A stretch of 64,000 bases of DNA, from NCBI RefSeq assembly GCF_022606355.1, contig NZ_JAHHZQ010000001.1, positions 868,001-932,000 of the forward strand, read 5' to 3'. A program made the position numbers and the translations under genes. This DNA comes from Leifsonia shinshuensis. GTDB taxonomy: Bacteria > Actinomycetota > Actinomycetes > Actinomycetales > Microbacteriaceae. Below are positions 1-64,000 of the stretch, in pieces. Within the stretch, counting starts at the first letter, position 1. Each line of letters starts with the position of its first letter. The notes below the pieces were generated by a model that was given only the letters and a program-made list of their open reading frames with translations, had not been told where the DNA came from and made no database searches.

Positions 1-258
1 GCCCTCACCCGCCAGGCCGTTCCCGCCGGAGCCAGGGCGGCGCTCGACGAGTTGCTCGGCGACCCCGACCTCACCCCCCAGCAGATCGAGACGCTGCAGA
101 TGACCATCCGGGAGTCCGGTGCGGTCGAGAAGGTCGAGAAGATGATCGCCGACAACGTCGACCGCGCGATCGAGGCGCTGGAGGGCGCGCAACTGGGTGC
201 TGGAGCGCGCGCGCAGCTCCGCGAGCTCGCGATCACCGTTACACGACGCTCGTACTGA
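1..258 (+). CDS. Polyprenyl diphosphate synthase, C-terminal fragment
   Basis: The last 85 residues of an all-alpha trans-prenyl diphosphate synthase; the 5' end lies outside the window. The frame is open from base 1 to the TGA at 256-258. The segment is the helical tail that follows the second Asp-rich motif in this family (pattern ...TIRESGAVEKVEKMI...), so neither DDxxD motif is visible and chain length cannot be judged. The family condenses isopentenyl diphosphate onto allylic diphosphates for menaquinone, carotenoid or lipid-carrier chains. In Mycobacterium tuberculosis idsA2 occupies the matching place upstream of Rv2175c-pknL, so context supports an IdsA2-like identity. It is distinct from the complete CrtE-type synthase at 29001-30122. 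Confidence 0.8.
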   Translation, partial: ALTRQAVPAGARAALDELLGDPDLTPQQIETLQMTIRESGAVEKVEKMIADNVDRAIEALEGAQLGAGARAQLRELAITVTRRSY

Positions 259-295
259 GGTCGGCCCGCCGACCGAGGTCGGCACGCCCTGCCGC

Positions 296-637
296 TCAGG
301 CCAGGGCTTGGGCGACCCTCCTGACCTCGGCCTTGCGGCCGGCGCGCAACGCTTCGATCGGAGCCGTGCCGAGGCTCTCGTCGTCCGCCAGGAGCCAGTC
401 GACCGCCTCCTCGTCGTCGAAGCCGTTGTCCGCGAGCACGATGAGGGTGCCGTGGAGCTCGCTGAGGGGTTCGCCGTCGCGGAGGAAGACGGCGGGGACC
501 TTGACCACTCCGTCGATGCGCTTCGCCGCGAGGTGGCGGTCTTCGATGAGGCGGCGCACCCGGCTGACACCGAGTCCCAGCTGCTCCACAAGGTCGGGGA
601 TGGTGAGCCACTCGGTGGCCTGGACCTGCTCGTTCAC
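296..637 (-). CDS. Rv2175c-like DNA-binding protein
   Basis: 113 residues. The N-terminal half (about 8-60) is a winged helix-turn-helix with the pattern WLTIPDLVEQLGLGVSRVRRLIEDR, typical of the Rv2175c family. The C-terminal half is a small helical domain rich in acidic residues (GFDDEEAVDWLLADDES). In M. tuberculosis, Rv2175c binds DNA weakly and is a substrate of the neighbouring kinase PknL; here a PknL-like kinase also lies close by on the other strand, so the same kinase-substrate pair is inferred. The start is a GTG at 637 without a clear Shine-Dalgarno sequence. A CACGCT box seven bases upstream is a weak candidate for a leaderless promoter. DNA target unknown. Confidence 0.8.
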   Translation of the reverse strand: MNEQVQATEWLTIPDLVEQLGLGVSRVRRLIEDRHLAAKRIDGVVKVPAVFLRDGEPLSELHGTLIVLADNGFDDEEAVDWLLADDESLGTAPIEALRAGRKAEVRRVAQALA

Positions 638-684
638 AAGGACAAGCGTGCCACGACCACGCTGCCAGCACGAGTCGAAGCAAA

Positions 685-707
685 TGTTACGGTCGTGTTA
701 ACTGTTG
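685..707. promoter_or_regulatory. TGTTA direct repeats (possible MtrA-type site)
   Basis: TGTTA occurs at 685-689 and 696-700, exactly 11 bases apart, followed by a degenerate TGTTG at 703-707. On the other strand this reads as tandem TAACA boxes on one helix face. Spaced GTAACA-like direct repeats are known for the actinobacterial response regulator MtrA, which controls cell-wall hydrolase genes; the next gene encodes a secreted LysM protein. The identification is an inference from spacing and context. Confidence 0.3.
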
Positions 708-788
708 TCACATCAGCCACATTGGTTGACTCCTTACTCAAGGTGTGTCAGCGTGGGAACGGCTATGTCACTCACGGAGGGGTAGACC

Positions 789-1916
789 ATGTCTGCGATC
801 GAGAGCACGAAGCGTCAGCGGCGACCGCACGGGCGCACCGGCGGAATGCTGGGCACCGTCCCGATCGCCGTCGCCGGCAGCATCGCCGTGACCCTCAACC
901 TGCTGAGTCCCGCACATGCCGCCACCGACTCCGAGCGCGAACGCGCGCCGGAGAAGAGCGACGCGACAGGTCCGCAGAAGACCGCACGCGACACGATCCG
1001 CGGATCGTTCGGGCACGAGGCCGCGACGGCCTCCGCCGCCGCCACCGACACCGCGGCGGCGCCGGCGACCTACCGCGTGCAGACCGGCGACACGGTCTCG
1101 ACCATCGCCGCCCGATTCGGGCTCTCGACCGCAGCCGTCCTCGCGCTCAACGGGCTCAGCTGGAAGAGCCTGATCTTCCCCGGCCAGGTGCTGGCCCTCG
1201 GCGGGGCGGCGACCCCGGTCCCTGCCCAGGCGCCCGCACCGGCACCCGCTCCGTCTGCGACCTCGTACACGGTCGCCCGCGGCGACACGATCAGCGGGAT
1301 CGCCGCCCGGTTCGGTCTGCGCACCTCCGTCGTCCTCAGCGCCAACGGACTCAGCAGCTCGAGCATCATCTACCCCGGACAGCGCATCGCCATCCCCGGA
1401 GTCGCCGCCGCATCGCTCGACACGCCGAGGGCGGTCGCCGCCCCCGCACCCGTGGTCACTGCGCCGACCCCGGCACCGGCGCCGACGGTGCAGCCGGGGC
1501 AGGTCGTGGCCCTCACCGACGAGATGCGCGCCAACGCCTCCCTGATCATCCGCATCGGCAAGCAGGAGGGCGTGCCGGCCCAGGGCATCGTCGTCGCCCT
1601 CGCAGCGGCGGCCCAGGAGTCGGGCCTGCGCAACGTCCGCTACGGCGACCGCGATTCGCTCGGGCTGTTCCAGCAGCGCCCGAGCACCGGCTGGGGCACT
1701 CCCGACCAGGTGCTCGATCCCACGCGCGCGACCCTCGCGTTCTACGGCGGGGCGAACAACCCCAACAAGGGCCGCACGCGCGGGCTCCTCGACATCCCGA
1801 ACTGGAGAGCGATGAGCGTAACGCAGGCCGCCCAGGCCGTCCAGATCTCGGCATTCCCCGACGCATATGCGAAGTGGGAGACCTCGGCGCGCGCATGGCT
1901 CGCGCAACTCGGGTGA
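789..1916 (+). CDS. Secreted LysM protein with lysozyme-like C-terminal domain
   Basis: 375 residues. An N-terminal signal sequence (basic residues, then hydrophobic about 20-40, ending PAHA-AT) predicts export. Two LysM domains follow (about 95-137 and 158-202, each with GDT-S-IAARFGL), joined by Ala-Pro linkers. The C-terminal 130 residues form a domain common in secreted actinobacterial peptidoglycan proteins, containing AAQESGL (Glu277) and GDRDSLGLFQQRPS; the glutamate is a candidate catalytic residue of a goose-lysozyme-like fold, which is inference. It probably binds and cleaves or remodels peptidoglycan outside the cell. The ATG has a strong GGAGGGG Shine-Dalgarno eight bases upstream. 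Tandem TGTTA boxes at 685-700 may mark an MtrA-type control site. It lies next to PknL, whose PASTA domains also sense peptidoglycan. Confidence 0.85.
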   Translation: MSAIESTKRQRRPHGRTGGMLGTVPIAVAGSIAVTLNLLSPAHAATDSERERAPEKSDATGPQKTARDTIRGSFGHEAATASAAATDTAAAPATYRVQTGDTVSTIAARFGLSTAAVLALNGLSWKSLIFPGQVLALGGAATPVPAQAPAPAPAPSATSYTVARGDTISGIAARFGLRTSVVLSANGLSSSSIIYPGQRIAIPGVAAASLDTPRAVAAPAPVVTAPTPAPAPTVQPGQVVALTDEMRANASLIIRIGKQEGVPAQGIVVALAAAAQESGLRNVRYGDRDSLGLFQQRPSTGWGTPDQVLDPTRATLAFYGGANNPNKGRTRGLLDIPNWRAMSVTQAAQAVQISAFPDAYAKWETSARAWLAQLG

Positions 1917-1989
1917 CCGGAAGGTCACAGCAGGGTCACGGCCCCGCAGCACACCGGTGTTTTGCAGGGTTCACGCACCCGCTGTTCCC

Positions 1990-1995
1990 TAGACT
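1990..1995 (+). promoter_or_regulatory. -10 box of leaderless pknL mRNA
   Basis: TAGACT lies exactly six bases before the GTG start of pknL, placing the expected transcription start on or next to the start codon. No Shine-Dalgarno sequence is present. No convincing -35 hexamer was seen. Confidence 0.55.
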
Positions 1996-2001
1996 CGATC
2001 C

Positions 2002-3906
2002 GTGACCACGAGCCAAACCGACCCGATGATCGGACGTCTGATCGACGGCCGCTATCAGGTGCGCTCGCGGATCGCCCGAGGCGGCATGGCCACCGTCTAC
2101 CTCGCCACCGATCTGCGCCTCGAGCGCAGGGTCGCGATCAAGATCATGCACGGCCACCTCGCCGACGACAGCACGTTCAAGAGCCGGTTCGTCCAGGAGG
2201 CCCGCTCCGCCGCCCGCCTGGCGCACCCCAACGTGGTGAACGTGTTCGACCAGGGCCAGGACTCCGACATGGCCTACCTGGTCATGGAGTACCTCCCGGG
2301 AATCACGCTGCGCGACCTCCTCAAGGACTACGGCAAGCTCACCCCCGAGCAGACCATCGACATCATGGAGGCCGTGCTCAGCGGCCTCGCCGCGGCGCAC
2401 AAGGCCGGCATCGTCCACCGCGACCTCAAGCCGGAGAACGTGCTGCTGGCCGACGACGGGCGCATCAAGATCGGCGACTTCGGCCTGGCGCGTGCCGCCA
2501 GCGCGAACACCGCGACGGGCCAGGCCCTCCTCGGCACGATCGCCTACCTCTCCCCCGAGCTCGTCACCCGCGGCGTCGCCGACGCGCGCAGCGACATCTA
2601 CGCGCTGGGCATCATGATGTACGAGATGCTCACCGGCACACAGCCGTTCCACGGCGAGCAGCCGATGCAGATCGCCTACCAGCACGCCAACGACCCGGTG
2701 CCCGCTCCGAGCAGCGTCAACCCGGCCGTCCCCCCGGAGCTCGACGAGCTCGTGCTCTGGGCGACAGAGAAGGACCCCGACCGGCGGCCCTCCGACGCGC
2801 GCGAGATGCTCGACCGGCTGATCGAAGCCGAGAAGTCCATCCGCGGCGACGCGGTCATGCAGCCGACGATGGTCCTTCCTCCGGCCTTCGCGGCGAACGA
2901 CGGCGAGACGCAGATCATCAACCCCGCCATCCGCCAGCAGGTCGCGTCCGCCGCGCCCACCGCGACGGACACGCTCAGCGCCGCCGCGCGTCGCCGGCGC
3001 GGCAAGGGCTGGTGGCTGTTCGCCCTGGTGCTCGTGCTCGCCGCGGTCGCCGGGGGCACCGGCTGGTACTTCGGGTCAGGGCCGGGATCCCTCGTGACGG
3101 TGCCGAACGTGGTGAGCCAGGCTCCCGCCGCGGCGACCGCCACGCTCACCAACCTCGGGTTCAAGACGGCGCAGGCGCAGGAGTACAGCGTCACCGTCCC
3201 CGCCGGCCAGGTGTCGAGCACCGATCCGAAGGCGGGATCGGCCGCAGGACGCGGCAGCACCGTCACGCTGCGGATCTCGCAGGGACCGAAGCCCGTCACC
3301 ATCCAGCCGCTCGCGGGCAAGACCCTCGACCAGGCCACGTCGGAGATCACCGGCGTCGGCGCCAAGGTGGGCGACACCGTCAAGCAGTTCGACCCGAAGG
3401 TGCCGGCGAACACGGTCATCTCGGCGACCCGAGCCTCCGACGGCACCGACATCTCCGGCGGTGGGGGCTACTTCGAAGCGGCGACGGTGAACCTCGTCGT
3501 CTCGGTCGGCCCTGTACCCGACGTCGCCGGGATGTCGGTCTCGGACGCCCAGGCCGCCCTGCAGAAGGTCGGGCTGGAGACGACCGCCGGCCCGCAGAGC
3601 TACAGCGACACGGTCGACAAGGGCAATGTGATCTCGGCACAGGCGCAGAAGGAGGGTCCCGTGCACCCCGGCGACACGCTGGCGCTCGAGACCTCCAAGG
3701 GACCGGAGCCCGTCCCGGTTCCCGACGTCGTCGGTCAGACCTGGGACAAGGCGAAGAAGGCGCTGCAGGACGCGGGCTTCCAGCTCAAGTACAGCGCGGC
3801 GGCCGACCTCCTGCCCGGTGCCTTCGTCGTCTCGAAGGTGTCGCCCTCCGCCGGCACGCAGGCACCCAAGGGCTCCACCGTCACGGTCAACTTCGCCGGC
3901 TTCTGA
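2002..3906 (+). CDS. pknL: PASTA-domain Ser/Thr protein kinase PknL
   Basis: 634 residues. The kinase domain (about 17-280) shows ARGGMATVY, the VAIK lysine (Lys47), HRDLKPEN with catalytic Asp141, and DFG at 159-161. A juxtamembrane segment leads to a single transmembrane helix (about 337-357). About 280 extracellular residues follow, made of four PASTA-like repeats. The second repeat is degenerate, without the usual VPNV start and with a glycine-rich insertion. Membrane kinases of this type sense muropeptides or lipid II and phosphorylate division and wall proteins. The Rv2175c-like neighbour at 296-637 is a known PknL substrate in mycobacteria. The start is GTG at 2002, six bases after TAGACT (1990-1995), so the mRNA is probably leaderless. 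Transcription converges with the DAHP synthase gene over a long hairpin. Confidence 0.93.
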   Translation: MTTSQTDPMIGRLIDGRYQVRSRIARGGMATVYLATDLRLERRVAIKIMHGHLADDSTFKSRFVQEARSAARLAHPNVVNVFDQGQDSDMAYLVMEYLPGITLRDLLKDYGKLTPEQTIDIMEAVLSGLAAAHKAGIVHRDLKPENVLLADDGRIKIGDFGLARAASANTATGQALLGTIAYLSPELVTRGVADARSDIYALGIMMYEMLTGTQPFHGEQPMQIAYQHANDPVPAPSSVNPAVPPELDELVLWATEKDPDRRPSDAREMLDRLIEAEKSIRGDAVMQPTMVLPPAFAANDGETQIINPAIRQQVASAAPTATDTLSAAARRRRGKGWWLFALVLVLAAVAGGTGWYFGSGPGSLVTVPNVVSQAPAAATATLTNLGFKTAQAQEYSVTVPAGQVSSTDPKAGSAAGRGSTVTLRISQGPKPVTIQPLAGKTLDQATSEITGVGAKVGDTVKQFDPKVPANTVISATRASDGTDISGGGGYFEAATVNLVVSVGPVPDVAGMSVSDAQAALQKVGLETTAGPQSYSDTVDKGNVISAQAQKEGPVHPGDTLALETSKGPEPVPVPDVVGQTWDKAKKALQDAGFQLKYSAAADLLPGAFVVSKVSPSAGTQAPKGSTVTVNFAGF

Positions 3907-3953
3907 GCCGCCCTCGGCGCCTCCGCGCGCTCCGCGCCTCCGCCCCCTCGAAC

Positions 3954-4014
3954 GCCGAAGGGCACGTCGTTGTCACTTCTCGACGCGAGAAGCGACAACG
4001 ACGTGCCCTTCGGC
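3954..4014. repeat. Long intergenic hairpin, family member 1
   Basis: 29-base arms separated by a three-base loop, with one mismatch. The outer ends read GCCGAAGGGCACG and CGTGCCCTTCGGC. The element sits between the converging pknL and DAHP synthase genes and could terminate transcription from both sides. The outer ends match two other hairpins at 41972-42038 and 56140-56198, while the cores differ. Confidence 0.85.
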
Positions 4015-4030
4015 CGTCGTCGCGGGCGGG

Positions 4031-5401
4031 TCAGCCCTGGCTGAGCTCCTCGGCGACGAGGAAGGCGAGCTCCAACGACTGCATGTGGTTCAGACGCGGA
4101 TCGCACAGCGACTCGTAGCGCGTCGCCAAGGTCTCCTCGTCGATGTGCTCCGAGCCGCCCAAGCATTCGGTGACGTCGTCGCCCGTGAGCTCGACGTGGA
4201 TGCCGCCGGGGTGCGTACCCGCCGCCCGGTGCGCCTCGAAGAAGCCCTTGACCTCGTCCACGACATCGTCGAACCGGCGGGTCTTGTAGCCGTTCGGCGT
4301 CGTGAGACCGTTGCCGTGCATCGGGTCGGTCACCCACAGCGGGTTCGCGTCCGACCGCTTGACGGCCTCCAGCAGCGGCGGGAGGGCATCGCGGATCTTT
4401 CCCGCGCCCATCCGGGTGATGAAGGTCAGTCGCCCGGGCTCGCGCTCGGGGTCGAGCGCGTCGATGAGGCGCCGCATGTCGTCGGCCGTCGTCGTCGGGC
4501 CGAGCTTCACCCCGATCGGGTTGCGGACGCGCGACAGGAAGTCGACGTGCGCGCCGTCGAGGTCGCGCGTGCGCTCGCCGATCCAGACGAAGTGCGCCGA
4601 CGTGTTGTACGGGGTGCCGGTGCGCGAGTCGATGCGCGTCATCGGGCGCTCGTAGTCCATGAGCAGCGCCTCGTGGCTGGAGTAGAACTCCACCCGCGTG
4701 AGCTCGTCGAAGTCCGCTCCGGCGGCCTCCATGAACTTGATGGCGCGGTCGATCTCGCGGGCGAGACCCTCGTAGCGCTGGTTGGCCGGATTGGCCGCGA
4801 AGCCCTTGTTCCAGCTGTGCACCTCACGCAGGTCGGCGAAGCCACCCTGTGTGAACGCACGGATGAGATTCAGGGTGGAGGCCGCGGTGTGGTAGCCCTG
4901 CACGAGGCGGCGCGGGTCGGCCGCGCGCGACTCCGGAGTGAAGTCGTAGCCGTTGACGATGTCACCGCGGTAGGCCGGCAGCGTCACGCCGCCGCGGGTC
5001 TCGGTGTCGCTGGAGCGCGGCTTGGCGAACTGGCCGGCCATGCGGCCCATCTTGATGACCGGCACCGATGCGCCGTAGGTCAGCACGACCGCCATCTGCA
5101 GGATCGTCTTGACCCGGTTGCGGATCTGGTCGGCGGTCGCCCCGGCGAAGGTCTCGGCGCAGTCGCCGCCCTGCAGCAGGAAGGCATTGCCCTGCGCCGC
5201 ACGGGCGAGCCGCGAGCGCAGCTGGTCCACCTCACCGGCGAACACGAGCGGAGGCAGCGTCGCGATCTCGGCCGACGCCGCGGCCGCGGCCTCCGGGTCG
5301 GGCCAGGTCGGCTGCTGCTTGATCGGGAGCGTGCGCCAATAGTCCAGGCCCTCGATCACGGAGTCGTCAGGTTTCACGACGGGATCTGTGGTCTGCAGCA
5401 C
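4031..5401 (-). CDS. aroG: Class II 3-deoxy-7-phosphoheptulonate synthase
   Basis: 456 residues, the usual length for the plant/actinobacterial class II enzyme. It condenses phosphoenolpyruvate and erythrose 4-phosphate in the first shikimate-pathway step. Family signatures are visible along the protein: LPPLVFAGEVDQLR, LLQGGDCAETF, KMGRMAGQFAKPRSS, EFYSSHEALLMDYE, SAHFVWIGERTR and the C-terminal DPMHGNG and GGIHVELTGDDVTECLGG. The cysteine in GGDC and the later His, Glu and Asp supply the metal site in this family. The enzyme is cytoplasmic and usually feedback-regulated by aromatic amino acids. The GTG start at 5401 was chosen because the family motif begins soon after. A TAGGCT box at 5441-5446 (minus strand) could be its -10. 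Its position next to pknL matches mycobacterial order. Confidence 0.95.
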   Translation of the reverse strand: MLQTTDPVVKPDDSVIEGLDYWRTLPIKQQPTWPDPEAAAAASAEIATLPPLVFAGEVDQLRSRLARAAQGNAFLLQGGDCAETFAGATADQIRNRVKTILQMAVVLTYGASVPVIKMGRMAGQFAKPRSSDTETRGGVTLPAYRGDIVNGYDFTPESRAADPRRLVQGYHTAASTLNLIRAFTQGGFADLREVHSWNKGFAANPANQRYEGLAREIDRAIKFMEAAGADFDELTRVEFYSSHEALLMDYERPMTRIDSRTGTPYNTSAHFVWIGERTRDLDGAHVDFLSRVRNPIGVKLGPTTTADDMRRLIDALDPEREPGRLTFITRMGAGKIRDALPPLLEAVKRSDANPLWVTDPMHGNGLTTPNGYKTRRFDDVVDEVKGFFEAHRAAGTHPGGIHVELTGDDVTECLGGSEHIDEETLATRYESLCDPRLNHMQSLELAFLVAEELSQG

Positions 5402-5510
5402 TGTTCTGTTCCGCTCGGTCGGGTGAAAAGGGGATAACCGAGCCTATCGCGCCGGACGGGGGTCGTGCGCAGCGCGACCGGATTGTGACGGCGGACCCGG
5501 ATGGGAGGCC

Positions 5511-6197
5511 TCAGGCGAGCGCGGCGCGCTTCTCCTTAACCGTGCTCGCGTACACGTCCACGTACTCCTGCGCGCCGAGCGCGTGCAGCGCGTACATGAT
5601 CTCGTCGGTGACCGAGCGCAGGATGAAGCGGTCGCCCTCCATGCCCTCGAACCGTGAGAAGTCGAGCGGCTCGCCGATGACGATGCCGATGCGGCCGATC
5701 CGCGGCAGCCGCTTGCCGATCGGCATGATCTCCGCCGTGTCGACCATCGCGACGGGCACGACGGGGACACCGGCCTCCAGGATCATCCTGGCCACGCCGG
5801 TGCGGCCCCGGTAGAGCTTGCCGTCGGGGCTGCGGGTGCCCTCGGGGTAGATGCCGAGGATCTCGCCGCGCGCGAGGACCGCGAGACCGGTGTTGAGCGA
5901 GGCCTCGGAGGCCTTGCCTCCCGAGCGGTCGATCGGCAGCTGGCCGGTTCCGTTCATGAACGCCTTCGTCGCCCAGCCCTTCAGACCGCGGCGGGTGAAG
6001 TAGTCGCTCTTGGCGAGGAACGACACGTGCCGGTCGACGACCAGCGGCAGGAAGATCGAATCGATGAACGAGAGGTGGTTGCTGGCGAGGATGACCGCGC
6101 CCTCCGCCGGAACATTCTCGATCCCGACGACCCAGGGACGGAAGATGCCGCGCAGGATCGGACCCGCGACCAGGTTCTTCATCAGCCAGTAGAACAT
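5511..6197 (-). CDS. 1-acyl-sn-glycerol-3-phosphate acyltransferase (PlsC family)
   Basis: 228 residues from the ATG at 6197. The frame stays open further upstream, but that part would overlap the glucokinase gene and has no family similarity. The acyltransferase motifs are clear: SNHLSFID (His and Asp of the HX4D catalytic motif) and YPEGTRSPDG for phosphate binding. A hydrophobic N-terminus (FYWLMKNLVAGPIL) would associate it with the membrane. It should acylate lysophosphatidate to phosphatidate in phospholipid synthesis; a mycobacterial homologue (Rv2182c) sits in the same gene order. No strong ribosome binding site was seen. It may be cotranscribed with the upstream glucokinase, 64 bases away. 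Confidence 0.88.
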   Translation of the reverse strand: MFYWLMKNLVAGPILRGIFRPWVVGIENVPAEGAVILASNHLSFIDSIFLPLVVDRHVSFLAKSDYFTRRGLKGWATKAFMNGTGQLPIDRSGGKASEASLNTGLAVLARGEILGIYPEGTRSPDGKLYRGRTGVARMILEAGVPVVPVAMVDTAEIMPIGKRLPRIGRIGIVIGEPLDFSRFEGMEGDRFILRSVTDEIMYALHALGAQEYVDVYASTVKEKRAALA

Positions 6198-6261
6198 CGA
6201 ACGAAAGCCTAGTACCCCTCGCGTCGTGACGGGAGGGGCGGCTCGGCGTCGGCCCTGCTGG

Positions 6262-7209
6262 TCACTGGGAGGCGTGGAGGCGCGCCAGGTCGGCCGCACC
6301 GACCACGCCGGCGTCGTTCACCAGCTCGGCGATCTTGAACTCCGGCTCCGGGTGGAAGCCCCGCGCCGGCAGGTTCTCGAGGTAGGCGAGGCGGATCGGC
6401 TCGAGCAGCAGCTCGCCGGCCTGCGCGACGCCGCCGCCGAAGACGAAGAGCTGAGGGTCGAGGATGGCGCCGAGGCTCGCGCAGGCCTGACCGAGCCAGT
6501 CGCCCAGCTGGCGGAGGGCGGCGAGCGCCCCCGGGTCGCCGGCCATGATCAGCGCGGAGATGTCGGAGCCGCTCAGCGAGCCGGTGCGGCTGCGAACGTC
6601 GGCGAGCACCTGGCCGATGCCACCCGCGTCGGCCAGCTCGTTCGCCATCCGCTGCAGTGCCCGCCCGGAGCCGTACTGCTCGATGCACCCGTGCGCGCCG
6701 CAGCCGCAGGGCAGGCCGCCTGGCACCACGCGCATGTGGCCGATCTCGGCGCCGGCGCCGAAACCGCCGCGGAAAAGGCGGTCGTTGCTCACGATGGCGC
6801 CGCCGACGCCCGTGCCGATGGTCAGGATGACCATGTCGCTCACCAGGCGCCCCGCCCCGTAGCGGAACTCGGCCCAGCCGGCCGCATTGGCGTCGTTCTC
6901 GATGAGGACGGGGAGGTCGATCCGCTTCTCGAGCTTCTCGCGGAACGGCTCGTGCCTCCAGTTGATGTTGGGGGCGTAGTAGACGGTCGACTGCGCAGCG
7001 TCGATGAAGCCGGCCGCGGCCACGCCCGCTCCCGCGATCTCCTCCGGCCCGTCGGAGAGACGCTCGATCATCGCGACGACGGCGTTCTCGATCTCCTCCG
7101 GACGGCTGGCGTCGGTGGGCACGCGGTCTTCGCGGACGATGGTACCGAGCTCGTCGACGACCGCGCCGGCGATCTTGGTCCCGCCGATGTCGATTCCGAT
7201 GGCGTGCAC
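6262..7209 (-). CDS. glk: ROK-family glucokinase
   Basis: 315 residues. The N-terminal phosphate-binding motif is GIDIGGTKIAGAVVDE, the active-site segment is ENDANAAGWAE, a second ATP motif is LTIGTGVGGAI, and the zinc-binding ROK signature is GCGAHGCIEQYGSG with Cys168, Cys170 and Cys175. There is no N-terminal DNA-binding domain, so this is a kinase and not a ROK repressor. It should phosphorylate glucose with ATP in the cytoplasm; other hexoses or polyphosphate use cannot be excluded. The GTG start at 7209 is preceded by GGAAGGGG at good spacing. It is divergent from the acyl-CoA ligase gene. Confidence 0.9.
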   Translation of the reverse strand: MHAIGIDIGGTKIAGAVVDELGTIVREDRVPTDASRPEEIENAVVAMIERLSDGPEEIAGAGVAAAGFIDAAQSTVYYAPNINWRHEPFREKLEKRIDLPVLIENDANAAGWAEFRYGAGRLVSDMVILTIGTGVGGAIVSNDRLFRGGFGAGAEIGHMRVVPGGLPCGCGAHGCIEQYGSGRALQRMANELADAGGIGQVLADVRSRTGSLSGSDISALIMAGDPGALAALRQLGDWLGQACASLGAILDPQLFVFGGGVAQAGELLLEPIRLAYLENLPARGFHPEPEFKIAELVNDAGVVGAADLARLHASQ

Positions 7210-7298
7210 AGGCGAGCCCCTTCCGGGTTGGCGCGATCAGGCGGGTGGGTGGGAGGCGCGGGACGAGCCGGTCGGAGGAGACTCACTGCCGCACCATC

Positions 7299-7309
7299 TA
7301 GAGTGTAAT
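7299..7309 (+). promoter_or_regulatory. Candidate -10 region for the acyl-CoA ligase gene
   Basis: Overlapping TAGAGT (7299-7304) and TGTAAT (7304-7309) lie about 65-75 bases before the GTG at 7374 in the divergent spacer. No clear -35 was seen, so the choice between them is open. Confidence 0.3.
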
Positions 7310-7373
7310 CAACCACTGCGAGCCGAAGCCATTCGGCCCGATTGCCCGCCCGCCCGGTATCGAGGGAGCTACC

Positions 7374-9203
7374 GTGAACCAGTTCGAAATCCCCGCACTC
7401 GTCCCGGCCGACCCGGAAGCCAACGCGACGGACCTGCTCGTCCAGCGCGTCGCGGCCACCCCGGACGCGCCGCTGTTCAGCCTCCCGGACGGCGATGGCT
7501 GGAAGGACGTCACGGCCGCCGAGTTCCACCGCCAGGTCGTCGCACTGGCGAAGGGTATCGTCGCCGCCGGCATCCAGCCCGGCGACAAGATCGGCCTGAT
7601 GTGCAAGACGCGCTACGAGTGGACGCTGATCGACTTCGCGACCTGGTTCGCCGGCGCCGTGCTCGTGCCCATCTACGAGACCTCCTCCCCTGCCCAGGTG
7701 CAGTGGAACATGTCCGACTCCGGTGCGGTCGCCGTGATCCTGGAGGACGCGGAGATGTTCTCGCGGTTCGACGAGGTGCACCCCGACCTCCCGCTCATCC
7801 AGAACGTCTGGCAGCTGCACCTCGGCGACCTCGAGAAGCTCGTCAACGCAGGCGCAGATGTTCCGGACGAGGAGATCGAGCGCCGCAGGAACCTCGCCCG
7901 CGGCGAGGACATCGGCACCCTGATCTACACCTCCGGCTCGACCGGTCGGCCGAAGGGCTGCGTGCTCACCCACTCCAACTTCGTCGAGCTGTCGCGCAAC
8001 GCGGCGGAGGCGATCAAGGAGGTCGTCTCCCCGCCGGAGGGCGCGTCGACGCTGCTCTTCATCACCACGGCACACGTCTTCGCCCGGTTCATCGCGGTGC
8101 TGGCCGTCACCGGCGGAGTGAAGGTCGGCCACCAGGCCGACACCAAGCAGCTGCTGCCCGCGCTGGCCAGCTTCAAGCCGACCTTCCTGCTCGCGGTGCC
8201 GCGCGTGTTCGAGAAGGTCTACAACTCTGCGGAGCAGAAGGCGGAGGCCGGCGGCCGCGGCAAGATCTTCCGCGCGGCCGCGAAGGTCGCCGTCGAGCAC
8301 TCTAAGGCCGTCGAGGCCGGGTCGGTGCCGTTCGGGCTCAAGCTCAAGTTCGCGCTCTACGACCGGCTGGTGTTCTCGAAGCTTCGTGCGGCCATGGGTG
8401 GCCGCGTGAAGTTCGCGGTCTCCGGCTCCGCTCCGCTCGGATCGCACCTCGGCCACTTCTACCACAGCCTCGGCATCAAGATCCTCGAGGGCTACGGCCT
8501 CACCGAGACCACAGCGCCCGCTACGGTCAACCGCCCCGACATGTTCAAGATCGGCACGGTCGGCCCCGTCCTCCCCGGCGTGGCGGTGCGCCTCGTCGAA
8601 GACGGCGAGATCGAGGTCAAGGGCATCAACGTCTTCAAGGAGTACTGGAAGAACCCGGAGGCGACGGCCGCCGCGTTCGACGACGGCTGGTTCCGCACCG
8701 GCGACCTGGGCGCGCTCGATGACGACGGCTACTTGACGATCACCGGTCGCAAGAAGGAGATCATCGTCACCGCCGGAGGCAAGAACGTCTCCCCCGCCGC
8801 GCTCGAGGACCCGATCCGCGCCAACCCGCTGGTCAGCCAGGTGATCGTCGTCGGCGACCAGAAGCCGTTCATCGCAGCGCTCATCACCCTCGACACCGAG
8901 ATGCTGCCGACCTGGCTGGCGAACAACGGCGAGGACAAGGACATGACCCTCGCCGAGGCCTCGGTCAACCCCGCGGTGAACGCCGAGATCCAGCGCGCGA
9001 TCGACGCGGCGAACCAGGGGGTCTCGCGCGCCGAGAGCATCCGCAAGTTCGTCATCCTGGCCACCGACCTGACCGAGGCCAGCGGCCACCTGACGCCCAA
9101 GCTCAGCATCAAGCGCAACGTCATCCTCGCCGACTTCGCCGACGTCATCGACGGCGTCTACAGCGGCAACCCCAGCACCCAGGGCATCTCCCTCGCCCAC
9201 TAG
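7374..9203 (+). CDS. fadD15: Long-chain fatty-acid-CoA ligase (FadD15-like)
   Basis: 609 residues, full length for the long-chain acyl-CoA synthetase class of AMP-forming enzymes. The ATP/AMP signature is TLIYTSGSTGRPKGC, followed by GYGLTETTAP, DGWFRTGDLG and the hinge region GRKKEIIVTAGGKNVSP. It activates fatty acids to acyl-CoA through an acyl-adenylate, at the inner face of the membrane or in the cytoplasm. fadD15 is found in the same neighbourhood in mycobacteria. The GTG start at 7374 follows GAGGGAG at suitable spacing. The stop codon overlaps the stop of the converging DUF559 gene by four bases, so its terminator would have to lie inside that gene's 3' end, where a 53-bp palindrome is found. 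Confidence 0.93.
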   Translation: MNQFEIPALVPADPEANATDLLVQRVAATPDAPLFSLPDGDGWKDVTAAEFHRQVVALAKGIVAAGIQPGDKIGLMCKTRYEWTLIDFATWFAGAVLVPIYETSSPAQVQWNMSDSGAVAVILEDAEMFSRFDEVHPDLPLIQNVWQLHLGDLEKLVNAGADVPDEEIERRRNLARGEDIGTLIYTSGSTGRPKGCVLTHSNFVELSRNAAEAIKEVVSPPEGASTLLFITTAHVFARFIAVLAVTGGVKVGHQADTKQLLPALASFKPTFLLAVPRVFEKVYNSAEQKAEAGGRGKIFRAAAKVAVEHSKAVEAGSVPFGLKLKFALYDRLVFSKLRAAMGGRVKFAVSGSAPLGSHLGHFYHSLGIKILEGYGLTETTAPATVNRPDMFKIGTVGPVLPGVAVRLVEDGEIEVKGINVFKEYWKNPEATAAAFDDGWFRTGDLGALDDDGYLTITGRKKEIIVTAGGKNVSPAALEDPIRANPLVSQVIVVGDQKPFIAALITLDTEMLPTWLANNGEDKDMTLAEASVNPAVNAEIQRAIDAANQGVSRAESIRKFVILATDLTEASGHLTPKLSIKRNVILADFADVIDGVYSGNPSTQGISLAH

Positions 9204-10051
9204 CCCCGAGATTCGTCACGAATGTCGACTTTCGTGCCACGAATGTCGACATTCGTGACGAATCTTCTGAGGCGATCGCGGAATGCGTCGCGGTTCCCGA
9301 AGAGGTCGTGCGCCGTCACGCGCACGACGCGCCAGCCCTCGGACTCCAGGACGTCACGCCGCTCGATGTCGAGGTGCCATTGACGTCGATCCACTCGATG
9401 TCCGTCACCTTCGTATTCGAAGGCGATGCGATGCTCGGGGAGGCTGAGGTCGGGATGCAGAACCATCCGACCCCGGCGCAGCGACACCGGACGATTGACT
9501 TCGAGTCCGACGAAGCCGTCCGCCTCCAACAGCAGCCGGAGTAACGACTCAGGCCGGGAGTCCGCGCCGAAACGGATCCTCGGGAGCGCCCAGGTGCGCT
9601 CGCGGGGTCCTTTCGTCCGGTGCAGCGTGCCGGCGGCATCCATCAGCTCATGGATCTCCGCGAGGGGTTCGCGCCCGCGGGCACCGACCAGATGGTCCCC
9701 TGCCGCGACGAGATCCTCCCTGTCGAGTTCCCCCGAGAGCTGGCACCATACCTGAGCCGGCACGCAGAGCGGCAACCCGTCGACGATATCGCCGTGCACG
9801 CTCCCGAGGCTGTGGCCGATGACGCCCCGGCCTCGGGGCGGGGTACGGGGAAATGCGACGGAGATGTGCAGCGGCCCCTCGGACTGCCCCGAGGGAAGCG
9901 GGACGTCGAGGAGCGCAGCCGCAGTCTGATGGCTGAAGAAGGCGCCCTCCGGCATCAGCGGCAGGTAGGCGAGACACAGTTCGCGCACGCTGCGCGGCGC
10001 GATCGTCAGGCGCACCGCGTGGAACGGGCGATGAGTAGAGGTGGTGCGCAT
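9200..10051 (-). CDS. DUF559 / Vsr-like endonuclease-domain protein
   Basis: 283 residues from the ATG at 10051; an upstream in-frame ATG at 10093 would add 14 residues. The N-terminal half resembles AbiEi-antitoxin/DUF559 proteins frequent in Actinobacteria (PFHAVR, then LCLAYLPLMPEGAFFSHQTAAALLDVPLP). The usual winged-helix at the very N-terminus seems missing, so the gene may be trimmed. The C-terminal half is a Vsr-like PD-(D/E)XK fold: HPDLSLPEHRIAFEYEGDGH, then DIERRDVLESEGWRVVRVTAHDLF. The last 20 or so residues (from RRFVTNVDIRG) are encoded by a 53-bp palindrome (9211-9263) whose relative lies upstream at 10142-10194. Function unknown; DNA nicking and toxin-antitoxin roles have been proposed for related families. 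The stop overlaps fadD15. Confidence 0.75.
   Translation of the reverse strand: MRTTSTHRPFHAVRLTIAPRSVRELCLAYLPLMPEGAFFSHQTAAALLDVPLPSGQSEGPLHISVAFPRTPPRGRGVIGHSLGSVHGDIVDGLPLCVPAQVWCQLSGELDREDLVAAGDHLVGARGREPLAEIHELMDAAGTLHRTKGPRERTWALPRIRFGADSRPESLLRLLLEADGFVGLEVNRPVSLRRGRMVLHPDLSLPEHRIAFEYEGDGHRVDRRQWHLDIERRDVLESEGWRVVRVTAHDLFGNRDAFRDRLRRFVTNVDIRGTKVDIRDESRG
9211..9263. repeat. 53-bp composite palindrome, downstream copy
   Basis: Layout 13-6-15-6-13: ATTCGTCACGAAT (9211-9223), GTCGAC, TTTCGTGCCACGAAT (9230-9244), GTCGAC, ATTCGTGACGAAT (9251-9263). Each odd-length unit is a palindrome around its centre and the whole block is nearly self-complementary. It lies inside the 3' end of the DUF559 gene, right after the fadD15 stop. 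Confidence 0.9.
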
Positions 10052-10141
10052 CTCCCCATCGTCGCAACGGCGGGGCGCCGAGCTTCCCCTCATCGACGAA
10101 TCTGTGGAGAACCCGCCTCAGCGCCCTGCCTGTGGGCGAAC

Positions 10142-10194
10142 ATTCGTGACGAATCTCGACATTCGTGGCACGAATCACGACATTCGTGACGAAT
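10142..10194. repeat. 53-bp composite palindrome, upstream copy
   Basis: The same 13-6-15-6-13 layout: ATTCGTGACGAAT (10142-10154), CTCGAC, ATTCGTGGCACGAAT (10161-10175), CACGAC, ATTCGTGACGAAT (10182-10194). It lies directly upstream of the DUF559 gene, about 930 bases from the downstream copy. The six-base linkers differ slightly between copies while the palindromic units are conserved. Confidence 0.9.
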
Positions 10195-10218
10195 CTCATC
10201 GAAGGTGACACGAGTGAC

Positions 10219-10231
10219 ATTCGTGACGAAT
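10219..10231. repeat. Solitary ATTCGTGACGAAT unit
   Basis: A fourth upstream 13-base unit, separated from the composite palindrome by a degenerate 24-base stretch (10195-10218) and ending ten bases before the stop of the epimerase gene. No further full copies were seen in the window. Confidence 0.85.
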
Positions 10232-10240
10232 GTCGAGGGG

Positions 10241-11089
10241 CTAGAGGTGGTCGCGCCAGGAGTGGGTGGGGGCGTAGCCGAGGATGCGGCGGGCCTTGTC
10301 GATCGAGAGGAGGGTGTCGGTGTTGTCGAGGTCGTCGCGCTTCAGCGGGACGCCGGGGAAGACCTCGGCGACGAGCTCGGCGTTCGGGCGCGTCATCACC
10401 GTGTCGGCCGCCGCGATGATGAACCGGTCGAAGCCCGTGGTGTCCCACTCCAGCGCGCGCATGACCGCCTGCGCGCCGTCGCGCGCGTCGATGTAGCCCC
10501 ACAGGTTCCACTTTCGCGCCCGCGCATCGGCGTCGAACGACGGGAACGCCGCATAGTCGGCGGGCTCCATCACGTTCGAGAACCGCAGCGCCACGATCTT
10601 GAGCGCGGGATCCCAGCGCACGAGTTCGATCGCCATCTGCTCTTCGAGGTGCTTGACCAGCGAATAGGTGGATTCGGGACGGGCCGGATAGTCCTCGTCG
10701 ACCGGGATGTACGGCGGCGGAACGTCGAAAGGGAGGCCGAGCACGGTCTCGCTCGACGCGTACACGATGTTGCGGATGCCGGCCCGTCGTGCCGCCTGGA
10801 ACACGTTGTAGGTGACCCGGATGTTGTTGTGGAACGTCGCGACATCGCTCAGGATGGCCGGAGCCGGGATCGCCGCGAGGTGGACGATCGCGTCGAACCC
10901 GCCGTGGAGGTCGTCCACGCCGAGGATCGCATCCAGCGTCTGCCCGTAGTCCGTGAGATCGACGCGCACGAAGCCGCGGCCGCGCTCCCCCGTCGTGTCC
11001 AGGTTGACGACGGTGTGCCCTGCCGCGCGTAGTTCGCGCACAACCGTGCGCCCGAGCTTTCCCGATCCTCCGGTGACTGCGATGTCCAT
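10241..11089 (-). CDS. NAD(P)-dependent epimerase/dehydratase family protein
   Basis: 282 residues, an extended short-chain dehydrogenase. The nucleotide-binding motif is VTGGSGKLGRTVVREL at the N-terminus; the catalytic region has YASSETVLG and a YSLVKHLEEQ segment, giving the Tyr-X3-Lys pair. NAD(P) is expected as cofactor and a nucleotide sugar or similar sugar derivative as substrate, but the substrate cannot be read from sequence. The ATG at 11089 is six bases downstream of TAGACT (11096-11101, minus strand), indicating a leaderless transcript. It stands alone between the DUF559 cassette and def. Confidence 0.85.
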   Translation of the reverse strand: MDIAVTGGSGKLGRTVVRELRAAGHTVVNLDTTGERGRGFVRVDLTDYGQTLDAILGVDDLHGGFDAIVHLAAIPAPAILSDVATFHNNIRVTYNVFQAARRAGIRNIVYASSETVLGLPFDVPPPYIPVDEDYPARPESTYSLVKHLEEQMAIELVRWDPALKIVALRFSNVMEPADYAAFPSFDADARARKWNLWGYIDARDGAQAVMRALEWDTTGFDRFIIAAADTVMTRPNAELVAEVFPGVPLKRDDLDNTDTLLSIDKARRILGYAPTHSWRDHL

Positions 11090-11109
11090 GGATCGAGTCT
11101 AGAGGGGCG

Positions 11110-11601
11110 TCAGAACCAGTCGCTCTCGCGCACCTGGCGCATCGCCTCGCGGCGGGTCTCCTTGTCGAGCCGGTCGAGGTAGAGCTTGCCGTCCAGGTGG
11201 TCGGTCTCGTGCTGCAGGGCCTGCGCCATCACGCCGGTGCCCGACAGCTCGATCTCGTTGCCGTCCAGGTCGATGCCGCGCACGCGGGCGAAAGGATAGC
11301 GCGCGGTCTTGAACCACAGCCCCGGCACCGACAGGCAGCCCTCGTCGACCAGCTCGGGCTCACCGGAGACCTCCACCAGCTCGGGGTTGATGACGTAGCC
11401 GATCTCGCCGTCGACGTTGTAGCTGAACGCCCGGAGCCCCACGCCGATCTGCGGTGCGGCGACACCTGCACGCCCCGGGGGCACGACGCTGTCGATGAGG
11501 TCCTCGACGAGGCCGCGCACGCCCTCGTCGATCTCGAGCACCGGCTCGGACGGGGTCTTCAGCACGGGGTCGCCGAACAGGCGGATCTGGCGTTCGGTCA
11601 C
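11110..11601 (-). CDS. def: Peptide deformylase
   Basis: 163 residues. All three deformylase motifs are present: motif 1 GVAAPQIGV, motif 2 DEGCLSVPG (metal-ligand cysteine) and motif 3 QHETDHLDG (HEXXH-type, two metal-ligand histidines). It removes the formyl group from nascent N-terminal methionine. The GTG at 11601 was preferred over the upstream GTG at 11622 because GAGGAG lies six bases before it and the protein then begins close to the family's RLFGDPVL start. It is downstream of the MinD-like ATPase gene on the same strand, 45 bases away, so cotranscription is possible. Confidence 0.93.
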
Positions 11602-11646
11602 GGGGATCTCCTCGAAGCGCACACAGCGCGATGGCAGCGGACGGGG

Positions 11647-12981
11647 TCAGGCGCGCTCAGCGGGCAGGCCCTCGACCACGAGCGCGGCCAGCGCGCGTGC
11701 CGAGAGCTTGGTCAGCGGCTTGAGGTCCTTCCAGGACACCACCGAGCCGGCGGCGAGCTGCGGGTCGTAAGGGATGCGGACGATCTCGCGGACACGCGAG
11801 CGGAAATGCGACTCGATCTCTTCGAGCTTCACCAGGTTCGTGGCGTGCGTCGCGGTGTTGAGCGCGACGACCGCGTTGCGGACGAGGTCGGTGTAGCCGT
11901 TGGCCTCCAGCCAGGTGAGCGTCTCTGACGCCAGGCGCGCCTCGTCGACGCTCCCGCCGGAGACGATCACCAGCGAGTCGGCGCGCTGCAGCGTCGCCCG
12001 CATCACCGAGTGGACGATGCCCGTGCCGCAGTCGGTCAGGACGATCGAGTAGAAGCGGGCCGACAGATCGGCCACGACGTTGTAGTCGTTCTCGTCGAAG
12101 GCCTCGGACAGAAGCGGGTCGGTGTCGGAGGCCAGGATGTCGAGCCGCGTCTCGTCGCGGGACACCAGCGCGGAGAAGTCGGTGAACCCGCCGATGCTGG
12201 CGGCCTTGTGCACGACGTCGCGCACGGTCGCCCTGGTCTGCTTGGGGACGCGTTCCGACAGCGTTCCGCGGTCGGGGTTCGCGTCGATCGCGATGATGCG
12301 GTCTTCGCGGGCGTCGGCGAGGGCCATCCCGAGCAGCGTGGTGACGGTGGTCTTGCCGACGCCGCCCTTGCGCGTGAGCACGGGCACGAACCGGGTGCCG
12401 CCCTCGAACTGCTTCTGGATGCGGTGATCGAGCTCCTTGCGCGCCCGCACCTTGGCCGAGTCGCCCAGGTTCACCGTGCGGAAGGTGACGTTGTACACGA
12501 ACCGCTGCCACGGACCCTCCGGGCCCGGGCGGGTCTTGCGGTTGACCTCGAGCAGTCGGTCGGCGGTCAGCATGGCCGCGGGCTCGGGCTGCGGCGAGTG
12601 CTCGCCGCGCAGCCGGTCGCGCCGCGACTGGCCGAACGCCTCGGCGTGCGCCTCGGACGCCGGAGCGGGGACCTCGTCGCCGCCGCCCGCCTCCTGCTGC
12701 GTGGGCGTCGGGGCCGTCACCAGCCGGGAGGCCACGATCGCGACGGAGGTGGTCGTCGGGTCGGTCGGCGACTCCACGAAGCCCGGGTTCACGGGCACGT
12801 CGTCGATCGCGACGGCGGCCTCGTCCTCCGGGATCTCCTGGGGCGGGGTCGGCGGCAGGTCGACGGCGATGCTCAGCGTCGTGTCGACCTCCAGCGGTGA
12901 CGGACGGAAGCTGAGCTTCTCGTTCGTCGCCTCGAGGTCGCCGCGTTCCGGCTCCTCCGGCTTGTCAGCCACGGTTGTCAC
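11647..12981 (-). CDS. MinD/ParA-like ATPase with long disordered N-terminus
   Basis: 444 residues. The first 120-130 residues are Pro/Glu/Ala/Thr-rich and probably disordered. A short conserved block (GPWQRFVYNVTFRTVNLGDS) precedes a SIMIBI-class ATPase domain (about 190-444) with deviant Walker A TRKGGVGKTTVTT, switch-like IIAIDANPDRGTLSERV and Walker B region IVLTDCGTG. The layout resembles EspI-like and septum-site ATPases of actinobacteria; no secretion genes lie nearby, so a positioning or cell-pole role is only a guess. The GTG at 12981 sits directly after AAGGAG, so an in-frame GTG at 12972 is an alternative start. It lies between def and pyc, all on the same strand. Confidence 0.75.
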   Translation of the reverse strand: MTTVADKPEEPERGDLEATNEKLSFRPSPLEVDTTLSIAVDLPPTPPQEIPEDEAAVAIDDVPVNPGFVESPTDPTTTSVAIVASRLVTAPTPTQQEAGGGDEVPAPASEAHAEAFGQSRRDRLRGEHSPQPEPAAMLTADRLLEVNRKTRPGPEGPWQRFVYNVTFRTVNLGDSAKVRARKELDHRIQKQFEGGTRFVPVLTRKGGVGKTTVTTLLGMALADAREDRIIAIDANPDRGTLSERVPKQTRATVRDVVHKAASIGGFTDFSALVSRDETRLDILASDTDPLLSEAFDENDYNVVADLSARFYSIVLTDCGTGIVHSVMRATLQRADSLVIVSGGSVDEARLASETLTWLEANGYTDLVRNAVVALNTATHATNLVKLEEIESHFRSRVREIVRIPYDPQLAAGSVVSWKDLKPLTKLSARALAALVVEGLPAERA

Positions 12982-13029
12982 TCCTTCTGCCGCTCGACGC
13001 GAGACGACTGCGACAGTTTATCGGGCGGG

Positions 13030-16000
13030 TCAGGCGGGGGTGATGACGACCAGGAGGTCGCCCGCGTCCACCTGCTGGGTCTTCGGGATGGCGAGGCGCT
13101 CGATCGTGCCGGCGACGGGGGCGGTGATCGCCGCCTCCATCTTCATGGCCTCGATCGACGCGACCGCCTGGCCCGCGGCCACGGTGTCGCCCGGCACGAC
13201 GTGGAGGGTGACCACACCGGAGAACGGGGCGGCCACCTGGCCGGGCTTGGCCGTGTCGGCCTTCTCGGCGGCCTTGGCCTCCACGACGATACTGCGGTCG
13301 CGCACGAACACCGGCCGCAGCTGGCCGTTGAGCGTGGTCATGACGGTGCGCATGCCCTTCTCGTCGGCCTCGCCGATGGCCTCGAGGCCGATGTAGAGCC
13401 GGACGCCCTTGCTGAACTCGATCACGTGCTCCGCGCCGGCGCCCAGGCCGTACAGGTAGTCGACCGAGTCGACGACCGAGAGGTCGCCGAACAGCTCACG
13501 GATCTGCTCGTAGATCCGCGTCGGGGCCGGGAACAGCAACCGGTTGAGTGCGGCCCGCCGCGACGCGCTGGAACCCTCCAGCGCCTCCGCATCGGTCGCG
13601 GAGATCTCTTCCACGCCGACCTTGATGGTCTTGCCGGCGAGCACCTTCGTGCGGAACGGCTCCGGCCAGCCGCCGGGCAGCTCGCCCAGCTCTCCCGCCA
13701 TGAACCCGACGACCGAGTCGGGCACGTCGTAGTTCTGCGGGTTCTCGGCGAAGTCGTCGGGGTCGGCGCGAACGGCGGCCAGGTGCAGCGCGAGGTCGCC
13801 GACGACCTTCGACGACGGCGTCACCTTGGGGATGCGGCCCAGGATGCGGTTGGCGGCGGCGTACATGTCCTCGACCAGCTCGAAGTCCTCGGCGAGCCCC
13901 AGCGCCTTGGCCTGCTGGCGCAGGTTGGAGAGCTGGCCGCCCGGGATCTCGTGCTTGTAGACACGGCCCGTCGGCCCCGGCAGCCCCGACTCGAACGGCC
14001 GGTACACCTGTCGGACGGCCTCCCAGTACGGCTCGAGGTCCTCCACCGCCGCCAGCGAGATCCCGGTGTCGCGGTCGGTGTGCGCGAGCGCGGCGACCAG
14101 GGCCGAGGCGCTCGGCTGGCTGGTGGTGCCCGCCATCGGCGCGCTGGCCACGTCCACAGCGTCGGCACCGGCGCGGGAGGCCGCGAGCAGGGTCGCGAGC
14201 TGGCCGCCCGGGGTGTCGTGGGTGTGCACGTGCACGGGGAGGTCGAACCGCTCGCGGAACGCCGCGACCAGCTTCTCGGCCGCGGCGGGGCGCAGCAGCC
14301 CCGCCATGTCCTTGATCGCGAGGATGTGCGCGCCGGACTCCACGATCTGCTCGGCGAGCCGGAGGTAGTAGTCGAGCGTGTACAGGTCTTCGGCCGGGTC
14401 GAGGAGGTCGGCCGTGTAGCAGACCGCGACCTCGGCGACGGCGGTTCCGGTGGCGAGCACCGACTCGATCGCCGGGCGCATCTGGGACACGTCGTTGAGG
14501 GCGTCGAAGATGCGGAAGATGTCCACGCCGGTCGCCGCGGCCTCACGCACGAACGCGTCGGTCACCTGCGTCGGGTACGGCGTGTAGCCGACGGTGTTGC
14601 GGCCGCGCAGCAGCATCTGGATGTTGATGTTCGGCAGCGCCTCGCGCAGGGAGGCGAGACGCTCCCACGGGTCCTCGCCGAGGAAGCGGAGCGCGACGTC
14701 GTAGGTCGCGCCTCCCCAGGCCTCGACCGAGAGCAGCTCGGGGGTCAGCCGCGCGACATAGGGCGCGACCGCCAGGAGGTCCTTGGTGCGCACGCGCGTC
14801 GCCAGCAGCGACTGGTGGGCGTCGCGGAAGGTGGTCTCGGTGACCGCGAGGGCGGTCTGGGCGCGCAGCGCGTCGGCGAAGCCCTTCGGGCCGAGCTCCA
14901 GCAGCCGCTGCCGCGAGCCGGCGGGCGCCGGCACGCTCAGGTCGAGGCGCGGGAGCTTCTCGACGGGCGACGCGACCTCGGGGCGCGGACCGTTGGGCTG
15001 GTTGACGGTGACGTCGGCCAGCCAGTTGAGCACCTTGGTGCCGCGGTCTTTGGAGGCGCGGCCCTTGAAGAGCTCCGGGCGCTCCTCGATGAAGGAGGTG
15101 GAGACGTTGCCCGCGATGAAGTCCGGGTCCTCCATGACCGCCTGGAGGAACGGGATGTTCGTGGCGACGCCGCGCACCCGGAACTCGGCCAGCGCGCGAC
15201 GTGCCCGCAGCACCGCGGCCGGGAAGTCGCGGCCGCGGGTGATGAGCTTGGCGAGCATCGAGTCGAAGTGCGGGCTGATCTGCGCGCCCGGGTTGATCGT
15301 GCCGCCGTCGAGCCGGATGCCGGCGCCGCCGGGCGAACGGTAGGTCGTGATCTTGCCGGTGTCCGGACGGAAGTTCGCCGTCGGGTCCTCGGTGGTGATG
15401 CGGCACTGGAGGGCCGCACCGCGCATCTGCACCGAGTCCTGGCTGAGGCCGAGGTCGGCGAGCGTCTCGCCCGCCGCGATGCGGATCTGCGACTGCACCA
15501 GGTCGACGTCGGTGATCTCCTCCGTGACCGTGTGCTCGACCTGGATGCGCGGGTTCATCTCGATGAACACGTGCTGGCCGGCGCGCTCGCCCGCGGTGTC
15601 GAGCAGGAACTCGACGGTGCCCGCGTTCTCGTAGCCGATCGAGCGTGCGAAGGCTATGGCGTCGCGGTAGAGCGACTGACGGATCTCGTCAGAGAGGTTC
15701 GGGGCCGGCGCGATCTCCACCACCTTCTGGTGGCGGCGCTGCACCGAGCAGTCGCGCTCGAACAGGTGGATGGTGTCGCCCGTGCCGTCGGCGAGGATCT
15801 GCACCTCGATGTGGCGCGGGCGGAGGACGGCCTGCTCGAGGAACATGGTGGGGTCGCCGAACGCACTGTCTGCCTCGCGCATGGCCTCTTCGAGCGACGC
15901 GCGGAGGTCCTCCTTGCGGGCCACCCGGCGCATGCCGCGACCGCCGCCTCCCGCGACCGCCTTGGCGAAGATCGGGAACCCGATCTCGTCGGCGCCCGCC

Positions 16001-16434
16001 AGCAGCTCCTCGATGTCGCGCGACGGCGGTGTGGACTTCAGGACGGGGACGCCCGCGGCGATCGCGTGCTCCTTGGCCGTGACCTTGTTGCCGGCCATCT
16101 CGAGCACCTCGGCGCGCGGGCCGATGAACGCGATGCCCGCGGCGCGGGCGGCGTCAGCGAGCTCGGGGTTCTCGGAGAGGAAGCCGTAGCCGGGGTAGAT
16201 GGCGTCGGCGCCGGACTCCTTGGCGACGCGGATGATCTCCTGCACGTCGAGGTAGGCGCGCACCGGGTGTCCGGGCTCCCCGATCTGGTAAGCCTCGTCC
16301 GCCTTCAGCCGGTGCATCGAGTTGCGGTCCTCGTAAGGGAAGACGGCGACCGTGGCGGCGCCCAGTTCATAGGCGGCGCGGAAGGCCCTGATGGCGATTT
16401 CACCGCGGTTGGCAACGAGGATCTTACGGAACAT
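13030..16434 (-). CDS. pyc: Pyruvate carboxylase
   Basis: 1134 residues, the single-chain length of the enzyme. Order: biotin carboxylase (1 to about 450; KILVANRGEIAIRAFRA, GGGGRGMRRV, EMNPRIQVEHTVTEE), carboxyltransferase (about 530-800; RGRNTVGYTPYPTQV, IFRIFDALND), the PYC/OADA domain, and a C-terminal biotinyl domain with EAMKME, Lys1098 being the biotin site. It makes oxaloacetate from pyruvate, ATP and bicarbonate. The ATG at 16434 is preceded by AAAGG at five bases; the reading frame extends upstream, but that part overlaps the divergent ParA gene and is not conserved. The antisense strand carries a long non-coding open frame. Confidence 0.96.
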   Translation of the reverse strand: MFRKILVANRGEIAIRAFRAAYELGAATVAVFPYEDRNSMHRLKADEAYQIGEPGHPVRAYLDVQEIIRVAKESGADAIYPGYGFLSENPELADAARAAGIAFIGPRAEVLEMAGNKVTAKEHAIAAGVPVLKSTPPSRDIEELLAGADEIGFPIFAKAVAGGGGRGMRRVARKEDLRASLEEAMREADSAFGDPTMFLEQAVLRPRHIEVQILADGTGDTIHLFERDCSVQRRHQKVVEIAPAPNLSDEIRQSLYRDAIAFARSIGYENAGTVEFLLDTAGERAGQHVFIEMNPRIQVEHTVTEEITDVDLVQSQIRIAAGETLADLGLSQDSVQMRGAALQCRITTEDPTANFRPDTGKITTYRSPGGAGIRLDGGTINPGAQISPHFDSMLAKLITRGRDFPAAVLRARRALAEFRVRGVATNIPFLQAVMEDPDFIAGNVSTSFIEERPELFKGRASKDRGTKVLNWLADVTVNQPNGPRPEVASPVEKLPRLDLSVPAPAGSRQRLLELGPKGFADALRAQTALAVTETTFRDAHQSLLATRVRTKDLLAVAPYVARLTPELLSVEAWGGATYDVALRFLGEDPWERLASLREALPNINIQMLLRGRNTVGYTPYPTQVTDAFVREAAATGVDIFRIFDALNDVSQMRPAIESVLATGTAVAEVAVCYTADLLDPAEDLYTLDYYLRLAEQIVESGAHILAIKDMAGLLRPAAAEKLVAAFRERFDLPVHVHTHDTPGGQLATLLAASRAGADAVDVASAPMAGTTSQPSASALVAALAHTDRDTGISLAAVEDLEPYWEAVRQVYRPFESGLPGPTGRVYKHEIPGGQLSNLRQQAKALGLAEDFELVEDMYAAANRILGRIPKVTPSSKVVGDLALHLAAVRADPDDFAENPQNYDVPDSVVGFMAGELGELPGGWPEPFRTKVLAGKTIKVGVEEISATDAEALEGSSASRRAALNRLLFPAPTRIYEQIRELFGDLSVVDSVDYLYGLGAGAEHVIEFSKGVRLYIGLEAIGEADEKGMRTVMTTLNGQLRPVFVRDRSIVVEAKAAEKADTAKPGQVAAPFSGVVTLHVVPGDTVAAGQAVASIEAMKMEAAITAPVAGTIERLAIPKTQQVDAGDLLVVITPA

Positions 16435-16504
16435 GGGGACCTTTCGAGCAGGGGTCGGCACCACACAGCAAACGGTTAGGTACTCCAAGACTAGTGAAGG
16501 TAAC

Positions 16505-17323
16505 GTGGCTGTCGTGCACGTACTCAGCGTTAGTTCCCTCAAGGGCGGTGTCGGAAAGACCACGGTGACGCTCGGTCTGGCCTCCGCCGCCTTCGCGAAA
16601 GGGCTCCGGACGCTCGTCGTCGACCTCGACCCGCAGTCGGACGTCTCGACCGGCATGGACATCCAGGTCGCCGGTCACCTCAACGTCGCCGACGTGCTCG
16701 CCTCGCCCAAGGAGAAGATCGTCCGCGCGGCGATCGCGCCGTCGGGCTGGACCAAGGGCCGCCCGGGCAAGGTCGACGTCATGATCGGCAGCCCGTCGGC
16801 CATCAACTTCGACGGTCCGCACCCGAGCATCCGCGACATCTGGAAGCTCGAGGAGGCCCTCGCCAACGTCGAGCACGACTACGAGCTGGTGCTCATCGAC
16901 TGCGCGCCCTCGCTCAACGCGCTCACCCGAACGGCGTGGGCCGCGAGCGACCGCGTCGCCGTCGTCACCGAGCCCGGCCTGTTCTCGGTGGCCGCCGCCG
17001 ACCGCGCACTGCGCGCGATCGAGGAGATCCGCCGCGGCCTCTCGCCGCGCCTCCAGCCGCTCGGCATCATCGTGAACCGGGCGCGCGTCCAGTCGCTGGA
17101 GCACCAGTTCCGCATCAAGGAGCTGCGCGACATGTTCGGCCCGCTGGTGCTCTCGCCCCAGCTCCCCGAGCGCACCTCCCTGCAGCAGGCGCAGGGTGCG
17201 GCGAAGCCGCTGCACGTCTGGCCGGGTGAAAGTGCGCAGGAGATGGCGCACAATTTCGACCTCCTGCTCGAGCGCGTCCTCCGCACCGCGAAGATCGGCG
17301 AGTACGCCGTCGCGGGCTCCTGA
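16505..17323 (+). CDS. ParA-family ATPase
   Basis: 272 residues from the GTG at 16505, which follows GAAGG at four to five bases; the frame is open further upstream into the pyc start region, with no conserved sequence. Deviant Walker A SSLKGGVGKTTVTLGLA at the N-terminus, then LVVDLDPQSDVSTG and LVLIDCAPSLNALT. This is the ParA/Soj fold that uses ATP-driven dimerisation on DNA or membranes to position cargo. No parB or parS site was recognised here, so it is probably an orphan ParA and not the chromosome-partition protein. It diverges from pyc across a 70-base spacer. Confidence 0.85.
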   Translation: MAVVHVLSVSSLKGGVGKTTVTLGLASAAFAKGLRTLVVDLDPQSDVSTGMDIQVAGHLNVADVLASPKEKIVRAAIAPSGWTKGRPGKVDVMIGSPSAINFDGPHPSIRDIWKLEEALANVEHDYELVLIDCAPSLNALTRTAWAASDRVAVVTEPGLFSVAAADRALRAIEEIRRGLSPRLQPLGIIVNRARVQSLEHQFRIKELRDMFGPLVLSPQLPERTSLQQAQGAAKPLHVWPGESAQEMAHNFDLLLERVLRTAKIGEYAVAGS

Positions 17324-17407
17324 CCCGCCGGAGACGCCCCGGAATCGACGAACACCTCCGAGCTCGCAGACGGTTCGCGTGCTCGGCGGTGCGGGAGGCG
17401 CTGCGCC

Positions 17408-17959
17408 TCAGGAGGCCTTGAACTTGGCGGCGCGGCGCGCGGCGAGCTCGTCGAGGTCGTCGCCCTGGGTGTCGAGCTCGACGAGGGACGACTCCACCTC
17501 GCGCAGCACCTTGCCGACGGCGATGCCGAACACGCCCTGGCCGCGGCTGACGAGGTCGATGACCTCGTCGTTGGAGGTGCAGAGGTAGACGCTGGCGCCA
17601 TCGCTCATGAGGGTGGTCTGGGCGAGATCGTTCACGCCCGACTCGCGCAGCTGGTTGACCGCGGTGCGGATCTGCTGCAGCGAGATGCCGGTGTCGAGCA
17701 GTCGCTTGACCAGCTTGAGGACGAGGATGTCGCGGAAGCCGTAGAGGCGCTGCGATCCCGAACCCGCGGCGCCGCGGACGGTGGGCTCCACGAGGCCGGT
17801 GCGAGCCCAGTAGTCCAGCTGGCGGTAGGAGATGCCGGCCGCGCGGGCGGCGACGGCACCGCGGTAGCCGTTGGCGTCGTCCATCTCGGGCAGGCCGTCG
17901 GTGAACAGCAGGCCCAGGTCGTACCGGGCGGCGTCGCTGTCACGACTCAATTCGCTCAT
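17408..17959 (-). CDS. MerR-family transcriptional regulator (Rv1830-like)
   Basis: 183 residues. After an acidic N-terminal tail there is a MerR winged helix (about 32-105): GISYRQLDYWARTGLVEPT, then QRLYGFRDILVLKLVKRLLDTGISLQQIRTAV. The C-terminal part (about 115-183) has no metal-binding cysteine pattern and matches the uncharacterised actinobacterial relatives of Rv1830. In mycobacteria this gene and the FtsR-like gene lie close together near garA, as here. Targets unknown. The ATG at 17959 is preceded by GAGAGG. It converges with the parA gene across an 84-base spacer holding only an imperfect GC-rich hairpin. Confidence 0.85.
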   Translation of the reverse strand: MSELSRDSDAARYDLGLLFTDGLPEMDDANGYRGAVAARAAGISYRQLDYWARTGLVEPTVRGAAGSGSQRLYGFRDILVLKLVKRLLDTGISLQQIRTAVNQLRESGVNDLAQTTLMSDGASVYLCTSNDEVIDLVSRGQGVFGIAVGKVLREVESSLVELDTQGDDLDELAARRAAKFKAS

Positions 17960-18082
17960 GCTGCCTGCCTCTCGCCCGGGTCCATCGGATCCTGCGTCTC
18001 CGAATGAGCCGCTTCATCAACGGTACCCATCCCCCGGTCCCCGGGCAACGACATCCGACAATCGTCGTCGGCGTGTCGGGGC

Positions 18083-18784
18083 TCAGGGTCGCAGACGCTC
18101 GAGAGCGGCGCGGATGATGCTGCCGCGCACGACGTCGAGCTGACCGGCGATCTCGCGTGCCAGCTCGGCCGTCTGCGGACGCGACGTGACGTCGTTGCGC
18201 CGCGCGAGCGGCACCAGAGCAGTCTCGATCAGGCCGATCTCGCGCTCGGCTGCAGCACGGAATCCGCGCAGATGGCGCGGCCCGATCCCGGTTCGAGCGA
18301 GCTCGGCCAGCGCACGCAGCACGGTCAGCGCCTCTTCGCCGTAGACCTCGGCGGGCACGATGAGGGAGGCGCTCACGGCCTCCTGAAGCAGTTCGGGGCT
18401 CGCCCCGGCCTCGCGCAGCAGTTCGTCGCGCTTGAAGCGGCGCCCGGCCGACAGCATCGACGTGGCCGACGAGGCCGACGCACCACCGGGGATCGGCGGG
18501 TCGCCGCCGGCGTCGACCTCGGCGAGGTACTTCTTGATCACCTTCAGCGGGAGGTAGTGGTCGCGCTGCATCGCGAGAACCGTGTGCAGCCGCTCGACGT
18601 CGGCCGGCGAGAACTTGCGATAGCCCGACGCGGTACGCGACGGGGTGACGAGCCCGCGCTCCTCGAGGAACCGGAGCTTCGACGACGACAGGTCGGGGAA
18701 CTCCGGTGTGAGCCGTGCGAGGACCTGGCCGATCGACAGCAGTGCGGGCGAGGCGGCCGGGGCTCTCGCTGCTTGCCGGGCCAC
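18083..18784 (-). CDS. ftsR: MerR-family regulator FtsR
   Basis: 233 residues. The N-terminal winged helix (about 15-90) has LLSIGQVLARLTPEFPDLSSSKLRFLEERGLV and YRKFSPADVERLHTVLAMQRDHYLPLKVIKKYL, the pattern of the Rv1828/Cg1631 group. A proline/glycine linker leads to a helical C-terminal domain that likely mediates dimerisation. In Corynebacterium the homologue FtsR activates ftsZ, so a link to division is inferred. It lies 11 bases downstream of the FHA gene, the same garA/odhI-ftsR order seen in corynebacteria and mycobacteria. The GTG at 18784 has only a weak ribosome binding site; translation may depend on the upstream gene. Confidence 0.87.
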   Translation of the reverse strand: MARQAARAPAASPALLSIGQVLARLTPEFPDLSSSKLRFLEERGLVTPSRTASGYRKFSPADVERLHTVLAMQRDHYLPLKVIKKYLAEVDAGGDPPIPGGASASSATSMLSAGRRFKRDELLREAGASPELLQEAVSASLIVPAEVYGEEALTVLRALAELARTGIGPRHLRGFRAAAEREIGLIETALVPLARRNDVTSRPQTAELAREIAGQLDVVRGSIIRAALERLRP

Positions 18785-18795
18785 GAAGAGCGGCC

Positions 18796-19317
18796 CTAGC
18801 CGTTCGCCGCGGCGGCGAGGTCTTGGCGGGACGCGTAGAACGTGAGCCGGAACTTGCCGATCTGGACCTCGGACGAGTCGCTGAGCAGGGCGCTCTCGAT
18901 GCGCACGCCGTCGTAGTAGGTGCCGTTGAGCGACCCCAGGTCGCGCACCTCGAAGGCCGTGCCGCGACGCGTGAACTCCGCGTGACGACGCGACACCGTC
19001 ACGTCGTCGAGGAAGATGTCGGCGTTGGGGTGGCGTCCGGCGCTGGTCACGTCGGCATCGAGCAGGAAGCGCGCTCCCGTGTTCGGCCCGCGTCGCACGA
19101 TGAGGAGAGCCGAGCCGGACGGCAGGGCGGCGATCGCCTCCTGCTCCTCCGGACTGATCTCACCGTCGACCGGGAACATCTTGGAGACGAACTCCTCGCC
19201 GAAGCGCGCTGTCGTGTCCTCGTTCCCTGTCGCGGAATCGCGCAGGGGGTTCGCGGCGTCGCGACCGTCGTCGTCTCCGGCAGGGAAACTCTCGGCAGGT
19301 TTGTTCTCGTCAGGCAC
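18796..19317 (-). CDS. garA: FHA-domain metabolic regulator GarA/OdhI
   Basis: 173 residues. The N-terminal tail carries NEDTTARF, matching the ETT phosphorylation motif of GarA/OdhI, where phosphothreonine binds back to the protein's own FHA domain. The FHA domain (about 75-160) has the phosphopeptide residues in GRHPNADIFLDD, VSRRHAEF and LGSLNGTYYDG. In its unphosphorylated state the family inhibits 2-oxoglutarate dehydrogenase and glutamate dehydrogenase, and PknG/PknB-type kinases relieve this. The GTG start at 19317 is preceded by GGAGG and overlaps the stop of the phosphatidyltransferase gene, so translation is probably coupled. Confidence 0.9.
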   Translation of the reverse strand: MPDENKPAESFPAGDDDGRDAANPLRDSATGNEDTTARFGEEFVSKMFPVDGEISPEEQEAIAALPSGSALLIVRRGPNTGARFLLDADVTSAGRHPNADIFLDDVTVSRRHAEFTRRGTAFEVRDLGSLNGTYYDGVRIESALLSDSSEVQIGKFRLTFYASRQDLAAAANG

Positions 19318-19939
19318 CGTCAACCTCCTCTCGATCAAGCCTATCGGAATGTGGGCCGCTGTCATCGGCCGGAAGACGGATGACGCGGGCCGTCTCGCGA
19401 ATGTAGACGATTCCGGCCCACCAGTACAGGAACGCTCCCCAGAGCGCGAACGCCCAGCCGAGCGGCAGGGAGTAGGGGGCGAGGGGCGCGAAAGCTTCGC
19501 CCAGCATCAGGAGCGGGAGCGCCCAGAACAGGCAGAAGGTGGCCACTTTTCCGAGGTGATGCACCGGGAGCGGTCCGAAGCCGTGGTTCGCGAGGATGAT
19601 GCCGAGCACCGCGAGCATGACGTCGCGCGCGACGATGACGGCCACCAGCCACCAGGGGATGACCTCCCGCCAGGCGAGGCCGACGAGCGCGGCGAAGATG
19701 TACAGGCGGTCGGCCGCGGGGTCGAGGAGCTGGCCGAGTCGCGAGACCTGGTTCAGCTTCCTGGCCAGCCAGCCGTCGAGGAAATCGGTGATGCTCGACA
19801 CGACGAGGACGGCGAGCGCGAGCGCGTCGTCTCCCACGATCACGAACCACAGGAACACCGGAACCAGAGCGAGCCGGAAGAAGCTGAGAGCGTTCGGGAC
19901 CGTCCACACGCGCGAGCTCACCGCGCCGACACCATCCAC
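19310..19939 (-). CDS. CDP-alcohol phosphatidyltransferase (PgsA-like)
   Basis: 209 residues with about five or six transmembrane helices. The family signature DG-X2-AR-X8-G-X3-D-X3-D is complete (DGWLARK...SRLGQLLDPAAD), giving the Mg2+ site at the membrane surface. It transfers a phosphatidyl group from CDP-diacylglycerol to an alcohol. Glycerol 3-phosphate, phosphatidylglycerol (cardiolipin synthesis) and inositol phosphate cannot be separated by sequence alone; a pgsA2-like gene lies near garA in mycobacteria. Its stop codon overlaps the start of garA. It is divergent from the DUF1295 gene. Confidence 0.87.
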   Translation of the reverse strand: MDGVGAVSSRVWTVPNALSFFRLALVPVFLWFVIVGDDALALAVLVVSSITDFLDGWLARKLNQVSRLGQLLDPAADRLYIFAALVGLAWREVIPWWLVAVIVARDVMLAVLGIILANHGFGPLPVHHLGKVATFCLFWALPLLMLGEAFAPLAPYSLPLGWAFALWGAFLYWWAGIVYIRETARVIRLPADDSGPHSDRLDREEVDGA

Positions 19940-20002
19940 GTTTCCACTCTAGTGACCGCTTGTCCCCCATCGCGCGCGGATGTCCCCCCTAGGATGTGGG
20001 GC

Positions 20003-20830
20003 GTGGAGCCGTTCTTCGTCTGTCTGTGGATCCTCATCGGCGTGTGCGCCGCCACCTGGGTGCTCTCGCTGATCACCGGTGAGCACTCCTGGGTCGACAG
20101 GATCTGGTCCGTCGTGCCCGTGGCCTACGTGTGGGTGTTCGCCGGCGCGGCCGGCCTCCAGGACGCACGGCTGAACCTGATGGCGGGGCTGGTCACGCTG
20201 TGGGGCGCGCGGCTCACGTTCAACTTCGCGCGCAAGGGCGGCTATGCGCCCGGCGGGGAGGACTACCGCTGGGAGGTGCTGCGCGGCCGGATGGGCCGCG
20301 GCGCGTTCGCCCTGTTCAACCTGTTCTTCATCGTGATCTACCAGAACGTGCTCCTGCTGCTGATCACGCTGCCTGCCTGGACCGCGTACCTGCACCCGAC
20401 ACCGCTGAACGCGCTCGATATCGTCTGCACCGTGCTCTTCCTGCTGTTCCTGGCCGGAGAGACGATCGCCGACCAGCAGCAGTGGAACTTCCACCAGTGG
20501 AAGAAGCGGGAGACCGCCGCCGGCCGGCAGCCGAGCCCGCGCTTCCTGCAGACCGGGCTGTTCCGGCTCTCGCGGCACCCGAACTTCTTCTTCGAGCAGG
20601 CGCAGTGGTGGGTCGTCTTCCTGTTCGGCTGCGCTGCCGCCGGCTCGATCCTGCAGTGGACGGTGATCGGCCCGCTGCTGCTGACCGGCCTGTTCATCGG
20701 CTCGACCGTGTTCACGGAGAGCATCTCGCGCTCGCGCTATCCCGAGTACGCGGACTACCAGCGGCGCACGTCGCCGATCGTCCCGTGGTTCCCGCGCCGC
20801 GGCGGCGAGACGGTCACTGCGCGGTCGTGA
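20003..20830 (+). CDS. DUF1295 membrane protein (steroid reductase-like fold)
   Basis: 275 residues with six or seven predicted transmembrane segments. The C-terminal part carries the DUF1295/isoprenylcysteine-methyltransferase-like signature: FNFHQWKK, FLQTGLFRLSRHPNFFFEQAQWW and a final RYPEYADYQRRTS. Relatives include 5-alpha-reductase-like NADPH enzymes, but bacterial substrates are unknown. GTG at 20003 is preferred because TAGGAT (19990-19995) lies seven bases upstream, consistent with a leaderless transcript; an ATG at 19994 overlapping that box is the alternative. The 3' end overlaps the converging membrane gene by 17 bases. Confidence 0.82.
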   Translation: MEPFFVCLWILIGVCAATWVLSLITGEHSWVDRIWSVVPVAYVWVFAGAAGLQDARLNLMAGLVTLWGARLTFNFARKGGYAPGGEDYRWEVLRGRMGRGAFALFNLFFIVIYQNVLLLLITLPAWTAYLHPTPLNALDIVCTVLFLLFLAGETIADQQQWNFHQWKKRETAAGRQPSPRFLQTGLFRLSRHPNFFFEQAQWWVVFLFGCAAAGSILQWTVIGPLLLTGLFIGSTVFTESISRSRYPEYADYQRRTSPIVPWFPRRGGETVTARS

Positions 20831-21311
20831 CGGCGCGCGCCGGCCGCGGGAAGGCCTCCCGCATGTGGTCGGAGTCGAGGTAGTCGGCGACGCCGATGAG
20901 GATGAGGCTGAACACGATCTGCTCCGTCACCATCCAGAACGGGTACAGCCCGGGGATCGCCGCCATCACGAGCGTCACGACCGGGAAGATCTTGGAGAAC
21001 AGCCGCAGCCGCGAGTACGCCCAGTAGTAGCCCTTCTGGGCGCGCCAGGCGAAGTAGAACAGCGTGACGGTCATGCCGAGCACGACCACGGAGCGCATCC
21101 AGACGGCGAACGGCACGGCCGCACCGTCGAGCGTGAGGACGAGGGCGATGACGACCGCCGTCGTGCCGATGACGAGTTCGGCGACGAGCAGCCAGGCGAT
21201 GACGATGAAGGCGCGGCGGGTGCGCGGGTGGTCGCGGCCCTCCTCCGGAACGGTGTAACCGGCGAGGCGTCCGCCCGCGAGCCGGTCGAGCCGTCGGAGC
21301 AGGGATTCCAT
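20814..21311 (-). CDS. Small integral membrane protein, unknown function
   Basis: 165 residues with four predicted hydrophobic helices (near AFIVIAWLLVAELVIGTTAVVIALVL, WMRSVVVLGMTVTLFYFAW, IFPVVTLVMAAIPGLYPFW and IVFSLILIGVADYL), a basic N-terminus and charged ends. No catalytic motif is visible. The ATG at 21311 is exactly six bases after TACCGT (21318-21323, minus strand), supporting this start and a leaderless mRNA over longer upstream frames. The last residues overlap the converging DUF1295 gene. It is divergent from the HEAT-like gene, with both -10 boxes inside a 72-base spacer. Confidence 0.75.
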   Translation of the reverse strand: MESLLRRLDRLAGGRLAGYTVPEEGRDHPRTRRAFIVIAWLLVAELVIGTTAVVIALVLTLDGAAVPFAVWMRSVVVLGMTVTLFYFAWRAQKGYYWAYSRLRLFSKIFPVVTLVMAAIPGLYPFWMVTEQIVFSLILIGVADYLDSDHMREAFPRPARAVTTAQ

Positions 21312-21383
21312 GCATCTACGGTAACGCGACGCGGGTGAGAGCCGCTTCCACCTTTCGATGGATCCAGCGCGTACGGTTGGGAT

Positions 21384-21872
21384 ATGTCCTGCATCCGCTT
21401 CAACACGCCCGCCCAGCGCCAGGCCATGCGCGACCACCGTCCCGCGATGCTCACCGCCGAGGAGGCCGCAGCACTGCATCCTGCGCCGGAGTTCACCGAG
21501 AGCAAGCTGCGGAGGCTGCGGCTGCTCGCGGCCGACCCGAACCCGAAGATCCGGGAGGCCGTCGCCTCCAGCTACAACACCCCGGAGGACCTGTTCCTGA
21601 CGCTGGCGAACGATCCGGACGAGGGTGTGCGCGGCTGCGTGGCCAAGAACGAGGCGACACCCTGCGACATCCTGCGCTCGCTCGCGAGCGACCGATCGGA
21701 GACCGTCCGAGGCTGGGTTGCCGTCAACTACTCCGTGCCGGCGGACGTGATGGAGACGCTCGCGAACGACCGCAGCCGCACGGTGCGCAGCCTCGTGAAG
21801 TGGAAGGCGCAGCTGGCCGAGGAGGACGCTGCCGTGGCGCCCGCCGCCGCGGAGCCAGCTCTGCGGCCATGA
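21384..21872 (+). CDS. HEAT/leucine-rich-variant repeat protein
   Basis: 162 residues. After an N-terminal segment there are four short helical repeats of about 22-25 residues (RRLRLLAADPNPKIREAVA, LTLANDPDEGVRGCVAKN, RSLASDRSETVRGWVAVN, ETLANDRSRTVRSLVKW), matching leucine-rich-variant or HEAT-like repeats used as protein-binding scaffolds. Partner unknown. The ATG at 21384 follows TACGGT (21372-21377) by six bases, so leaderless initiation is likely. Its stop overlaps the ATG of the S4-domain gene by four bases, making a three-gene unit with the DUF72 gene. Confidence 0.82.
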   Translation: MSCIRFNTPAQRQAMRDHRPAMLTAEEAAALHPAPEFTESKLRRLRLLAADPNPKIREAVASSYNTPEDLFLTLANDPDEGVRGCVAKNEATPCDILRSLASDRSETVRGWVAVNYSVPADVMETLANDRSRTVRSLVKWKAQLAEEDAAVAPAAAEPALRP

Positions 21873-22231
21873 CGAGCGTCCGCGTCGACGCCTGGGCCTG
21901 GGCCGTGCGCCTCTACAAGACCCGGTCCGCCGCGTCGGACGCCTGCAAGGCCGGCCATCTGAAGGTCAACGGCGACCGCGCGAAGCCCTCGCAGCAGGTG
22001 AAGGTCGGCGACGAGGTCCGCGCGTTCGTGGGCGGGAGCGAGAAGATCTACATCGCGCGCAGGCTCATCGTGAAGCGCGTCGGTGCCGCGATCGCCGCCG
22101 AGTGCTTCGAAGACAGGACTCCGCCTCCCCCGCCCAAGACCGAGGCGCCGTCGGACATCACCCGCGAGCGGGGCGCCGGCAGACCCACCAAGCGCGACCG
22201 GCGCCTGCTCGAGCAGCTGCGGGGCCGCTGA
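21869..22231 (+). CDS. S4-domain RNA-binding protein (Hsp15-like)
   Basis: 120 residues. The S4 domain (about 4-65) reads VRVDAWAWAVRLYKTRSAASDACKAGHLKVNGDRAKPSQQVKVGDEV, typical of Hsp15/HslR-like proteins. A basic, proline-containing tail follows (GAGRPTKRDRRLLEQLRGR). The E. coli homologue binds stalled 50S subunits carrying peptidyl-tRNA during heat stress; the same role here is inferred. The ATG overlaps the upstream stop (ATGA) and its own stop overlaps the next ATG by one base, so translation of the three genes is coupled. Confidence 0.88.
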   Translation: MTSVRVDAWAWAVRLYKTRSAASDACKAGHLKVNGDRAKPSQQVKVGDEVRAFVGGSEKIYIARRLIVKRVGAAIAAECFEDRTPPPPPKTEAPSDITRERGAGRPTKRDRRLLEQLRGR

Positions 22232-23040
22232 TGGCGGTGGCGCGGATCGGCATCTCCGGGTGGACGTATCCGCCCTGGCGCGGCGTCTTCTACCCGAAGG
22301 GGCTGCCGCATCGTGCCGAACTCGAGTACGCGTCGTCGAAGCTCGACTCGATCGAGATCAATGGCAGCTTCTATGCCCTGCAGAAGCCGTCGAGCTACCG
22401 GTCCTGGGCCGAGAACACGCCGGAGCACTTCGTCTTCTCGGTCAAAGGCGGCCGTTACATCACGCACATCCTGCGGCTGCGGAACGCGCGGGCGGCGCTG
22501 GCCGGCTTCTTCGCGTCCGGCGTGCTCGCACTCGGGCCCAAGCTCGGTCCGATGCTCTGGCAGCTTCCGCCGAACCTGCCGCTGGACCCCGAGGCGCTGG
22601 ACGCGTTCCTCGCCCTGCTCCCCTCGACGGCGGCGGAGGCGCGCACTCTCGCCGCCGAGACCACGCTGGAGGAGGGCCGCGTCGATCTGACCTCCGGGGG
22701 TGAGCGGACGCTCCGGCACGCCGTCGAAGCGCGGCACCCGAGCTTCGCCGACCCCGAGTTCGTCAGGATCGCGCGTGCCCACGGTGTCGCCGTCGTCCTC
22801 GCGGACACCGCCGGCCGCTACCCCGTCATCCGCGAAGTGACGACCGACTTCGTCTACGTGCGCCTCCACGGCGACGAGGAGCTGTACGCCAGCGGCTACA
22901 CCGACGAGGCGCTGGACCGCTGGGCCGGCGAACTGCGCGAGCACCTCGACGCCGGACGCGACGTCTTCGCCTACTTCGACAACGATCTGAAGGTGCGCGC
23001 CCCCTACGACGCGATGGGCCTGCGCGACCGGCTGCGCTGA
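22231..23040 (+). CDS. DUF72 (YecE-like) TIM-barrel protein
   Basis: 269 residues. Family motifs: RIGISGWTYPPWRGVFYP at the N-terminus, then INGSFYALQKPSSYRSWAENTPEHFVFSVKGGRYITH, and a C-terminal YVRLHGDEELYASGYTD...DVFAYFDND. DUF72 proteins fold as TIM barrels and conserved acidic and histidine residues suggest an enzyme, but the reaction is unknown. The start overlaps the S4 gene's stop by one base. Confidence 0.88.
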   Translation: MAVARIGISGWTYPPWRGVFYPKGLPHRAELEYASSKLDSIEINGSFYALQKPSSYRSWAENTPEHFVFSVKGGRYITHILRLRNARAALAGFFASGVLALGPKLGPMLWQLPPNLPLDPEALDAFLALLPSTAAEARTLAAETTLEEGRVDLTSGGERTLRHAVEARHPSFADPEFVRIARAHGVAVVLADTAGRYPVIREVTTDFVYVRLHGDEELYASGYTDEALDRWAGELREHLDAGRDVFAYFDNDLKVRAPYDAMGLRDRLR

Positions 23041-23060
23041 ACGCGGCAGGTCACCGCCGG

Positions 23061-23450
23061 TCAGTTCTGCAGGACCGACATCACGTTGCCTGCCGGGTCG
23101 CGGAACCACGCGATGTCCGGCCCGCGGTTCACCGCCCTGCCGCGCGCGATGCCCTTGTCGTCGGTCGGGAGGGCCTCGTCGTCGTAGATCTTGGTCACGA
23201 CGCCCTTCGCGTTGAGGTCGTCGACGGCCGCGTCGATGTCGGCGACGACGAGGTTGAGGATGGTGAAACCCGCGGGCTGGTGGTCGGGCTTCGGGTAGAC
23301 GAAGACGTGGCTGCCGGCGGGGAGGGCGATATCGAGGTTGCCCATCGGGCCGTCGGTGACGTCGAGGCCGAGCGCGTCCCGGTAGAACGTGCGCGCCGCG
23401 TCGATGTCGTTCACGCTGAATCCGCTGAAGATCTCGAGGGTGTTGACCAT
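23061..23450 (-). CDS. VOC-family (glyoxalase-like) protein
   Basis: 129 residues from the ATG at 23450 (a GTG at 23459 is an alternative). Two beta-alpha-beta-beta-beta modules: the first contains DIDAARTFYRDALGLDV, the second DIDAAVDDLNAKGVV and ends DIAWFRDPAGNVMSVLQN. The metal-ligand residues of true glyoxalases are not obvious, so function could be binding, resistance or an unknown dioxygenase-like reaction. Two other VOC proteins lie at 24565-24945 and 48599-49024; they are diverged and not recent duplicates. Confidence 0.85.
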   Translation of the reverse strand: MVNTLEIFSGFSVNDIDAARTFYRDALGLDVTDGPMGNLDIALPAGSHVFVYPKPDHQPAGFTILNLVVADIDAAVDDLNAKGVVTKIYDDEALPTDDKGIARGRAVNRGPDIAWFRDPAGNVMSVLQN

Positions 23451-23483
23451 GGGTCCCACTCTGCCCCCGAGCCGGCCGGGAGT

Positions 23484-24428
23484 CTAGACGAAGCGGACGG
23501 CCTCCTGCAGCCGGGGCCGCAGTTCGAACGCACGGTCGACGCTCTCGCGTCCCGCTGCGTTGGCGCCGTCGCGCAGGACCTTCGGCAGCAGCGAGCGCCG
23601 CACGACCAAGGAGCCGGACAGCCGCCCGCGCTGGACGACGTCGAACGGGACGGCGAGCGCGTCGTCGGGGACGACGACGATCAGGCCGGTGAAGCGGACA
23701 CCGGCCTGGCGCGCGAAACTCTTGGCCGAGGCGTGGAGCTCGTGGAACGGCTGCTCGTCGCGGCGGATGCCTGCACCCGTGAGTTCACCTTTGGCGAGCT
23801 TCACCTCGCTCCCCCAGTCGGCGGAGCGCACGGCGAACAGGCCGGCAGGGCCGAGCACGATGTGGTCGAGCTTGGCGTCCGTCGCCGCGTGCACGGCGAC
23901 GTCGTTCCAGATCGTGAAGCCGATGCCGAGACCGGAGACCGCGCGGGCCGTGGCCTCCTCGGCGAGCGCCTCCGCCAGCAGCATGCGGATCTCGCGCGGT
24001 GCCGAGCGCACCAGCGCGGGGTCGTACGGGTCGGCCTCGGAGCCGCGGCCCATCCACTCGCGCATGAGTGTGAGGAACCGTTCGCGCGCACGTCCGCCCG
24101 GGTGCCCGTAACTGCGCGCCCGCACGGTGGCACCGCGCGCGGAGGCTCGCGTCGGGTGGAAGGTCGCGCTGAAGCTTCCGCCGCCGGACTCGCCGGAGAC
24201 GGCGTCGACCACGAGGCTCTCGCCACGGTCGTAGCGCGCGCGGTCCTCCGGGTCGCCGACGAGCTCCCAGGCGGTCTGCACCGCTTGGAAGGCCGCTGCC
24301 GTTCCGCCGGTGTCGGGGTGCGTGGCGCGGGCGAGGCGCCGGTAGGCGCGACGCAACTCGTCCTGGCTGACGGTCGCGCTGACGCCGAGCACCTCGTAGG
24401 GGCTCGGCGCGGCGGGACTGTCGGTCAT
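23484..24428 (-). CDS. DnaJ-domain protein with NERD-like nuclease-related domain
   Basis: 314 residues. The J domain occupies about 9-68 (SPYEVLGVSATVSQDELRRAYRRLARATHPDTGG...) and keeps the HPD motif that stimulates Hsp70 ATPase. There is no glycine-rich or zinc-finger domain. After a linker of about 90 residues, residues 165-275 resemble a NERD domain: GFTIWNDVAVHAATDAKLDHIVLGPAGLFAVRSADWGSEVKLAKGEL, with an acidic residue and the distant Lys expected of that restriction-like fold. The combination suggests chaperone recruitment to a nucleic-acid-related process; this is inference. It stands alone and is convergent with the upstream VOC gene's neighbours. Confidence 0.78.
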   Translation of the reverse strand: MTDSPAAPSPYEVLGVSATVSQDELRRAYRRLARATHPDTGGTAAAFQAVQTAWELVGDPEDRARYDRGESLVVDAVSGESGGGSFSATFHPTRASARGATVRARSYGHPGGRARERFLTLMREWMGRGSEADPYDPALVRSAPREIRMLLAEALAEEATARAVSGLGIGFTIWNDVAVHAATDAKLDHIVLGPAGLFAVRSADWGSEVKLAKGELTGAGIRRDEQPFHELHASAKSFARQAGVRFTGLIVVVPDDALAVPFDVVQRGRLSGSLVVRRSLLPKVLRDGANAAGRESVDRAFELRPRLQEAVRFV

Positions 24429-24564
24429 GGTTCACGACACTATCGGGCCGATCCGCGAATTCCCTTGATTTCCGATGTGGACGGAGTGTGATTGAGGACG
24501 GTAAGTGACCGCTATCCCACCTAGCCTGGAATCACTGCAACGGACAACCGAAAGGGCAGGAATC

Positions 24565-24945
24565 ATGACCATCAGCGACTGGCGCATCGAACTCATCATC
24601 GTCCCCGTCACCGACGTCGATCGAGCCAAGGCCTTCTACGTCGACGCCCTCGGCTGGAACGCCGACTTCGACCAGGTCGTCTCCCCCACGCTGCGGTTCG
24701 TGCAGGTGACGCCTCCCGGGTCGGCCTGCTCGATCGCGTTCGGCCAGGGACTGACCGACATGGTCCCCGGCACGATGAAGGGTCTGCAGATCGTCATTCC
24801 GGACGCCGACGAGGCGCTCGCCCACCTGCGCGAGAACGGGGTGGAGGCCGAGGGCGTCGACGAGCAGTCCTGGGGACGCTTCGTCTACTACACCGACCCG
24901 GACGGCAACGGCTGGAGCCTGCAGCAGCTGATCCCGAGGGACTAG
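24565..24945 (+). CDS. VOC-family (glyoxalase-like) protein
   Basis: 126 residues: DWRIELIIVPVTDVDRAKAFYVDALGWNADFD opens the first module and a C-terminal RFVYYTDPDGNGWSLQQL closes the second. It belongs to the glyoxalase/bleomycin-resistance superfamily. The substrate is unknown. The ATG follows AAAGGGCAGG at good spacing, and a TAGCCT (24522-24527) is a candidate -10 giving a leader of about 35 bases. Only four bases separate its stop from the converging carotenoid operon's last gene. Confidence 0.85.
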   Translation: MTISDWRIELIIVPVTDVDRAKAFYVDALGWNADFDQVVSPTLRFVQVTPPGSACSIAFGQGLTDMVPGTMKGLQIVIPDADEALAHLRENGVEAEGVDEQSWGRFVYYTDPDGNGWSLQQLIPRD

Positions 24946-24949
24946 GTGG

Positions 24950-25834
24950 TCACGCCCGGCCGAGCGCGACGGCGATCAGCAGCAGCGTCACGACGAATCC
25001 GCACGCGTAGTTGATCCAGAGGAAGCGCCGCCAACCCCGGTTGGCGGCGCTCGCGCGTTCGTCCGGCAGCGACCAGAACGGCGCGGCGGTCAGGAGGTAG
25101 GGCACCGCCAGGAGCGCGGCGACCGGCCCGGGCCAGGGCGTGCCGAGCATCGCCAGCCCTGCGGCCGTCCACGCGGCCATCGCGAAACGCGTCGTCCAGG
25201 CGGCGCCGAGCACCGTCGCGATCGACGCGAGACCGGCTTCCCGATCCGGCACGATGTCCTGCACGGCGCCGAACGCATGGCTGCCGATGCCCCACAGGAA
25301 GAACGCGAGCAGCACCAGCCACAGCCCGGGCGTGAACACCGCTCCGGCGAGAACGAGACCGTAGAGCGCCGGGCCGACGAAATGCGTGCTGGAGGTCGCC
25401 GAGTCGAGGAACGGCACCTCCTTGAAGCGCAGGCCCCGGACCGAGTAGGCCAGCAGCGCGAAGATGCCCGCCGCGAGCACCAGCCACGACAGCGGTGGGC
25501 CGACCGCGACGAGGAACACCAGGAAGGGGACGTTCGTCACCGCGGAGGCGACGAGCGTCGCCCTGTGCACGCGCCGGTCGAGCAGTGCGCCCTCCGCGCC
25601 GCCCTTGCGCGGGTTGCGCAGGTCGGACTCGTAGTCGAACACGTCGTTGATCCCGTAGAGCGCGAGGTTGTACGGCACCAGGAAGTACAGCGTGCCGACC
25701 ACGAGCACGGCGTCGACGTGCCCCGTGGTGAGCAGGTAGGCGGCGGCGAACGGGAACGCGGTATCGATCCAGCTGAGCGGGCGGGAGGCCAGCACCAGCT
25801 GGCGCAGCAGCGACGGGGCGACGGCCGTGGTCAC
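24950..25834 (-). CDS. crtEb: Lycopene elongase (UbiA prenyltransferase)
   Basis: 294 residues with eight or nine transmembrane helices. Both UbiA Asp-rich motifs are present: ALYGINDVFDYESD near residue 60 and QDIVPDREAG near residue 195. As last gene of a crtE-B-I-Ye-Yf-Eb operon it should add C5 units to both ends of lycopene, giving the C50 precursor flavuxanthin. The GTG start overlaps the crtYf stop by four bases. The order is the one known from Corynebacterium glutamicum decaprenoxanthin synthesis. Confidence 0.92.
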   Translation of the reverse strand: MTTAVAPSLLRQLVLASRPLSWIDTAFPFAAAYLLTTGHVDAVLVVGTLYFLVPYNLALYGINDVFDYESDLRNPRKGGAEGALLDRRVHRATLVASAVTNVPFLVFLVAVGPPLSWLVLAAGIFALLAYSVRGLRFKEVPFLDSATSSTHFVGPALYGLVLAGAVFTPGLWLVLLAFFLWGIGSHAFGAVQDIVPDREAGLASIATVLGAAWTTRFAMAAWTAAGLAMLGTPWPGPVAALLAVPYLLTAAPFWSLPDERASAANRGWRRFLWINYACGFVVTLLLIAVALGRA

Positions 25835-26148
25835 GCCGCCCTCCGCCGCAGCAGGACCCAGACGCCGGTGAGGATCAGGAGCCCGCCGACGGGGTAGGCG
25901 AGATCCTCGACGGGGACCAGGCCGATCCTGGCTCCGGAGACCGTGTGCGGGTCGTACGTCATCAGGCCCGCGGCGATCATCGCGTTGTCGAAGACGATCG
26001 TGAGAACCAGCAGCACGACACCGGAGACGAGCGCGGGCAGCCACCACCGGCGCACGAGCCTTGCGCGATCGGGTGTGCAGACAAGCGCGACCGCGAGGAC
26101 GGCGGCCGCGACGGCGAGGAAGACGAGGTCCAGGAAGAGGTAGGTCAT
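25831..26148 (-). CDS. crtYf: C50 carotenoid epsilon-cyclase subunit
   Basis: 105 residues with three transmembrane helices. It carries the lycopene-cyclase-domain motif near FDNAMIAAGLMTYDPHTVSGARIGLVPVEDLAYPVGG, including the PVEDLAYP segment typical of the second heterodimer subunit. It should act with CrtYe to cyclise flavuxanthin ends. Coupled by ATGA overlap to crtYe and by GTGA overlap to crtEb. Confidence 0.9.
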   Translation of the reverse strand: MTYLFLDLVFLAVAAAVLAVALVCTPDRARLVRRWWLPALVSGVVLLVLTIVFDNAMIAAGLMTYDPHTVSGARIGLVPVEDLAYPVGGLLILTGVWVLLRRRAA

Positions 26149-26471
26149 GGGCGCCGCTCCCGGCGGTCGAGCACGGCACGCACGCCGAAGAGCAGGATCA
26201 GCGTCAGATAGCAGAGGAACGCCAGGAAGACCGGCTCCTCCAGCGGGAGCTCGGGGGCGAGCTCGACTCCGGTCATGAACGGCGAGCGGCCACGCTCGAA
26301 GACCCCGAGCGCGATCCCGGCGGCGTCCCAGCAGAGGAAGAAGACCAGCCCGGCGAGCAGCGTCGCGGTGGCGCGCCGGACATCCCGCCAGAAGACCAGG
26401 ACGAATCGTCGGTCCAGCAGCACGAGCGCACCGGAGACGACCAGGAGGCAGGCGAGGTAGGCGAGGCTCAC
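26145..26471 (-). CDS. crtYe: C50 carotenoid epsilon-cyclase subunit
   Basis: 108 residues with three transmembrane helices. The conserved segment LLAGLVFFLCWDAAGIALGVFERGRSPFMTGVELAPELPLEEPVFLAFLC matches the first subunit of heterodimeric lycopene cyclases (CrtYc/CrtYe type), with the PLEEPVF motif. The GTG start overlaps the crtI stop. Whether the rings formed are epsilon, beta or gamma cannot be read from sequence. Confidence 0.9.
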   Translation of the reverse strand: MSLAYLACLLVVSGALVLLDRRFVLVFWRDVRRATATLLAGLVFFLCWDAAGIALGVFERGRSPFMTGVELAPELPLEEPVFLAFLCYLTLILLFGVRAVLDRRERRP

Positions 26472-28105
26472 GGCACGCGCCCCGCCCGCCCGGCTGGAGC
26501 CAGAGGCTCGGTCAGCGGCTCGGCCAGCCGCTCCGCGGAGTCGTCGCCGCGCAGGCGCTTGACGACCAGCTCAGCGCTGATCAGGCACATCGGCAGCCCG
26601 ATGCCGGGGATGGTCGACGAGCCGGCGTAGAGGAGACCGTCGACTCTGCGCGAGGCGTTGCCCGGCCGGAAGAACGCGCTCTGCCGCAGGGTGTGCGCCA
26701 GTCCGAGGGCGCCGCCGCGCCACGCGTTGTAGCGCTGGGCGAAGTCGTCGGGACCGACGGTGCGACGCACCACGATCCGCTCGGCCAGGTCGGGGATGCC
26801 CGCCCAGGCCGCCACCTGCGCGATCGCCGCGTCCGCCGTGCGTTCGACGAGGCGGTCGCCCGCACCGTCGATACCGCCGGCGCCGATCGACACGTCGGCG
26901 GCGACGGGAACGAGGAGGAACAGGTTCTCGTCGCCCGCCGGAGCGACGCCGGGGTCGGTCGCGCTCGGCTTGCAGACGTACAGCGATGCCGGGTCGGGGA
27001 TACCGGGGCGCGATCCGAACACGCGCGCGAAACCGGCCTCCCAGTCGGCCGTGAAGAACAGGTTGTGGTGCGCCAGCTGCGGCAGGTCGCCGCGCACGCC
27101 GAGCATCGCCAGCACGGCTCCCGGACCGGGATCGCGGCTGCGCCAGCGGCGTTCGGGGTGCGTGCGCAGCCCGGGAGGCAGCAGCTGCGTCTCGGTGTGG
27201 TGCAGATCTGCCGCCGAGACCACGAGGTCGGCCTCGCTGAATCGGGAGGCGCCCGCCCGGTCGAGCCATTCCACACCGGAGACCCGGGCCCGGCGTCTGC
27301 CGGCCTCCGTGCGGATGGCGACGGCGCGCGCGCCCGTGACGAGCTCCGCTCCCCCGGCCTCGGCGAGCGCCGCGATCCGCGCGACGAGCTCGGCGAAGCC
27401 TCCCATCGGGTAGCGGACCCCGTCGTCCAGGTCGAGGTGGCTCATCAGGTGGTACATGCTCGGGGCGCGTCCGGGCGACGTGCCGAGGAAGACGGCGGGA
27501 TACCCGAGGAGCTGGCGGAGGCGGGTGTCGTTCACGAAGCCGGCGGCGTAGCGGTCGAGCGGTTCGACGAGCAATCGCACGAGCCGGCCGAGTCGCCGCA
27601 GGACCGCGGGGTCGAGCAGCGGACGCGGGGACGCGTAGGTCGCATAGAGGAAGCGGTCGACGGCGAGCCGGTAGGTCTCGGCGGCGCCGACCAGGTAGCG
27701 GTCGAGCGCCGCGGCGCCTCCCGGCTCGATGCTCTCGAACAGGGCGCGGTTCATCGCTGCGCCGGCCCGGATGTCGAGCGGTGCGTCCGCCCCCTCCGCG
27801 AACAGCCGGTAGCCGGGATCGAGGGTCACCAGCCCGAGCTGCTCCTGCGCACTCGTGCCCAGCAGCCGGAAGAAGTGGTCGAAGACCTCCGGCATCAGGT
27901 ACCAGGACGGGCCGGTGTCGAAGCGGAACCCGCCGGACTCCCACAGGCCGGCCCGCCCGCCGAGCGCGTCCCGCTGCTCGAGCACGGTGACCCGGTGCCC
28001 CTCGCGGGCGAGCAGGGCGGCGGTCGCGAGTCCCGAGACACCGCCGCCGATCACGACGGCGCGGCGCCGCCCGTCGGCGCGCGCTCCGACCGGGGGCGCC
28101 GTCAC
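26468..28105 (-). CDS. crtI: Phytoene desaturase
   Basis: 545 residues. The N-terminal FAD motif reads VVIGGGVSGLATAALLAREGHRVTVLEQRDALGGRAGLWESGGFRFDTGPSWYLMP, and the C-terminal family signature GLLYAGSSTIPGIGLPMCLISAELVVKRL completes a CrtI-type desaturase. It introduces double bonds into phytoene to give lycopene. The GTG start at 28105 overlaps the crtB stop by four bases; the same frame is open further upstream only as an antisense-free shadow of crtB. A Pro/Ala-rich tail of about 20 residues follows the family end. Confidence 0.94.
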   Translation of the reverse strand: MTAPPVGARADGRRRAVVIGGGVSGLATAALLAREGHRVTVLEQRDALGGRAGLWESGGFRFDTGPSWYLMPEVFDHFFRLLGTSAQEQLGLVTLDPGYRLFAEGADAPLDIRAGAAMNRALFESIEPGGAAALDRYLVGAAETYRLAVDRFLYATYASPRPLLDPAVLRRLGRLVRLLVEPLDRYAAGFVNDTRLRQLLGYPAVFLGTSPGRAPSMYHLMSHLDLDDGVRYPMGGFAELVARIAALAEAGGAELVTGARAVAIRTEAGRRRARVSGVEWLDRAGASRFSEADLVVSAADLHHTETQLLPPGLRTHPERRWRSRDPGPGAVLAMLGVRGDLPQLAHHNLFFTADWEAGFARVFGSRPGIPDPASLYVCKPSATDPGVAPAGDENLFLLVPVAADVSIGAGGIDGAGDRLVERTADAAIAQVAAWAGIPDLAERIVVRRTVGPDDFAQRYNAWRGGALGLAHTLRQSAFFRPGNASRRVDGLLYAGSSTIPGIGLPMCLISAELVVKRLRGDDSAERLAEPLTEPLAPAGRAGRVP

Positions 28106-29004
28106 CGCAGCGCCCCCGCGGTCGCCCGGACCAGGACGGCCAGCTTGATGTGCGTGGGAACGCTCACCCGGCGGGCGATCAGGTCGGCGGCCGGAGTGGC
28201 GCGGATGCGATCGCTCAGCTCGGAGAACAGGCCGTGGGCCGCCAGGATCGCGCGCCGGCAGTTCTCCGGCAGCTCCGGGATGGCGTCGGCGGCGGCCCCC
28301 AGGTCGCAGTCGATGTCGACCACGAGGGCGAGCTTCTGGCGTTCGGTGAGCCGGGCCGGGTCGATGCCGGGGAAGTAGCTCCGGCCGAGCTCGGTGTAGT
28401 CCACTGCGAGGTCGCGCAGGAAGTTGAGCTTCTGGAACGCCGCCCCGAGACGTCGCGCGCCGGCCTCCAGGCGCTGTCTGACGGGGTCGGGCACGGGAGC
28501 GTCGTGCAGGAACACCGCCAGGCACATCAGGCCGACGACCTCGGCGGAGCCGTAGATGTAGGCGCTGAGCTCGTCGGCGCCGAAGTCGACAGGATCGAGG
28601 TCGCGCCGCATCGACGCGAAGAACGGCCGCGTCAGGTCGGTGCCGATGCCCACGGCACGCGCCGTTCGCGCGAAGGCGTGCACGACGACGTTGGCGCTGT
28701 ACCCGGCCTTCATCGCGCGCTCGGTGTCGTCCTCCAGAGCGTCGAGCACTGCAGCGATCTCCGCCGGAGACAGCCCGGCCTCGGCGGCGGCCCCGTCGAC
28801 GATCTCGTCCGCCACCCGCACCAGGGCGTAGACGTCCTCCACTCCTGGACGCACGGCGGGCGACAGCAGGCGCGTCGCCATGCCGAACGACGTCGAGTAC
28901 TCGTGGATGATCGTGGCGGCGCTGCGGTGAGCCGCATGTCCGTAGAGCGCGAGATCCGTCGGCGGGGACGAGGAGCTCGCGGGCGGCGGGACGAGGCGCG
29001 TCAT
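28102..29004 (-). CDS. crtB: Phytoene synthase
   Basis: 300 residues. Squalene/phytoene synthase Asp motifs: ALVRVADEIVDG near residue 62 and NFLRDLAVDYTELGRSYFP near residue 180. It joins two geranylgeranyl diphosphates head to head to phytoene. The ATG overlaps the crtE stop (ATGA). Confidence 0.94.
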   Translation of the reverse strand: MTRLVPPPASSSSPPTDLALYGHAAHRSAATIIHEYSTSFGMATRLLSPAVRPGVEDVYALVRVADEIVDGAAAEAGLSPAEIAAVLDALEDDTERAMKAGYSANVVVHAFARTARAVGIGTDLTRPFFASMRRDLDPVDFGADELSAYIYGSAEVVGLMCLAVFLHDAPVPDPVRQRLEAGARRLGAAFQKLNFLRDLAVDYTELGRSYFPGIDPARLTERQKLALVVDIDCDLGAAADAIPELPENCRRAILAAHGLFSELSDRIRATPAADLIARRVSVPTHIKLAVLVRATAGALR

Positions 29005-30122
29005 GACGTGCGCCCGACACAGCTGTGCGCGAGCCGGGCGAGGGTCGCGGCGAGGTCGGCGGGGACCAGGGGCGAGTCGAGGGTCGCGATCGCGGCCGCG
29101 ACGTGCGTGGCGATCAGACTGTTCACGAACGCCCGCGCCCCGCAGCGCTCCAGCGCAGCGCCCGCCGCCGCCGCCTCTGCGGCGCTCAGGTCGGGGTGGC
29201 CCAGCAGCGGTTGGATGGCCGGCCACTCGCGGGTGCCGCGCGCGAAGGCGATCAGCGAGGTCTGTTTGCCCTGGCGGAGGTCGCTGCTCGCGCTCTTGCC
29301 TGTCACGGCCTCCTCTCCGAACACGCCGAGGAGGTCGTCGCCCAGCTGGAAGGCCGTCCCGACGAGCCGCCCGTAGCCGGCGAGGAGGTCGCGGAGCTCC
29401 GGGTCCGCGCGGGCGAGCGCCGCCCCGGCCGCGAGCGGCGCCGCCACCGTGTACTCGGCGGTCTTCTCCTCCGTCATCGCGAGGACGTCGTCGATCCGCC
29501 CGTCGGACAGCCCGGCCGCCAGGCCGACGTCGGCCAGCTCGCCGGCGGCCGTCACGAACACCGCACGCTCGAACAGGTCGAGGATCAGCGAGCGTGAGGG
29601 CTCCGGGGTGGTCAGACGCGCGACCCGCTGGGTGGCGGCGTGGAGCAGGAGGTCGCCGGCGAGGATGGCGGCCGACTGGCCCCAGAGCCGTGCACGCGGC
29701 TCGTCGGCGCCGCGGAACAGCGCGTCGGCGCTGAACTCGCCTGCGACGTTCGGCCGGCCCCTGCGCACGGTGTCGCCGTCGATCACGTCGTCATGGAGCA
29801 GGAACGCGGTGTGCAGGAGCTCGAAGGCCAGGGCGGTCTGCACGGCGTCCGACCGATTGCCGCCTCCGTTCAGACCGTGATAGGCGGTCAGCACGAGGCG
29901 GGGCCGCAGGCGCTTGCCACCGCGGGCGGACTCGGTCACGCTCTGCCAGAGCCGGACGTATCCATCGCCGTACCCGGCCGCCTCGGCCCGGCGGGCGGCG
30001 AGAAAGGCCGAGAACTCGTGCTCGACGAGGAGCAGGTCCGACTCGATCGCGTCCGCGACCGTCTCCGCCGGGCTGTCCGCCGGGCTGCTGACGTCCGCGA
30101 CGTCCGGATGGAGCCGGGTCAT
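29001..30122 (-). CDS. crtE: Geranylgeranyl diphosphate synthase
   Basis: 373 residues. First Asp-rich motif FLLHDDVIDGDTVRRGRP, second motif GTAFQLGDDLLGVFG, plus GGKRLRPRLVL near the N-terminus. It makes the C20 precursor for phytoene synthesis. First gene of the carotenoid operon. The ATG at 30122 follows AGGAGGG at four bases. Its promoter (-35 TTGCCG 30178-30183, -10 TAGGTT 30156-30161, 16-base spacer) overlaps an inverted repeat that the divergent MarR regulator probably binds. Confidence 0.93.
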   Translation of the reverse strand: MTRLHPDVADVSSPADSPAETVADAIESDLLLVEHEFSAFLAARRAEAAGYGDGYVRLWQSVTESARGGKRLRPRLVLTAYHGLNGGGNRSDAVQTALAFELLHTAFLLHDDVIDGDTVRRGRPNVAGEFSADALFRGADEPRARLWGQSAAILAGDLLLHAATQRVARLTTPEPSRSLILDLFERAVFVTAAGELADVGLAAGLSDGRIDDVLAMTEEKTAEYTVAAPLAAGAALARADPELRDLLAGYGRLVGTAFQLGDDLLGVFGEEAVTGKSASSDLRQGKQTSLIAFARGTREWPAIQPLLGHPDLSAAEAAAAGAALERCGARAFVNSLIATHVAAAIATLDSPLVPADLAATLARLAHSCVGRTS

Positions 30123-30143
30123 ACAGCCCTCCTTTACCTAGCC

Positions 30144-30160
30144 AGGTTAGTAAATAACCT
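30144..30160. promoter_or_regulatory. Likely MarR (CrtR) operator
   Basis: The perfect inverted repeat AGGTTAGTAAATAACCT has 6-base arms and a 5-base centre, set in otherwise GC-rich DNA. It overlaps the -10 of crtE, so binding would block the carotenoid operon. ACCTAGC occurs both before (30137-30143) and within/after it (30157-30163). Confidence 0.6.
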
Positions 30161-30183
30161 AGCACGCTTCTTATGGACGGCAA
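30156..30183 (-). promoter_or_regulatory. crtE promoter
   Basis: On the minus strand, TTGCCG (30178-30183) and TAGGTT (30156-30161) are separated by 16 bases, a good sigma-70-type pair. The marR -10 box TAGGAT (30184-30189, plus strand) directly abuts the -35. Confidence 0.5.
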
Positions 30184-30195
30184 TAGGATGTGCGC

Positions 30196-30753
30196 ATGAG
30201 TTCGAAGGACGAGGCGCGTCGCATCTCCGGAGCGCTGATCGACCCGCGCGTCATCGACCCGCGACAGGAGCTCGTGCGCCACGACGACCTCGCCGAGGAC
30301 GAACTCCAGCAGGTCATCGGCGTGCTCGACGCCGTGCGCCGCTGGCGGGAGTCGGAGCAGCGGCTCAACCTCGAGTCGCGCACCGCCCTGCAGCTCAACG
30401 AGACCGACATGAAGGCGCTGCGGTACATCATCGCCTCCATGAACGCGAACGTCGCGGTGACCGCGGGCGCGCTGAGCGAGCACCTCCACGTCTCCACCGC
30501 CTCCGTCACGAAGCTGCTCGACCGGCTGGAGCGCGCGGGCCACATCGTGCGGCGTCCGCACCCCACGGACCGCCGGGCCGTGACCGTCGAGATCACGCCG
30601 GAGACGCATCGTCAGGTGCGGCGCACCATGGGGTTGCAGCACGCCCGCCGCTTCGAGGTCGCGCGCGCGCTCAGCCCCGAGGAACGCGAGATCGTCACCC
30701 GGTTCCTCGACGACCTGAGCGCGACGACGCTCATCAGCGCTCCGCCCGAGTGA
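30196..30753 (+). CDS. crtR: MarR-family repressor of the carotenoid operon
   Basis: 185 residues. The winged helix-turn-helix covers about 70-150: LNETDMKALRYIIASMNANVAVTAGALSEHLHVSTASVTKLLDRLERAGHIVRRPHPTDRRAVTVEITP, ending in dimerisation helices. It is divergent from crtE, the arrangement of C. glutamicum CrtR, a MarR repressor whose ligand is geranylgeranyl diphosphate or related; the same role is inferred. The ATG at 30196 is six bases after TAGGAT (30184-30189) and probably leaderless. An in-frame GTG six bases upstream is less likely because it would precede the expected transcription start. Confidence 0.88.
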   Translation: MSSKDEARRISGALIDPRVIDPRQELVRHDDLAEDELQQVIGVLDAVRRWRESEQRLNLESRTALQLNETDMKALRYIIASMNANVAVTAGALSEHLHVSTASVTKLLDRLERAGHIVRRPHPTDRRAVTVEITPETHRQVRRTMGLQHARRFEVARALSPEEREIVTRFLDDLSATTLISAPPE

Positions 30754-30823
30754 CGGCAGGGCGACGGCGGACATACCCCTCCCTCCGATGCCTCATCCAC
30801 CGACCGTCGGGTACGGTTCTGGC

Positions 30824-31165
30824 ATGGGCAAGCTTGTTTACGGCGGGACGACCGAGATCGGTTTCGAGGATCGGATCCTCGCGCACCTGCAGATCGTGGT
30901 CGGCCTCAAGCTGCGCCGCAAGGAGGGGTTCTTCTTCTCGTGGCGCGACGAGCAGTCGGTCGGCGACGGCCGCAGCGCGATCTGGATCGACCCGGCGATC
31001 CCGCTCCTGTTCCGCTACAGCGGCGGGAGGCCGCCGAAGATCAACAAAGCGTGGCTGGAGGCACTCACCCTCTCGTCCAACAGCGCCCAGGGGCTGCAGT
31101 TGACCGAGGAGATCGGCGCCCTCGGCGCCGACGAGGTCAACGCGGACGCTCCCCCCGGCCGTTGA
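30824..31165 (+). CDS. DUF7882-like small protein of Microbacteriaceae
   Basis: 113 residues: MGKLVYGGTTEIGFEDRILA at the start, then LKLRRKEGFFFSWRDE and IWIDPAIPLLFRYSGGRPPKINKAWLEALTLSSNSAQGL. This matches a small family abundant in Microbacteriaceae, often misnamed ATP-dependent DNA ligase although it has no ligase motif. No catalytic signature or membrane segment is visible; function unknown. The ATG is six bases after TACGGT (30812-30817), hence probably leaderless. It is followed by structured RNA at 31188-31265. Confidence 0.75.
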   Translation: MGKLVYGGTTEIGFEDRILAHLQIVVGLKLRRKEGFFFSWRDEQSVGDGRSAIWIDPAIPLLFRYSGGRPPKINKAWLEALTLSSNSAQGLQLTEEIGALGADEVNADAPPGR

Positions 31166-31187
31166 GGCGACCCCCGGGGACGCACCG

Positions 31188-31233
31188 GCCATCGCTCCAG
31201 CCACGAACTGGCTGAGAGAACCTCAGCGATGGC
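31188..31233 (+). other. Two-tier RNA structure with competing hairpin
   Basis: GCCATCGCT (31188-31196) pairs with AGCGATGGC (31225-31233); inside, AGCCA (31199-31203) pairs with TGGCT (31209-31213). A third stem, GCTGAG (31211-31216) with CTCAGC (31222-31227), would disrupt both. The layout resembles a terminator/antiterminator switch between the DUF7882-like gene and the small acidic gene, or a compound terminator. Confidence 0.5.
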
Positions 31234-31243
31234 TTGATCGGCT

Positions 31244-31265
31244 CCCACCACGCGCTTATGGTGGG
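31244..31265 (+). terminator. Second hairpin upstream of the acidic gene
   Basis: CCCACCA (31244-31250) pairs perfectly with TGGTGGG (31259-31265) around an eight-base loop. No uridine run follows, so it may terminate weakly or shape the leader; the Shine-Dalgarno of the next gene lies 20 bases beyond. Confidence 0.45.
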
Positions 31266-31296
31266 CCCTGATCATGGCAGGAATTGGAGGCGCGCC

Positions 31297-31482
31297 ATGA
31301 CACCGGAAGCAGAAGAACCGGTCGCCGCACCCGCCGCGCCAGCGGAGGCGCCCGTGGCCGAGCCCGTCGCCGCGCCCGCAGACGCGGAGGCAGGCGCCGA
31401 GGAGGCGGATCCAGGAGACCGCCCCGGCGACATCCCGTTCGATCAGGCTGTCGCCGAACACGAGAACCCCGAGCTCGCCTGA
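31297..31482 (+). CDS. Small acidic Ala/Pro/Glu-rich protein
   Basis: 61 residues, almost entirely Ala, Glu, Pro, Asp and Val, ending DIPFDQAVAEHENPELA. It is probably disordered; no domain was recognised. A strong GGAGG (31286-31290) six bases before the ATG and high-GC codon use argue that it is translated. Two preceding RNA structures suggest regulated expression. The gene converges with the sigma factor gene 34 bases away. Confidence 0.6.
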   Translation: MTPEAEEPVAAPAAPAEAPVAEPVAAPADAEAGAEEADPGDRPGDIPFDQAVAEHENPELA

Positions 31483-31516
31483 GCCCGGGGTTCCCCGTTC
31501 GTGTCCGTCCGGTCCC

Positions 31517-32428
31517 TCAGCGGAGGTACTCGAGCAGCTCCGGGCAGCGCAGCCGCTTCAGGCTCCGCGTCTCCAGCTGGCGCACGCGCTCGCGGGTGAT
31601 GCCGTAGACCTCGCCGACCTCGTCGAGCGTCATCGGCTTCTGGCCGTCGAGGCCGAAGCGCATCCGCACCACCTTGGCGTCGCGCGGCGGGAGGTCGCGG
31701 AGGCGATCCTCCAGGTCGCGGTGGCGGAACTCGACCTCGACCGACTCGGACGGCCCGGGAGCGTCGCCGTCCTCGATCAGGTCGCCGAGCTCCGCGCCCT
31801 CGTTCTCCCCCACCGGGACGGCCAGCGACACGGTCTCCGAGTCGCTCATGCGCAGCTTGTGCACCTCGGCGGGGGTCAGGTTGGCGGCCTCCGCCATCTC
31901 CTCCAGCGTGGGCGTGCGGCCGAGCTCGCCGCCCAGGTCACGGCGGATCCTGTCGAGCTTGTCGATCTTCTCCACCGTGTGCACCGGGATCCGGATCAGG
32001 CGGGCCGTGTCCGCGATGCCGCGGAGGATCGACTGGCGGATCCACCAGGTGGCGTAGGTGGAGAACTTGTTCCCTGTGCGGTAGTCGAACTTCTCGACTG
32101 CACGGACGAGGCCCAGGTTGCCCTCCTGGATCAGGTCCATGACGGCGAGACCGCGTCCCGCGTACCGCTTGGCGATGCTGACGACGAGGCGGAGGTTCGC
32201 CTCGATGAAGCGCTCGAACGCGCGCTTGCCGTCGTCGGCCAGGTACTGCAGTTCTCGCCGCTCGCGCGGGGTCAGATCCGGTCGGGTGGCCAGCCGCTCG
32301 CCGGCGAGCACGCCGACCTCGATCCGCTTGGCCAGGGCGACTTCTTCGTCCGCCGTGAGCAGACGGGTCCTCCCGATCGAATTGAGGTAGTCGCGAACTG
32401 GATCATTGGTCACTTCGAGCGTCGTCAT
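31517..32428 (-). CDS. sigB: Group 2 (SigB-like) sigma-70 factor
   Basis: 303 residues from the ATG at 32428; an in-frame ATG at 32446 is an alternative. Regions 1.2 (DPVRDYLNSIGRTRLLTADEEVALAKRIE), 2 (FIEANLRLVVSIAKRYAGRGLAVMDLIQEGNLGLVRAVEKFDYRTGNKFSTYATWWIRQSI), 3 and 4 (MTLDEVGEVYGITRERVRQLETRSLKRLR) are complete. The long acidic region 1.1 of the primary sigma factor is absent, which fits SigB/HrdD-type principal-like factors for stationary phase or stress. Promoter choice would be close to RpoD. The start at 32428 has GGGATGGGA about six bases upstream; promoter TTGGGG-16-TACCCT lies at 32482-32509. Confidence 0.9.
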   Translation of the reverse strand: MTTLEVTNDPVRDYLNSIGRTRLLTADEEVALAKRIEVGVLAGERLATRPDLTPRERRELQYLADDGKRAFERFIEANLRLVVSIAKRYAGRGLAVMDLIQEGNLGLVRAVEKFDYRTGNKFSTYATWWIRQSILRGIADTARLIRIPVHTVEKIDKLDRIRRDLGGELGRTPTLEEMAEAANLTPAEVHKLRMSDSETVSLAVPVGENEGAELGDLIEDGDAPGPSESVEVEFRHRDLEDRLRDLPPRDAKVVRMRFGLDGQKPMTLDEVGEVYGITRERVRQLETRSLKRLRCPELLEYLR

Positions 32429-32481
32429 CGTGTCATCCCATCCCATCGTGCACAGAGTTTTTCTGCCTCGATTCGTGCCTC

Positions 32482-32509
32482 AGGGTAGGCAGATTGCCCA
32501 TGACCCCAA
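32482..32509 (-). promoter_or_regulatory. Candidate promoter of the sigma factor gene
   Basis: On the minus strand TTGGGG (32504-32509) and TACCCT (32482-32487) are spaced by 16 bases. It would give an untranslated leader of about 45 bases including the Shine-Dalgarno. Confidence 0.4.
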
Positions 32510-32621
32510 CAAGGGGTTGACAGACATCAGGCCACTCGCTAGGCGTGTCGCTTGCGGCCACGCAACTGCGCGGATGTCAAGGGGATGGGCGGTCGGCGAC
32601 CCTTCTCGTACCGTGGCCGAC

Positions 32622-34112
32622 GTGAGCGTACATTCATCCGATTCCCAGCAAGAGGCCGGTTTGAAGACCATCCGGACCACCATCCCCGCCCGGCTCGACC
32701 GACTGCCCTGGTCCCGCTTCCACTGGCTGGTGATCATCGGGCTGGGAACCGTGTGGATCCTCGACGGGCTCGAAGTGACCATCGTCGGCGCGATCGCCAG
32801 CCGGCTCACGGAGCCCGACTCGGGGCTGGGACTGACGACGAGCCAGGTCGGCCTCGCCGCGGCGATCTACGTCGCCGGCGCCTGCACCGGGTCGCTCGTC
32901 TTCGGCTATCTGACCGACCGGTTCGGCCGGAAGAAGCTGTTCATCGTCACGCTCGGGCTCTACCTCCTCGCCACCGTCCTGACGGCCTTCTCGTTCGCGC
33001 CGTGGATGTTCTTCCTGTTCCGGTTCTTCACCGGCGCCGGAATCGGCGGCGAGTACGCCGCCATCAACTCCGCGATCGACGAGCTCATCCCGGCCCGCCG
33101 GCGCGGTGTCGTCGACCTCGCCATCAACGGCTCCTACTGGCTCGGCACTGCCTTCGGCGCAGTGCTCACGGTCTTCCTGCTCAACACTGCGGTCTTCCCC
33201 GCCGACGTCGGCTGGCGCATCGCTTTCGGGCTCGGCGCAGTGCTCGGCCTCGTCATCCTCCTGGTGCGCAGGAACGTGCCGGAGTCGCCGCGCTGGATGT
33301 TCATCCACGGCCACGACGACGCAGCGGAGAAGGAGGTCGGCGAGATCGAGCACGACATCGAGGAGCAGCAGGGGTCCGCACTCGAAGCGGTGCCCGACGA
33401 CGCCGCGATCGAGATCCGGCAGAGGAAGTCCACCGGGTTCGGCGAGATCATCCGTGTCGGCGTGACCCTCTACCCGAAGCGCTCCATCCTCGGGCTCTCG
33501 CTCTTCATCGGGCAGGCCTTCCTCTACAACGCCGTGTTCTTCACGTTCTCGCTGGTGCTCACGAAACTGCTGCATGTGCCCTCCGACGTCGCGCCGTGGG
33601 CGCTGGTGCCGATCGCGATCGGAAACTTCCTCGGACCGTTCCTGCTCGGCCGGCTGTTCGACTCCATCGGCCGCCGGTTCATGATCACGCTGTCGTACAT
33701 CGGCTCCGGGGTCCTGCTGGTGGGAACGGGGATCCTGTTCGACACGGGCGCCCTCGACGCGTTCTGGCTCACCGCCTGCTGGATGGTCGTGTTCTTCTTC
33801 GCGTCCGCCGGAGCCAGTGCCGCCTATCTCACCGTCAGTGAGATCTTCCCGATGGAGACCCGCGCGATGGCGATCGCGTTCTTCTACGCCGTCGGCACCG
33901 CAGCGGGCGGGATCGTGGGCCCGATCCTGTTCGGCAACCTGATCGGGGGCGGAGTGCACGCGGTGGTGCTCGGCTACTATCTCGGCGCCGGCCTGATGAT
34001 CGCGGGCGGGCTGGTGGAGCTGTTCCTCGGCGTGGACGCCGAGAACAGATCGCTCGAGGACATCGCAGCGCCGCTGTCGGCGGGGACGCCGGCGCAGTCA
34101 GTCCGCAAGTAG
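32622..34112 (+). CDS. MFS transporter (sugar/metabolite:H+ symporter type)
   Basis: 496 residues, twelve predicted transmembrane helices with a long acidic central loop (DDAAEKEVGEIEHDIEEQQGS). Sugar-porter-like motifs: GYLTDRFGRKKLFIVTLGLYLLATVLTAFS between helices 2 and 3, GGEYAAINSAIDELIPARRRG, VPESPRWMF after helix 6, RLFDSIGRRF and VSEIFPMETRAMAIAF. It would import a sugar, organic acid or aromatic acid. GTG at 32622 follows TACCGT (32609-32614) by seven bases, so leaderless. The last 15 bases overlap the converging topoisomerase gene. Confidence 0.87.
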   Translation: MSVHSSDSQQEAGLKTIRTTIPARLDRLPWSRFHWLVIIGLGTVWILDGLEVTIVGAIASRLTEPDSGLGLTTSQVGLAAAIYVAGACTGSLVFGYLTDRFGRKKLFIVTLGLYLLATVLTAFSFAPWMFFLFRFFTGAGIGGEYAAINSAIDELIPARRRGVVDLAINGSYWLGTAFGAVLTVFLLNTAVFPADVGWRIAFGLGAVLGLVILLVRRNVPESPRWMFIHGHDDAAEKEVGEIEHDIEEQQGSALEAVPDDAAIEIRQRKSTGFGEIIRVGVTLYPKRSILGLSLFIGQAFLYNAVFFTFSLVLTKLLHVPSDVAPWALVPIAIGNFLGPFLLGRLFDSIGRRFMITLSYIGSGVLLVGTGILFDTGALDAFWLTACWMVVFFFASAGASAAYLTVSEIFPMETRAMAIAFFYAVGTAAGGIVGPILFGNLIGGGVHAVVLGYYLGAGLMIAGGLVELFLGVDAENRSLEDIAAPLSAGTPAQSVRK

Positions 34113-35066
34113 CTCCAGCAGGGCCGGTTCGGGCGCACGGCCGGCGGAGGTGTCGATCACCTCCCCGTTGCGATAGCGGTCGAAGATGCGCGGGTCGATG
34201 TAGCTGTTGCGCGCGATCGCCGGGGTGTTGCCCAGGGCGCGCGCCGCCTCGTCCACCGCAGCGGACACCCGCTTCTTCCGCTGGGCGCCCGAACCCCCGA
34301 CACCCAGTTCGGCGAGCGCCTCTGCCGCCACGATCGTGCCGTGCAGCGTGCGGAAGTCCTTCGCCGTGAACTCGCCACGCGTCTGCCGGCGGATGTACTC
34401 GTTGAGCGACGCCGGTCGGATGGTGTGCCAGGTGCCGTCCTTCCAGGACAGCAGCCGGGAGCGCTGCCCGCGCAACGCCTGGATCTCGGCGAGCAACTCG
34501 GCGAGGTCGGCGTCGGCGATGGTGCTCGTCCATTTCTGGGCCGATTTTGCCGGGAACGTGAGCGTGATCTCGTCGCCGTCGATGCGCGCATGCCTGCAGA
34601 GCAGCGTCGTGAGCCCGCGACTGCCGTTGGCGTGCAGGTACTCCTCGCTTCCGATGCGGACGCTGCCGAGGTCGATGATCCGGAACGCCGCCGCGAGGAT
34701 GCGGTCGCGGCCGAACCCCTCGCCGCGGAGATCCATCGTCACCTTCCGCCGCGCCGCGGGCAGCGTCTCGGCGAGCTGGGCCGCCCGCTCGAACTTGACG
34801 CGGTCCTGATGCAGCCGCCACGCGTCGTGGTAGCGGTACTGCCGACGCCCGGCGGCGTCCGTCCCGACGGCCTGGATGTGCCCGCGCGCGTCCGGCGAGA
34901 TCCAGACATCCTTCCAGGCGGGCGGGACGACCAGCGACCGGATCCGCTCGAGCTCGAGCTCGTCCACGATCCGGTTGCCCGCCTCGTCTTCGTACACGGG
35001 ACCCGTCGCCGAGTCGCGCCGCGCATACCCGGGTCCGGACGGATCGCTTCGGCGCAGACGCGTCAC
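34098..35066 (-). CDS. DNA topoisomerase IB (poxvirus type)
   Basis: 322 residues, the size of bacterial poxvirus-like TopIB. N-terminal domain with GNRIVDELELERIRSLVVPPAWKDVWISPDARGHIQAVGTDAAGRRQYRYH; catalytic core with RRKVTMDLRGEGFGRDRILAAAFRIIDLGSVRIGSEEY, KDFRTLHGT, and the nucleophile Tyr289 in RNSYIDPRIFDRY. It relaxes supercoils by a 3'-phosphotyrosine. The GTG start overlaps the Ku stop by four bases, implying coupled translation with the end-joining protein. Confidence 0.92.
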   Translation of the reverse strand: MTRLRRSDPSGPGYARRDSATGPVYEDEAGNRIVDELELERIRSLVVPPAWKDVWISPDARGHIQAVGTDAAGRRQYRYHDAWRLHQDRVKFERAAQLAETLPAARRKVTMDLRGEGFGRDRILAAAFRIIDLGSVRIGSEEYLHANGSRGLTTLLCRHARIDGDEITLTFPAKSAQKWTSTIADADLAELLAEIQALRGQRSRLLSWKDGTWHTIRPASLNEYIRRQTRGEFTAKDFRTLHGTIVAAEALAELGVGGSGAQRKKRVSAAVDEAARALGNTPAIARNSYIDPRIFDRYRNGEVIDTSAGRAPEPALLELLAD

Positions 35067-35935
35067 GCGGGCTTCTTGGCCTTCTTCGCCGGCGCCTTCT
35101 TGGCGGACCCCTTCTTCTCCGCCTCCTTCTGGGAGGCTGCGCCCTCTCCCCTGCTGCGCTCGACGCTGCGCTGCAGGGCCTCCATCAGGTCGATGACCTC
35201 GCCGCCACCCTTCTTCTCCTCTGGCTCCTCGCCGAAGGTGGCCGCCGTGTCGATGCTCTCGCCCTGCTCCAGCTTGGCGTCGATGAGCTTGCGGAGCTCC
35301 TCCTGGTACTCGTCGGTGAACTTGTCCGGCTCGAAGTCGCCGGCGAAGCTCTCCATGAGCGCCGCGGACAGCGACAGCTCGCGCTCGGTGATCCGCGGCG
35401 TCGTCTCGAGGGCGGGGAAGTCGGCCTCGCGAATCTCGTCGTGCCACAGCATCGTCTGCAGGACGAGCACGTTGCCGCGCACCCGCAGGGCGCCGAGCCG
35501 GGTCTTCTGGCGGAGGGCGAAGTTGACGATCGCCGTGCGGTCCTCGTCCTCGAGCGTCTTTCGCAGCAGCGCGTACGCCTTGAGCGATTTGGAGTCGGGC
35601 TCCAGGTAGTAGCTGCGGTCGAACCACAGCGGGTCGAGCTGGTCGTTGGGGACGAACTCGACCACGTCGATCTCCCTGCTGCGCTCGGCCGGCAGCGACT
35701 CCAGGTCCTCCGGCGTCAGGATGACCGTCCGCTCGCCGTCGTCGTAGGCCTTGGCGATGTGCTCGTACGGGATGGTCTTGCCGTCGATCTCGCAGACCCG
35801 CTTGTACCGGATGCGCCCGCCATCGGCGTCGTGCACCTGGTGCAGCGCCACGTCGTGATCCTCTGTCGCGCTGTAGACCTTCACGGGCACGTTGACCAAC
35901 CCGAAAGTGATAGCGCCCGTCCAAATCGCCCTCAT
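35063..35935 (-). CDS. ku: Ku protein (non-homologous end joining)
   Basis: 290 residues. Core Ku fold: IWTGAITFGLVNVPVKVYSATEDHDVALHQVHDADGGRIRYKRVCEIDGKTIPYEHIAKAY, then LDPLWFDRSYYLEPD. The C-terminus is a lysine/alanine-rich tail (EKKGSAKKAPAKKAKKPA) as in DNA-bridging Ku proteins. It binds double-strand ends as a homodimer and recruits LigD, encoded divergently. The ATG at 35935 follows a near-consensus CACGAT box by six bases, so a leaderless message is possible. Confidence 0.95.
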   Translation of the reverse strand: MRAIWTGAITFGLVNVPVKVYSATEDHDVALHQVHDADGGRIRYKRVCEIDGKTIPYEHIAKAYDDGERTVILTPEDLESLPAERSREIDVVEFVPNDQLDPLWFDRSYYLEPDSKSLKAYALLRKTLEDEDRTAIVNFALRQKTRLGALRVRGNVLVLQTMLWHDEIREADFPALETTPRITERELSLSAALMESFAGDFEPDKFTDEYQEELRKLIDAKLEQGESIDTAATFGEEPEEKKGGGEVIDLMEALQRSVERSRGEGAASQKEAEKKGSAKKAPAKKAKKPA

Positions 35936-36010
35936 GCGTCCATCGTGTCCGCGGAAGCGCGCAAACTCAATGGTCGAAAGGAGGACGTGCCCGACGAGCG
36001 CGCGGCGGCG

Positions 36011-36016
36011 TACGGT
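36011..36016 (+). promoter_or_regulatory. -10 box of leaderless ligD mRNA
   Basis: TACGGT six bases before the ATG at 36023. The ku -10-like CACGAT lies on the other strand within the same 87-base spacer. Confidence 0.5.
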
Positions 36017-36022
36017 GTTCGC

Positions 36023-38485
36023 ATGGCGGCCAAGGACACCGAGACGGTCTCGATCGACGGCCATCGGCTGCGCCTGACGAACCTCGACAAGGTCATGTAC
36101 CCCGAGACCGGGACCACCAAGGCCGACGTCATCGGCTACTACAACGCGATCGCCGAGGTGATGATCCCGCACACCCGCGACCGGATCGCCACCCGCAAGC
36201 GCTGGGTGCACGGCGTCGGGACACCCGAGCATCCCGGCGAGGTCTTCTTCCAGAAGAACCTCGACCCGGCCTCCACCCCCGGCTGGGTGAAGACGCGCAC
36301 GATCACGCACAAGACCAGCGCCAACACCTACCCGCTCGCGAACGACCGGGCGACCCTCGTCTGGCTCGCGCAGCTCGCGGCGCTCGAGCTCCACGTGCCG
36401 CAGTGGCGCGTGGGCCGCGGAGACCAGCGCAGGAACCCCGACCGGCTCGTGCTCGACCTCGACCCGGGCGAGGGCGCGACACTGCTCGACTGCGCGGAGG
36501 TGGCCCGGCTGGCGCGCGCCATCCTCGCCGACATGGGCCTCGATCCGCTCCCGGTGACCAGCGGGTCGAAAGGCATCCACCTGTACGCCCCGCTCGACGG
36601 CTCGCAGACCAGCGACCAGGTCTCTGCCGTGGCGCACGAGCTCGCGCGGGCTCTGGAGGCCGACCATCCCGACCTCGTCGTGAGCGATATGAAGAAGGCG
36701 CTGCGGGCGGGCAAGGTGCTGGTCGACTGGAGCCAGAACAACGGCGCCAAGACGACGATCGCGCCTTACTCGCTGCGCGGGCGGTTCCGGCCGACCGTCG
36801 CCGCGCCGCGCACCTGGCGGGAGCTGGCCTCGAAGGACCTGCGTCAGCTGGAGTACCCGGAGGTGCTCGACCGCGTGAAGAAGCGCGGGGACCCGCTCGC
36901 CGACCTCGCCGCCGGTCGGGCGGCGGCCGAGGAGACCGACCGCCTCACGACCTACCGCTCCAAGCGCGACGCCGACAGGACGCCGGAGCCGGTGCCGTCC
37001 GTGAGTCCCGACGCCGCGGACGGCCGCTCGTTCGTCATCCAGGAGCACCACGCCCGGCGACTCCACTGGGATTTCCGGCTGCAGCACGACGGCGTGCTGG
37101 TGAGCTGGGCGCTGCCGAAGGGGCCGCCGACCGACCCGAAGCAGAACCACCTGGCCGTGCACGTGGAGGACCACCCGCTCGAGTACGGCACCTTCGCCGG
37201 AGACATCCCGCACGGCGAATACGGGGCCGGCCACGTCGACATCTGGGACCACGGCGAGTACGAGCTCGAGAAGTGGCGCGACGACGAGGTGATCGTCACC
37301 CTGCACGGCCAGCGGGACGGCGGCCTGGGCGGCGTGCCCCGCAGATTCGCGCTCATCGCCACCGCACAGGGCAGCGACGAGAAGAACTGGCTGATCCACC
37401 TGATGAAGGAGGCGGACTCGCGCGGAGGCGCGGCGACGAAGGCGTCCGCGACGTCGTCTCCCGCGCGGGCTGCTGGTGCGGCGGGCTCCACGGCGAAGCC
37501 CCCCGCCCGGGCGATCGACAGCCCGCCCGTCTCCCCCATGCTCGCGACCCTCGGCTCGCGGAAGGACATCCACGACGAGTCCGAGTGGGCGTTCGAGATG
37601 AAGTGGGACGGCATCCGGGCGATCGCGGTCGTGCAGGGCGGCGCCCTCCGGCTGACGACCCGCAACGGCAACGACGTCACCCGCACGTATCCGGAGCTCG
37701 CGGGGCTCGTCGCGCTCGCCGGCGGCCACGACCTGGTCGTCGACGGCGAGATCGTGACCCTCACCCGGCAGGGGCGGCCCGATTTCGGCCTCCTGCAGAC
37801 ACGGATGGGCCTGACCCGGCCGGCGGAGGTGGAGGCTGCGGCGAAGCGCGCTCCCGCCCACTACTTCGTCTTCGACCTCCTCGAGCTCGACGGGAAGGAT
37901 CTGCGGCGCGAGACGTACGACGACCGCCGAGCCGCGCTGGAGGCCGCGCTCCGGCCGCCGACAGGCGACCCCGTCCAGGTGCCGCCCGCGTTCGCGGGCG
38001 ACGTGGACCACGCCATCGCCTCCTCGAAGGAGCTCGGACTCGAAGGCGTCATGGCGAAGCAGCGCGACGGGACCTACGCGACGGGCCGGCGCTCGCGCAC
38101 CTGGATCAAGATCAAGCACCACCTGAGCCAGGAGGTCGTCATCGGCGGCTGGACGCCCGGCAACGGCCGGCGGGCGAACGGGATCGGCGCGCTGCTGCTC
38201 GGCATCCCCGACGGCGACGTGCTGCGCTACGTGGGCAAGGTGGGCACGGGCTTCACCGACGCGATGCTCGACGACCTCGCGAAGAAGCTGTCGGCGCACG
38301 AGCGCAAGACGGCGCCTCTGGAGGGCGTGCCGTCCCTCGACGCGCGCGGCGCGCACTGGGTGCGGCCCGAGTACGTCGGCGAGGTCGAGTTCGCGGAGTG
38401 GACGGGCACCGACCGCCTGCGTCAGCCGTCGTGGCGGGGCCTGCGGCCCGACAAGTCCGTCGACGAGGTCGTGCGGGAGTCGTGA
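36023..38485 (+). CDS. ligD: Multifunctional DNA repair ligase LigD
   Basis: 820 residues in the mycobacterial order: polymerase (about 1-300; LTNLDKVMYPETG, PDRLVLDLDPGEG with the catalytic DLD pair, VTSGSKGIHLYAPL), 3'-phosphoesterase (about 330-450; FVIQEHHARRLHWDFRLQHDGVLVSWALPKG, HPLEYGTFAGDIPHGEYG), an Ala/Pro linker, then ATP-dependent ligase (about 500-820) with catalytic Lys527 in EMKWDGIRA, FDLLELDG, EGVMAKQRDG and WIKIKH. It fills, trims and seals broken ends held by Ku. The start ATG is six bases after TACGGT. Confidence 0.95.
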   Translation: MAAKDTETVSIDGHRLRLTNLDKVMYPETGTTKADVIGYYNAIAEVMIPHTRDRIATRKRWVHGVGTPEHPGEVFFQKNLDPASTPGWVKTRTITHKTSANTYPLANDRATLVWLAQLAALELHVPQWRVGRGDQRRNPDRLVLDLDPGEGATLLDCAEVARLARAILADMGLDPLPVTSGSKGIHLYAPLDGSQTSDQVSAVAHELARALEADHPDLVVSDMKKALRAGKVLVDWSQNNGAKTTIAPYSLRGRFRPTVAAPRTWRELASKDLRQLEYPEVLDRVKKRGDPLADLAAGRAAAEETDRLTTYRSKRDADRTPEPVPSVSPDAADGRSFVIQEHHARRLHWDFRLQHDGVLVSWALPKGPPTDPKQNHLAVHVEDHPLEYGTFAGDIPHGEYGAGHVDIWDHGEYELEKWRDDEVIVTLHGQRDGGLGGVPRRFALIATAQGSDEKNWLIHLMKEADSRGGAATKASATSSPARAAGAAGSTAKPPARAIDSPPVSPMLATLGSRKDIHDESEWAFEMKWDGIRAIAVVQGGALRLTTRNGNDVTRTYPELAGLVALAGGHDLVVDGEIVTLTRQGRPDFGLLQTRMGLTRPAEVEAAAKRAPAHYFVFDLLELDGKDLRRETYDDRRAALEAALRPPTGDPVQVPPAFAGDVDHAIASSKELGLEGVMAKQRDGTYATGRRSRTWIKIKHHLSQEVVIGGWTPGNGRRANGIGALLLGIPDGDVLRYVGKVGTGFTDAMLDDLAKKLSAHERKTAPLEGVPSLDARGAHWVRPEYVGEVEFAEWTGTDRLRQPSWRGLRPDKSVDEVVRES

Positions 38486-38495
38486 CCGCGCTGCG

Positions 38496-40058
38496 TCACG
38501 GCACGCGCGGCGAGTAGACCTCCAGAGCCGCGGGGAGGATCCTCAGCTCGAGCCGCTCGCCCGGGGTGTCCGTCGACGCCTCGCCGTCGTGTGCGTAGCC
38601 GGGGTCGACGCCTCGGGCGCGCACGGAGATCCCGTCGCCGGTGAACGCCTCGATCACCGGCGGACCCTGCAGGAACGGCAGCCGGGCGGCCAGCGCGTCG
38701 GTGCGGCCTCCGAACGCCAGGGCCACCGCACCCCGCGTCTTCGGCCTCCTGCCCGCCGAGAGGATGCGCACGTCGAGCAGGCCGTCGTCCAGCCGCCGTC
38801 GCTCGATCGGCGCGACGGAGACCGGGTAGTAGCGGTCGATGCCCACGAACACCGACCAGATCGACCGGGTCTCCCCGTCGATCTCCACCTCGATCGGGCT
38901 GCTGGAGCGCACGACGCGGATCGCGGCGATGACCGCGGCGACCGGCTTGCCCCAGCGGGCCTCGTGCTTCTCGCGCTCCTCGACGAACGCCGGGTAGATC
39001 CCGACGGACGCCGTGTTGAGCACCGTCCGCGTCACCGCGTCTCCCCCGCCGGCCGGGAAGCGCAGCTCTGCGACGTCCACCCGGCGGCCCGCGCCTGCCT
39101 CGAAGGCGTCGAGCGCGGTCTCGATCGACTCGAGCCCCGCCGCCTTGGCGAAGTGGTTGAACGTGCCGCCGGGCAGCACCAGCAGCGGGAGACCGGCGAG
39201 CCGGGCTTCGTGCGCCATCGCCGAGACCGTCCCGTCGCCGCCCGAGACCCCGAGCACACGCGGCGGCTCGGCCGAGCCGAGCTGCTCCTGCACGAGTGCG
39301 GCGATGTCGTCGCCCTCCTTCAGCTCGTGCACGCGGGCGTCCGGGAACCGATTCGCGAGGAGCGGTCGCGGATCCGGCCTCCCGAGCCCGGCGCCCGACC
39401 CCGGGTTGACGACGATGAACGCCCCCGCGCCACGCGGCAGCACGGGCAGGTCGGTGGTCTCGGCCGTCGGAGCGGGCACCGCGGATCGTCGCGCCGAGCG
39501 CAGCAGCGGCGACACGCCCTTCAGCAGCACGGCAGCGCCCGCGCCGATCGCCGCGCCGCCCAGCACGTCCGAGAACCAGTGCGCACCGGTGTGGAGGCGC
39601 GAGTAGGCGACACCCGCTGCGAGCGGGGCGAGGGCGGCACCGGCCGCCGGCGACTCCAGCGCGGCCCCGGCGGCGAACGCCACCGCGCTGGCGGTGTGGC
39701 CGGAGGGGAACGACGGGGAGGTCGGCGACCGGTCGAGCCGGCGCGAGACCGGGATGGACGTGAGCGCCGGCCGATCGCCGCCGACCAGGGTCTTGCCGAC
39801 CGCATTGGCCACCAGGCTGGCGAGGCCGAGCGACACGATCCCGCGCAGCGCAGCCCGCGGCTTGCCGAGCGCGACGAGCACGGCCGCAGCCGCGAACCAC
39901 AGCTTGCCGTGGTCGGCAGCGCCGCTGAGGAGCCGCCAGAATCCGTCCGCTCGTGGCCCGGTGCTGCGGCGGTTGATCCGGCGCGCGACCGCTTCATCGG
40001 CGCGGACCGCCGCACCGGGCAGGCTGAACAGGGAGCGGCGGCGACGGGACGCAGACAT
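38496..40058 (-). CDS. Bifunctional PAP2 phosphatase/diacylglycerol kinase-like protein
   Basis: 520 residues, a fusion. The N-terminal membrane domain (about 1-190) has PAP2 motifs KTLVGGDRP, SFPSGHTASAVAF and SRLHTGAHWFSDVLGG. After a linker, residues 205-520 form a lipid-kinase domain: FIVVNPGSGAG, GVSGGDGTVSAMAHEA and LPGGTFNHFAKAAG, as in diacylglycerol kinase/sphingosine kinase-type proteins. It may interconvert lipid phosphates or undecaprenyl species at the membrane. The ATG at 40058 is six bases after TACGGT (40065-40070, minus strand). Confidence 0.88.
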   Translation of the reverse strand: MSASRRRRSLFSLPGAAVRADEAVARRINRRSTGPRADGFWRLLSGAADHGKLWFAAAAVLVALGKPRAALRGIVSLGLASLVANAVGKTLVGGDRPALTSIPVSRRLDRSPTSPSFPSGHTASAVAFAAGAALESPAAGAALAPLAAGVAYSRLHTGAHWFSDVLGGAAIGAGAAVLLKGVSPLLRSARRSAVPAPTAETTDLPVLPRGAGAFIVVNPGSGAGLGRPDPRPLLANRFPDARVHELKEGDDIAALVQEQLGSAEPPRVLGVSGGDGTVSAMAHEARLAGLPLLVLPGGTFNHFAKAAGLESIETALDAFEAGAGRRVDVAELRFPAGGGDAVTRTVLNTASVGIYPAFVEEREKHEARWGKPVAAVIAAIRVVRSSSPIEVEIDGETRSIWSVFVGIDRYYPVSVAPIERRRLDDGLLDVRILSAGRRPKTRGAVALAFGGRTDALAARLPFLQGPPVIEAFTGDGISVRARGVDPGYAHDGEASTDTPGERLELRILPAALEVYSPRVP

Positions 40059-40120
40059 GCCCACACCGTACCCGCCCCGGTGTGCGGCGGCCGCTTCCGC
40101 CGGGCGGTAGGATCGTCGTC

Positions 40121-40567
40121 GTGAGCACGCACACGATCGCCGACACCCAGCACACCGCCTCCGACGACGTCGTCGTCGACGACGAGCACGGCGGACTCGT
40201 CCGCAGCCTGAGCGCGACCATCCCGCCGATGCTGGGCAATGCCATCGCGACCCTCATCGTGCTGGTCACCGTGGTCATCGGCGTCATCAGCCTGGTCTAC
40301 ACGTGGACCGGCAACGCCGACGAGTTCCTCCCGCTGTTCCAGGTGACGGTCGCAGCCACGGTCGTGTCGCTCAACGCGCTCTACGCCCGCCGCACCTTCA
40401 GCTACGTGATCACCCTGATCGGCGCCATCCTCTGGCTCTGGGTCTCCGTCACGCCGTTCATGCCGTTCTGGCAGGTCGTGCTGCAGGCGGTCACGGTCAC
40501 CATCATGGTCTTCGGCGTCGTCTTCTCGCTCGCGGCGGTCTCGCTCAGCAAGAAGCCTCGCTTCTGA
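40121..40567 (+). CDS. Small membrane protein, unknown function
   Basis: 148 residues. About 35 acidic, polar N-terminal residues (with DDVVVDDE) precede four hydrophobic helices, the last two around YVITLIGAILWLWVSVTPFMPFW and VVLQAVTVTIMVFGVVFSLAAVSL, ending KKPRF. No family was recognised. The GTG at 40121 follows TAGGAT (40108-40113) by seven bases, so leaderless. Its stop overlaps the apparent CTG start of the MFS gene by three bases, suggesting a two-gene operon. Confidence 0.75.
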   Translation: MSTHTIADTQHTASDDVVVDDEHGGLVRSLSATIPPMLGNAIATLIVLVTVVIGVISLVYTWTGNADEFLPLFQVTVAATVVSLNALYARRTFSYVITLIGAILWLWVSVTPFMPFWQVVLQAVTVTIMVFGVVFSLAAVSLSKKPRF

Positions 40568-41958
40568 GCACCGAGCAGTCCCCCGGCACAAAAGAGGTCG
40601 GCACAAAAGAGGTCGGCACGAAAGAGGTCGGCACAGCGGAGCCCGACGATACGCGGCTGTCGCATTCCCGGCATTTCGTCGACCTCAGCCCGCTGAAGGA
40701 GTCGCCGGCGTTCGCCCGGCTCTGGGCCGGCGGCGCCATCTCGGGCATCGGCGGCCAGATGACGGTCGTGGCCGTCGGCCTCCACATCTACGACCTCACC
40801 CACTCCACCCTCGCCGTCTCGCTCGTGGCGCTCTTCGCGCTCGTTCCGATGATCGTGTTCGGTCTCTACGGCGGTGTGCTCGCCGACGCGTTCGACCGGA
40901 GGACGGTGGCGCTCGTCACCGCGATCGTGGCGTGGGCCTCGACCGCCGGTATCGCCCTCTTCGCCTGGATGCATGTGCAGGTCGTCTGGCCGCTGTACGT
41001 GCTGACGACGATCAACGCGGTCGCGACGGTCATGATCGGCGCGACCCGGCAGGCCATCACGCCTCGGCTGCTCCCGGCGCGGCTGCTGCCCGCGGCGAGC
41101 GCGCTCGGCGGCATCAGCATGGGCGTCATGGTCACCGTCGGCCCTGCGCTGGCCGGCCTCCTGGTCGCGAGCGTCGGCATCCCGTGGACCTATACCGTCG
41201 ACGTCATCCTGTTCACGGCGGCGTTCCTCGGGATCTTCACGTTGCCCGCGATCGTGCCGGAGGGCGAGCGCCAGAGCGCGGGCCTCTCGTCGGTCCTGCA
41301 GGGGCTGCGCTTCCTGAAGACCGCGCCCAACCTCTCCATGACCTTCGTGCTGGACCTCGTCGCGATGACCTTCGGCCAGCCGCGTGCGCTGTTCCCCGCG
41401 GTCGGCGCACTGCTGATCGGTGGAGGCCCGGTCACCGTGGGTATCCTGACGGCCGCCGGGGCGGTCGGCACACTCGTCTCGAGCGTTTTCTCCGGCCGCC
41501 TCGGACACGTGCGCTGGCAGGGCCGCGCCGTCGAGCGGGCGATCGTGGTCTACGGCGCCTCCATCCTCGGCTTCGGCATCGTGCTCGCGGTCGTGGCGTT
41601 CAGCGGCACGGCCGGAGGGGGAACCTCGTTCGCGGAGGCGAACCTCCCGGCGCTGATCGCCGCCACCGTCCTGCTCGCGGCCTCGGGAGCGGCGGACAAC
41701 GTCAGCTCGATCTTCCGGATGACCATCCTGCAGGCCTCGGCACCCGACGTCATGCGCGGGCGGCTCCAGGGTGTGTTCACGGTCGTCGTGACCGGGGGAC
41801 CGCGCCTCGGCGACCTCTACGTCGGTGTGCTGGCGGTGACCGGCGCGCTGTGGTTCCCTCCGCTGCTCGGCGGCCTCCTGATCGTGGTCCTGGTGGCCAC
41901 GGTCGTGCGCGTGCAGCGCGGCTTCCGCCGCTACGACGCGCTGGCGCCGACCCCCTGA
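40564..41958 (+). CDS. MFS exporter (EntS/MFS_3-like), probable CTG start
   Basis: 464 residues if it starts at CTG 40564. Twelve predicted transmembrane helices; LKESPAFARLWAGGAISGIGGQMTVVAVGLHIYDLT and GGVLADAFDRRTVALVT place it in the EntS-like group that exports siderophores or drugs. No ATG, GTG or TTG precedes the first helix without passing through the upstream gene. The CTG overlaps that gene's TGA, like the ATGA/GTGA overlaps common here. Next come three near-identical 15-bp repeats giving GTKEV three times. An initiator far upstream or a frameshift is the alternative. Confidence 0.8.
   Translation: MSTEQSPGTKEVGTKEVGTKEVGTAEPDDTRLSHSRHFVDLSPLKESPAFARLWAGGAISGIGGQMTVVAVGLHIYDLTHSTLAVSLVALFALVPMIVFGLYGGVLADAFDRRTVALVTAIVAWASTAGIALFAWMHVQVVWPLYVLTTINAVATVMIGATRQAITPRLLPARLLPAASALGGISMGVMVTVGPALAGLLVASVGIPWTYTVDVILFTAAFLGIFTLPAIVPEGERQSAGLSSVLQGLRFLKTAPNLSMTFVLDLVAMTFGQPRALFPAVGALLIGGGPVTVGILTAAGAVGTLVSSVFSGRLGHVRWQGRAVERAIVVYGASILGFGIVLAVVAFSGTAGGGTSFAEANLPALIAATVLLAASGAADNVSSIFRMTILQASAPDVMRGRLQGVFTVVVTGGPRLGDLYVGVLAVTGALWFPPLLGGLLIVVLVATVVRVQRGFRRYDALAPTP
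40585..40635 (+). repeat. 15-bp tandem repeat in MFS N-terminus
   Basis: GGCACAAAAGAGGTC at 40585-40599 and 40600-40614, GGCACGAAAGAGGTC at 40615-40629, then a partial GGCACA. The period keeps frame and encodes GTKEV repeats. The A-rich units contrast with the surrounding GC-rich DNA. Confidence 0.9.
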
Positions 41959-41971
41959 GCACCCGAGACTC

Positions 41972-42038
41972 ACCGCCGAGGGGCACGCAAACGCCCCTAA
42001 AACCGGGTTTTGGGGGCGTTTGCGTGCCCCTCGACGGT
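41972..42038. repeat. Long intergenic hairpin, family member 2
   Basis: 33-base arms around a one-base centre with two mismatches. Ends GCCGAGGGGCACG and CGTGCCCCTCGACGG; the core includes AAAACC/GGTTTT. It lies between the converging MFS and glycolipid-binding genes. Confidence 0.85.
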
Positions 42039-42674
42039 TCAGCGGGTGCGGATGCGGCGCGCCAGCCGCGGGTAGTCGATGACGAGTCCGTCCTCGTCGA
42101 CGCCGAGGTCGGCCGTGAAGCCGCTGCCGACGCTTCGATAGCGGACGACCGCGCGTCCCGCCTCCGGATCGTACGGATGCGCAGCGCTGTACGCCTGCCG
42201 GCTGGCGACGACCTCCAGCGACGGGAGGTCCACCCACGCCATCGTCAGCTCGGTCTCCTCGAGGCCGGCCAGGGCGTTCAGCCGCAGGATCGGCATGGTG
42301 TTGGTGACCGGGCACAGCGCCAGATCGCAGTCCAGGGCGCCGTCGAGGTCGGACGGGGACACGATCCCGGGTTCCGCCAGCGGCGCATCGTGGTACCGGG
42401 TCTCGCCGTGCGTGTACGACTCGCTGCTCCAACGCCCGTGCGCGTCGCGGGCGAGCACCAGCCACCGCGTGAAACCGCGCCCGGCCACCGCGACCGAGAG
42501 GCGGTCGGTCGCCCAACCCGACGACGTCTCGAGCTCCCAGCTCACGACGTAGTCGGTCGTGCGCGAGGTGCCGAGGGCGTCGAGCCGGTCCGGTGCGAGC
42601 GTGACGACCGCCGCCTCCAACCGCTCCGGGTCCTCGTCGCCGACCCACTCCACGTGCCGCACCGCTCCGCGCAT
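42039..42674 (-). CDS. Putative glycolipid-binding domain protein (DUF1089)
   Basis: 211 residues from the ATG at 42674, which has GGAGG eight bases upstream. The sequence (WELETSSGWATDRLSVAV, WLVLARDAHGRWSSESYTHG, DLDGALDCDLALCPVTNTMPILRLNAL, MAWVDLPSLEVVASRQAYSA) matches the putative glycolipid-binding family, whose members adopt a spurious-lipocalin-like fold and may bind glycolipids. No signal peptide is visible. Physiological role unknown. Confidence 0.82.
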   Translation of the reverse strand: MRGAVRHVEWVGDEDPERLEAAVVTLAPDRLDALGTSRTTDYVVSWELETSSGWATDRLSVAVAGRGFTRWLVLARDAHGRWSSESYTHGETRYHDAPLAEPGIVSPSDLDGALDCDLALCPVTNTMPILRLNALAGLEETELTMAWVDLPSLEVVASRQAYSAAHPYDPEAGRAVVRYRSVGSGFTADLGVDEDGLVIDYPRLARRIRTR

Positions 42675-42736
42675 CGTTCCCGCCTCCGTCCGCAGGGGCC
42701 CGTGACTCCGCCCGAGCAGCACGATACGCTCACGCC

Positions 42737-43213
42737 ATGCAGACAGCGACAGCCATCTGGATCGTCCTCGCCGCCCTCAGCACCGCTGTCGTCGGCGGTG
42801 TCTATCTCGGCTTCAGCACGATGGTGATGCCGGCGTTCGACGGCGACGCCCGCTCGACCGGGGTGATGAACCGCATCAACGTGCTCGCGCCGCGGTCGCC
42901 GTTCATCCTGGTGTTCTTCGTGTCGGCGCTCGCCTGCGGGGTGAGCATCGTGCTGGTGCTCGTGGACCTGATGACAGGGGCGACGGCGGCGTGGGCGGCG
43001 GTCGTCGCCGTGGCCGGTGCCGTGCTCGGGCTCGCCGGGTTCGTCATCACCGCTGCGGTCAACGTCCCCCTGAACAACCGTCTCGCCGAGACCACGCCGG
43101 GCGACGTGGCGGCGTTCGCGGCGTTCGAGAAGCCGTGGCGCCGCGCGAACAACGCTCGCGGCGCGGCGTCGCTGGCCGGAGCGGCCGCGCTGATGGCGGC
43201 GCTGCTGGGCTGA
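42737..43213 (+). CDS. DUF1772-like membrane protein
   Basis: 158 residues with four transmembrane helices. Resembles the DUF1772/anthrone-oxygenase-like group: VYLGFSTMVMPAFDG, VMNRINVLAPRSPF and the C-terminal NVPLNNRLAE...FEKPWRRANNARGAASLAGAAALM. Function in bacteria unknown. The ATG is six bases after TACGCT (42725-42730). A strong GC-rich hairpin follows the stop codon. Confidence 0.82.
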   Translation: MQTATAIWIVLAALSTAVVGGVYLGFSTMVMPAFDGDARSTGVMNRINVLAPRSPFILVFFVSALACGVSIVLVLVDLMTGATAAWAAVVAVAGAVLGLAGFVITAAVNVPLNNRLAETTPGDVAAFAAFEKPWRRANNARGAASLAGAAALMAALLG

Positions 43214-43251
43214 CGTCGCCGGCACCGGCACCGGCTCCGGTACCGGCGACG
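43214..43251. terminator. Hairpin after the DUF1772 gene
   Basis: 15-base arms (CGTCGCCGG...CCGGCGACG outer part) with one mismatch and an eight-base loop, directly after the stop codon and eight bases before the end of the converging citrate synthase gene. No U run; probably acts in both directions. Confidence 0.65.
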
Positions 43252-43258
43252 CCGGCAC

Positions 43259-44428
43259 TCACGCCGCGATCGTGCGCGCCGGCAGGGGCTCCGGAGCCCG
43301 CGGCCCGTCGTAACGCGACGACGGCCGCAGGATCTTGCCGTCGGCGGCCTGCTCCAGGATGTGCGCCGTCCAGCCGACGACGCGGGCGACGGCGAACGTC
43401 GGCGTGAACAGCGAGCGCGGGATCCCGCACAGCTCCATGACGACGCCGGCGTAGAACTCGACGTTGGTGTGCAGCTCGCGGCCCGGTTTCAGCTCTGTGA
43501 GGAGGTGCTGCACCCGGTTCTCCACCTGCACCGCGAACGCCACCCGGTCTCCGCCGAACCCCTGCGCCACCTCGCGCAGGAGCCGCGAACGCGGGTCCTC
43601 GGTGCGGTAGACGGCGTGCCCGAACCCCATGACCCGACCGCCGCCGCGGACGGTCGCGGTGATCCAGTCATCGATGCGGTCGGGAGTGCCGATGGCGTCG
43701 AGCGTGTCGAGCGCGCGGCTCGGCGCTCCCCCGTGCAACGGGCCGGACAGCGCTCCGAGCGCGCCGTCGACGGCCGCGGCGACATCGGCCCCGGTGGAGG
43801 CGATGACCCGCGCCGTGAAGGTGGAGGCGTTGAAGCCGTGGTCGATGGCGGCGGTCAGGTACGCGCTCAGCGCGTGCTCGTGGGCGGCGTCCGGAACGCG
43901 GCCGGTGACCAGGCGCAGGTAGTCCGCCACCTGTCCGAGGTCGTCCCGGGGCTCGGCGGGGACCCGTCCCGTCGCGTGCGCGTGCAGCGCCGCGAGCAGG
44001 ACCGGTGTGACGGCCGCGACCCGGATCGCATCGCCCGTCCGCGCCTCCGGGGCCTGGTCGTAGACCGGCCGCATCCCGTCGTGCGCCGCGACCGCGGCGA
44101 GCGCCATCCGCAGGCCGGCGAGGACATCGCCGCCCGCGGTGAGACGCGCGATCGCCGGCAGCAGCTCGGCGACGGGCCCGGGGATGCGCCGAGCGGCCGC
44201 GATGCGCTCGCGGAACGCTCCCAGCTCCTCCGCCGTCGGGAGGTCGCCGAAGAGCAGCAGGTACCAGGCGTCCTCGAAGGTGCGCTCGCGGGCGAGGTCG
44301 ATCGCCGAGTACTGGCGGTAGTGGTAGAAGCCCTCCTGCCCGCGCACGTCGCCCAGCGCGGTGTGCGCTGCGACGACGTTGGTCAGTCCGCGGGGGACGT
44401 CGATGAGGGTGTCGTTCATGCGGTCCAT
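43259..44428 (-). CDS. Citrate synthase (actinobacterial type 2)
   Basis: 389 residues. Active-site residues of the citrate synthase fold: His232 in SGPLHGGAP, His271 in VMGFGHAVYRTEDPR, and Glu324 in TNVEFYAGVVMELCG where many citrate synthases have Asp. LFTPTFAVARVVGWTAHILEQ and DGKILRPSSRYDGP complete the domain. It condenses acetyl-CoA (or propionyl-CoA) with oxaloacetate; no prpB/prpD neighbours argue for methylcitrate use. It is divergent from an HTH-citrate synthase protein. The ATG at 44428 could be replaced by the in-frame ATG four codons later. Repeats in the spacer probably regulate both genes. Confidence 0.88.
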   Translation of the reverse strand: MDRMNDTLIDVPRGLTNVVAAHTALGDVRGQEGFYHYRQYSAIDLARERTFEDAWYLLLFGDLPTAEELGAFRERIAAARRIPGPVAELLPAIARLTAGGDVLAGLRMALAAVAAHDGMRPVYDQAPEARTGDAIRVAAVTPVLLAALHAHATGRVPAEPRDDLGQVADYLRLVTGRVPDAAHEHALSAYLTAAIDHGFNASTFTARVIASTGADVAAAVDGALGALSGPLHGGAPSRALDTLDAIGTPDRIDDWITATVRGGGRVMGFGHAVYRTEDPRSRLLREVAQGFGGDRVAFAVQVENRVQHLLTELKPGRELHTNVEFYAGVVMELCGIPRSLFTPTFAVARVVGWTAHILEQAADGKILRPSSRYDGPRAPEPLPARTIAA

Positions 44429-44440
44429 GGCAGTAGTGTG

Positions 44441-44478
44441 AACGTGGATTACACATGCGTCAACGTTGATCGGATCAA
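44441..44478. promoter_or_regulatory. Repeated operator-like elements between the citrate synthase genes
   Basis: AACGTGGAT (44441-44449) and AACGTTGAT (44462-44470) are direct repeats 21 bases apart, two helical turns. TTGATC-G-GATCAA (44466-44478) is a perfect inverted repeat ending two bases before the HTH gene's ATG. Likely binding sites for the HTH-citrate synthase protein. Confidence 0.45.
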
Positions 44479-44479
44479 T

Positions 44480-45739
44480 ATGCCTGACTCCTCCGAACCC
44501 TCGGAGTCCCCCGAACAGACCGGCCTCCCCGGCCTCCCCCGCCTCAGCGCCGAGCAGACGGCCGAACGCCTCGGGATCAAGCTCGGGACCCTCTACTCCT
44601 ATGTGGCGCGCGGGCTCCTCGACCGCACGCGCACGGCCGCAGGTTCGGCCTTCGACCCGTTGGAGGTCGAAGCGTTCGCCGCCGCCCGGCGACGTACCGC
44701 CGCGCCCTCTGCGGCGCGTTCGGAGGGGCGGCCGCTCATGGTCATCGAGACGGACTTCGCCCTGATCGACGACGGAGAGTTGTACTACCGGGGTCGCCCC
44801 GCCGCCGAACTGGCACACGAGCCGTTCGAGGTGGTGGCGCGCTGGGCGCTCTCCGGGCAGTGGGATCCGGCCGCCCGCTTCGCCCCCGGTCCCGGGCTGG
44901 AGAGCGCCAGGCGGGTGGCCGACGCCCTGCCGCCCGGTGCGGGCGACCGCGACCGCCAGTTGGTGGCCGTGACGGCGATGGCCGCGGCCGACCCGCTGCG
45001 CACCTCCCTCGACCCGGAGGCCGTGGTCGGCGCGGCCGAGCGGCTGATCGCCGGGATGGTGCAGGTGCTGCCGGTGCAGTCTCCCCCCGTGGCGGCGACC
45101 CTCGCCGCCGAGCTCTGGTCGCGCCTGACACCGCAGCCTCCGTCGCCGCAGCTGTTGCGCACCCTCGATGCGGCCCTCGTGCTGCTGCTCGACCACGACC
45201 TCGCCGTGTCGACGCTCGCGGCGCGCGCCGCGGCCTCTGCCCGGGCCACGGCGTACGCGGTCGTCGTCGCCGGGCTCGGCGCCCTCGACTCGCCGCTGCA
45301 CGGCAACGCCAGTCGCGCGGCCCAGCGGATGCTCGCGCGCGTGGCCGCGGGCGAGCAACCGTCCCGGGTCGTCGCCGATGCGGTGGCGGACGGCCGCGGT
45401 CCGGTCCCCGGATTCGGCCAGCCGCTCTACCCGGCCGGCGACCCGCGAGCGCGGATCCTGCTGGGCATGCTCGCCGACGACCCCGCCGGCGCGCCCGTCG
45501 TCGAAGCCGTCGACGCGGTGGCCACGCTCCTCCACGATCGCACGGGGACCACCCCGAACTCGGATCTCGCGCTCGCCGCGCTCGCGCTCGCCGGCGGGAT
45601 GGCCGACGACGCGGGCGAGGTGATCTTCGCCACCGCCCGCGCCGCGGGCTGGATCGTGCACGCCCTCGCCGAGTACCGCGAACGCCCCCTGCGCCTGCGT
45701 CCCGTCGGCCGCTACACCGCCCCACCCGCGGGCCCGTAG
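44480..45739 (+). CDS. Citrate synthase-like protein with N-terminal HTH
   Basis: 419 residues. A MerR/excisionase-like helix-turn-helix (about 24-62; LSAEQTAERLGIKLGTLYSYVARGLLDRT) is fused to a citrate synthase fold (about 90-419). The first active-site His is kept (His274 in SPLHGNAS) and an Asp is present (Asp362 in PNSDLAL), but the usual second His is Gln314 in PGFGQPLYPAGDPR. This suggests lost or altered catalysis and a regulatory role, possibly sensing oxaloacetate or acetyl-CoA. Such HTH-fused proteins are known next to citrate synthase genes in other actinomycetes. The ATG at 44480 directly follows an inverted repeat, consistent with autoregulation. Confidence 0.85.
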   Translation: MPDSSEPSESPEQTGLPGLPRLSAEQTAERLGIKLGTLYSYVARGLLDRTRTAAGSAFDPLEVEAFAAARRRTAAPSAARSEGRPLMVIETDFALIDDGELYYRGRPAAELAHEPFEVVARWALSGQWDPAARFAPGPGLESARRVADALPPGAGDRDRQLVAVTAMAAADPLRTSLDPEAVVGAAERLIAGMVQVLPVQSPPVAATLAAELWSRLTPQPPSPQLLRTLDAALVLLLDHDLAVSTLAARAAASARATAYAVVVAGLGALDSPLHGNASRAAQRMLARVAAGEQPSRVVADAVADGRGPVPGFGQPLYPAGDPRARILLGMLADDPAGAPVVEAVDAVATLLHDRTGTTPNSDLALAALALAGGMADDAGEVIFATARAAGWIVHALAEYRERPLRLRPVGRYTAPPAGP

Positions 45740-45752
45740 CCGCCGGCGGGGG

Positions 45753-46412
45753 TCAGCGGCGGAGCGCTTTGCGGGCGAGCGTGTTGCCGAGGAACTGGGC
45801 GAGTTGGACCAGGACGACGATGGTGAGCACCGCCACCCACGTAACGACCCAGTTGTAGCGCTGATAGCCGTACGAGATCGCGAAGTCGCCGAGCCCGCCG
45901 CCGCCGAGGCTGCCGGCGACCGCCGACAGGTCCACGATCGCGACGAACACGAACGTGTAGCCGAGGATCAGCGGGCCGAGCGCCTCCGGGATGAGCAGGG
46001 TCGAGATGATCCGCCACGGACTCGACCCCATCGCCCGCGCGGCCTCGATGACGCCGGGATCGATCGTCACCAGGTTCTGCTCGACGATGCGGGAGATCGC
46101 GAACGTCGCCGCGATCGTCATCGGGAAGATCGCCGCGGGCGTGCCCAGGAACGTGCCGAGCACGGCCTGGGTCAGCGGAGCGACCGCCGTCATGAAGATG
46201 ATGAACGGGATCGGCCGGACGAAGTTGACCAGCACGTTGAGCACCGTCGACAGGGCACGGTTCTGCAGCAGGCCGCCGGGCCGCGTCGTGTACAGCAGCA
46301 CGCCGAGCGCGAGACCGAGAACGCCTCCCAGCACGAGCGTCGCCACGACCATCCAGAGCGTCTGGCCGATGGAGGTCAGGTACACGGGCCACAGCGTCGA
46401 CCAGTCGGTCAT
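45753..46412 (-). CDS. metI: Methionine ABC transporter permease
   Basis: 219 residues with five transmembrane helices. The permease EAA loop reads EAARAMGSSPWRIISTLLIPEALGPLILG. With the ATPase and binding protein upstream it forms the MetNIQ-type importer for methionine, including the D-isomer in some species. The ATG overlaps the ATPase gene's stop (ATGA). Confidence 0.92.
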   Translation of the reverse strand: MTDWSTLWPVYLTSIGQTLWMVVATLVLGGVLGLALGVLLYTTRPGGLLQNRALSTVLNVLVNFVRPIPFIIFMTAVAPLTQAVLGTFLGTPAAIFPMTIAATFAISRIVEQNLVTIDPGVIEAARAMGSSPWRIISTLLIPEALGPLILGYTFVFVAIVDLSAVAGSLGGGGLGDFAISYGYQRYNWVVTWVAVLTIVVLVQLAQFLGNTLARKALRR

Positions 46413-47434
46413 GCGGCCACCTCCTCGACCTCGGTGACCGTGCGGAGCTCGGCGATCAGCGCGTCCACGTCGCCCGGGGCGCCGAGGAGTTCGAGCGTGA
46501 GGCTGCCGAACGACCTCCCCTGCAGCGCGGAGATGCCGCCGTAGACGATCTCGAAGCGCACCCCGTGCCGGCCGACGGCGTCCGAGAGCACGGTGCCCAG
46601 GCGGCCGTCGTCGTGGATGCGCGCCGAGACGATCCGTCCGGAGTGCTTTCCGCGCAGGCGCTCGACGTCGTCGGGGCCGGGCTGGTTGCGGAGCACCGTG
46701 CCGACGAAGCGTCGCGAGGTCGGCGTCTGCGGGTTCGAGAACACCTCGAACACGCTCCCGGTCTCGATCACCCGCCCGGAGTCGAGAACGGCGACGCGGT
46801 CCGCGATCGAGCGCACGACCTCCATCTCGTGCGTGATGACGACGATCGTGACGCCGAGCTCGTCGTTGACCCGCTTGAGCAGCGCCAGCACATCCGCGGT
46901 GGTCTCCGGGTCGAGGGCGCTCGTGGCCTCGTCGGCCAGCAGGATCGCGGGGTTGGTCGCGAGCGCGCGGGCGATGCCGACGCGCTGCTTCTGTCCGCCG
47001 GAGAGCTGGTCGGGATAAGCCCAGGCCTTGTCGGTCAGCCCGACGAACGCGAGGAGCTCTGTGACCCGTTCCTTGCGCCGGTCCGCCGGCCAGCCCGCGA
47101 CCTTCAGCGGATAGGCGATGTTCGCGAACACCGTGCGCGAGCGGAACAGGTTGAACTGCTGGAAGATCATGCCGATTCCGGCCCGCACGCTGCGCAGCTC
47201 GCGCTCCCGCAGCGTCGTCAGGTCGCGGCCGTCCACGATCACCGAGCCGGAGGTCGGGTGTTCGAGCGCATTGATGAGCCGGAGCAGCGTGCTCTTGCCC
47301 GCACCCGAGTAGCCGATGATGCCGAAGATCTCGCCGCGTTCGATCGTCAGGTCGACGTGTTCGACGGCGGCGACCGCGGCGTCACCGGAGCGGAAGCTCT
47401 TGGTGACGCCGCGGAACTCGATGAGGGAGCTCAC
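46409..47434 (-). CDS. metN: Methionine ABC transporter ATPase
   Basis: 341 residues. Walker A GYSGAGKSTLLRLINALE, Q-loop, signature LSGGQKQRVGIARAL, Walker B ILLADEATSALD, then H-loop in VVITHEMEVV. Residues about 265-341 form the C-terminal NIL domain (GRHGVRFEIVYGGISALQGRSFGSLTLELLGAPGDVDALIAEL), which in MetN binds methionine and causes trans-inhibition. Four bases separate it from the binding-protein gene. Confidence 0.94.
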   Translation of the reverse strand: MSSLIEFRGVTKSFRSGDAAVAAVEHVDLTIERGEIFGIIGYSGAGKSTLLRLINALEHPTSGSVIVDGRDLTTLRERELRSVRAGIGMIFQQFNLFRSRTVFANIAYPLKVAGWPADRRKERVTELLAFVGLTDKAWAYPDQLSGGQKQRVGIARALATNPAILLADEATSALDPETTADVLALLKRVNDELGVTIVVITHEMEVVRSIADRVAVLDSGRVIETGSVFEVFSNPQTPTSRRFVGTVLRNQPGPDDVERLRGKHSGRIVSARIHDDGRLGTVLSDAVGRHGVRFEIVYGGISALQGRSFGSLTLELLGAPGDVDALIAELRTVTEVEEVAA

Positions 47435-47438
47435 GTGC

Positions 47439-48398
47439 CTACTTCGCCGCCTGGATCGTCTTCTCGAGAGAGCGCAGAATGGCGATCAGGTCGGCCTGCG
47501 GCTTCTGCACGATCACGGCGGTGTTCTTGGAGTCGGCGAGCACCGCGTCCTGCACGGCCTTGGAGTGGTAGAGCTCGGCGATCTTCAGGTAGGTCGCGTT
47601 CGACTTGTCCTTGTCGCGAGCGACGAAGGCGTTGATGTAGGGCTCGGCGGCCGCGCTCTTCGGGTCGTCCTTGAACAGGGCCGACTCCGGGTCGATGCCC
47701 GCCGGGCCGACGAACGTGTTGTTGATGACCGCGCCGGCGGCCGACTCGAGGGCGGGCGCGGTCTGTGCGGCATCGACGGGGATGACCGTCACCCGCGACG
47801 CCGATGCGTCGATGTCGGCGGGCGTCGCGAGAGTGTTGCCGCCGTTCTTCAGCGTCAGGAGTCCGGCCTTCTGCAGCACGAGCAGCGCCCTGGCCTGGTT
47901 GGTCGGGTCGTTCGGGATGGCGATCCCGGAGCCGCTCGGGATCTCGTCGAGCTTCGTGTACTTCTTCGAGTAGAGGGACAGCGGCACCACGTAGGTGGAC
48001 GCGATCGGCACCAGGTTCTGGTGCGCCTGCACGTTGTAGTTCGCGAGGAACTGGAGGTGCTGGAACAGGTTCAGGTCGAGCTGGCCGTCGGCGAGCGCGG
48101 GGTTGGCCTGCAGGTAGTCCTTGAACCCGACGACCTGGATGTCGATGCCGCTCTGCGCGGCCTCCTTCTTCAGGATCGGCCAGTACGGCGCGGACTGCTC
48201 GGTGGTGCCGATCTTCACGGTGACCTTCGTGCCCGCTGCGTCGGCCGAACCGGAGTTGTTCGCGTTCACGACGGCGACGACGCCGCCGACGACGGCGAGG
48301 ACCGCAACGATCGCGATGCCGACGATCCACGGGGTCTTGGAGCGCTTGGGCTTCTCGGGAAGGGCGGGAACGGTCCCGGGCGGGGTGGCGTCGGACAT
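47439..48398 (-). CDS. metQ: Methionine-binding protein MetQ, membrane-anchored
   Basis: 319 residues. After a proline-rich cytoplasmic segment there is one hydrophobic helix (about 23-46) ending in NANNSGSADAAG; no lipobox cysteine is present, so the protein should be held by an uncleaved helix or released by signal peptidase I, not lipidated. The NlpA/MetQ domain follows (VKIGTTEQSAPYWPILKKEAAQSGIDIQVVGFKDYLQANPALADGQLDLNLFQHLQFL...IPNDPTNQARALLVLQKAGLL). First gene of the transporter operon. The leader contains a hairpin at 48426-48455. Confidence 0.92.
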   Translation of the reverse strand: MSDATPPGTVPALPEKPKRSKTPWIVGIAIVAVLAVVGGVVAVVNANNSGSADAAGTKVTVKIGTTEQSAPYWPILKKEAAQSGIDIQVVGFKDYLQANPALADGQLDLNLFQHLQFLANYNVQAHQNLVPIASTYVVPLSLYSKKYTKLDEIPSGSGIAIPNDPTNQARALLVLQKAGLLTLKNGGNTLATPADIDASASRVTVIPVDAAQTAPALESAAGAVINNTFVGPAGIDPESALFKDDPKSAAAEPYINAFVARDKDKSNATYLKIAELYHSKAVQDAVLADSKNTAVIVQKPQADLIAILRSLEKTIQAAK

Positions 48399-48425
48399 GG
48401 CTGTGCCTCTCTTGTGAAGGGGTGG

Positions 48426-48455
48426 GATGTGCCGGCGGACGGTTGGCGGCACATC
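48426..48455 (-). promoter_or_regulatory. Leader hairpin of the metQNI operon
   Basis: GATGTGCCG (48426-48434) and CGGCACATC (48447-48455) form a perfect nine-base stem with a 12-base loop, 28 bases before the metQ start. A TTGACA (48461-48466, minus strand) just upstream may be a -35, which would place the hairpin in or over the promoter. No S-box or other known methionine riboswitch pattern was recognised. The remaining spacer to 48598 holds nothing else I can identify. Confidence 0.35.
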
Positions 48456-48598
48456 GAGCCTGTCAAGAGGCGGGTGGAGGGTCAAAACCCGTTCCGAAAT
48501 ATGACGTGGACGGATCGCGCGGTCGCCCGGTCGCGATCGGTTCGACATCGACGCGAGGTCCGGCGCCCGATCCGCCGCGGCGGGGGCGCCGGAGAGTC

Positions 48599-49024
48599 CT
48601 ATGCGTTCTGCGGCTGAGCCGTGGACTGCAGAATGCGGACCATGTTGCCCGACGGGTCGCGGAAGGCGCAGTCCCGCGGCCCCCACGGCTGGTCCTTGGG
48701 CTCCTGCAGGACTTCCGCGCCGCTCGCGCGGACCCGCTCGAAGACGGCGTCGAGGTCGTCTTCGGTGCGGAACACGACGTTGGTGAGCACGCCCTTCGCG
48801 ACGAGCTCCTGGATGGCGTCGCCGTCGGACTGCGAGCGGCCGGCGTACGGGTCGGAGAGCACGATCTCCGTGCCTTCCCGCCCGGCGACGCCGAGCGTGA
48901 TCCAGTGGTGACCGCCCGACGCGACGTCGTTGAGCACGTCCAGGCCGAGCGCGTCGCGATAGAACGCGAGGGACGCCTCGGGGTCGGTGACGGTGATGTG
49001 CGAATACTGAAGCGAAATGGTCAT
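48599..49024 (-). CDS. VOC-family (glyoxalase-like) protein
   Basis: 141 residues: LQYSHITVTDPEASLAFYRDALGLDVLNDV, then GHHWITLGV with a His pair and a C-terminal PWGPRDCAFRDPSGNMVRILQ, where WGxRDCAFRDPxGN is typical of VOC resistance or dioxygenase-like proteins. The ATG is six bases after TAGAGT (49031-49036, minus strand). It follows the AraC gene on the same strand; AraC/VOC pairs are frequent in actinobacteria and the regulator probably controls this gene. Confidence 0.87.
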   Translation of the reverse strand: MTISLQYSHITVTDPEASLAFYRDALGLDVLNDVASGGHHWITLGVAGREGTEIVLSDPYAGRSQSDGDAIQELVAKGVLTNVVFRTEDDLDAVFERVRASGAEVLQEPKDQPWGPRDCAFRDPSGNMVRILQSTAQPQNA

Positions 49025-49089
49025 GGTGTCACTCTAGGAACGGCGCGCGACGACCGCTTCTCCATTCCTGCTCGACTCGGGGTCGCGGC

Positions 49090-49503
49090 TCAGCCCGGCA
49101 ACGGCTTCGACCGCACCGGGCGGGTGCGCTGCTTGGCGATGCAGTTGGGCATCGCCATCACCGCGCGGTGCTCGCGCGAGCGGTAGCTCGTCGGCGACTC
49201 TCCCACGATCTCGGCGAACTTGGAGCTGAACGACCCGAGGGAGGTACAGCCCACCGCCATGCACGCCTCGGTGACCGTCATACCCTCGCGCAGCAGCGCC
49301 ATCGCACGCTCGATGCGCCTGGTCATCAGGTAGCTGTAGGGGGTCTCGCCGTACGCCGCCCGGAACCGGCGGGAGAAGTGCGACGGCGACATGAAGGCGG
49401 ACGCCGCCATCGTCGGCACGTCGAGCGGTTCGGCGTACTGGCGATCGATCAGATCGCGTGCCCGTCTCAGGATGACGAGCTCCTCCAGTTCCTCCGGTGT
49501 CAC
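49090..49503 (-). CDS. AraC-family regulator, DNA-binding domain only
   Basis: 137 residues. Double helix-turn-helix: ARDLIDRQYAEPLDVPTMAASAFMSPSHFSRRFRAAYGETPYSYLMTRRIERAMALLREGMTVTEACMAVGCTSLGSFSSKFAEIVGESPTSYR. There is no N-terminal ligand domain, and a basic tail ends the protein. GTG at 49503 is six bases after TACCGT (49510-49515, minus strand). Likely regulator of the adjacent VOC gene. Confidence 0.9.
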   Translation of the reverse strand: MTPEELEELVILRRARDLIDRQYAEPLDVPTMAASAFMSPSHFSRRFRAAYGETPYSYLMTRRIERAMALLREGMTVTEACMAVGCTSLGSFSSKFAEIVGESPTSYRSREHRAVMAMPNCIAKQRTRPVRSKPLPG

Positions 49504-49588
49504 GCCTCCACGGTAGCCCGCGCCTGCACCACCCACCAGTCGGGCCCCGCCGGTTCGTCGCCCGTCCGACGCCGACCGCTCGCCCTGC

Positions 49589-52500
49589 CTACCACTCGAC
49601 CAGTCGGATGAACGCACTCAGCTCGCCCACACCCGCCGGCGTCGTCGGCAGGAACTCGGTGAGCTCTGGAGAGTGGACGAGGTACGCCGCCCACTTCGCA
49701 CGCGAGATCGCCACGTTGAGCCGGTTCTTCGACAGCAGGAACGACATCCCCCGAGGCACGTCGGCCGCGGAGGACGCGGCGAGGCTGACGATGGCGATCG
49801 CCGCCTCCTGCCCCTGGAACTTGTCGACGGTGCCGACGCGCACCTCCGGGAACCCGGCGGAGTCGAGCGCCTCGCGCACCTCGGCCAGCTGCGCGTTGTA
49901 CGGGGTCACGACGATCACGTCGTCCTGTCCGAGCGGGGAGTCGTCGCGATCGGCGGCCGGGTCGGTCCAGGCGCGCCCGACCAGGTCGCGCACGATGGCG
50001 ACCACGGCTTCGGCCTCCTCCGGCGACGCCGTCGCGTTGCCGGAGTGGGTGACGGGCACCGGGTGGAGGCCGGGCTCGACAGCGGAGAGCTCTCGCTCAC
50101 CCGCGGCCGGATGGGCGTGCAGCCGCCCCTCGTACGACAGGACGGATACGGCATGGGCGAGCGACGGGTGCAGCCGGCGGCTCTCGGCGAGGAAGTAGCC
50201 GAACTCTGCGGGAAGCACGTCGTGCCCGGCGCTCACCCAGCCGAGCGCGGAGCCGTCGACCGGTTCGGGATGGCTCCCCTGGCTCACCTGCGGCAGCTGC
50301 TGCGGGTCGCCCAGCAGCAACAGGTTGCGGGCGGCCACACCGACCGCGATGGTCGACGCCAGGGAGAACTGACCGGCTTCGTCGACGACGAGCAGGTCGA
50401 GGCTCTCGCGCGGGACGCGCGCCGGGTTCGCGAAGTCCCAGGCCGTGCCGCCCAGGACGAACCCGCTCGCCTCGCGCTCGGCGGCGAACTCGAGCTGGCC
50501 GTTCCGCCGCAGCGCGGTGAACCGGGGCGACTCGGCGGCACCGCCCGGCACCTTTCCGACGAGCGCGGCATCGAGCCCGGTCGCGACGATGCGGTCGAGC
50601 AGGTTCTCGACGACCGCGTGCGACTGGGCGACGACGCCGACCCGCCAGCCGTGCTCGGCGACCAGGCGTGCGATCACGTGCGCGCCGAGATACGACTTGC
50701 CGGTGCCGGGAGGTCCCTGGACGGCGAGGTACGACGAGTCGAGATCGAGGAGGCTGGCCGTCACGGCTGCGATGCGCCCGCCGCCGTCGTCCGGGCCCTC
50801 CGGCGCGAGGACGCCGGAGCGGGTGCGGGGCGGGGTCCGCCGCAGCAGGTCGACCGTCGCGTTCGTGGGCCAGCTGTCGGACTGCAGCGCGGCCAGCAGG
50901 CCGGTACCCCACTCCCGGATGGCCTCGGCGAGCGGCCGCGTGTTGGGCGGGGCGGCCGGGGTCAGCGCGCTCGGCAGCTGATCGTACGCGGCGACGTCTT
51001 CTGGCAGCGTCTCCCTGACCAGCACCGAGCCGTCGTCGGTGACGTCGACCACGGCGACGGTGCGAACCGTGCGCGCGCCCGGCTGCGCCCGGAGCAGCCG
51101 GAACGGACCCGGGTACTCATAGAGCAGGAACGGACCGGAGTTCTCGCTGACGCGCACCGAGCTGCCCGCTCCCCACTGCCCGGAGAGCAGCAGCTCGCGC
51201 CGCTCGACGCGCTGGCCCTCGTCGAGATACCAGTCGCGGACGACCCGGACGGACTCGACGACCAGCACATCGCGGGTGTCCGCCCACTCCTCCACGGGCT
51301 GGATCAGCCGGGAGAAGTGGCTCTGCCAGAAGCTCTTCTGCTCGCGCCGGTGGTAGTCGATCGCCGCCGCCGCGAGGGCGACCGCCTCGCGGTCGGGAGT
51401 GCGGTGCGGGTCGAGCGGGTCGCCGGCGAAGGCCAGCAGACCGGCTCGGAGCGGGGACGCCTCCGGAGCGACCTCCGGCTCCTCCAGGGGAGCGGCGCCG
51501 ATCGGGACCCCGGCCTCCTCCGCTCTGGCGAGGAGCCAGTCGCGCAGGCGCAGGGTCGAGACGCAGTCGTACCGGTTGTAGTCGCCCAGAGCGTCGAGCA
51601 GCGGCTGCGCCTCGTCGAGGCGGCCGAGTGCGATGAGATCGCGGGCGTTCGCGTACTCGGTGATCGAGTCGGCGCCGTTGGTGACCTCGCTCTGCCGCAG
51701 TTCGGAGCCCATGTACAACGGCTCCAGCTTCTTGATCGAGTATGACCGGGACCCCACCCGCACCGACTTGCGCACCAGCGGGTAGAGATCGACCATGACG
51801 TTGTCGCGGAGCAGGGCGTCGACCTCCTCTTCGCCCACGCCGTGCCGGGCGGCGAGGGACAGCAGGTGGGTCTGCTCGTAGGCGGCGTAGTGGTAGATGT
51901 GCATGCCGGGGAAGTCGGCCCGTCGCTCTCGGACGAACGCCAGGAACTGCTCGAGCGCGACACGCTCCTCCGCGAAGTCGTGCGCCCAGAACGCGGTGAA
52001 CCGGGCGTCCTGGTCGACCAGGCCGAACAGGTAGTCGAGGTTCCAGCGCTCCCCCGCACCTTCGGTGTAGAGCGGGTCGCCCTCGAAGTCGAAGAAGATG
52101 TCGCCGGGATCGGGCTCGGGCAGCACGGCCAGCACCGGGGCGTTGAAGACGCGGATGGGCGGCGGCGACCCCTCGACGGCCTCCAGCTGCAGACGCGCCT
52201 GCTCGCGCAGCCCGGTCAGTGTCCCCTCGGGAACACCGTCGACCGGGCCGGTGGACGCGGCGAGCGCATCGATGGTCGTGATGCCTGCGGCGATCAGGCG
52301 CTCGCGCTGCGTCACGCGCATTCCGGCGACGAGCAGCACATCGCGCGCCGCCTGCACCTCGGCGTCGCACGTGTCGCACCGCCCGCAGACCGTGAAGCGC
52401 GGGTCGCCCCAGGCGACGGGGCCGGTGTCGGCGACGTGCTCGGCGACGATCTCGAGGAGCCGGGCGCGCCGCTTGCGGTAGACGGGCTCGATGTCGGAGA

Positions 52501-53041
52501 GCCGGTGCTCGCTCAGCGAGCCGTCGCCCAGCAGCAGCTCGACGGTGCCGTCGACCTCGACGCCGGTGCGGCGCAGTTGCTCCGCGTACGCGGCGAGCTG
52601 GAGCAGGGCGGTCACCCGTGCGCTCCGGGCGAGCTTGGAGTCTTGCACGCGGTACCGGCCGTCGGGCAGCCGCACCACGAAGTCGGCGAACCCGACGAAC
52701 GAGCCGTCGAAGAATGTGGCCTGGAACACCACCTCGCTGGCGCGTTCGAAGGCACGCGCCGTCTCGGCGACCGCCGCCGCCAGAGAATCGGCCGTCAACG
52801 ACTCCGGTCGCGCGACCTCGGCGACGCCCGCTCCGAACCGCTCACGGTAGCGCTCGAGGATGTGATGCTCGTGCTCGTCGCCCAGACGCGAGGAACGCAC
52901 GTACATGGGATCGTCGACCTCGTCGGTCTTCTCGATCCTCCCCAGCTTGACGTCGAGCGAGCGCAGGAAGGCGAACTCGCACTTCGACGCCTCGGTCAGG
53001 TCGCTGGCGCTGGTGACGATCACTCCGTCGAGTAGGAACAC
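49589..53041 (-). CDS. TM0106-family RecB-like nuclease / SF1 helicase
   Basis: 1150 residues. N-terminal RecB/Cas4-like nuclease region (1 to about 230) with Cys21 and CGRCDTC (Cys219, 222, 225), a four-cysteine Fe-S pattern, and a PD-(D/E)XK-like stretch (FVGFADFVVRLPDGRYRVQDSKL). Residues about 320-510 are a DEDD-type RNase H fold (DIFFDFEGDPL...YNRYDCVSTLRL). The C-terminal half is a Dna2/UPF1-like helicase: GPPGTGKSYLGAHV, VVDEAGQFSLAS, LLGDPQQLPQVSQG, TVDKFQGQEAAI, NRLNVAISRAK. It may process DNA ends or flaps; actual substrates are unknown. GTG at 53041 is six bases after TAGCGT (53048-53053, minus strand). Confidence 0.88.
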   Translation of the reverse strand: MFLLDGVIVTSASDLTEASKCEFAFLRSLDVKLGRIEKTDEVDDPMYVRSSRLGDEHEHHILERYRERFGAGVAEVARPESLTADSLAAAVAETARAFERASEVVFQATFFDGSFVGFADFVVRLPDGRYRVQDSKLARSARVTALLQLAAYAEQLRRTGVEVDGTVELLLGDGSLSEHRLSDIEPVYRKRRARLLEIVAEHVADTGPVAWGDPRFTVCGRCDTCDAEVQAARDVLLVAGMRVTQRERLIAAGITTIDALAASTGPVDGVPEGTLTGLREQARLQLEAVEGSPPPIRVFNAPVLAVLPEPDPGDIFFDFEGDPLYTEGAGERWNLDYLFGLVDQDARFTAFWAHDFAEERVALEQFLAFVRERRADFPGMHIYHYAAYEQTHLLSLAARHGVGEEEVDALLRDNVMVDLYPLVRKSVRVGSRSYSIKKLEPLYMGSELRQSEVTNGADSITEYANARDLIALGRLDEAQPLLDALGDYNRYDCVSTLRLRDWLLARAEEAGVPIGAAPLEEPEVAPEASPLRAGLLAFAGDPLDPHRTPDREAVALAAAAIDYHRREQKSFWQSHFSRLIQPVEEWADTRDVLVVESVRVVRDWYLDEGQRVERRELLLSGQWGAGSSVRVSENSGPFLLYEYPGPFRLLRAQPGARTVRTVAVVDVTDDGSVLVRETLPEDVAAYDQLPSALTPAAPPNTRPLAEAIREWGTGLLAALQSDSWPTNATVDLLRRTPPRTRSGVLAPEGPDDGGGRIAAVTASLLDLDSSYLAVQGPPGTGKSYLGAHVIARLVAEHGWRVGVVAQSHAVVENLLDRIVATGLDAALVGKVPGGAAESPRFTALRRNGQLEFAAEREASGFVLGGTAWDFANPARVPRESLDLLVVDEAGQFSLASTIAVGVAARNLLLLGDPQQLPQVSQGSHPEPVDGSALGWVSAGHDVLPAEFGYFLAESRRLHPSLAHAVSVLSYEGRLHAHPAAGERELSAVEPGLHPVPVTHSGNATASPEEAEAVVAIVRDLVGRAWTDPAADRDDSPLGQDDVIVVTPYNAQLAEVREALDSAGFPEVRVGTVDKFQGQEAAIAIVSLAASSAADVPRGMSFLLSKNRLNVAISRAKWAAYLVHSPELTEFLPTTPAGVGELSAFIRLVEW

Positions 53042-53086
53042 ACCGCAACGCTATCGGCGTCCGCCGACATCCGCCGCGCTCAGCCT

Positions 53087-53650
53087 TCACCCCTTGGCGG
53101 CCGCCTTCATCGCGCGCTTGTGCTCGCGCACGCGGGTGAGCGAGTCGGCGTCGACGATGTCGGCCACCGAGCGGTAGCCTTCCAGCCCGTAGTCGCCCGC
53201 GGCCTCCCGCCAGCCCGGGACGTCCAGACCCTTCTGCTTGCCGAGCAGGGCGAGGAAGATCTTCGCCTTCTGCTCGCCGAAGCCGGGCAGCGCCTTCAGC
53301 CGGCGCAGCACCTCGGCGCCGTCCGGGTCGCCCTGCGTCCAGATCGCTGCGGTGTCGCCGCCCCAGTCGGTCACGATCGCCGACGCCAGCGACTGCAGAC
53401 GTCCGGCCATCGAGCCGGGGAACCGGTGCACGGACGGCGACTGCTTCATCACCTCGACCAGCCGGTCGGGGTCCAGCGAGGCGATGCCGGCCGGGTCGAG
53501 GGAGCCGAGCCGGTCGCGCAGCTTGGCGGGTCCGCTGAATGCGGTCTCCATCGCGATCTGCTGATCGAGCAGCATTCCGACGAGCAGCGCGAACGGGGAC
53601 TGGTCGAGGAGGGCGTCCGTTTCCGCGTCGCCGGTGATCGAGAGGGCCAT
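53087..53650 (-). CDS. HhH-GPD-type base-excision repair protein
   Basis: 187 residues. The helix-hairpin-helix is LKALPGFGEQKAKIFLALLGKQKGLDVPGWREAAGDYG, part of an HhH-GPD glycosylase-like fold starting with SPFALLVGMLLDQQIAMETAF. The canonical Fe-S cysteines of EndoIII are absent. It matches an actinobacterial group described only as HhH-GPD family; the damaged base is unknown. Located between a nuclease-helicase gene and a small membrane gene on the same strand. Confidence 0.87.
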   Translation of the reverse strand: MALSITGDAETDALLDQSPFALLVGMLLDQQIAMETAFSGPAKLRDRLGSLDPAGIASLDPDRLVEVMKQSPSVHRFPGSMAGRLQSLASAIVTDWGGDTAAIWTQGDPDGAEVLRRLKALPGFGEQKAKIFLALLGKQKGLDVPGWREAAGDYGLEGYRSVADIVDADSLTRVREHKRAMKAAAKG

Positions 53651-53671
53651 GTATTCATGCTCCCATCCGCG

Positions 53672-53887
53672 TCACGAGACGAGCAACAGCACACCGGCGA
53701 CGGCCGACAGAGCGGCGAGCAGGAGGGCGACGCCCAGGAGGACCGCGTGCACCACGAGGAAGGGGGTCACCCGTCCTGCGGCGTCTCGTGCGCGGTCGTC
53801 GGCGCGCACCCGCGAGAAGAACCGCGGCCAGGCGACCACGTTGAACAGTGCGTTGAGGAACAGGACGATGGCGGCGAGAACGGTCAT
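53672..53887 (-). CDS. Small membrane protein (SCO4848-like)
   Basis: 71 residues with two transmembrane helices separated by a charged loop (FFSRVRADDRARDAAGRVTPF). Resembles the SCO4848-type membrane proteins of actinomycetes; function unknown. The ATG overlaps the stop of the LysR gene (ATGA), so translation should be coupled to it. Confidence 0.7.
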   Translation of the reverse strand: MTVLAAIVLFLNALFNVVAWPRFFSRVRADDRARDAAGRVTPFLVVHAVLLGVALLLAALSAVAGVLLLVS

Positions 53888-54786
53888 GATGCCTCCAGCG
53901 TAGGCGGAACCGCACGCCCGAACCGCTCGGCGATCAGGCCAACGAGAGCACGCGCCGCCGCGCCCGGCCGCGGATGCGCGATGACGCTGAGGCGCCACTG
54001 GATCGCCGGCGTGAGCGGCCGGGTCACCACGCCGGCCGTGGGGAGGACGGTGAGGGAGGGAAGGGCGGCCACGCCCAGGCCCGCGGCCACGAAGCGCGGG
54101 ATCTCGCCCAGGTCGGACACCTCGGTCGCGACCTGCCTGGTCAGCCCCGCCGCCGTCAGCGCGCGGTCGAGGGTGACACGGTTGCCGAAGCCAGCGCGCG
54201 CGTCCACCCAGCGCTCCGCGGCGAGCGTCTCCAGGGCCACGGGTCCGCCGCCTTCGGCACGTGGATGGCCCTCCGGCAGCACGGCCACGAACGGCGTTTC
54301 CGCGAGCGGCAGCTCGAGCACGCCGGGCACTCTGTCGGGCAGGCCGAGGAACGCGACGTCGACCCGTCCCTGCCGGACGTCGTCGGCGAGACCCGTCGAA
54401 CCGCTGGGTGACGGCCCGAGTCTCAGATCGACGCCCGGGTGCCGCCTCCGGAACTCGCCCATGATGCCGGGGAGGTCGATCGACGCCAGGTTGGTGAAGA
54501 TCCCCACGCGTACGGCGCCACGCAACCCGCCCTCGCCGACCGCGAGGTCGCGGAGCCGCTCGATCGATTGGAGGCCGGTGCGCGCTTCGGCGAGCGCGGC
54601 CTCCCCGATGCCGGTGAGCCGGACCCCGTGGGCGTCGCGCTCGAACAGGCGGGCGCCGAGTTCCCGCTCGAGCGCGGCCACTCCTGCCGAGACCGTGGAC
54701 TGGGCTGCGAACAGCCGAGCCGCGGCCCGGGTGAAGTTCTGCTCCTCGGCGACCGCGACGAAGTACTCCAATTGCCGGGTGTCCAT
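53884..54786 (-). CDS. LysR-family transcriptional regulator
   Basis: 300 residues. N-terminal helix-turn-helix MDTRQLEYFVAVAEEQNFTRAAARLFAAQSTVSAGVAALERELGARLFERD, then a type 2 periplasmic-binding-like effector domain (about 90-295). Divergent from an MFS gene, so it probably controls that transporter; ligand unknown. The ATG is six bases after TACGAT (54793-54798, minus strand). The longer open frame upstream is a shadow of the MFS gene. Confidence 0.9.
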   Translation of the reverse strand: MDTRQLEYFVAVAEEQNFTRAAARLFAAQSTVSAGVAALERELGARLFERDAHGVRLTGIGEAALAEARTGLQSIERLRDLAVGEGGLRGAVRVGIFTNLASIDLPGIMGEFRRRHPGVDLRLGPSPSGSTGLADDVRQGRVDVAFLGLPDRVPGVLELPLAETPFVAVLPEGHPRAEGGGPVALETLAAERWVDARAGFGNRVTLDRALTAAGLTRQVATEVSDLGEIPRFVAAGLGVAALPSLTVLPTAGVVTRPLTPAIQWRLSVIAHPRPGAAARALVGLIAERFGRAVPPTLEAS

Positions 54787-54879
54787 CCGGTCATCGTAGC
54801 GTTGCGATCGGCTATTCCGATTGTCAACATCCGAATCATTCGTTGGACACGATCGCATGCCCGGGTCGATCATCGAGCT

Positions 54880-56109
54880 ATGTCGATCGATGCTCCCGCC
54901 TCCAGCTCCGCCCGCACCCGCCCGACCTGGCGCCTCCGCCACGGCACAGGGTTCTGGGTGATCGCAGCGGCCTTCCTCGCGGTGATGGCGTTCTCGACCA
55001 TCCCGACCCCGCTCTACGCGCTGTATCAGCAGCGCGACGGATTCCCGACCTGGGTGATCACGGTCGTCTTCGCCGCCTACGCCGTCGGCGTGATCGCCAG
55101 CCTGTTCCTGATCGGTCATCTCAGCGACTGGGCGGGCCGGCGCCGGATGGTCCTCGTCGCGATCCTTCTCGAGATCGTCGCCGCGGCCCTGTTCCTGGTC
55201 TGGAACGACGTCAGCGGCCTTCTCGTCGCACGGCTGATCTCCGGCGTCGGAGTCGGCGCGCTCACCGCGAGCGCGACCGCCCATCTGAGCGAGCTGAGGT
55301 CCGTCGCCCGTCCCGACGAGGGGCCGCGGCTGGCCGGGACGGTCTCGACGGTGGTCAACACCGGAGGTCTCGCGCTCGGTCCGCTGATCGGGGGCCTCTT
55401 CGCACAGTTCCTGCCCGCGCCGCTGCTGCTCCCGTACGCCGTCTTCCTGGTCGTGCTCGCCATCGCGGCCGTCTCGGTCGCCCTCGTGCCCGAGACCGTC
55501 GAACGCGCGGAGGAGCGGCCTCCCTACCGTCCGCAGCGAATCTCCCTCCCTGCGGCCTCTCGTGGCGCGTTCTCGGCCGCCGCGATCGCCGCCTTCGCCG
55601 GGTTCGCGGTGTTCGGTCTGTTCACATCGCTGGCACCGAGCGTGCTTTCCGGGACGTTCCACGTCGCGTCGCATCTGGTCGCCGGAGTCGTGCCGTTCTC
55701 GGTGTTCGCGGCCTCCGCCGTCTCGCAGATCGTGTTCGCGCCCGTCCGCACTCGGACGCAGCTGATCGTCGCGATCGCACTCGTGGCGCTGGGACTCGCC
55801 GGTCTGGCCGTCGGCGTGCTCGGCGGCTCGCTCGCCGCGTTCGTCACGGCGGGGGTGGTCGCGGGAGCGGGTGTCGGCCTGCTCTTCCGCGCCGCCATCC
55901 TGGTGGCCGGTTCGCTCGCGGCACCGGAGCGTCGGGGAGAGGTGCTCGCGGCGATCTTCCTCATCGCGTACGTCGGCCTCGCGCTGCCCGTGCTGCTCGT
56001 CGGCGTCGCGCTCATCCTGTGGCCGTTGGTGCCGGTGCTCGTCGGCTTCGTCGCGATCGTGGCGGCGCTGTCCGTCGTCGCCGGCCTCCGGATGCTCCGC
56101 ACCGCCTAA
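54880..56109 (+). CDS. MFS transporter (drug/metabolite efflux type)
   Basis: 409 residues with twelve predicted helices. FWVIAAAFLAVMAFSTIPTPLYALYQQRDGFP starts helix 1, GHLSDWAGRRRMVLVAILLE is motif A, and ARLISGVGVGALTASATAHLSEL follows. The STIPTPLY motif resembles sugar-efflux/drug-export members. Divergent from the LysR gene across about 93 bases; T-N11-A type sites (ATTGTCAACATCCGAAT) are present in the spacer. The ATG at 54880 gives the best N-terminus. Confidence 0.85.
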   Translation: MSIDAPASSSARTRPTWRLRHGTGFWVIAAAFLAVMAFSTIPTPLYALYQQRDGFPTWVITVVFAAYAVGVIASLFLIGHLSDWAGRRRMVLVAILLEIVAAALFLVWNDVSGLLVARLISGVGVGALTASATAHLSELRSVARPDEGPRLAGTVSTVVNTGGLALGPLIGGLFAQFLPAPLLLPYAVFLVVLAIAAVSVALVPETVERAEERPPYRPQRISLPAASRGAFSAAAIAAFAGFAVFGLFTSLAPSVLSGTFHVASHLVAGVVPFSVFAASAVSQIVFAPVRTRTQLIVAIALVALGLAGLAVGVLGGSLAAFVTAGVVAGAGVGLLFRAAILVAGSLAAPERRGEVLAAIFLIAYVGLALPVLLVGVALILWPLVPVLVGFVAIVAALSVVAGLRMLRTA

Positions 56110-56139
56110 GCCACGTGGCCTGAGGGGCGGGGCGCGAGC

Positions 56140-56198
56140 CCGAGGGGCACGTAGGCGCCCCTAAAACGCGCTTTTAGGGGCGCCTACGTGCCCCTCGG
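56140..56198. repeat. Long intergenic hairpin, family member 3
   Basis: Perfect 27-base arms and a five-base loop (CGCGC). Ends CCGAGGGGCACG and CGTGCCCCTCGG, core GCCCCTAAAA / TTTTAGGGGC. It lies between the converging MFS and SseB-like genes. Confidence 0.88.
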
Positions 56199-56214
56199 CA
56201 GCGCCGCACTGCGT

Positions 56215-57093
56215 TCAGGAGGCGGTGGCGAGCTGCACGCGCAGGGAGTCGACGCGTGTCGCGATGGCATCGTCGGCGGCCCAGCGCTGCGCGAGCCGCG
56301 ACAGGATGCCGTTGAGCTCCTCAGCGGTCAGTCCGCTCGCCAGTGTCAGTCGCACGACGAGCTCCTCGGCGGCGAGCCGGCAGTCCGGATCCCCCGCCAG
56401 CAGCTCGATGTCGAGCACGCCCAGCTCAGAGCCGACGGAGGCGCGGAACGCGTCGGCCACCACGGGGTCGCGGTCGCTCGGCAGCCAGGGCCCTCCTTGG
56501 GCGAGCGCCCACACGGCGGGGCGGCGGAGAACGAACTCGGTCTCGGAGGTCGGGTCGAGCACGAGCAGCTCGGTCTCCTCCGACGCCGCGGCGAGCGCGG
56601 CGCGCGGGCCCGCCGCCGGAACCGGCCGCGCGGCGGGGTTCCACGCCTGCATCGCTGTGACCGACGAGAACACCGGCAGCACGCGGCGGCCGTCGGGCGC
56701 GGCGACAGTGACGATCGAAAGCTCCTGCGTCTTGTCGACGGCGAGGCCGGAGTCGCTCGTGCCCTCCTCCCCCAGCTCGGCGATCAGCGGGATCAGCACC
56801 CGCACGCCGCGGACAGCGTCCACCACCGCCTCCGGGCCCACCTCGCCCGCCCGGAACGCGGCGAGCGCGCCGAGCAGTGCGGGAGGCGCGGAGCCGTCGT
56901 CGTCGCCGAAGGGGTTGTCGTCGAACTCGCGGCCCTCCCACGGCTGACCGGCGGAGTCGCCCTGCGACGCGGTGAAGCCCGCCAGCGCTGCGGCGAACCC
57001 GCCCAGCCGCTCCGCGCCGGCCTCGGTCGGCTTCGGTCGCTGATCGGCTCCTCGATCGTCGGCGCCCTCCGGCGGCTCAGTCGCCGGCGACAT
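56215..57093 (-). CDS. SseB-family protein
   Basis: 292 residues. About 60 N-terminal residues are rich in Pro, Gly and acidic residues; the rest carries the SseB-like domain ([17 protein letters not shown]...[33 protein letters not shown]...[21 protein letters not shown]). SseB-domain proteins are common in actinobacteria near the histidine genes, but their role there is unknown. The ATG at 57093 overlaps the end of the hisA gene by 17 bases, and the mRNA is probably shared. Confidence 0.83.
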
Positions 57094-57823
57094 CCAGCGC
57101 CTCGGGAAGCGTGAACGCGCCGGAGTAGAGCGCCTTGCCGACGATCGCACCCTCCAGGCCGAGCGGCACCAGCTCGCGCAGCGCCGCGATGTCGTCGAGG
57201 CTGGAGATGCCTCCGGAGGCCACGACCGGGCGCTCGGTGCGCTCCATGACCTCTCGGAGCAGGTCGAGGTTCGGGCCCTTGAGGGTGCCGTCCTTGGTCA
57301 CGTCGGTCACGACGTAGCGTGCGCAGCCGGCCTCCTCGAGACGGCCGAGCACCTCCCACAGGTCGCCGCCGTCGCGCGTCCAGCCGCGCGCCGCGAGCGT
57401 CGTGCCGCGCACGTCCAGGCCGACCGCGATCGCCTCGCCGTACCGACCGATGACGTTGGCCGCCCACTCCGGGTTCTCGAGAGCCGCGGTGCCGAGGTTC
57501 ACGCGGGTGGCGCCGATCTCCAGCGCCTGCTCGAGCGACTCGTCGTCGCGGATGCCGCCGGAGAGCTCGATGCGCACACCCTTGGTCTGTCGGATGACCT
57601 TCTTCAGGAGGTCGCGGTTGCTCCCGCGCCCGAAGGCCGCGTCGAGGTCGACCAGGTGGATCCACTCGGCTCCGGCATCCGCCCACTCGGCAGCCGCGTC
57701 GACGGGGTCGCCGTAGCTGGTCTCGCTGCCGGCCTCGCCCTGGGTCAGGCGCACCGCTTTGCCGTCCGCCACGTCCACGGCAGGCAGCAGGACGAGCTTG
57801 GGCGTGTTCGTGAATTCGCTCAT
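57077..57823 (-). CDS. priA: HisA/PriA isomerase
   Basis: 248 residues, a TIM barrel with the family motifs [56 protein letters not shown] and the phosphate-binding [12 protein letters not shown] and [11 protein letters not shown]. It isomerises ProFAR in histidine synthesis. Actinobacterial PriA often also acts as phosphoribosylanthranilate isomerase for tryptophan; whether this genome lacks trpF cannot be seen here. The ATG at 57823 follows GAGAAAG-like sequence. Confidence 0.9.
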
Positions 57824-57884
57824 GTCGATGTCTTTCTCGAGGGGGTCTTCGATCGGGTACGCGCGGCGGACGTGACAGGTCTCG

Positions 57885-58517
57885 CTAGAGCGAGCCGATC
57901 CAGTTGCGGAGCAACCGGAGCCCGGCGCCGCCGGACTTCTCAGGGTGGAACTGGGTCGCGCTGAGCGGGCCGTTCTCGACGGCAGCGACGAACCGCGAGC
58001 CGTGCTCTGCCCAGGTGACGCGCGGCTTCGGGAAGGGGCCGGTGGCCTCCAGGGTCCAGTCCTGTGCCGCATACGAGTGCACGAAGTAGAAGCGCTCGTC
58101 GCGGATCCCGTCGAACAGCACGGAGTCGCCCGGGGCATCGACCGTGTTCCAGCCCATGTGCGGCACCACGTCGGCCCGGATCCGGTCGACCGTGCCCGGC
58201 CATTCGCCGAGCCCCTCGCTCTCGATTCCGTGCTCGACCCCGCGCTCGAACAGCACCTGCATGCCGACGCAGATGCCGAGCACGGGTCGCCCTCCGGCGA
58301 GCCGGCGGTCGATAACCTCGTCGCCGTGCGAGCGGCGCAGCGCGTCCACCACGGCCGCGAAGGCGCCGACCCCCGGGACGAGGAGGCCGTCGGCCTCCTG
58401 CGCCCTGCGGCGGTTGCCGGTGAGCTCCACGTTCGCGCCGGCGGCCTCGAGGGCCTTGACCGCCGAGTGCACGTTGCCCGTGCCGTAGTCGAAGACGACG
58501 ACGTCCGGTGCGCTCAC
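57885..58517 (-). CDS. hisH: Imidazole glycerol phosphate synthase, glutaminase subunit
   Basis: 210 residues. Class I glutamine amidotransferase: [27 protein letters not shown], the nucleophile Cys in [16 protein letters not shown] and the His-Glu pair in [18 protein letters not shown]. It feeds ammonia to HisF, whose gene is not in the window. The GTG or ATG start overlaps the hisB stop by four bases. 61 bases separate it from hisA. Confidence 0.93.
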
Positions 58518-59116
58518 AGCGCGCCCTTCGTCGAGGGGATGCCCGACACCAGCGGGTCGAACGCCTTCGCCTGCCGGAACGCGCGCGCGAACGCCTTGAA
58601 CTCGGCCTCCGCGATGTGGTGCGGATCGCGGCCGCCCACGACGGTGACGTGCAGCGTGATGCCCGAGTTGAACGCGATGGCCTCGAACACGTGCCGCACC
58701 ATCGACCCGGTGAAGTGCCCGCCGATCAGGTGGAACTCGAATCCGGCCGGCTCGCCGCCGTGAACCAGGTACGGACGGCCGGAGATGTCGACGACCGCCT
58801 GCACGAGCGCCTCGTCCAGCGGCACAAGGGCGTCGCCGTAACGCGAGATGCCCGACTTGTCGCCGAGCGCCTCCCGGATGGCCTGACCGAGCACGATGCC
58901 CACGTCTTCGACGGTGTGGTGCACGTCGATGTCGGTGTCGCCGCTCGCCCGCACCCGGAGATCGGTGAGGGAGTGCTTCGCGAACGCGGTGAGCAGGTGG
59001 TCGAAGAACGGCACCGACGTGTGGATGTCGGACGCGCCGGTGCCGTCGAGGTCGAGGCTCAGCTCGATGCTCGACTCGCTGGTGGCACGCTGGAGCTGGG
59101 CGGTCCGGTTCGTCAT
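58514..59116 (-). CDS. hisB: Imidazoleglycerol-phosphate dehydratase
   Basis: 200 residues, the monofunctional form without a phosphatase domain. Metal-site motifs: [42 protein letters not shown], and [22 protein letters not shown] overlap with hisC and overlap with hisH indicate one operon. Confidence 0.94.
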
Positions 59117-60237
59117 GACTGCGAGTTTACTGGGGCCGCGTCGGTGGTCAGGGCCGCGCCGGGCCGGCCCAGCGCACGGAGGGCTTCGAGGAAGGCCGTG
59201 GTCTCGATCTCGGTGCCCGCCGTCACCCGCAGGTGGTTCGGGATGCCGACGTCGCGGATGAGCACTCCACGCTCGAGCAGCGATTCGAAGACCGCGTGCG
59301 GATCGTCCACCCCGCCGAACAGCACGAAGTTGCTCCCGCTGCGGTGCGGCAGGTAGCCGAGCTCGGCGAGCTCGACCACCAGCCGGTCGCGCTGGGCGCG
59401 GATCTCGCCGACCATCGCCAGCATCTCGTCCGCGTGCGCGAGCGCGCCGAGGGCGGCAGCCTGGGTGATCGCGGACAGGTGGTACGGCAGGCGCACGAGG
59501 CGGAGGGCGTCGACGACCGCTGGGTCGGCGGCGAGGTACCCGACGCGCGCGCCGGCGAAGGCGAAGGCCTTGCTCATCGTGCGGGAGATCAGCAGGCGCG
59601 GACGTCCGGCGAGGAGCGTGAGCGCGGTCTGCTCGCCGTCCGGCAGGAACTCGGCGTAGGCCTCGTCGACGACCACGATGCCCGAGGCCGCGTCGTAGAC
59701 CGCCTCGATCGTGGCCAGGTCGAGCGGAGTGCCGGTCGGGTTGTTGGGCGAGCAGAGGATGACGATGTCCGGGTCGTGCTCCCGCACAGCGGCGGCGGCG
59801 GTCTGCGGCGACAGCTCGAACTCGGCGTCGCGGGGTGCCGCGATCCAGGAGGTGCCGGTTCCGGAGGCCAGCAGCGGGTACATCGAGTAGGTCGGGGCGA
59901 ACCCGAGAAGGCTGCGGCCGGGGCCTCCGAAAGCTTGCAGGATGTGCTGCAAGACCTCGTTCGACCCGTTCGCCGCCCAGATCTGCTCGGCCGCGAGCCC
60001 GTGACCGAGATACCCGGCGAACGCCTCCCGCAGCTCGGTGAACTCCCGATCGGGATAGCGGTTGACACCGGTGACGGCCACGGCCACCCGCGCCACGATG
60101 TCCGCCGCGACATCCTCTGGGACCGGATGCGTGTTCTCGTTCACGTTCAGCGCGACGGGCACGACCTTCTGAGGCGCACCGTACGGGGTGCGACCGCGCA
60201 GGTCGTCACGGATCGGGAGATCGGAGAGGGAAGTCAC
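59113..60237 (-). CDS. hisC: Histidinol-phosphate aminotransferase
   Basis: 374 residues, a class I/II PLP aminotransferase: [69 protein letters not shown] and the PLP lysine in [19 protein letters not shown]. It converts imidazole-acetol phosphate to histidinol phosphate. First visible gene of hisC-B-H-A. The GTG at 60237 is six bases after TACCAT (60244-60249, minus strand), so leaderless. hisD, hisG, hisF and hisE are not in the window. Confidence 0.93.
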
Positions 60238-60243
60238 CCCTCA

Positions 60244-60249
60244 ATGGTA
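60244..60249 (-). promoter_or_regulatory. -10 box of leaderless hisC mRNA
   Basis: On the minus strand TACCAT lies six bases before the GTG of hisC. This promoter would drive hisC-hisB-hisH-priA without a leader, so no attenuation region is available. Confidence 0.5.
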
Positions 60250-60296
60250 GTCAGCGTGGTGCGCGGTGCTTCGCCGTGTGACGGGGGGCGGGCGGC

Positions 60297-60734
60297 TTAT
60301 TTGTCGTACTGCGTCGGGATGGCGAGCTGCTGCCCCGGCGTGACGACCGCGGACTCCAGCCCGTTGAGCGAGACGAGGTCGGCGATGACGTCGCGCGGGT
60401 CGGCGTTGGGCGCCAGGCGCTCGGCGACCGACCAGAGCGAGTCGCCCGACTGCACCGTGACGTAGTGGAAGGTCACGTGCGTCTGTTCGCCGGTGGCCGC
60501 GGCGACTCCGCCGTTGAGGGCGAACACGAGCGCACCGATGACGACCGGGAGGGCGACGAGCGCCGTGAGGACGACGCGCCCGCGGCGCGTGAGGCGGAGC
60601 CGGACGCGCGGGGCGGCCGACGGCCGTGACTCTGCGCTCACGGATCCGGTGGCGAAGGATCCAGTCGCGAAGGATCCACTCGTGAAGGATCCAGTGCCGT
60701 TCATCGACGCGGTGCTCATGACTGCTGTGCTCAT
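60297..60734 (-). CDS. LysM membrane protein, SOS division-inhibitor-like
   Basis: 145 residues from the ATG at 60734 (GAGGAGG eight bases upstream). Residues 10-30 are a low-complexity GSFAT repeat; one transmembrane helix follows ([23 protein letters not shown]), and a LysM domain ends the protein ([50 protein letters not shown]). Divergent from lexA with a shared SOS box, like Rv2719c in mycobacteria, DivS in corynebacteria or YneA in Bacillus, which delay division after DNA damage. The inhibitory role is inferred. Confidence 0.82.
60642..60692. repeat. 15-bp tandem repeat in LysM-protein N-terminus
   Basis: GGATCC recurs at 60642, 60657, 60672 and 60687 with a strict 15-base period; the units read GGATCC plus a variable ASTSGYGAA-type nine-base segment. 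It encodes [10 protein letters not shown] repeats on the minus strand. Copy number could change without frameshift. Confidence 0.9.
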
Positions 60735-60845
60735 GATCGTGACCTCCTCGGGCTTCGTCGAAGCTCTGTTCAGAATATATCTTCGAATGTTCGAAATCGC
60801 AATCGACGATCCAGAGGGAATTCCCGCACGAATTTCGAGACACAC

Positions 60846-60861
60846 TCGAACACATGTTTGT
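60846..60861. promoter_or_regulatory. LexA (SOS) box
   Basis: TCGAACacatGTTTGT matches the actinobacterial consensus TCGAACnnnnGTTCGA at 13 of the 16 positions including the spacer length. It sits between lexA and the divergent LysM gene and should repress both until DNA damage. Confidence 0.78.
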
Positions 60862-60969
60862 CGGGCCGCCGTATCGTGGATACAGTTTCGATTGTCTGGA
60901 GGAAAGACAACCAGGCACCACCGACATTCGGTTCCGACCGGGTGCGTGGACGGTCACGAAGGGACGAGC

Positions 60970-61641
60970 GTGTCGAACGAGAACCAGGCTCCGCGCACGC
61001 GGCGCCGCAAGAACCTCAGCGAGAAGCAGCTCGCCATCCTCGACGTGATCCAGCGGTCGGTGAGCCAGCGCGGCTACCCGCCGAGCATGCGCGAGATCGG
61101 CGACGCCGTCGGCCTCTCCTCGCTCTCGTCCGTCACCCACCAGCTGAACCAGCTCGAGCTGAGCGGCTACCTGCGGCGCGATCCCAACCGTCCGCGCGCC
61201 CTCGAGATCCTGATCGACCTGCCCGCCGGGCCCACCCCCGACTTCGAGAACCAGACGCCTGTCGGCGATGCGGCCATGGTCCCGCTGGTCGGCCGCATCG
61301 CCGCCGGCGTTCCGATCACGGCGGAGCAGCAGGTTGAGGAGGTCTTCCCGCTCCCCCGGCAGCTGGTGGGCAACGGCGAGCTCTTCATGCTCAAGGTCAT
61401 CGGGGAGTCGATGATCGACGCCGCCATCTGCGACGGCGACTGGGTCGTGGTCCGCTCCCAGAACACCGCGGAGAACGGCGACATCGTCGCGGCCATGCTC
61501 GACGAGGAGGCCACGGTCAAGGTCTTCCGCCAGCGCGACGGCCACACCTGGCTGCTCCCCCGCAACTCCAACTTCGAGCCGATCCTCGGCGACTACTCCC
61601 AGATCCTCGGCAAGGTCGTCGCCGTCCTCCGCGCGGTCTGA
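60970..61641 (+). CDS. lexA: LexA repressor
   Basis: 223 residues. N-terminal winged helix (about 14-80; [57 protein letters not shown]). Self-cleavage site Ala112-Gly113 in GRIAAGVPI; catalytic Ser147 in [13 protein letters not shown] and Lys184 in TVKVF. RecA-stimulated cleavage derepresses SOS genes. GTG at 60970 follows AAGGGACG. The 234-base divergent spacer holds the SOS box and the LysM gene's leader. Confidence 0.95.
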
Positions 61642-61657
61642 GCCGCGCAGGCGCGCA

Positions 61658-62008
61658 TCACGCCCAGCCCAGCTCCTGCAGTCGCGCGTCGTCGAGTCCG
61701 AAGTAGTGCCCGATCTCGTGCACGAGCGTGATGCGCACGCGTGCCCGCAACTGCTCGACGGTCTCGCAGCTCGCCTCGAGATTGTTGCGGAACAGCGTGA
61801 TCCGGTCGGGCAGCTCCCCGAACCCGTAGACGCCCCTCCGGGTCAGCGGATGCCCGGTGTACAGGCCGTACAGCCGCGGACGCGCGCCGGGCGGCTGGTC
61901 GGCGATCAGGATCGCGACGTTCTCCAGCGGCCGCACCATGTCGTCCGGGAGCCCGTCGAACACGTCGTCCACCAACCGCTCGAACTCGTCGTCGGCAATG
62001 CGCACCAT
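61658..62008 (-). CDS. Small zincin-like metallopeptidase
   Basis: 116 residues. HEIGHYFGLDD gives the HEXXH zinc motif with a further downstream acidic residue, and LYGLYTGHPLTRRGVYGFGELPDRITLFRNNLE is typical of the small possibly-zincin (COG3824-type) family. Physiological substrate unknown. Start ATG at 62008. It converges with lexA 16 bases away and is downstream of metE. Confidence 0.85.
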   Translation of the reverse strand: MVRIADDEFERLVDDVFDGLPDDMVRPLENVAILIADQPPGARPRLYGLYTGHPLTRRGVYGFGELPDRITLFRNNLEASCETVEQLRARVRITLVHEIGHYFGLDDARLQELGWA

Positions 62009-62029
62009 GCGCCCATCATCGCCGAACGC

Positions 62030-62085
62030 ACGGAGGTCGCGCCGCCCCGTCCGCGCAGAGCGGAACGAGGCGACGCGACCTCCGT
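62030..62085 (-). terminator. Two-tier hairpin between metE and the metallopeptidase gene
   Basis: ACGGAGGTCGCG (62030-62041) pairs perfectly with CGCGACCTCCGT (62074-62085); inside, TCCGC (62050-62054) pairs with GCGGA (62060-62064). It starts 15 bases after the metE stop and ends about 20 bases before the next gene's start, so it probably terminates metE transcription. No U run. Confidence 0.5.
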
Positions 62086-62100
62086 CGCGGACGACCCGGG

Positions 62101-64000
62101 TCAGGCTGAGACGCCGGCGCGCTCCCGCACGTCGCGCGTGGCGGCGAGGATGTTGCGGAGCGAGGCGACCGTCTCGTCGTAGCCGCGCGTCTTCAGCCCG
62201 CAGTCCGGGTTCACCCAGAGCTGGCGGCCGGGGATCGCGCTGAGCGCCGTCTCCAGCAGCTCCGTCACCTCGGCGACCGAGGGCACGCGCGGCGAGTGGA
62301 TGTCGTAGACGCCCGGGCCGATGCCGTGCTCGAAGCCGGAGCGCTGGATGTCGTGCACGACCTCCATGCGGCTGCGCGCCGCCTCGATGCTCGTGACGTC
62401 GGCGTCGAGGTTGCGGATCGCGTCGATCACCACGCCGAACTCCGAGTAGCAGAGGTGGGTGTGGATCTGTGTCGCATCCGCGACGCCGGACGTCGCGAGG
62501 CGGAACGACCCGACCGACCACTCGAGGTAGTCGTGCTGGGCGGCGCGCTTGAGCGGCAGCAGCTCGCGCAGCGCCGGCTCGTCCACCTGCACGACGCGGA
62601 TGCCCGCCGCCTCCAGGTCGGCGATCTCGTCGCGCAGGGCGAGCGCCACCTGGCGCGCGGTCTCGCCGAGCGGCTGGTCGTCGCGTACGAACGACCAGGC
62701 GAGGATCGTGACCGGGCCCGTGAGCATGCCCTTGACCGGCTTGTCGGTCAGGGTCTGCGTGTAGGTCGACCAGTCGACCGTGATCGGCTTCGGACGCGAC
62801 ACGTCTCCCCACAGGATCGACGGGCGCGTACAGCGCGACCCGTACGACTGCACCCAGCCGTTCTGGGTGACCGCGAACCCGTCGAGGTTCTCGGCGAAGT
62901 ACTGCACCATGTCGTTGCGCTCCGGCTCGCCGTGGACGATGACGTCGAGGCCGATCTCCTCCTGGAGGTCGACGACGCGCTTGATCTCCGCCTGCATCCG
63001 GCCGAGGTAGTCGGCCTCGGTGATGAGGCCCTTCGCGAACTGCGCGCGGGAACGCCGGATGTCCGCGGTCTGCGGGAACGATCCGATGGTCGTCGTCGGC
63101 AGGAACGGCAGCTGCAGCGCGTCGTCCTGGGCAGCCAGGCGCGCCGCATAGTCGCCGCGCCGGAAGTCCGCGCGGGTCAGGGCGGCCTCACGCGCCCGCA
63201 CGGCCTCCACCCGGACTCCAGGTGCTGCGGCACGGTCCGCGAGGGCCGCGCTGGCAGCACTCAGCTCGTCCTGGATCGCCTCGTGGCCGTCGACGATCCC
63301 GCGCGCCAGCACGGCGACCTGACCGACCTTCTGGTCGGCGAACGCCAGCCACGTCTTCAGGCGCGCGTCGAGCTCCGGCTCGTCGTCGACGTCGTGCGGC
63401 ACGTGCAGCAGCGAGGTGGAGGTCGACACTGCGACGTCCGGGCTGAGTGACAGCAGTGCGGTCAGCTTTCCGAACGCGGCTTCCAGGTCGCCTCGCCAGA
63501 TGTTGTGGCCGTCGACGACGCCGCCGACCAGGGTCTTGGTCGCCAGCGCGCTTCGCGTGGCCGCGTCGAGCTCGCTCGGGAGGTCGCCGCGCACCAGGTC
63601 GAGCGAGATCGCCTCGACGGGCGAGACCGCGAGCACCGGCAGGGCGTCGTCCAGGCTCCCGTAGGGCGCCGCGACGAAGATCGCCGGTCGTTCGCTCGCC
63701 GCGCCCAGGGCGGCGTAGGCCGCACGCGTGGCCTCGAGCACCTCGGTGCGCTCCTCGTCGATGCTCTCCGAGACGAGCGCAGGCTCGTCCAGCTGCACCC
63801 ACGGCGCGCCCGCGGCGGCGAGGCGTGCGAGCAGGTCCGCGTAGACCGGCAGGAGGTCGGCGAGCCGGGACAGCGGGCGGAAGCCCTCCGGCGCCTCGTC
63901 GCTCGCCTTGCTCAGGAGCAGGAAAGTGACCGGTCCGACGAGAACGGGCCGGGTGACGAAGCCCGCGGCGCGCGCCTCCTCGAACTCGCGGACGATCCGG
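62101..64000 (-). CDS. metE: Cobalamin-independent methionine synthase, partial
   Basis: At least 633 residues; the start lies beyond base 64000. The C-terminal barrel carries [76 protein letters not shown] and the zinc ligands around THLCYSEFG and [10 protein letters not shown]. It transfers a methyl group from methyltetrahydrofolate polyglutamate to homocysteine. The upstream control region is outside the window, so cobalamin or methionine regulation cannot be examined. Confidence 0.95.

Follow-up and report, generated by a model that had tools for sequence, protein, structure and literature searches.

Why should a single nuclease gene in Leifsonia be enclosed by two copies of the same composite palindrome? 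The question was raised by a 64-kb stretch of the chromosome (the window), in which the first-pass annotation saw a cassette whose palindromic ends are perhaps recognised by its own protein. The gene, its protein, its relatives and the distribution of the palindromes were analysed computationally. The data point to a previously unrecognised enzyme-and-repeat partnership.

The bracketed gene and its protein

Element 1 (9211..9263) and element 2 (10142..10194), both 53 bp long and without assigned strand, were checked directly. The 13-6-15-6-13 layout claimed for them was borne out, and so was a lone 13-bp dyad at 10219..10231 (unstranded), which adjoins element 2. The unit sequence had been described correctly overall, except that the 15-mer of the first block starts with TTTCG and not with ATTCG. 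The ATTCGT unit is indeed absent elsewhere in the 64 kb, even with up to two mismatches: five exact units were found against 0.67 expected within two mismatches, and none of 100 shuffles of the window reached five. The two blocks form 60-nt arms with 90% complementarity. As DNA, block 1 folds with –30.6 kcal/mol (z –10.6) and block 2 more weakly (–27.6, z –4.2). At the place matching 10219–10231 in another Leifsonia (L077), an expanded array is present. A second palindrome family, overlooked at first, has three 57-bp copies in the window (3956..4012, 41977..42033 and 56141..56197, unstranded). This GGGGCAC family also brackets a nuclease paralog at G000:C8:27277, G000 being the genome of the window.

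The nuclease gene (9200..10093, minus strand) encodes 297 residues. A DUF559/MTES_1575 gene is bracketed as reported, but it does not lie wholly between the blocks: element 1 lies between the stops of the fadD15 and nuclease genes and overlaps the last nuclease codons (stop 9200–9202). In 9203–9263, the palindrome letters read in frame are the C-terminal tail of the nuclease (FVTNVDIRGTKVDIRDESRG). In the direction of transcription, element 2 follows the epimerase gene and precedes the nuclease gene. The two conserved neighbours are an AMP-binding gene for a fadD15-like acyl-CoA ligase (7374..9203, plus strand) and an NAD-dependent epimerase-type gene (10241..11089, minus strand). Next to the nuclease gene of the window, neither a toxin nor a modification partner is apparent.

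The Pfam matches of the nuclease stay under the curated cut-offs (MTES_1575, 31.9 bits against 38.2; DUF559, 18.8 against 20.6). Its AlphaFold2 model has a pLDDT of 91.5. Model residues of about 176–284 match the catalytic domain of I-Bth0305I (3r3p) and Vsr (1cw0), and residues of about 32–174 match AbiEi (aligned to residues 55–195 of 6y8q). The closest solved fold for the catalytic domain is that of a homing endonuclease. Foldseek alone gave no match to the model at E <= 0.001, and its top rows were long mitoribosomal proteins with an rmsd of about 15; the fold claim rests on the separate 3r3p and 1cw0 matches. Among 46 aligned members, E182 and D215 are each conserved in 45, and H232 and D242 in all 46. 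The name of the EDxHD motif is taken from the accessible text of PMC3943268, and the assignment of the four residues to it is our own. As many as 19 of the 46 members are hit by PADLOC AbiEi models. The protein is modelled as an AbiEi-like N-terminal domain plus a Vsr/EDxHD fold with conserved catalytic-type residues. The gene is under purifying selection, yet it is changing faster than its two neighbours.

Gene position and palindrome types in the genus

Homologs at E <= 1e-20 were found in 27 of the 28 genus genomes. An ortholog with 50% identity or more is present in 25, and the other matches listed have at most 46%. The same epimerase gene adjoins 24 of the 25 orthologs, with fadD15 visible on the other side in 23; in the remaining one the contig ends before fadD15. 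The 25th ortholog (G007, 50% identity) is found at a different locus. Homologs are scarce in plasmid records (4 of 72,556) and in phage records (1 of 50,697). A gene that travels with its palindromic ends would agree with the palindromes at both ends, but the single locus of the 24 orthologs contradicts it within the genus, and the rarity on plasmids and phages does not support it either. Moreover, the type of flanking palindrome switches at that fixed locus, and hardly any credence is left to the mobile cassette. Mobility of the gene to its own target site, a trait of EDxHD homing endonucleases (intron-borne or free-standing), was likewise not seen, the locus being fixed and intergenic in 24 of 25 orthologs. 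The first-pass annotation had named a fixed position with ordinary flanks in relatives as evidence against its cassette. The position is fixed, but the flanks are not ordinary.

ATTCG-type boxes flank both sides of 17 of the 25 orthologs. The other eight carry other palindromes, such as GATTTGYGCCAAATC in G003, G013, G019 and G026; the flanks of the G001 and G012 orthologs were read by eye. Because the orthologs are syntenic and their flank palindromes are not alike, the palindrome type differs between species for one gene at one place.

The ATTCGT unit has 148 copies in G000 (4.78 Mb). Seventy-four complete triple elements were found there within three mismatches, and the 50 listed have no mismatch. 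The unit is present in 24 of 60 genomes searched, with 0 to 456 copies in the same genus and 0 or 1 in other genera. A scan of public genomes returned at least 80 stretches with the unit, all of them Leifsonia records among the matches listed. In congeners the unit is also arranged differently, as pairs with a separation of 40 bp and as triples with a pitch of 20 bp. A RAYT partner for these palindromes was considered and set aside, since the HUH/Y1 transposase (PF01797) was detected in 0 of the 28 genus genomes by a search that was positive in 5 of 14 controls, including E. coli. A phage origin of the element was rejected as well, with no IMG/VR contig carrying the exact 34-nt pattern.

The census of the types was extended over the genus. 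In the four genomes where GATTTGYGCCAAATC flanks the gene, it has 78, 66, 65 and 3 copies (3 in G003); it has 24, 6, 3 and 2 in G009, G014, G005 and G001, and none in 20 genomes. ATTCGTGCCGAAT, counted in both orientations, has 18–135 copies in all eight genomes whose gene is so flanked; elsewhere it has 54–59 in G013, G019 and G026, 10–38 in six more and 1–2 in four. ATTCGTSACGAAT has 22–456 copies in all nine genomes with this flank. It has 98 and 81 in G020 and G024, where the gene flanks carry both kinds, and these two genomes hold many copies of two types. Elsewhere, ATTCGTSACGAAT has 31, 28 and 20 copies in G026, G017 and G001 and 1–19 in seven more; in G026 and G001 the gene has another flank type. 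None of the three was found in G004, G018, G023, G007 and G012, which have no ortholog or a differently flanked one. Such counts would be expected if types had succeeded each other over time, and they are not one-to-one. Beyond the genus, the palindrome of the G040 gene was found within one mismatch 14 times in G040, four times in its congener G058, once in G222 and in none of nine others. Two of the four copies in G058 adjoin its own nuclease gene.

Two orthologs look broken, one out of frame (G011) and one without its C-terminal end (G006). The two genomes have 13 and 1 copies of ATTCGTSACGAAT and 18 and 2 of ATTCGTGCCGAAT, respectively. In G008, the open-frame nuclease has Q in place of the near-invariant E226, a replacement shared by one other member (L305). 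Mismatches occur in 20 of the 22 elements of G008 and are absent from 2, the sole mismatch-rich case among four triple-element genomes. The three cases fit decay after loss of activity, but they are few.

G000 has three full-length paralogs, flanked by ATTCGT, CGAGGGGCAC...GTGCCCCTCG and TTCCTCACTT...AAGTGAGGAA palindromes. Unguided clustering of inverted repeats (arms of at least 12) in 1.65 Mb of G000 gave these three as the largest families, with 24, 36 (two subtypes with outer boxes alike) and 9 members. In this third of the genome, the largest families pair one to one with the full-length paralogs, of which the third, on C5, falls outside the stretch. Only 4 of its 1464 genes are bracketed by same-family elements, namely both of its full-length DUF559 genes and two unrelated genes. 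The palindromes are genome-wide, as the first-pass annotation had allowed for in a case against its cassette, but the lack of preference for DUF559 genes that it had coupled with this is false. Comparable palindromes are lacking at a partial relative in G000 (C7:383315) and at two further PF18741 hits of this genome (L016 and L018). Each full-length paralog of G000 has its own dispersed palindrome family.

Flanks of the family and structure of the elements

Fifty-nine family loci (25 orthologs, 5 genus paralogs and 29 outside the genus) were scored for the likeness of their own left and right flanks, with the level set at 99.9% of 1475 mismatched flank pairs. This level was exceeded by 45 of the 59 loci (20 of 25, 4 of 5 and 21 of 29, respectively) and by 1% of 600 random windows of G000. 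L281, the failing one of the five genus paralogs, is also without the catalytic-type glutamate. A further 40 genus paralogs were taken as the next in the genus match list, with two skipped (one already seen and one at a contig start), and 36 of the 40 exceeded the same level. Many of the 40 are syntenic copies of each other, which made a null from their own set (mean 30, 99.9% level 307) unusable, and the level of the 59 loci was applied. Altogether 72 of 102 genus matches were examined, including the 40 and two G000 paralogs. The homologs from plasmid and phage collections (three from Arthrobacter, one from Tsukamurella and one on an unverified phage scaffold) were above the level in 5 of 5 cases, with flanks extending 60 bp rather than 20 into the gene and gene ends partly estimated; two of them (L315 and L318) have an inverted repeat on one side only.

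The score, which gauges the likeness of both flanks and not palindromy and is failed by 14 of the 59 and 4 of the 40 loci, was added because a strict inverted-repeat test misses imperfect elements. To pass the strict test, a locus must have an inverted repeat on each side, with 9 nt in common between the two; 25 of 59 and 16 of 40 loci did so, versus 2 of 1000 random windows. On the tree, in which L277 received a GATTTG label though its flank is a hybrid sequence, flank types cluster; therefore, the species are not independent. The left and right flanks of most family members share member-specific, often palindromic sequence. This nuclease family is associated with flanking repeats, which differ by member and are dispersed. 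The REP/RAYT-like logic suggested at the outset has held up, with the palindrome genome-wide, the gene bracketed and most of the homologs examined bracketed by their own repeats.

In the 1.65 Mb of G000, 66 perfect boxes were counted, none with one mismatch and seven with two. This count is a cleaner test than the comparison of ten orthologous single-element pairs (nine G000 sites, array sites dropped), because the search patterns for the pairs partly fix the boxes. In the pairs, none of 240 box positions but 18 of 120 linker positions have changed, and the neighbouring genes have dS values of 0.15–0.39 in three species pairs. Since the boxes are unchanged while linkers and neighbour genes drift, they are held by selection or conversion. 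Of 36 box pairs, only 29 have an intact central 15-mer, and some of the pairs extend across adjacent array elements. Among the 369 spacings below 130 bp in the scanned loci, 301 have a centre-to-centre pitch of 20 bp, about two helical turns. The ATTCGT linkers pair less than shuffled ones (2.76 versus 3.25 of 6), which rules out a long-hairpin constraint in this family; the element is therefore a set of dyads rather than one hairpin. On the other hand, the strict 57-bp form of the GGGGCAC family has 38 equal-length copies with strong compensatory changes (a loose pattern was discarded, 46 of its 92 hits being inside genes). Because long-hairpin pairing is absent in one family and strong in the other, one recognition mode may not fit all.

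By our own simple gene caller, 18 ATTCGT clusters comprise 11 convergent, 5 tandem, 1 divergent and 1 in a gene, and the background gaps are 105, 398 and 204 convergent, tandem and divergent. The clusters show a preference for convergent 3' ends. Both flanks could be placed in G000 for 24 of 73 clusters in named loci, with some clusters sharing a site; 19 of the 24 have the element in G000 too (with varying array size), and 5 do not. Succession of palindrome families at one site was examined with element clusters from other genus genomes, and 67 of the 104 could be placed by both flanks, at 20 sites of G000. Sixteen of these sites lie outside the nuclease locus. In a purely descriptive count, G000 has ATTCGT boxes at 2 of them, a different palindrome family at 4 and a terminator-like hairpin at 1; no box was seen at the other 9, one of which has a 658-bp gap. 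At the aligned empty and filled sites, which are compared between species and are too diverged, neither a target-site duplication nor a clean junction could be read. At the orthologous intergenic site G000:C1:1003840, a ATTTGCGGCAAAT-type 13-27-13 pair stands in G000 where L097 (TF02-11) has a four-element ATTCGT-type array, as if one palindrome type had been swapped for another.

Candidate explanations and known systems

We consider it probable that a chromosomally fixed nuclease of the Vsr/EDxHD fold targets the palindromes that bracket its gene and are dispersed at intergenic 3' ends, with the logic of a REPtron and an enzyme unrelated to HUH/Y1. We infer that a dimer recognises and cuts the element and that repair spreads or homogenises the copies. 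A nuclease dimer would bind two dyad boxes 40 bp apart in an element of 53–59 bp in the genus, and would nick or cut at the bound element. Break and repair could then copy the element to new intergenic sites, enlarge arrays and overwrite altered copies, and nuclease and repeats would thereby evolve together. Several results count against this reading: motif types overlap between genomes, the flank type of G003 has 3 copies only, G008 combines an open-frame ortholog with mismatched elements, 14 of 59 and 4 of 40 loci fail the flank score, flank types cluster on the tree, no junction could be read at the empty and filled sites, hairpin pairing differs between the two families, and the central 15-mer is not always intact. 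A broader proposal is tentative, at somewhat less than even probability: a widespread Actinomycetota class, unrelated to REP/RAYT, in which Vsr/EDxHD nucleases cut altered or unoccupied sites and repair copies the cognate palindrome in; this would keep the boxes free of changes, and the genomic set as a whole would switch type along with its enzyme.

The constant boxes with drifting linkers, the pitch of about two helical turns and the AbiEi-like N-terminal fold would also suit a repressor or architectural protein, in which this domain or the whole protein binds the palindromes, flank copies autoregulate, dispersed copies regulate or organise the genome and nuclease activity is secondary. However, the elements are mostly at 3' ends and therefore most are not promoter sites. 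Elements on both sides of the nuclease gene, copy numbers from 0 to 456 between congeners and conserved catalytic-type residues also count against such an operator system, and we regard it as unlikely. Strict box conservation, the homing endonuclease as closest solved catalytic fold and the PADLOC AbiEi matches in up to 19 of 46 members could instead reflect homing-type conflict or defence. The nuclease would then cut DNA that lacks the palindromes or has altered ones, and the dispersed copies would be self marks or an addiction device. This is improbable, given the synteny of 24 of 25 orthologs, a cognate repeat that can be nearly absent (G003) and neighbours among which no toxin or modification partner is evident in the window.

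Ordinary terminators or RNA-processing hairpins at 3' ends, shared across the gene by gene conversion, would explain the 3'-end and convergent placement and the strong folding of block 1 as DNA (less so of block 2), and the RNA-regulating protein FASTKD4 is likewise reported to have a Vsr-like fold (PMC11879112). However, since the ATTCGT linkers are less complementary than shuffled ones, a long hairpin is not kept, and member-specific sharing is above the null in 45 of 59 and 36 of 40 loci. Moreover, like terminator hairpins around a gene occur once in the 1.65 Mb, at C1:300461–301594, and this reading is quite improbable. That site, where tandem paralogous genes for exported-type proteins carry near-identical terminator-like hairpins, is the one other place in the stretch where like inverted repeats outside arrays form a pair 600–1400 bp apart.

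The targeting of bracketing, dispersed palindromes by a fixed nuclease has its nearest counterpart in REPtrons, described in the accessible part of PMC8266576 as one fixed, mostly single-copy enzyme gene with palindromes dispersed in the same genome and joint evolution. The dispersal of REP palindromes is tied there to one enzyme class, the HUH/Y1 transposases. RAYT genes are flanked by REP-type repeats or long inverted repeats, and a palindrome superfamily apparently without dedicated transposase was noted in the same 2013 survey (PMC3733652, as far as its open text goes). The Leifsonia palindromes are similarly dispersed and also flank the enzyme gene, and as with REP/RAYT there is a pairing of cognate enzyme and repeat, here by genomic association alone and with overlapping types. 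In contrast to REP/RAYT, the enzyme has the predicted Vsr/EDxHD fold, and the genus elements measure 53–59 bp with boxes 40 bp apart. What would be new in the partnership is the enzyme class; by logic alone it is REPtron-like.

I-Bth0305I is described as dimerising on a target of nearly 60 bp (PMC3943268), a length similar to that of the 53–59 bp elements. Unlike this and other EDxHD homing endonucleases, the Leifsonia gene is not moving at its locus; its supposed target is palindromic and present in many copies, and the N-terminal domain is AbiEi-like. The extra N-terminal domain and the cognate repeats that bracket the gene also set it apart from the Vsr mismatch endonuclease and from DUF559/MTES_1575, and the fusion of the AbiEi-like domain to a nuclease domain from AbiEi antitoxins. 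The 57-bp family resembles MITEs as short, dispersed, fixed-length inverted repeats with conserved ends, but no parent transposon was identified, and no target-site duplication is readable at the diverged between-species sites. In the open literature, no report of a nuclease–palindrome partnership was found, subscription papers being mostly outside the search. If true, the partnership would be a second, unrelated enzyme class with REP logic and would show convergent evolution of palindrome dispersal, and it would offer a role for many proteins that now bear the label DUF559 or MTES_1575. Recognition is directly testable with the many natural pairs of enzyme and target, whose targets differ and of which three are in G000.

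Other repeats were noted in the same genome. On C1, C7 and C8 of G000 there are small inverted-repeat families, TCCGGAGATC with five members and ACGGAGGAGATC with three, as well as four ATTTGCNGCAAAT boxes, and no partner gene was identified for any of them. On C7, a big array (237566–238420, L149) has 17 dyads in one stretch.
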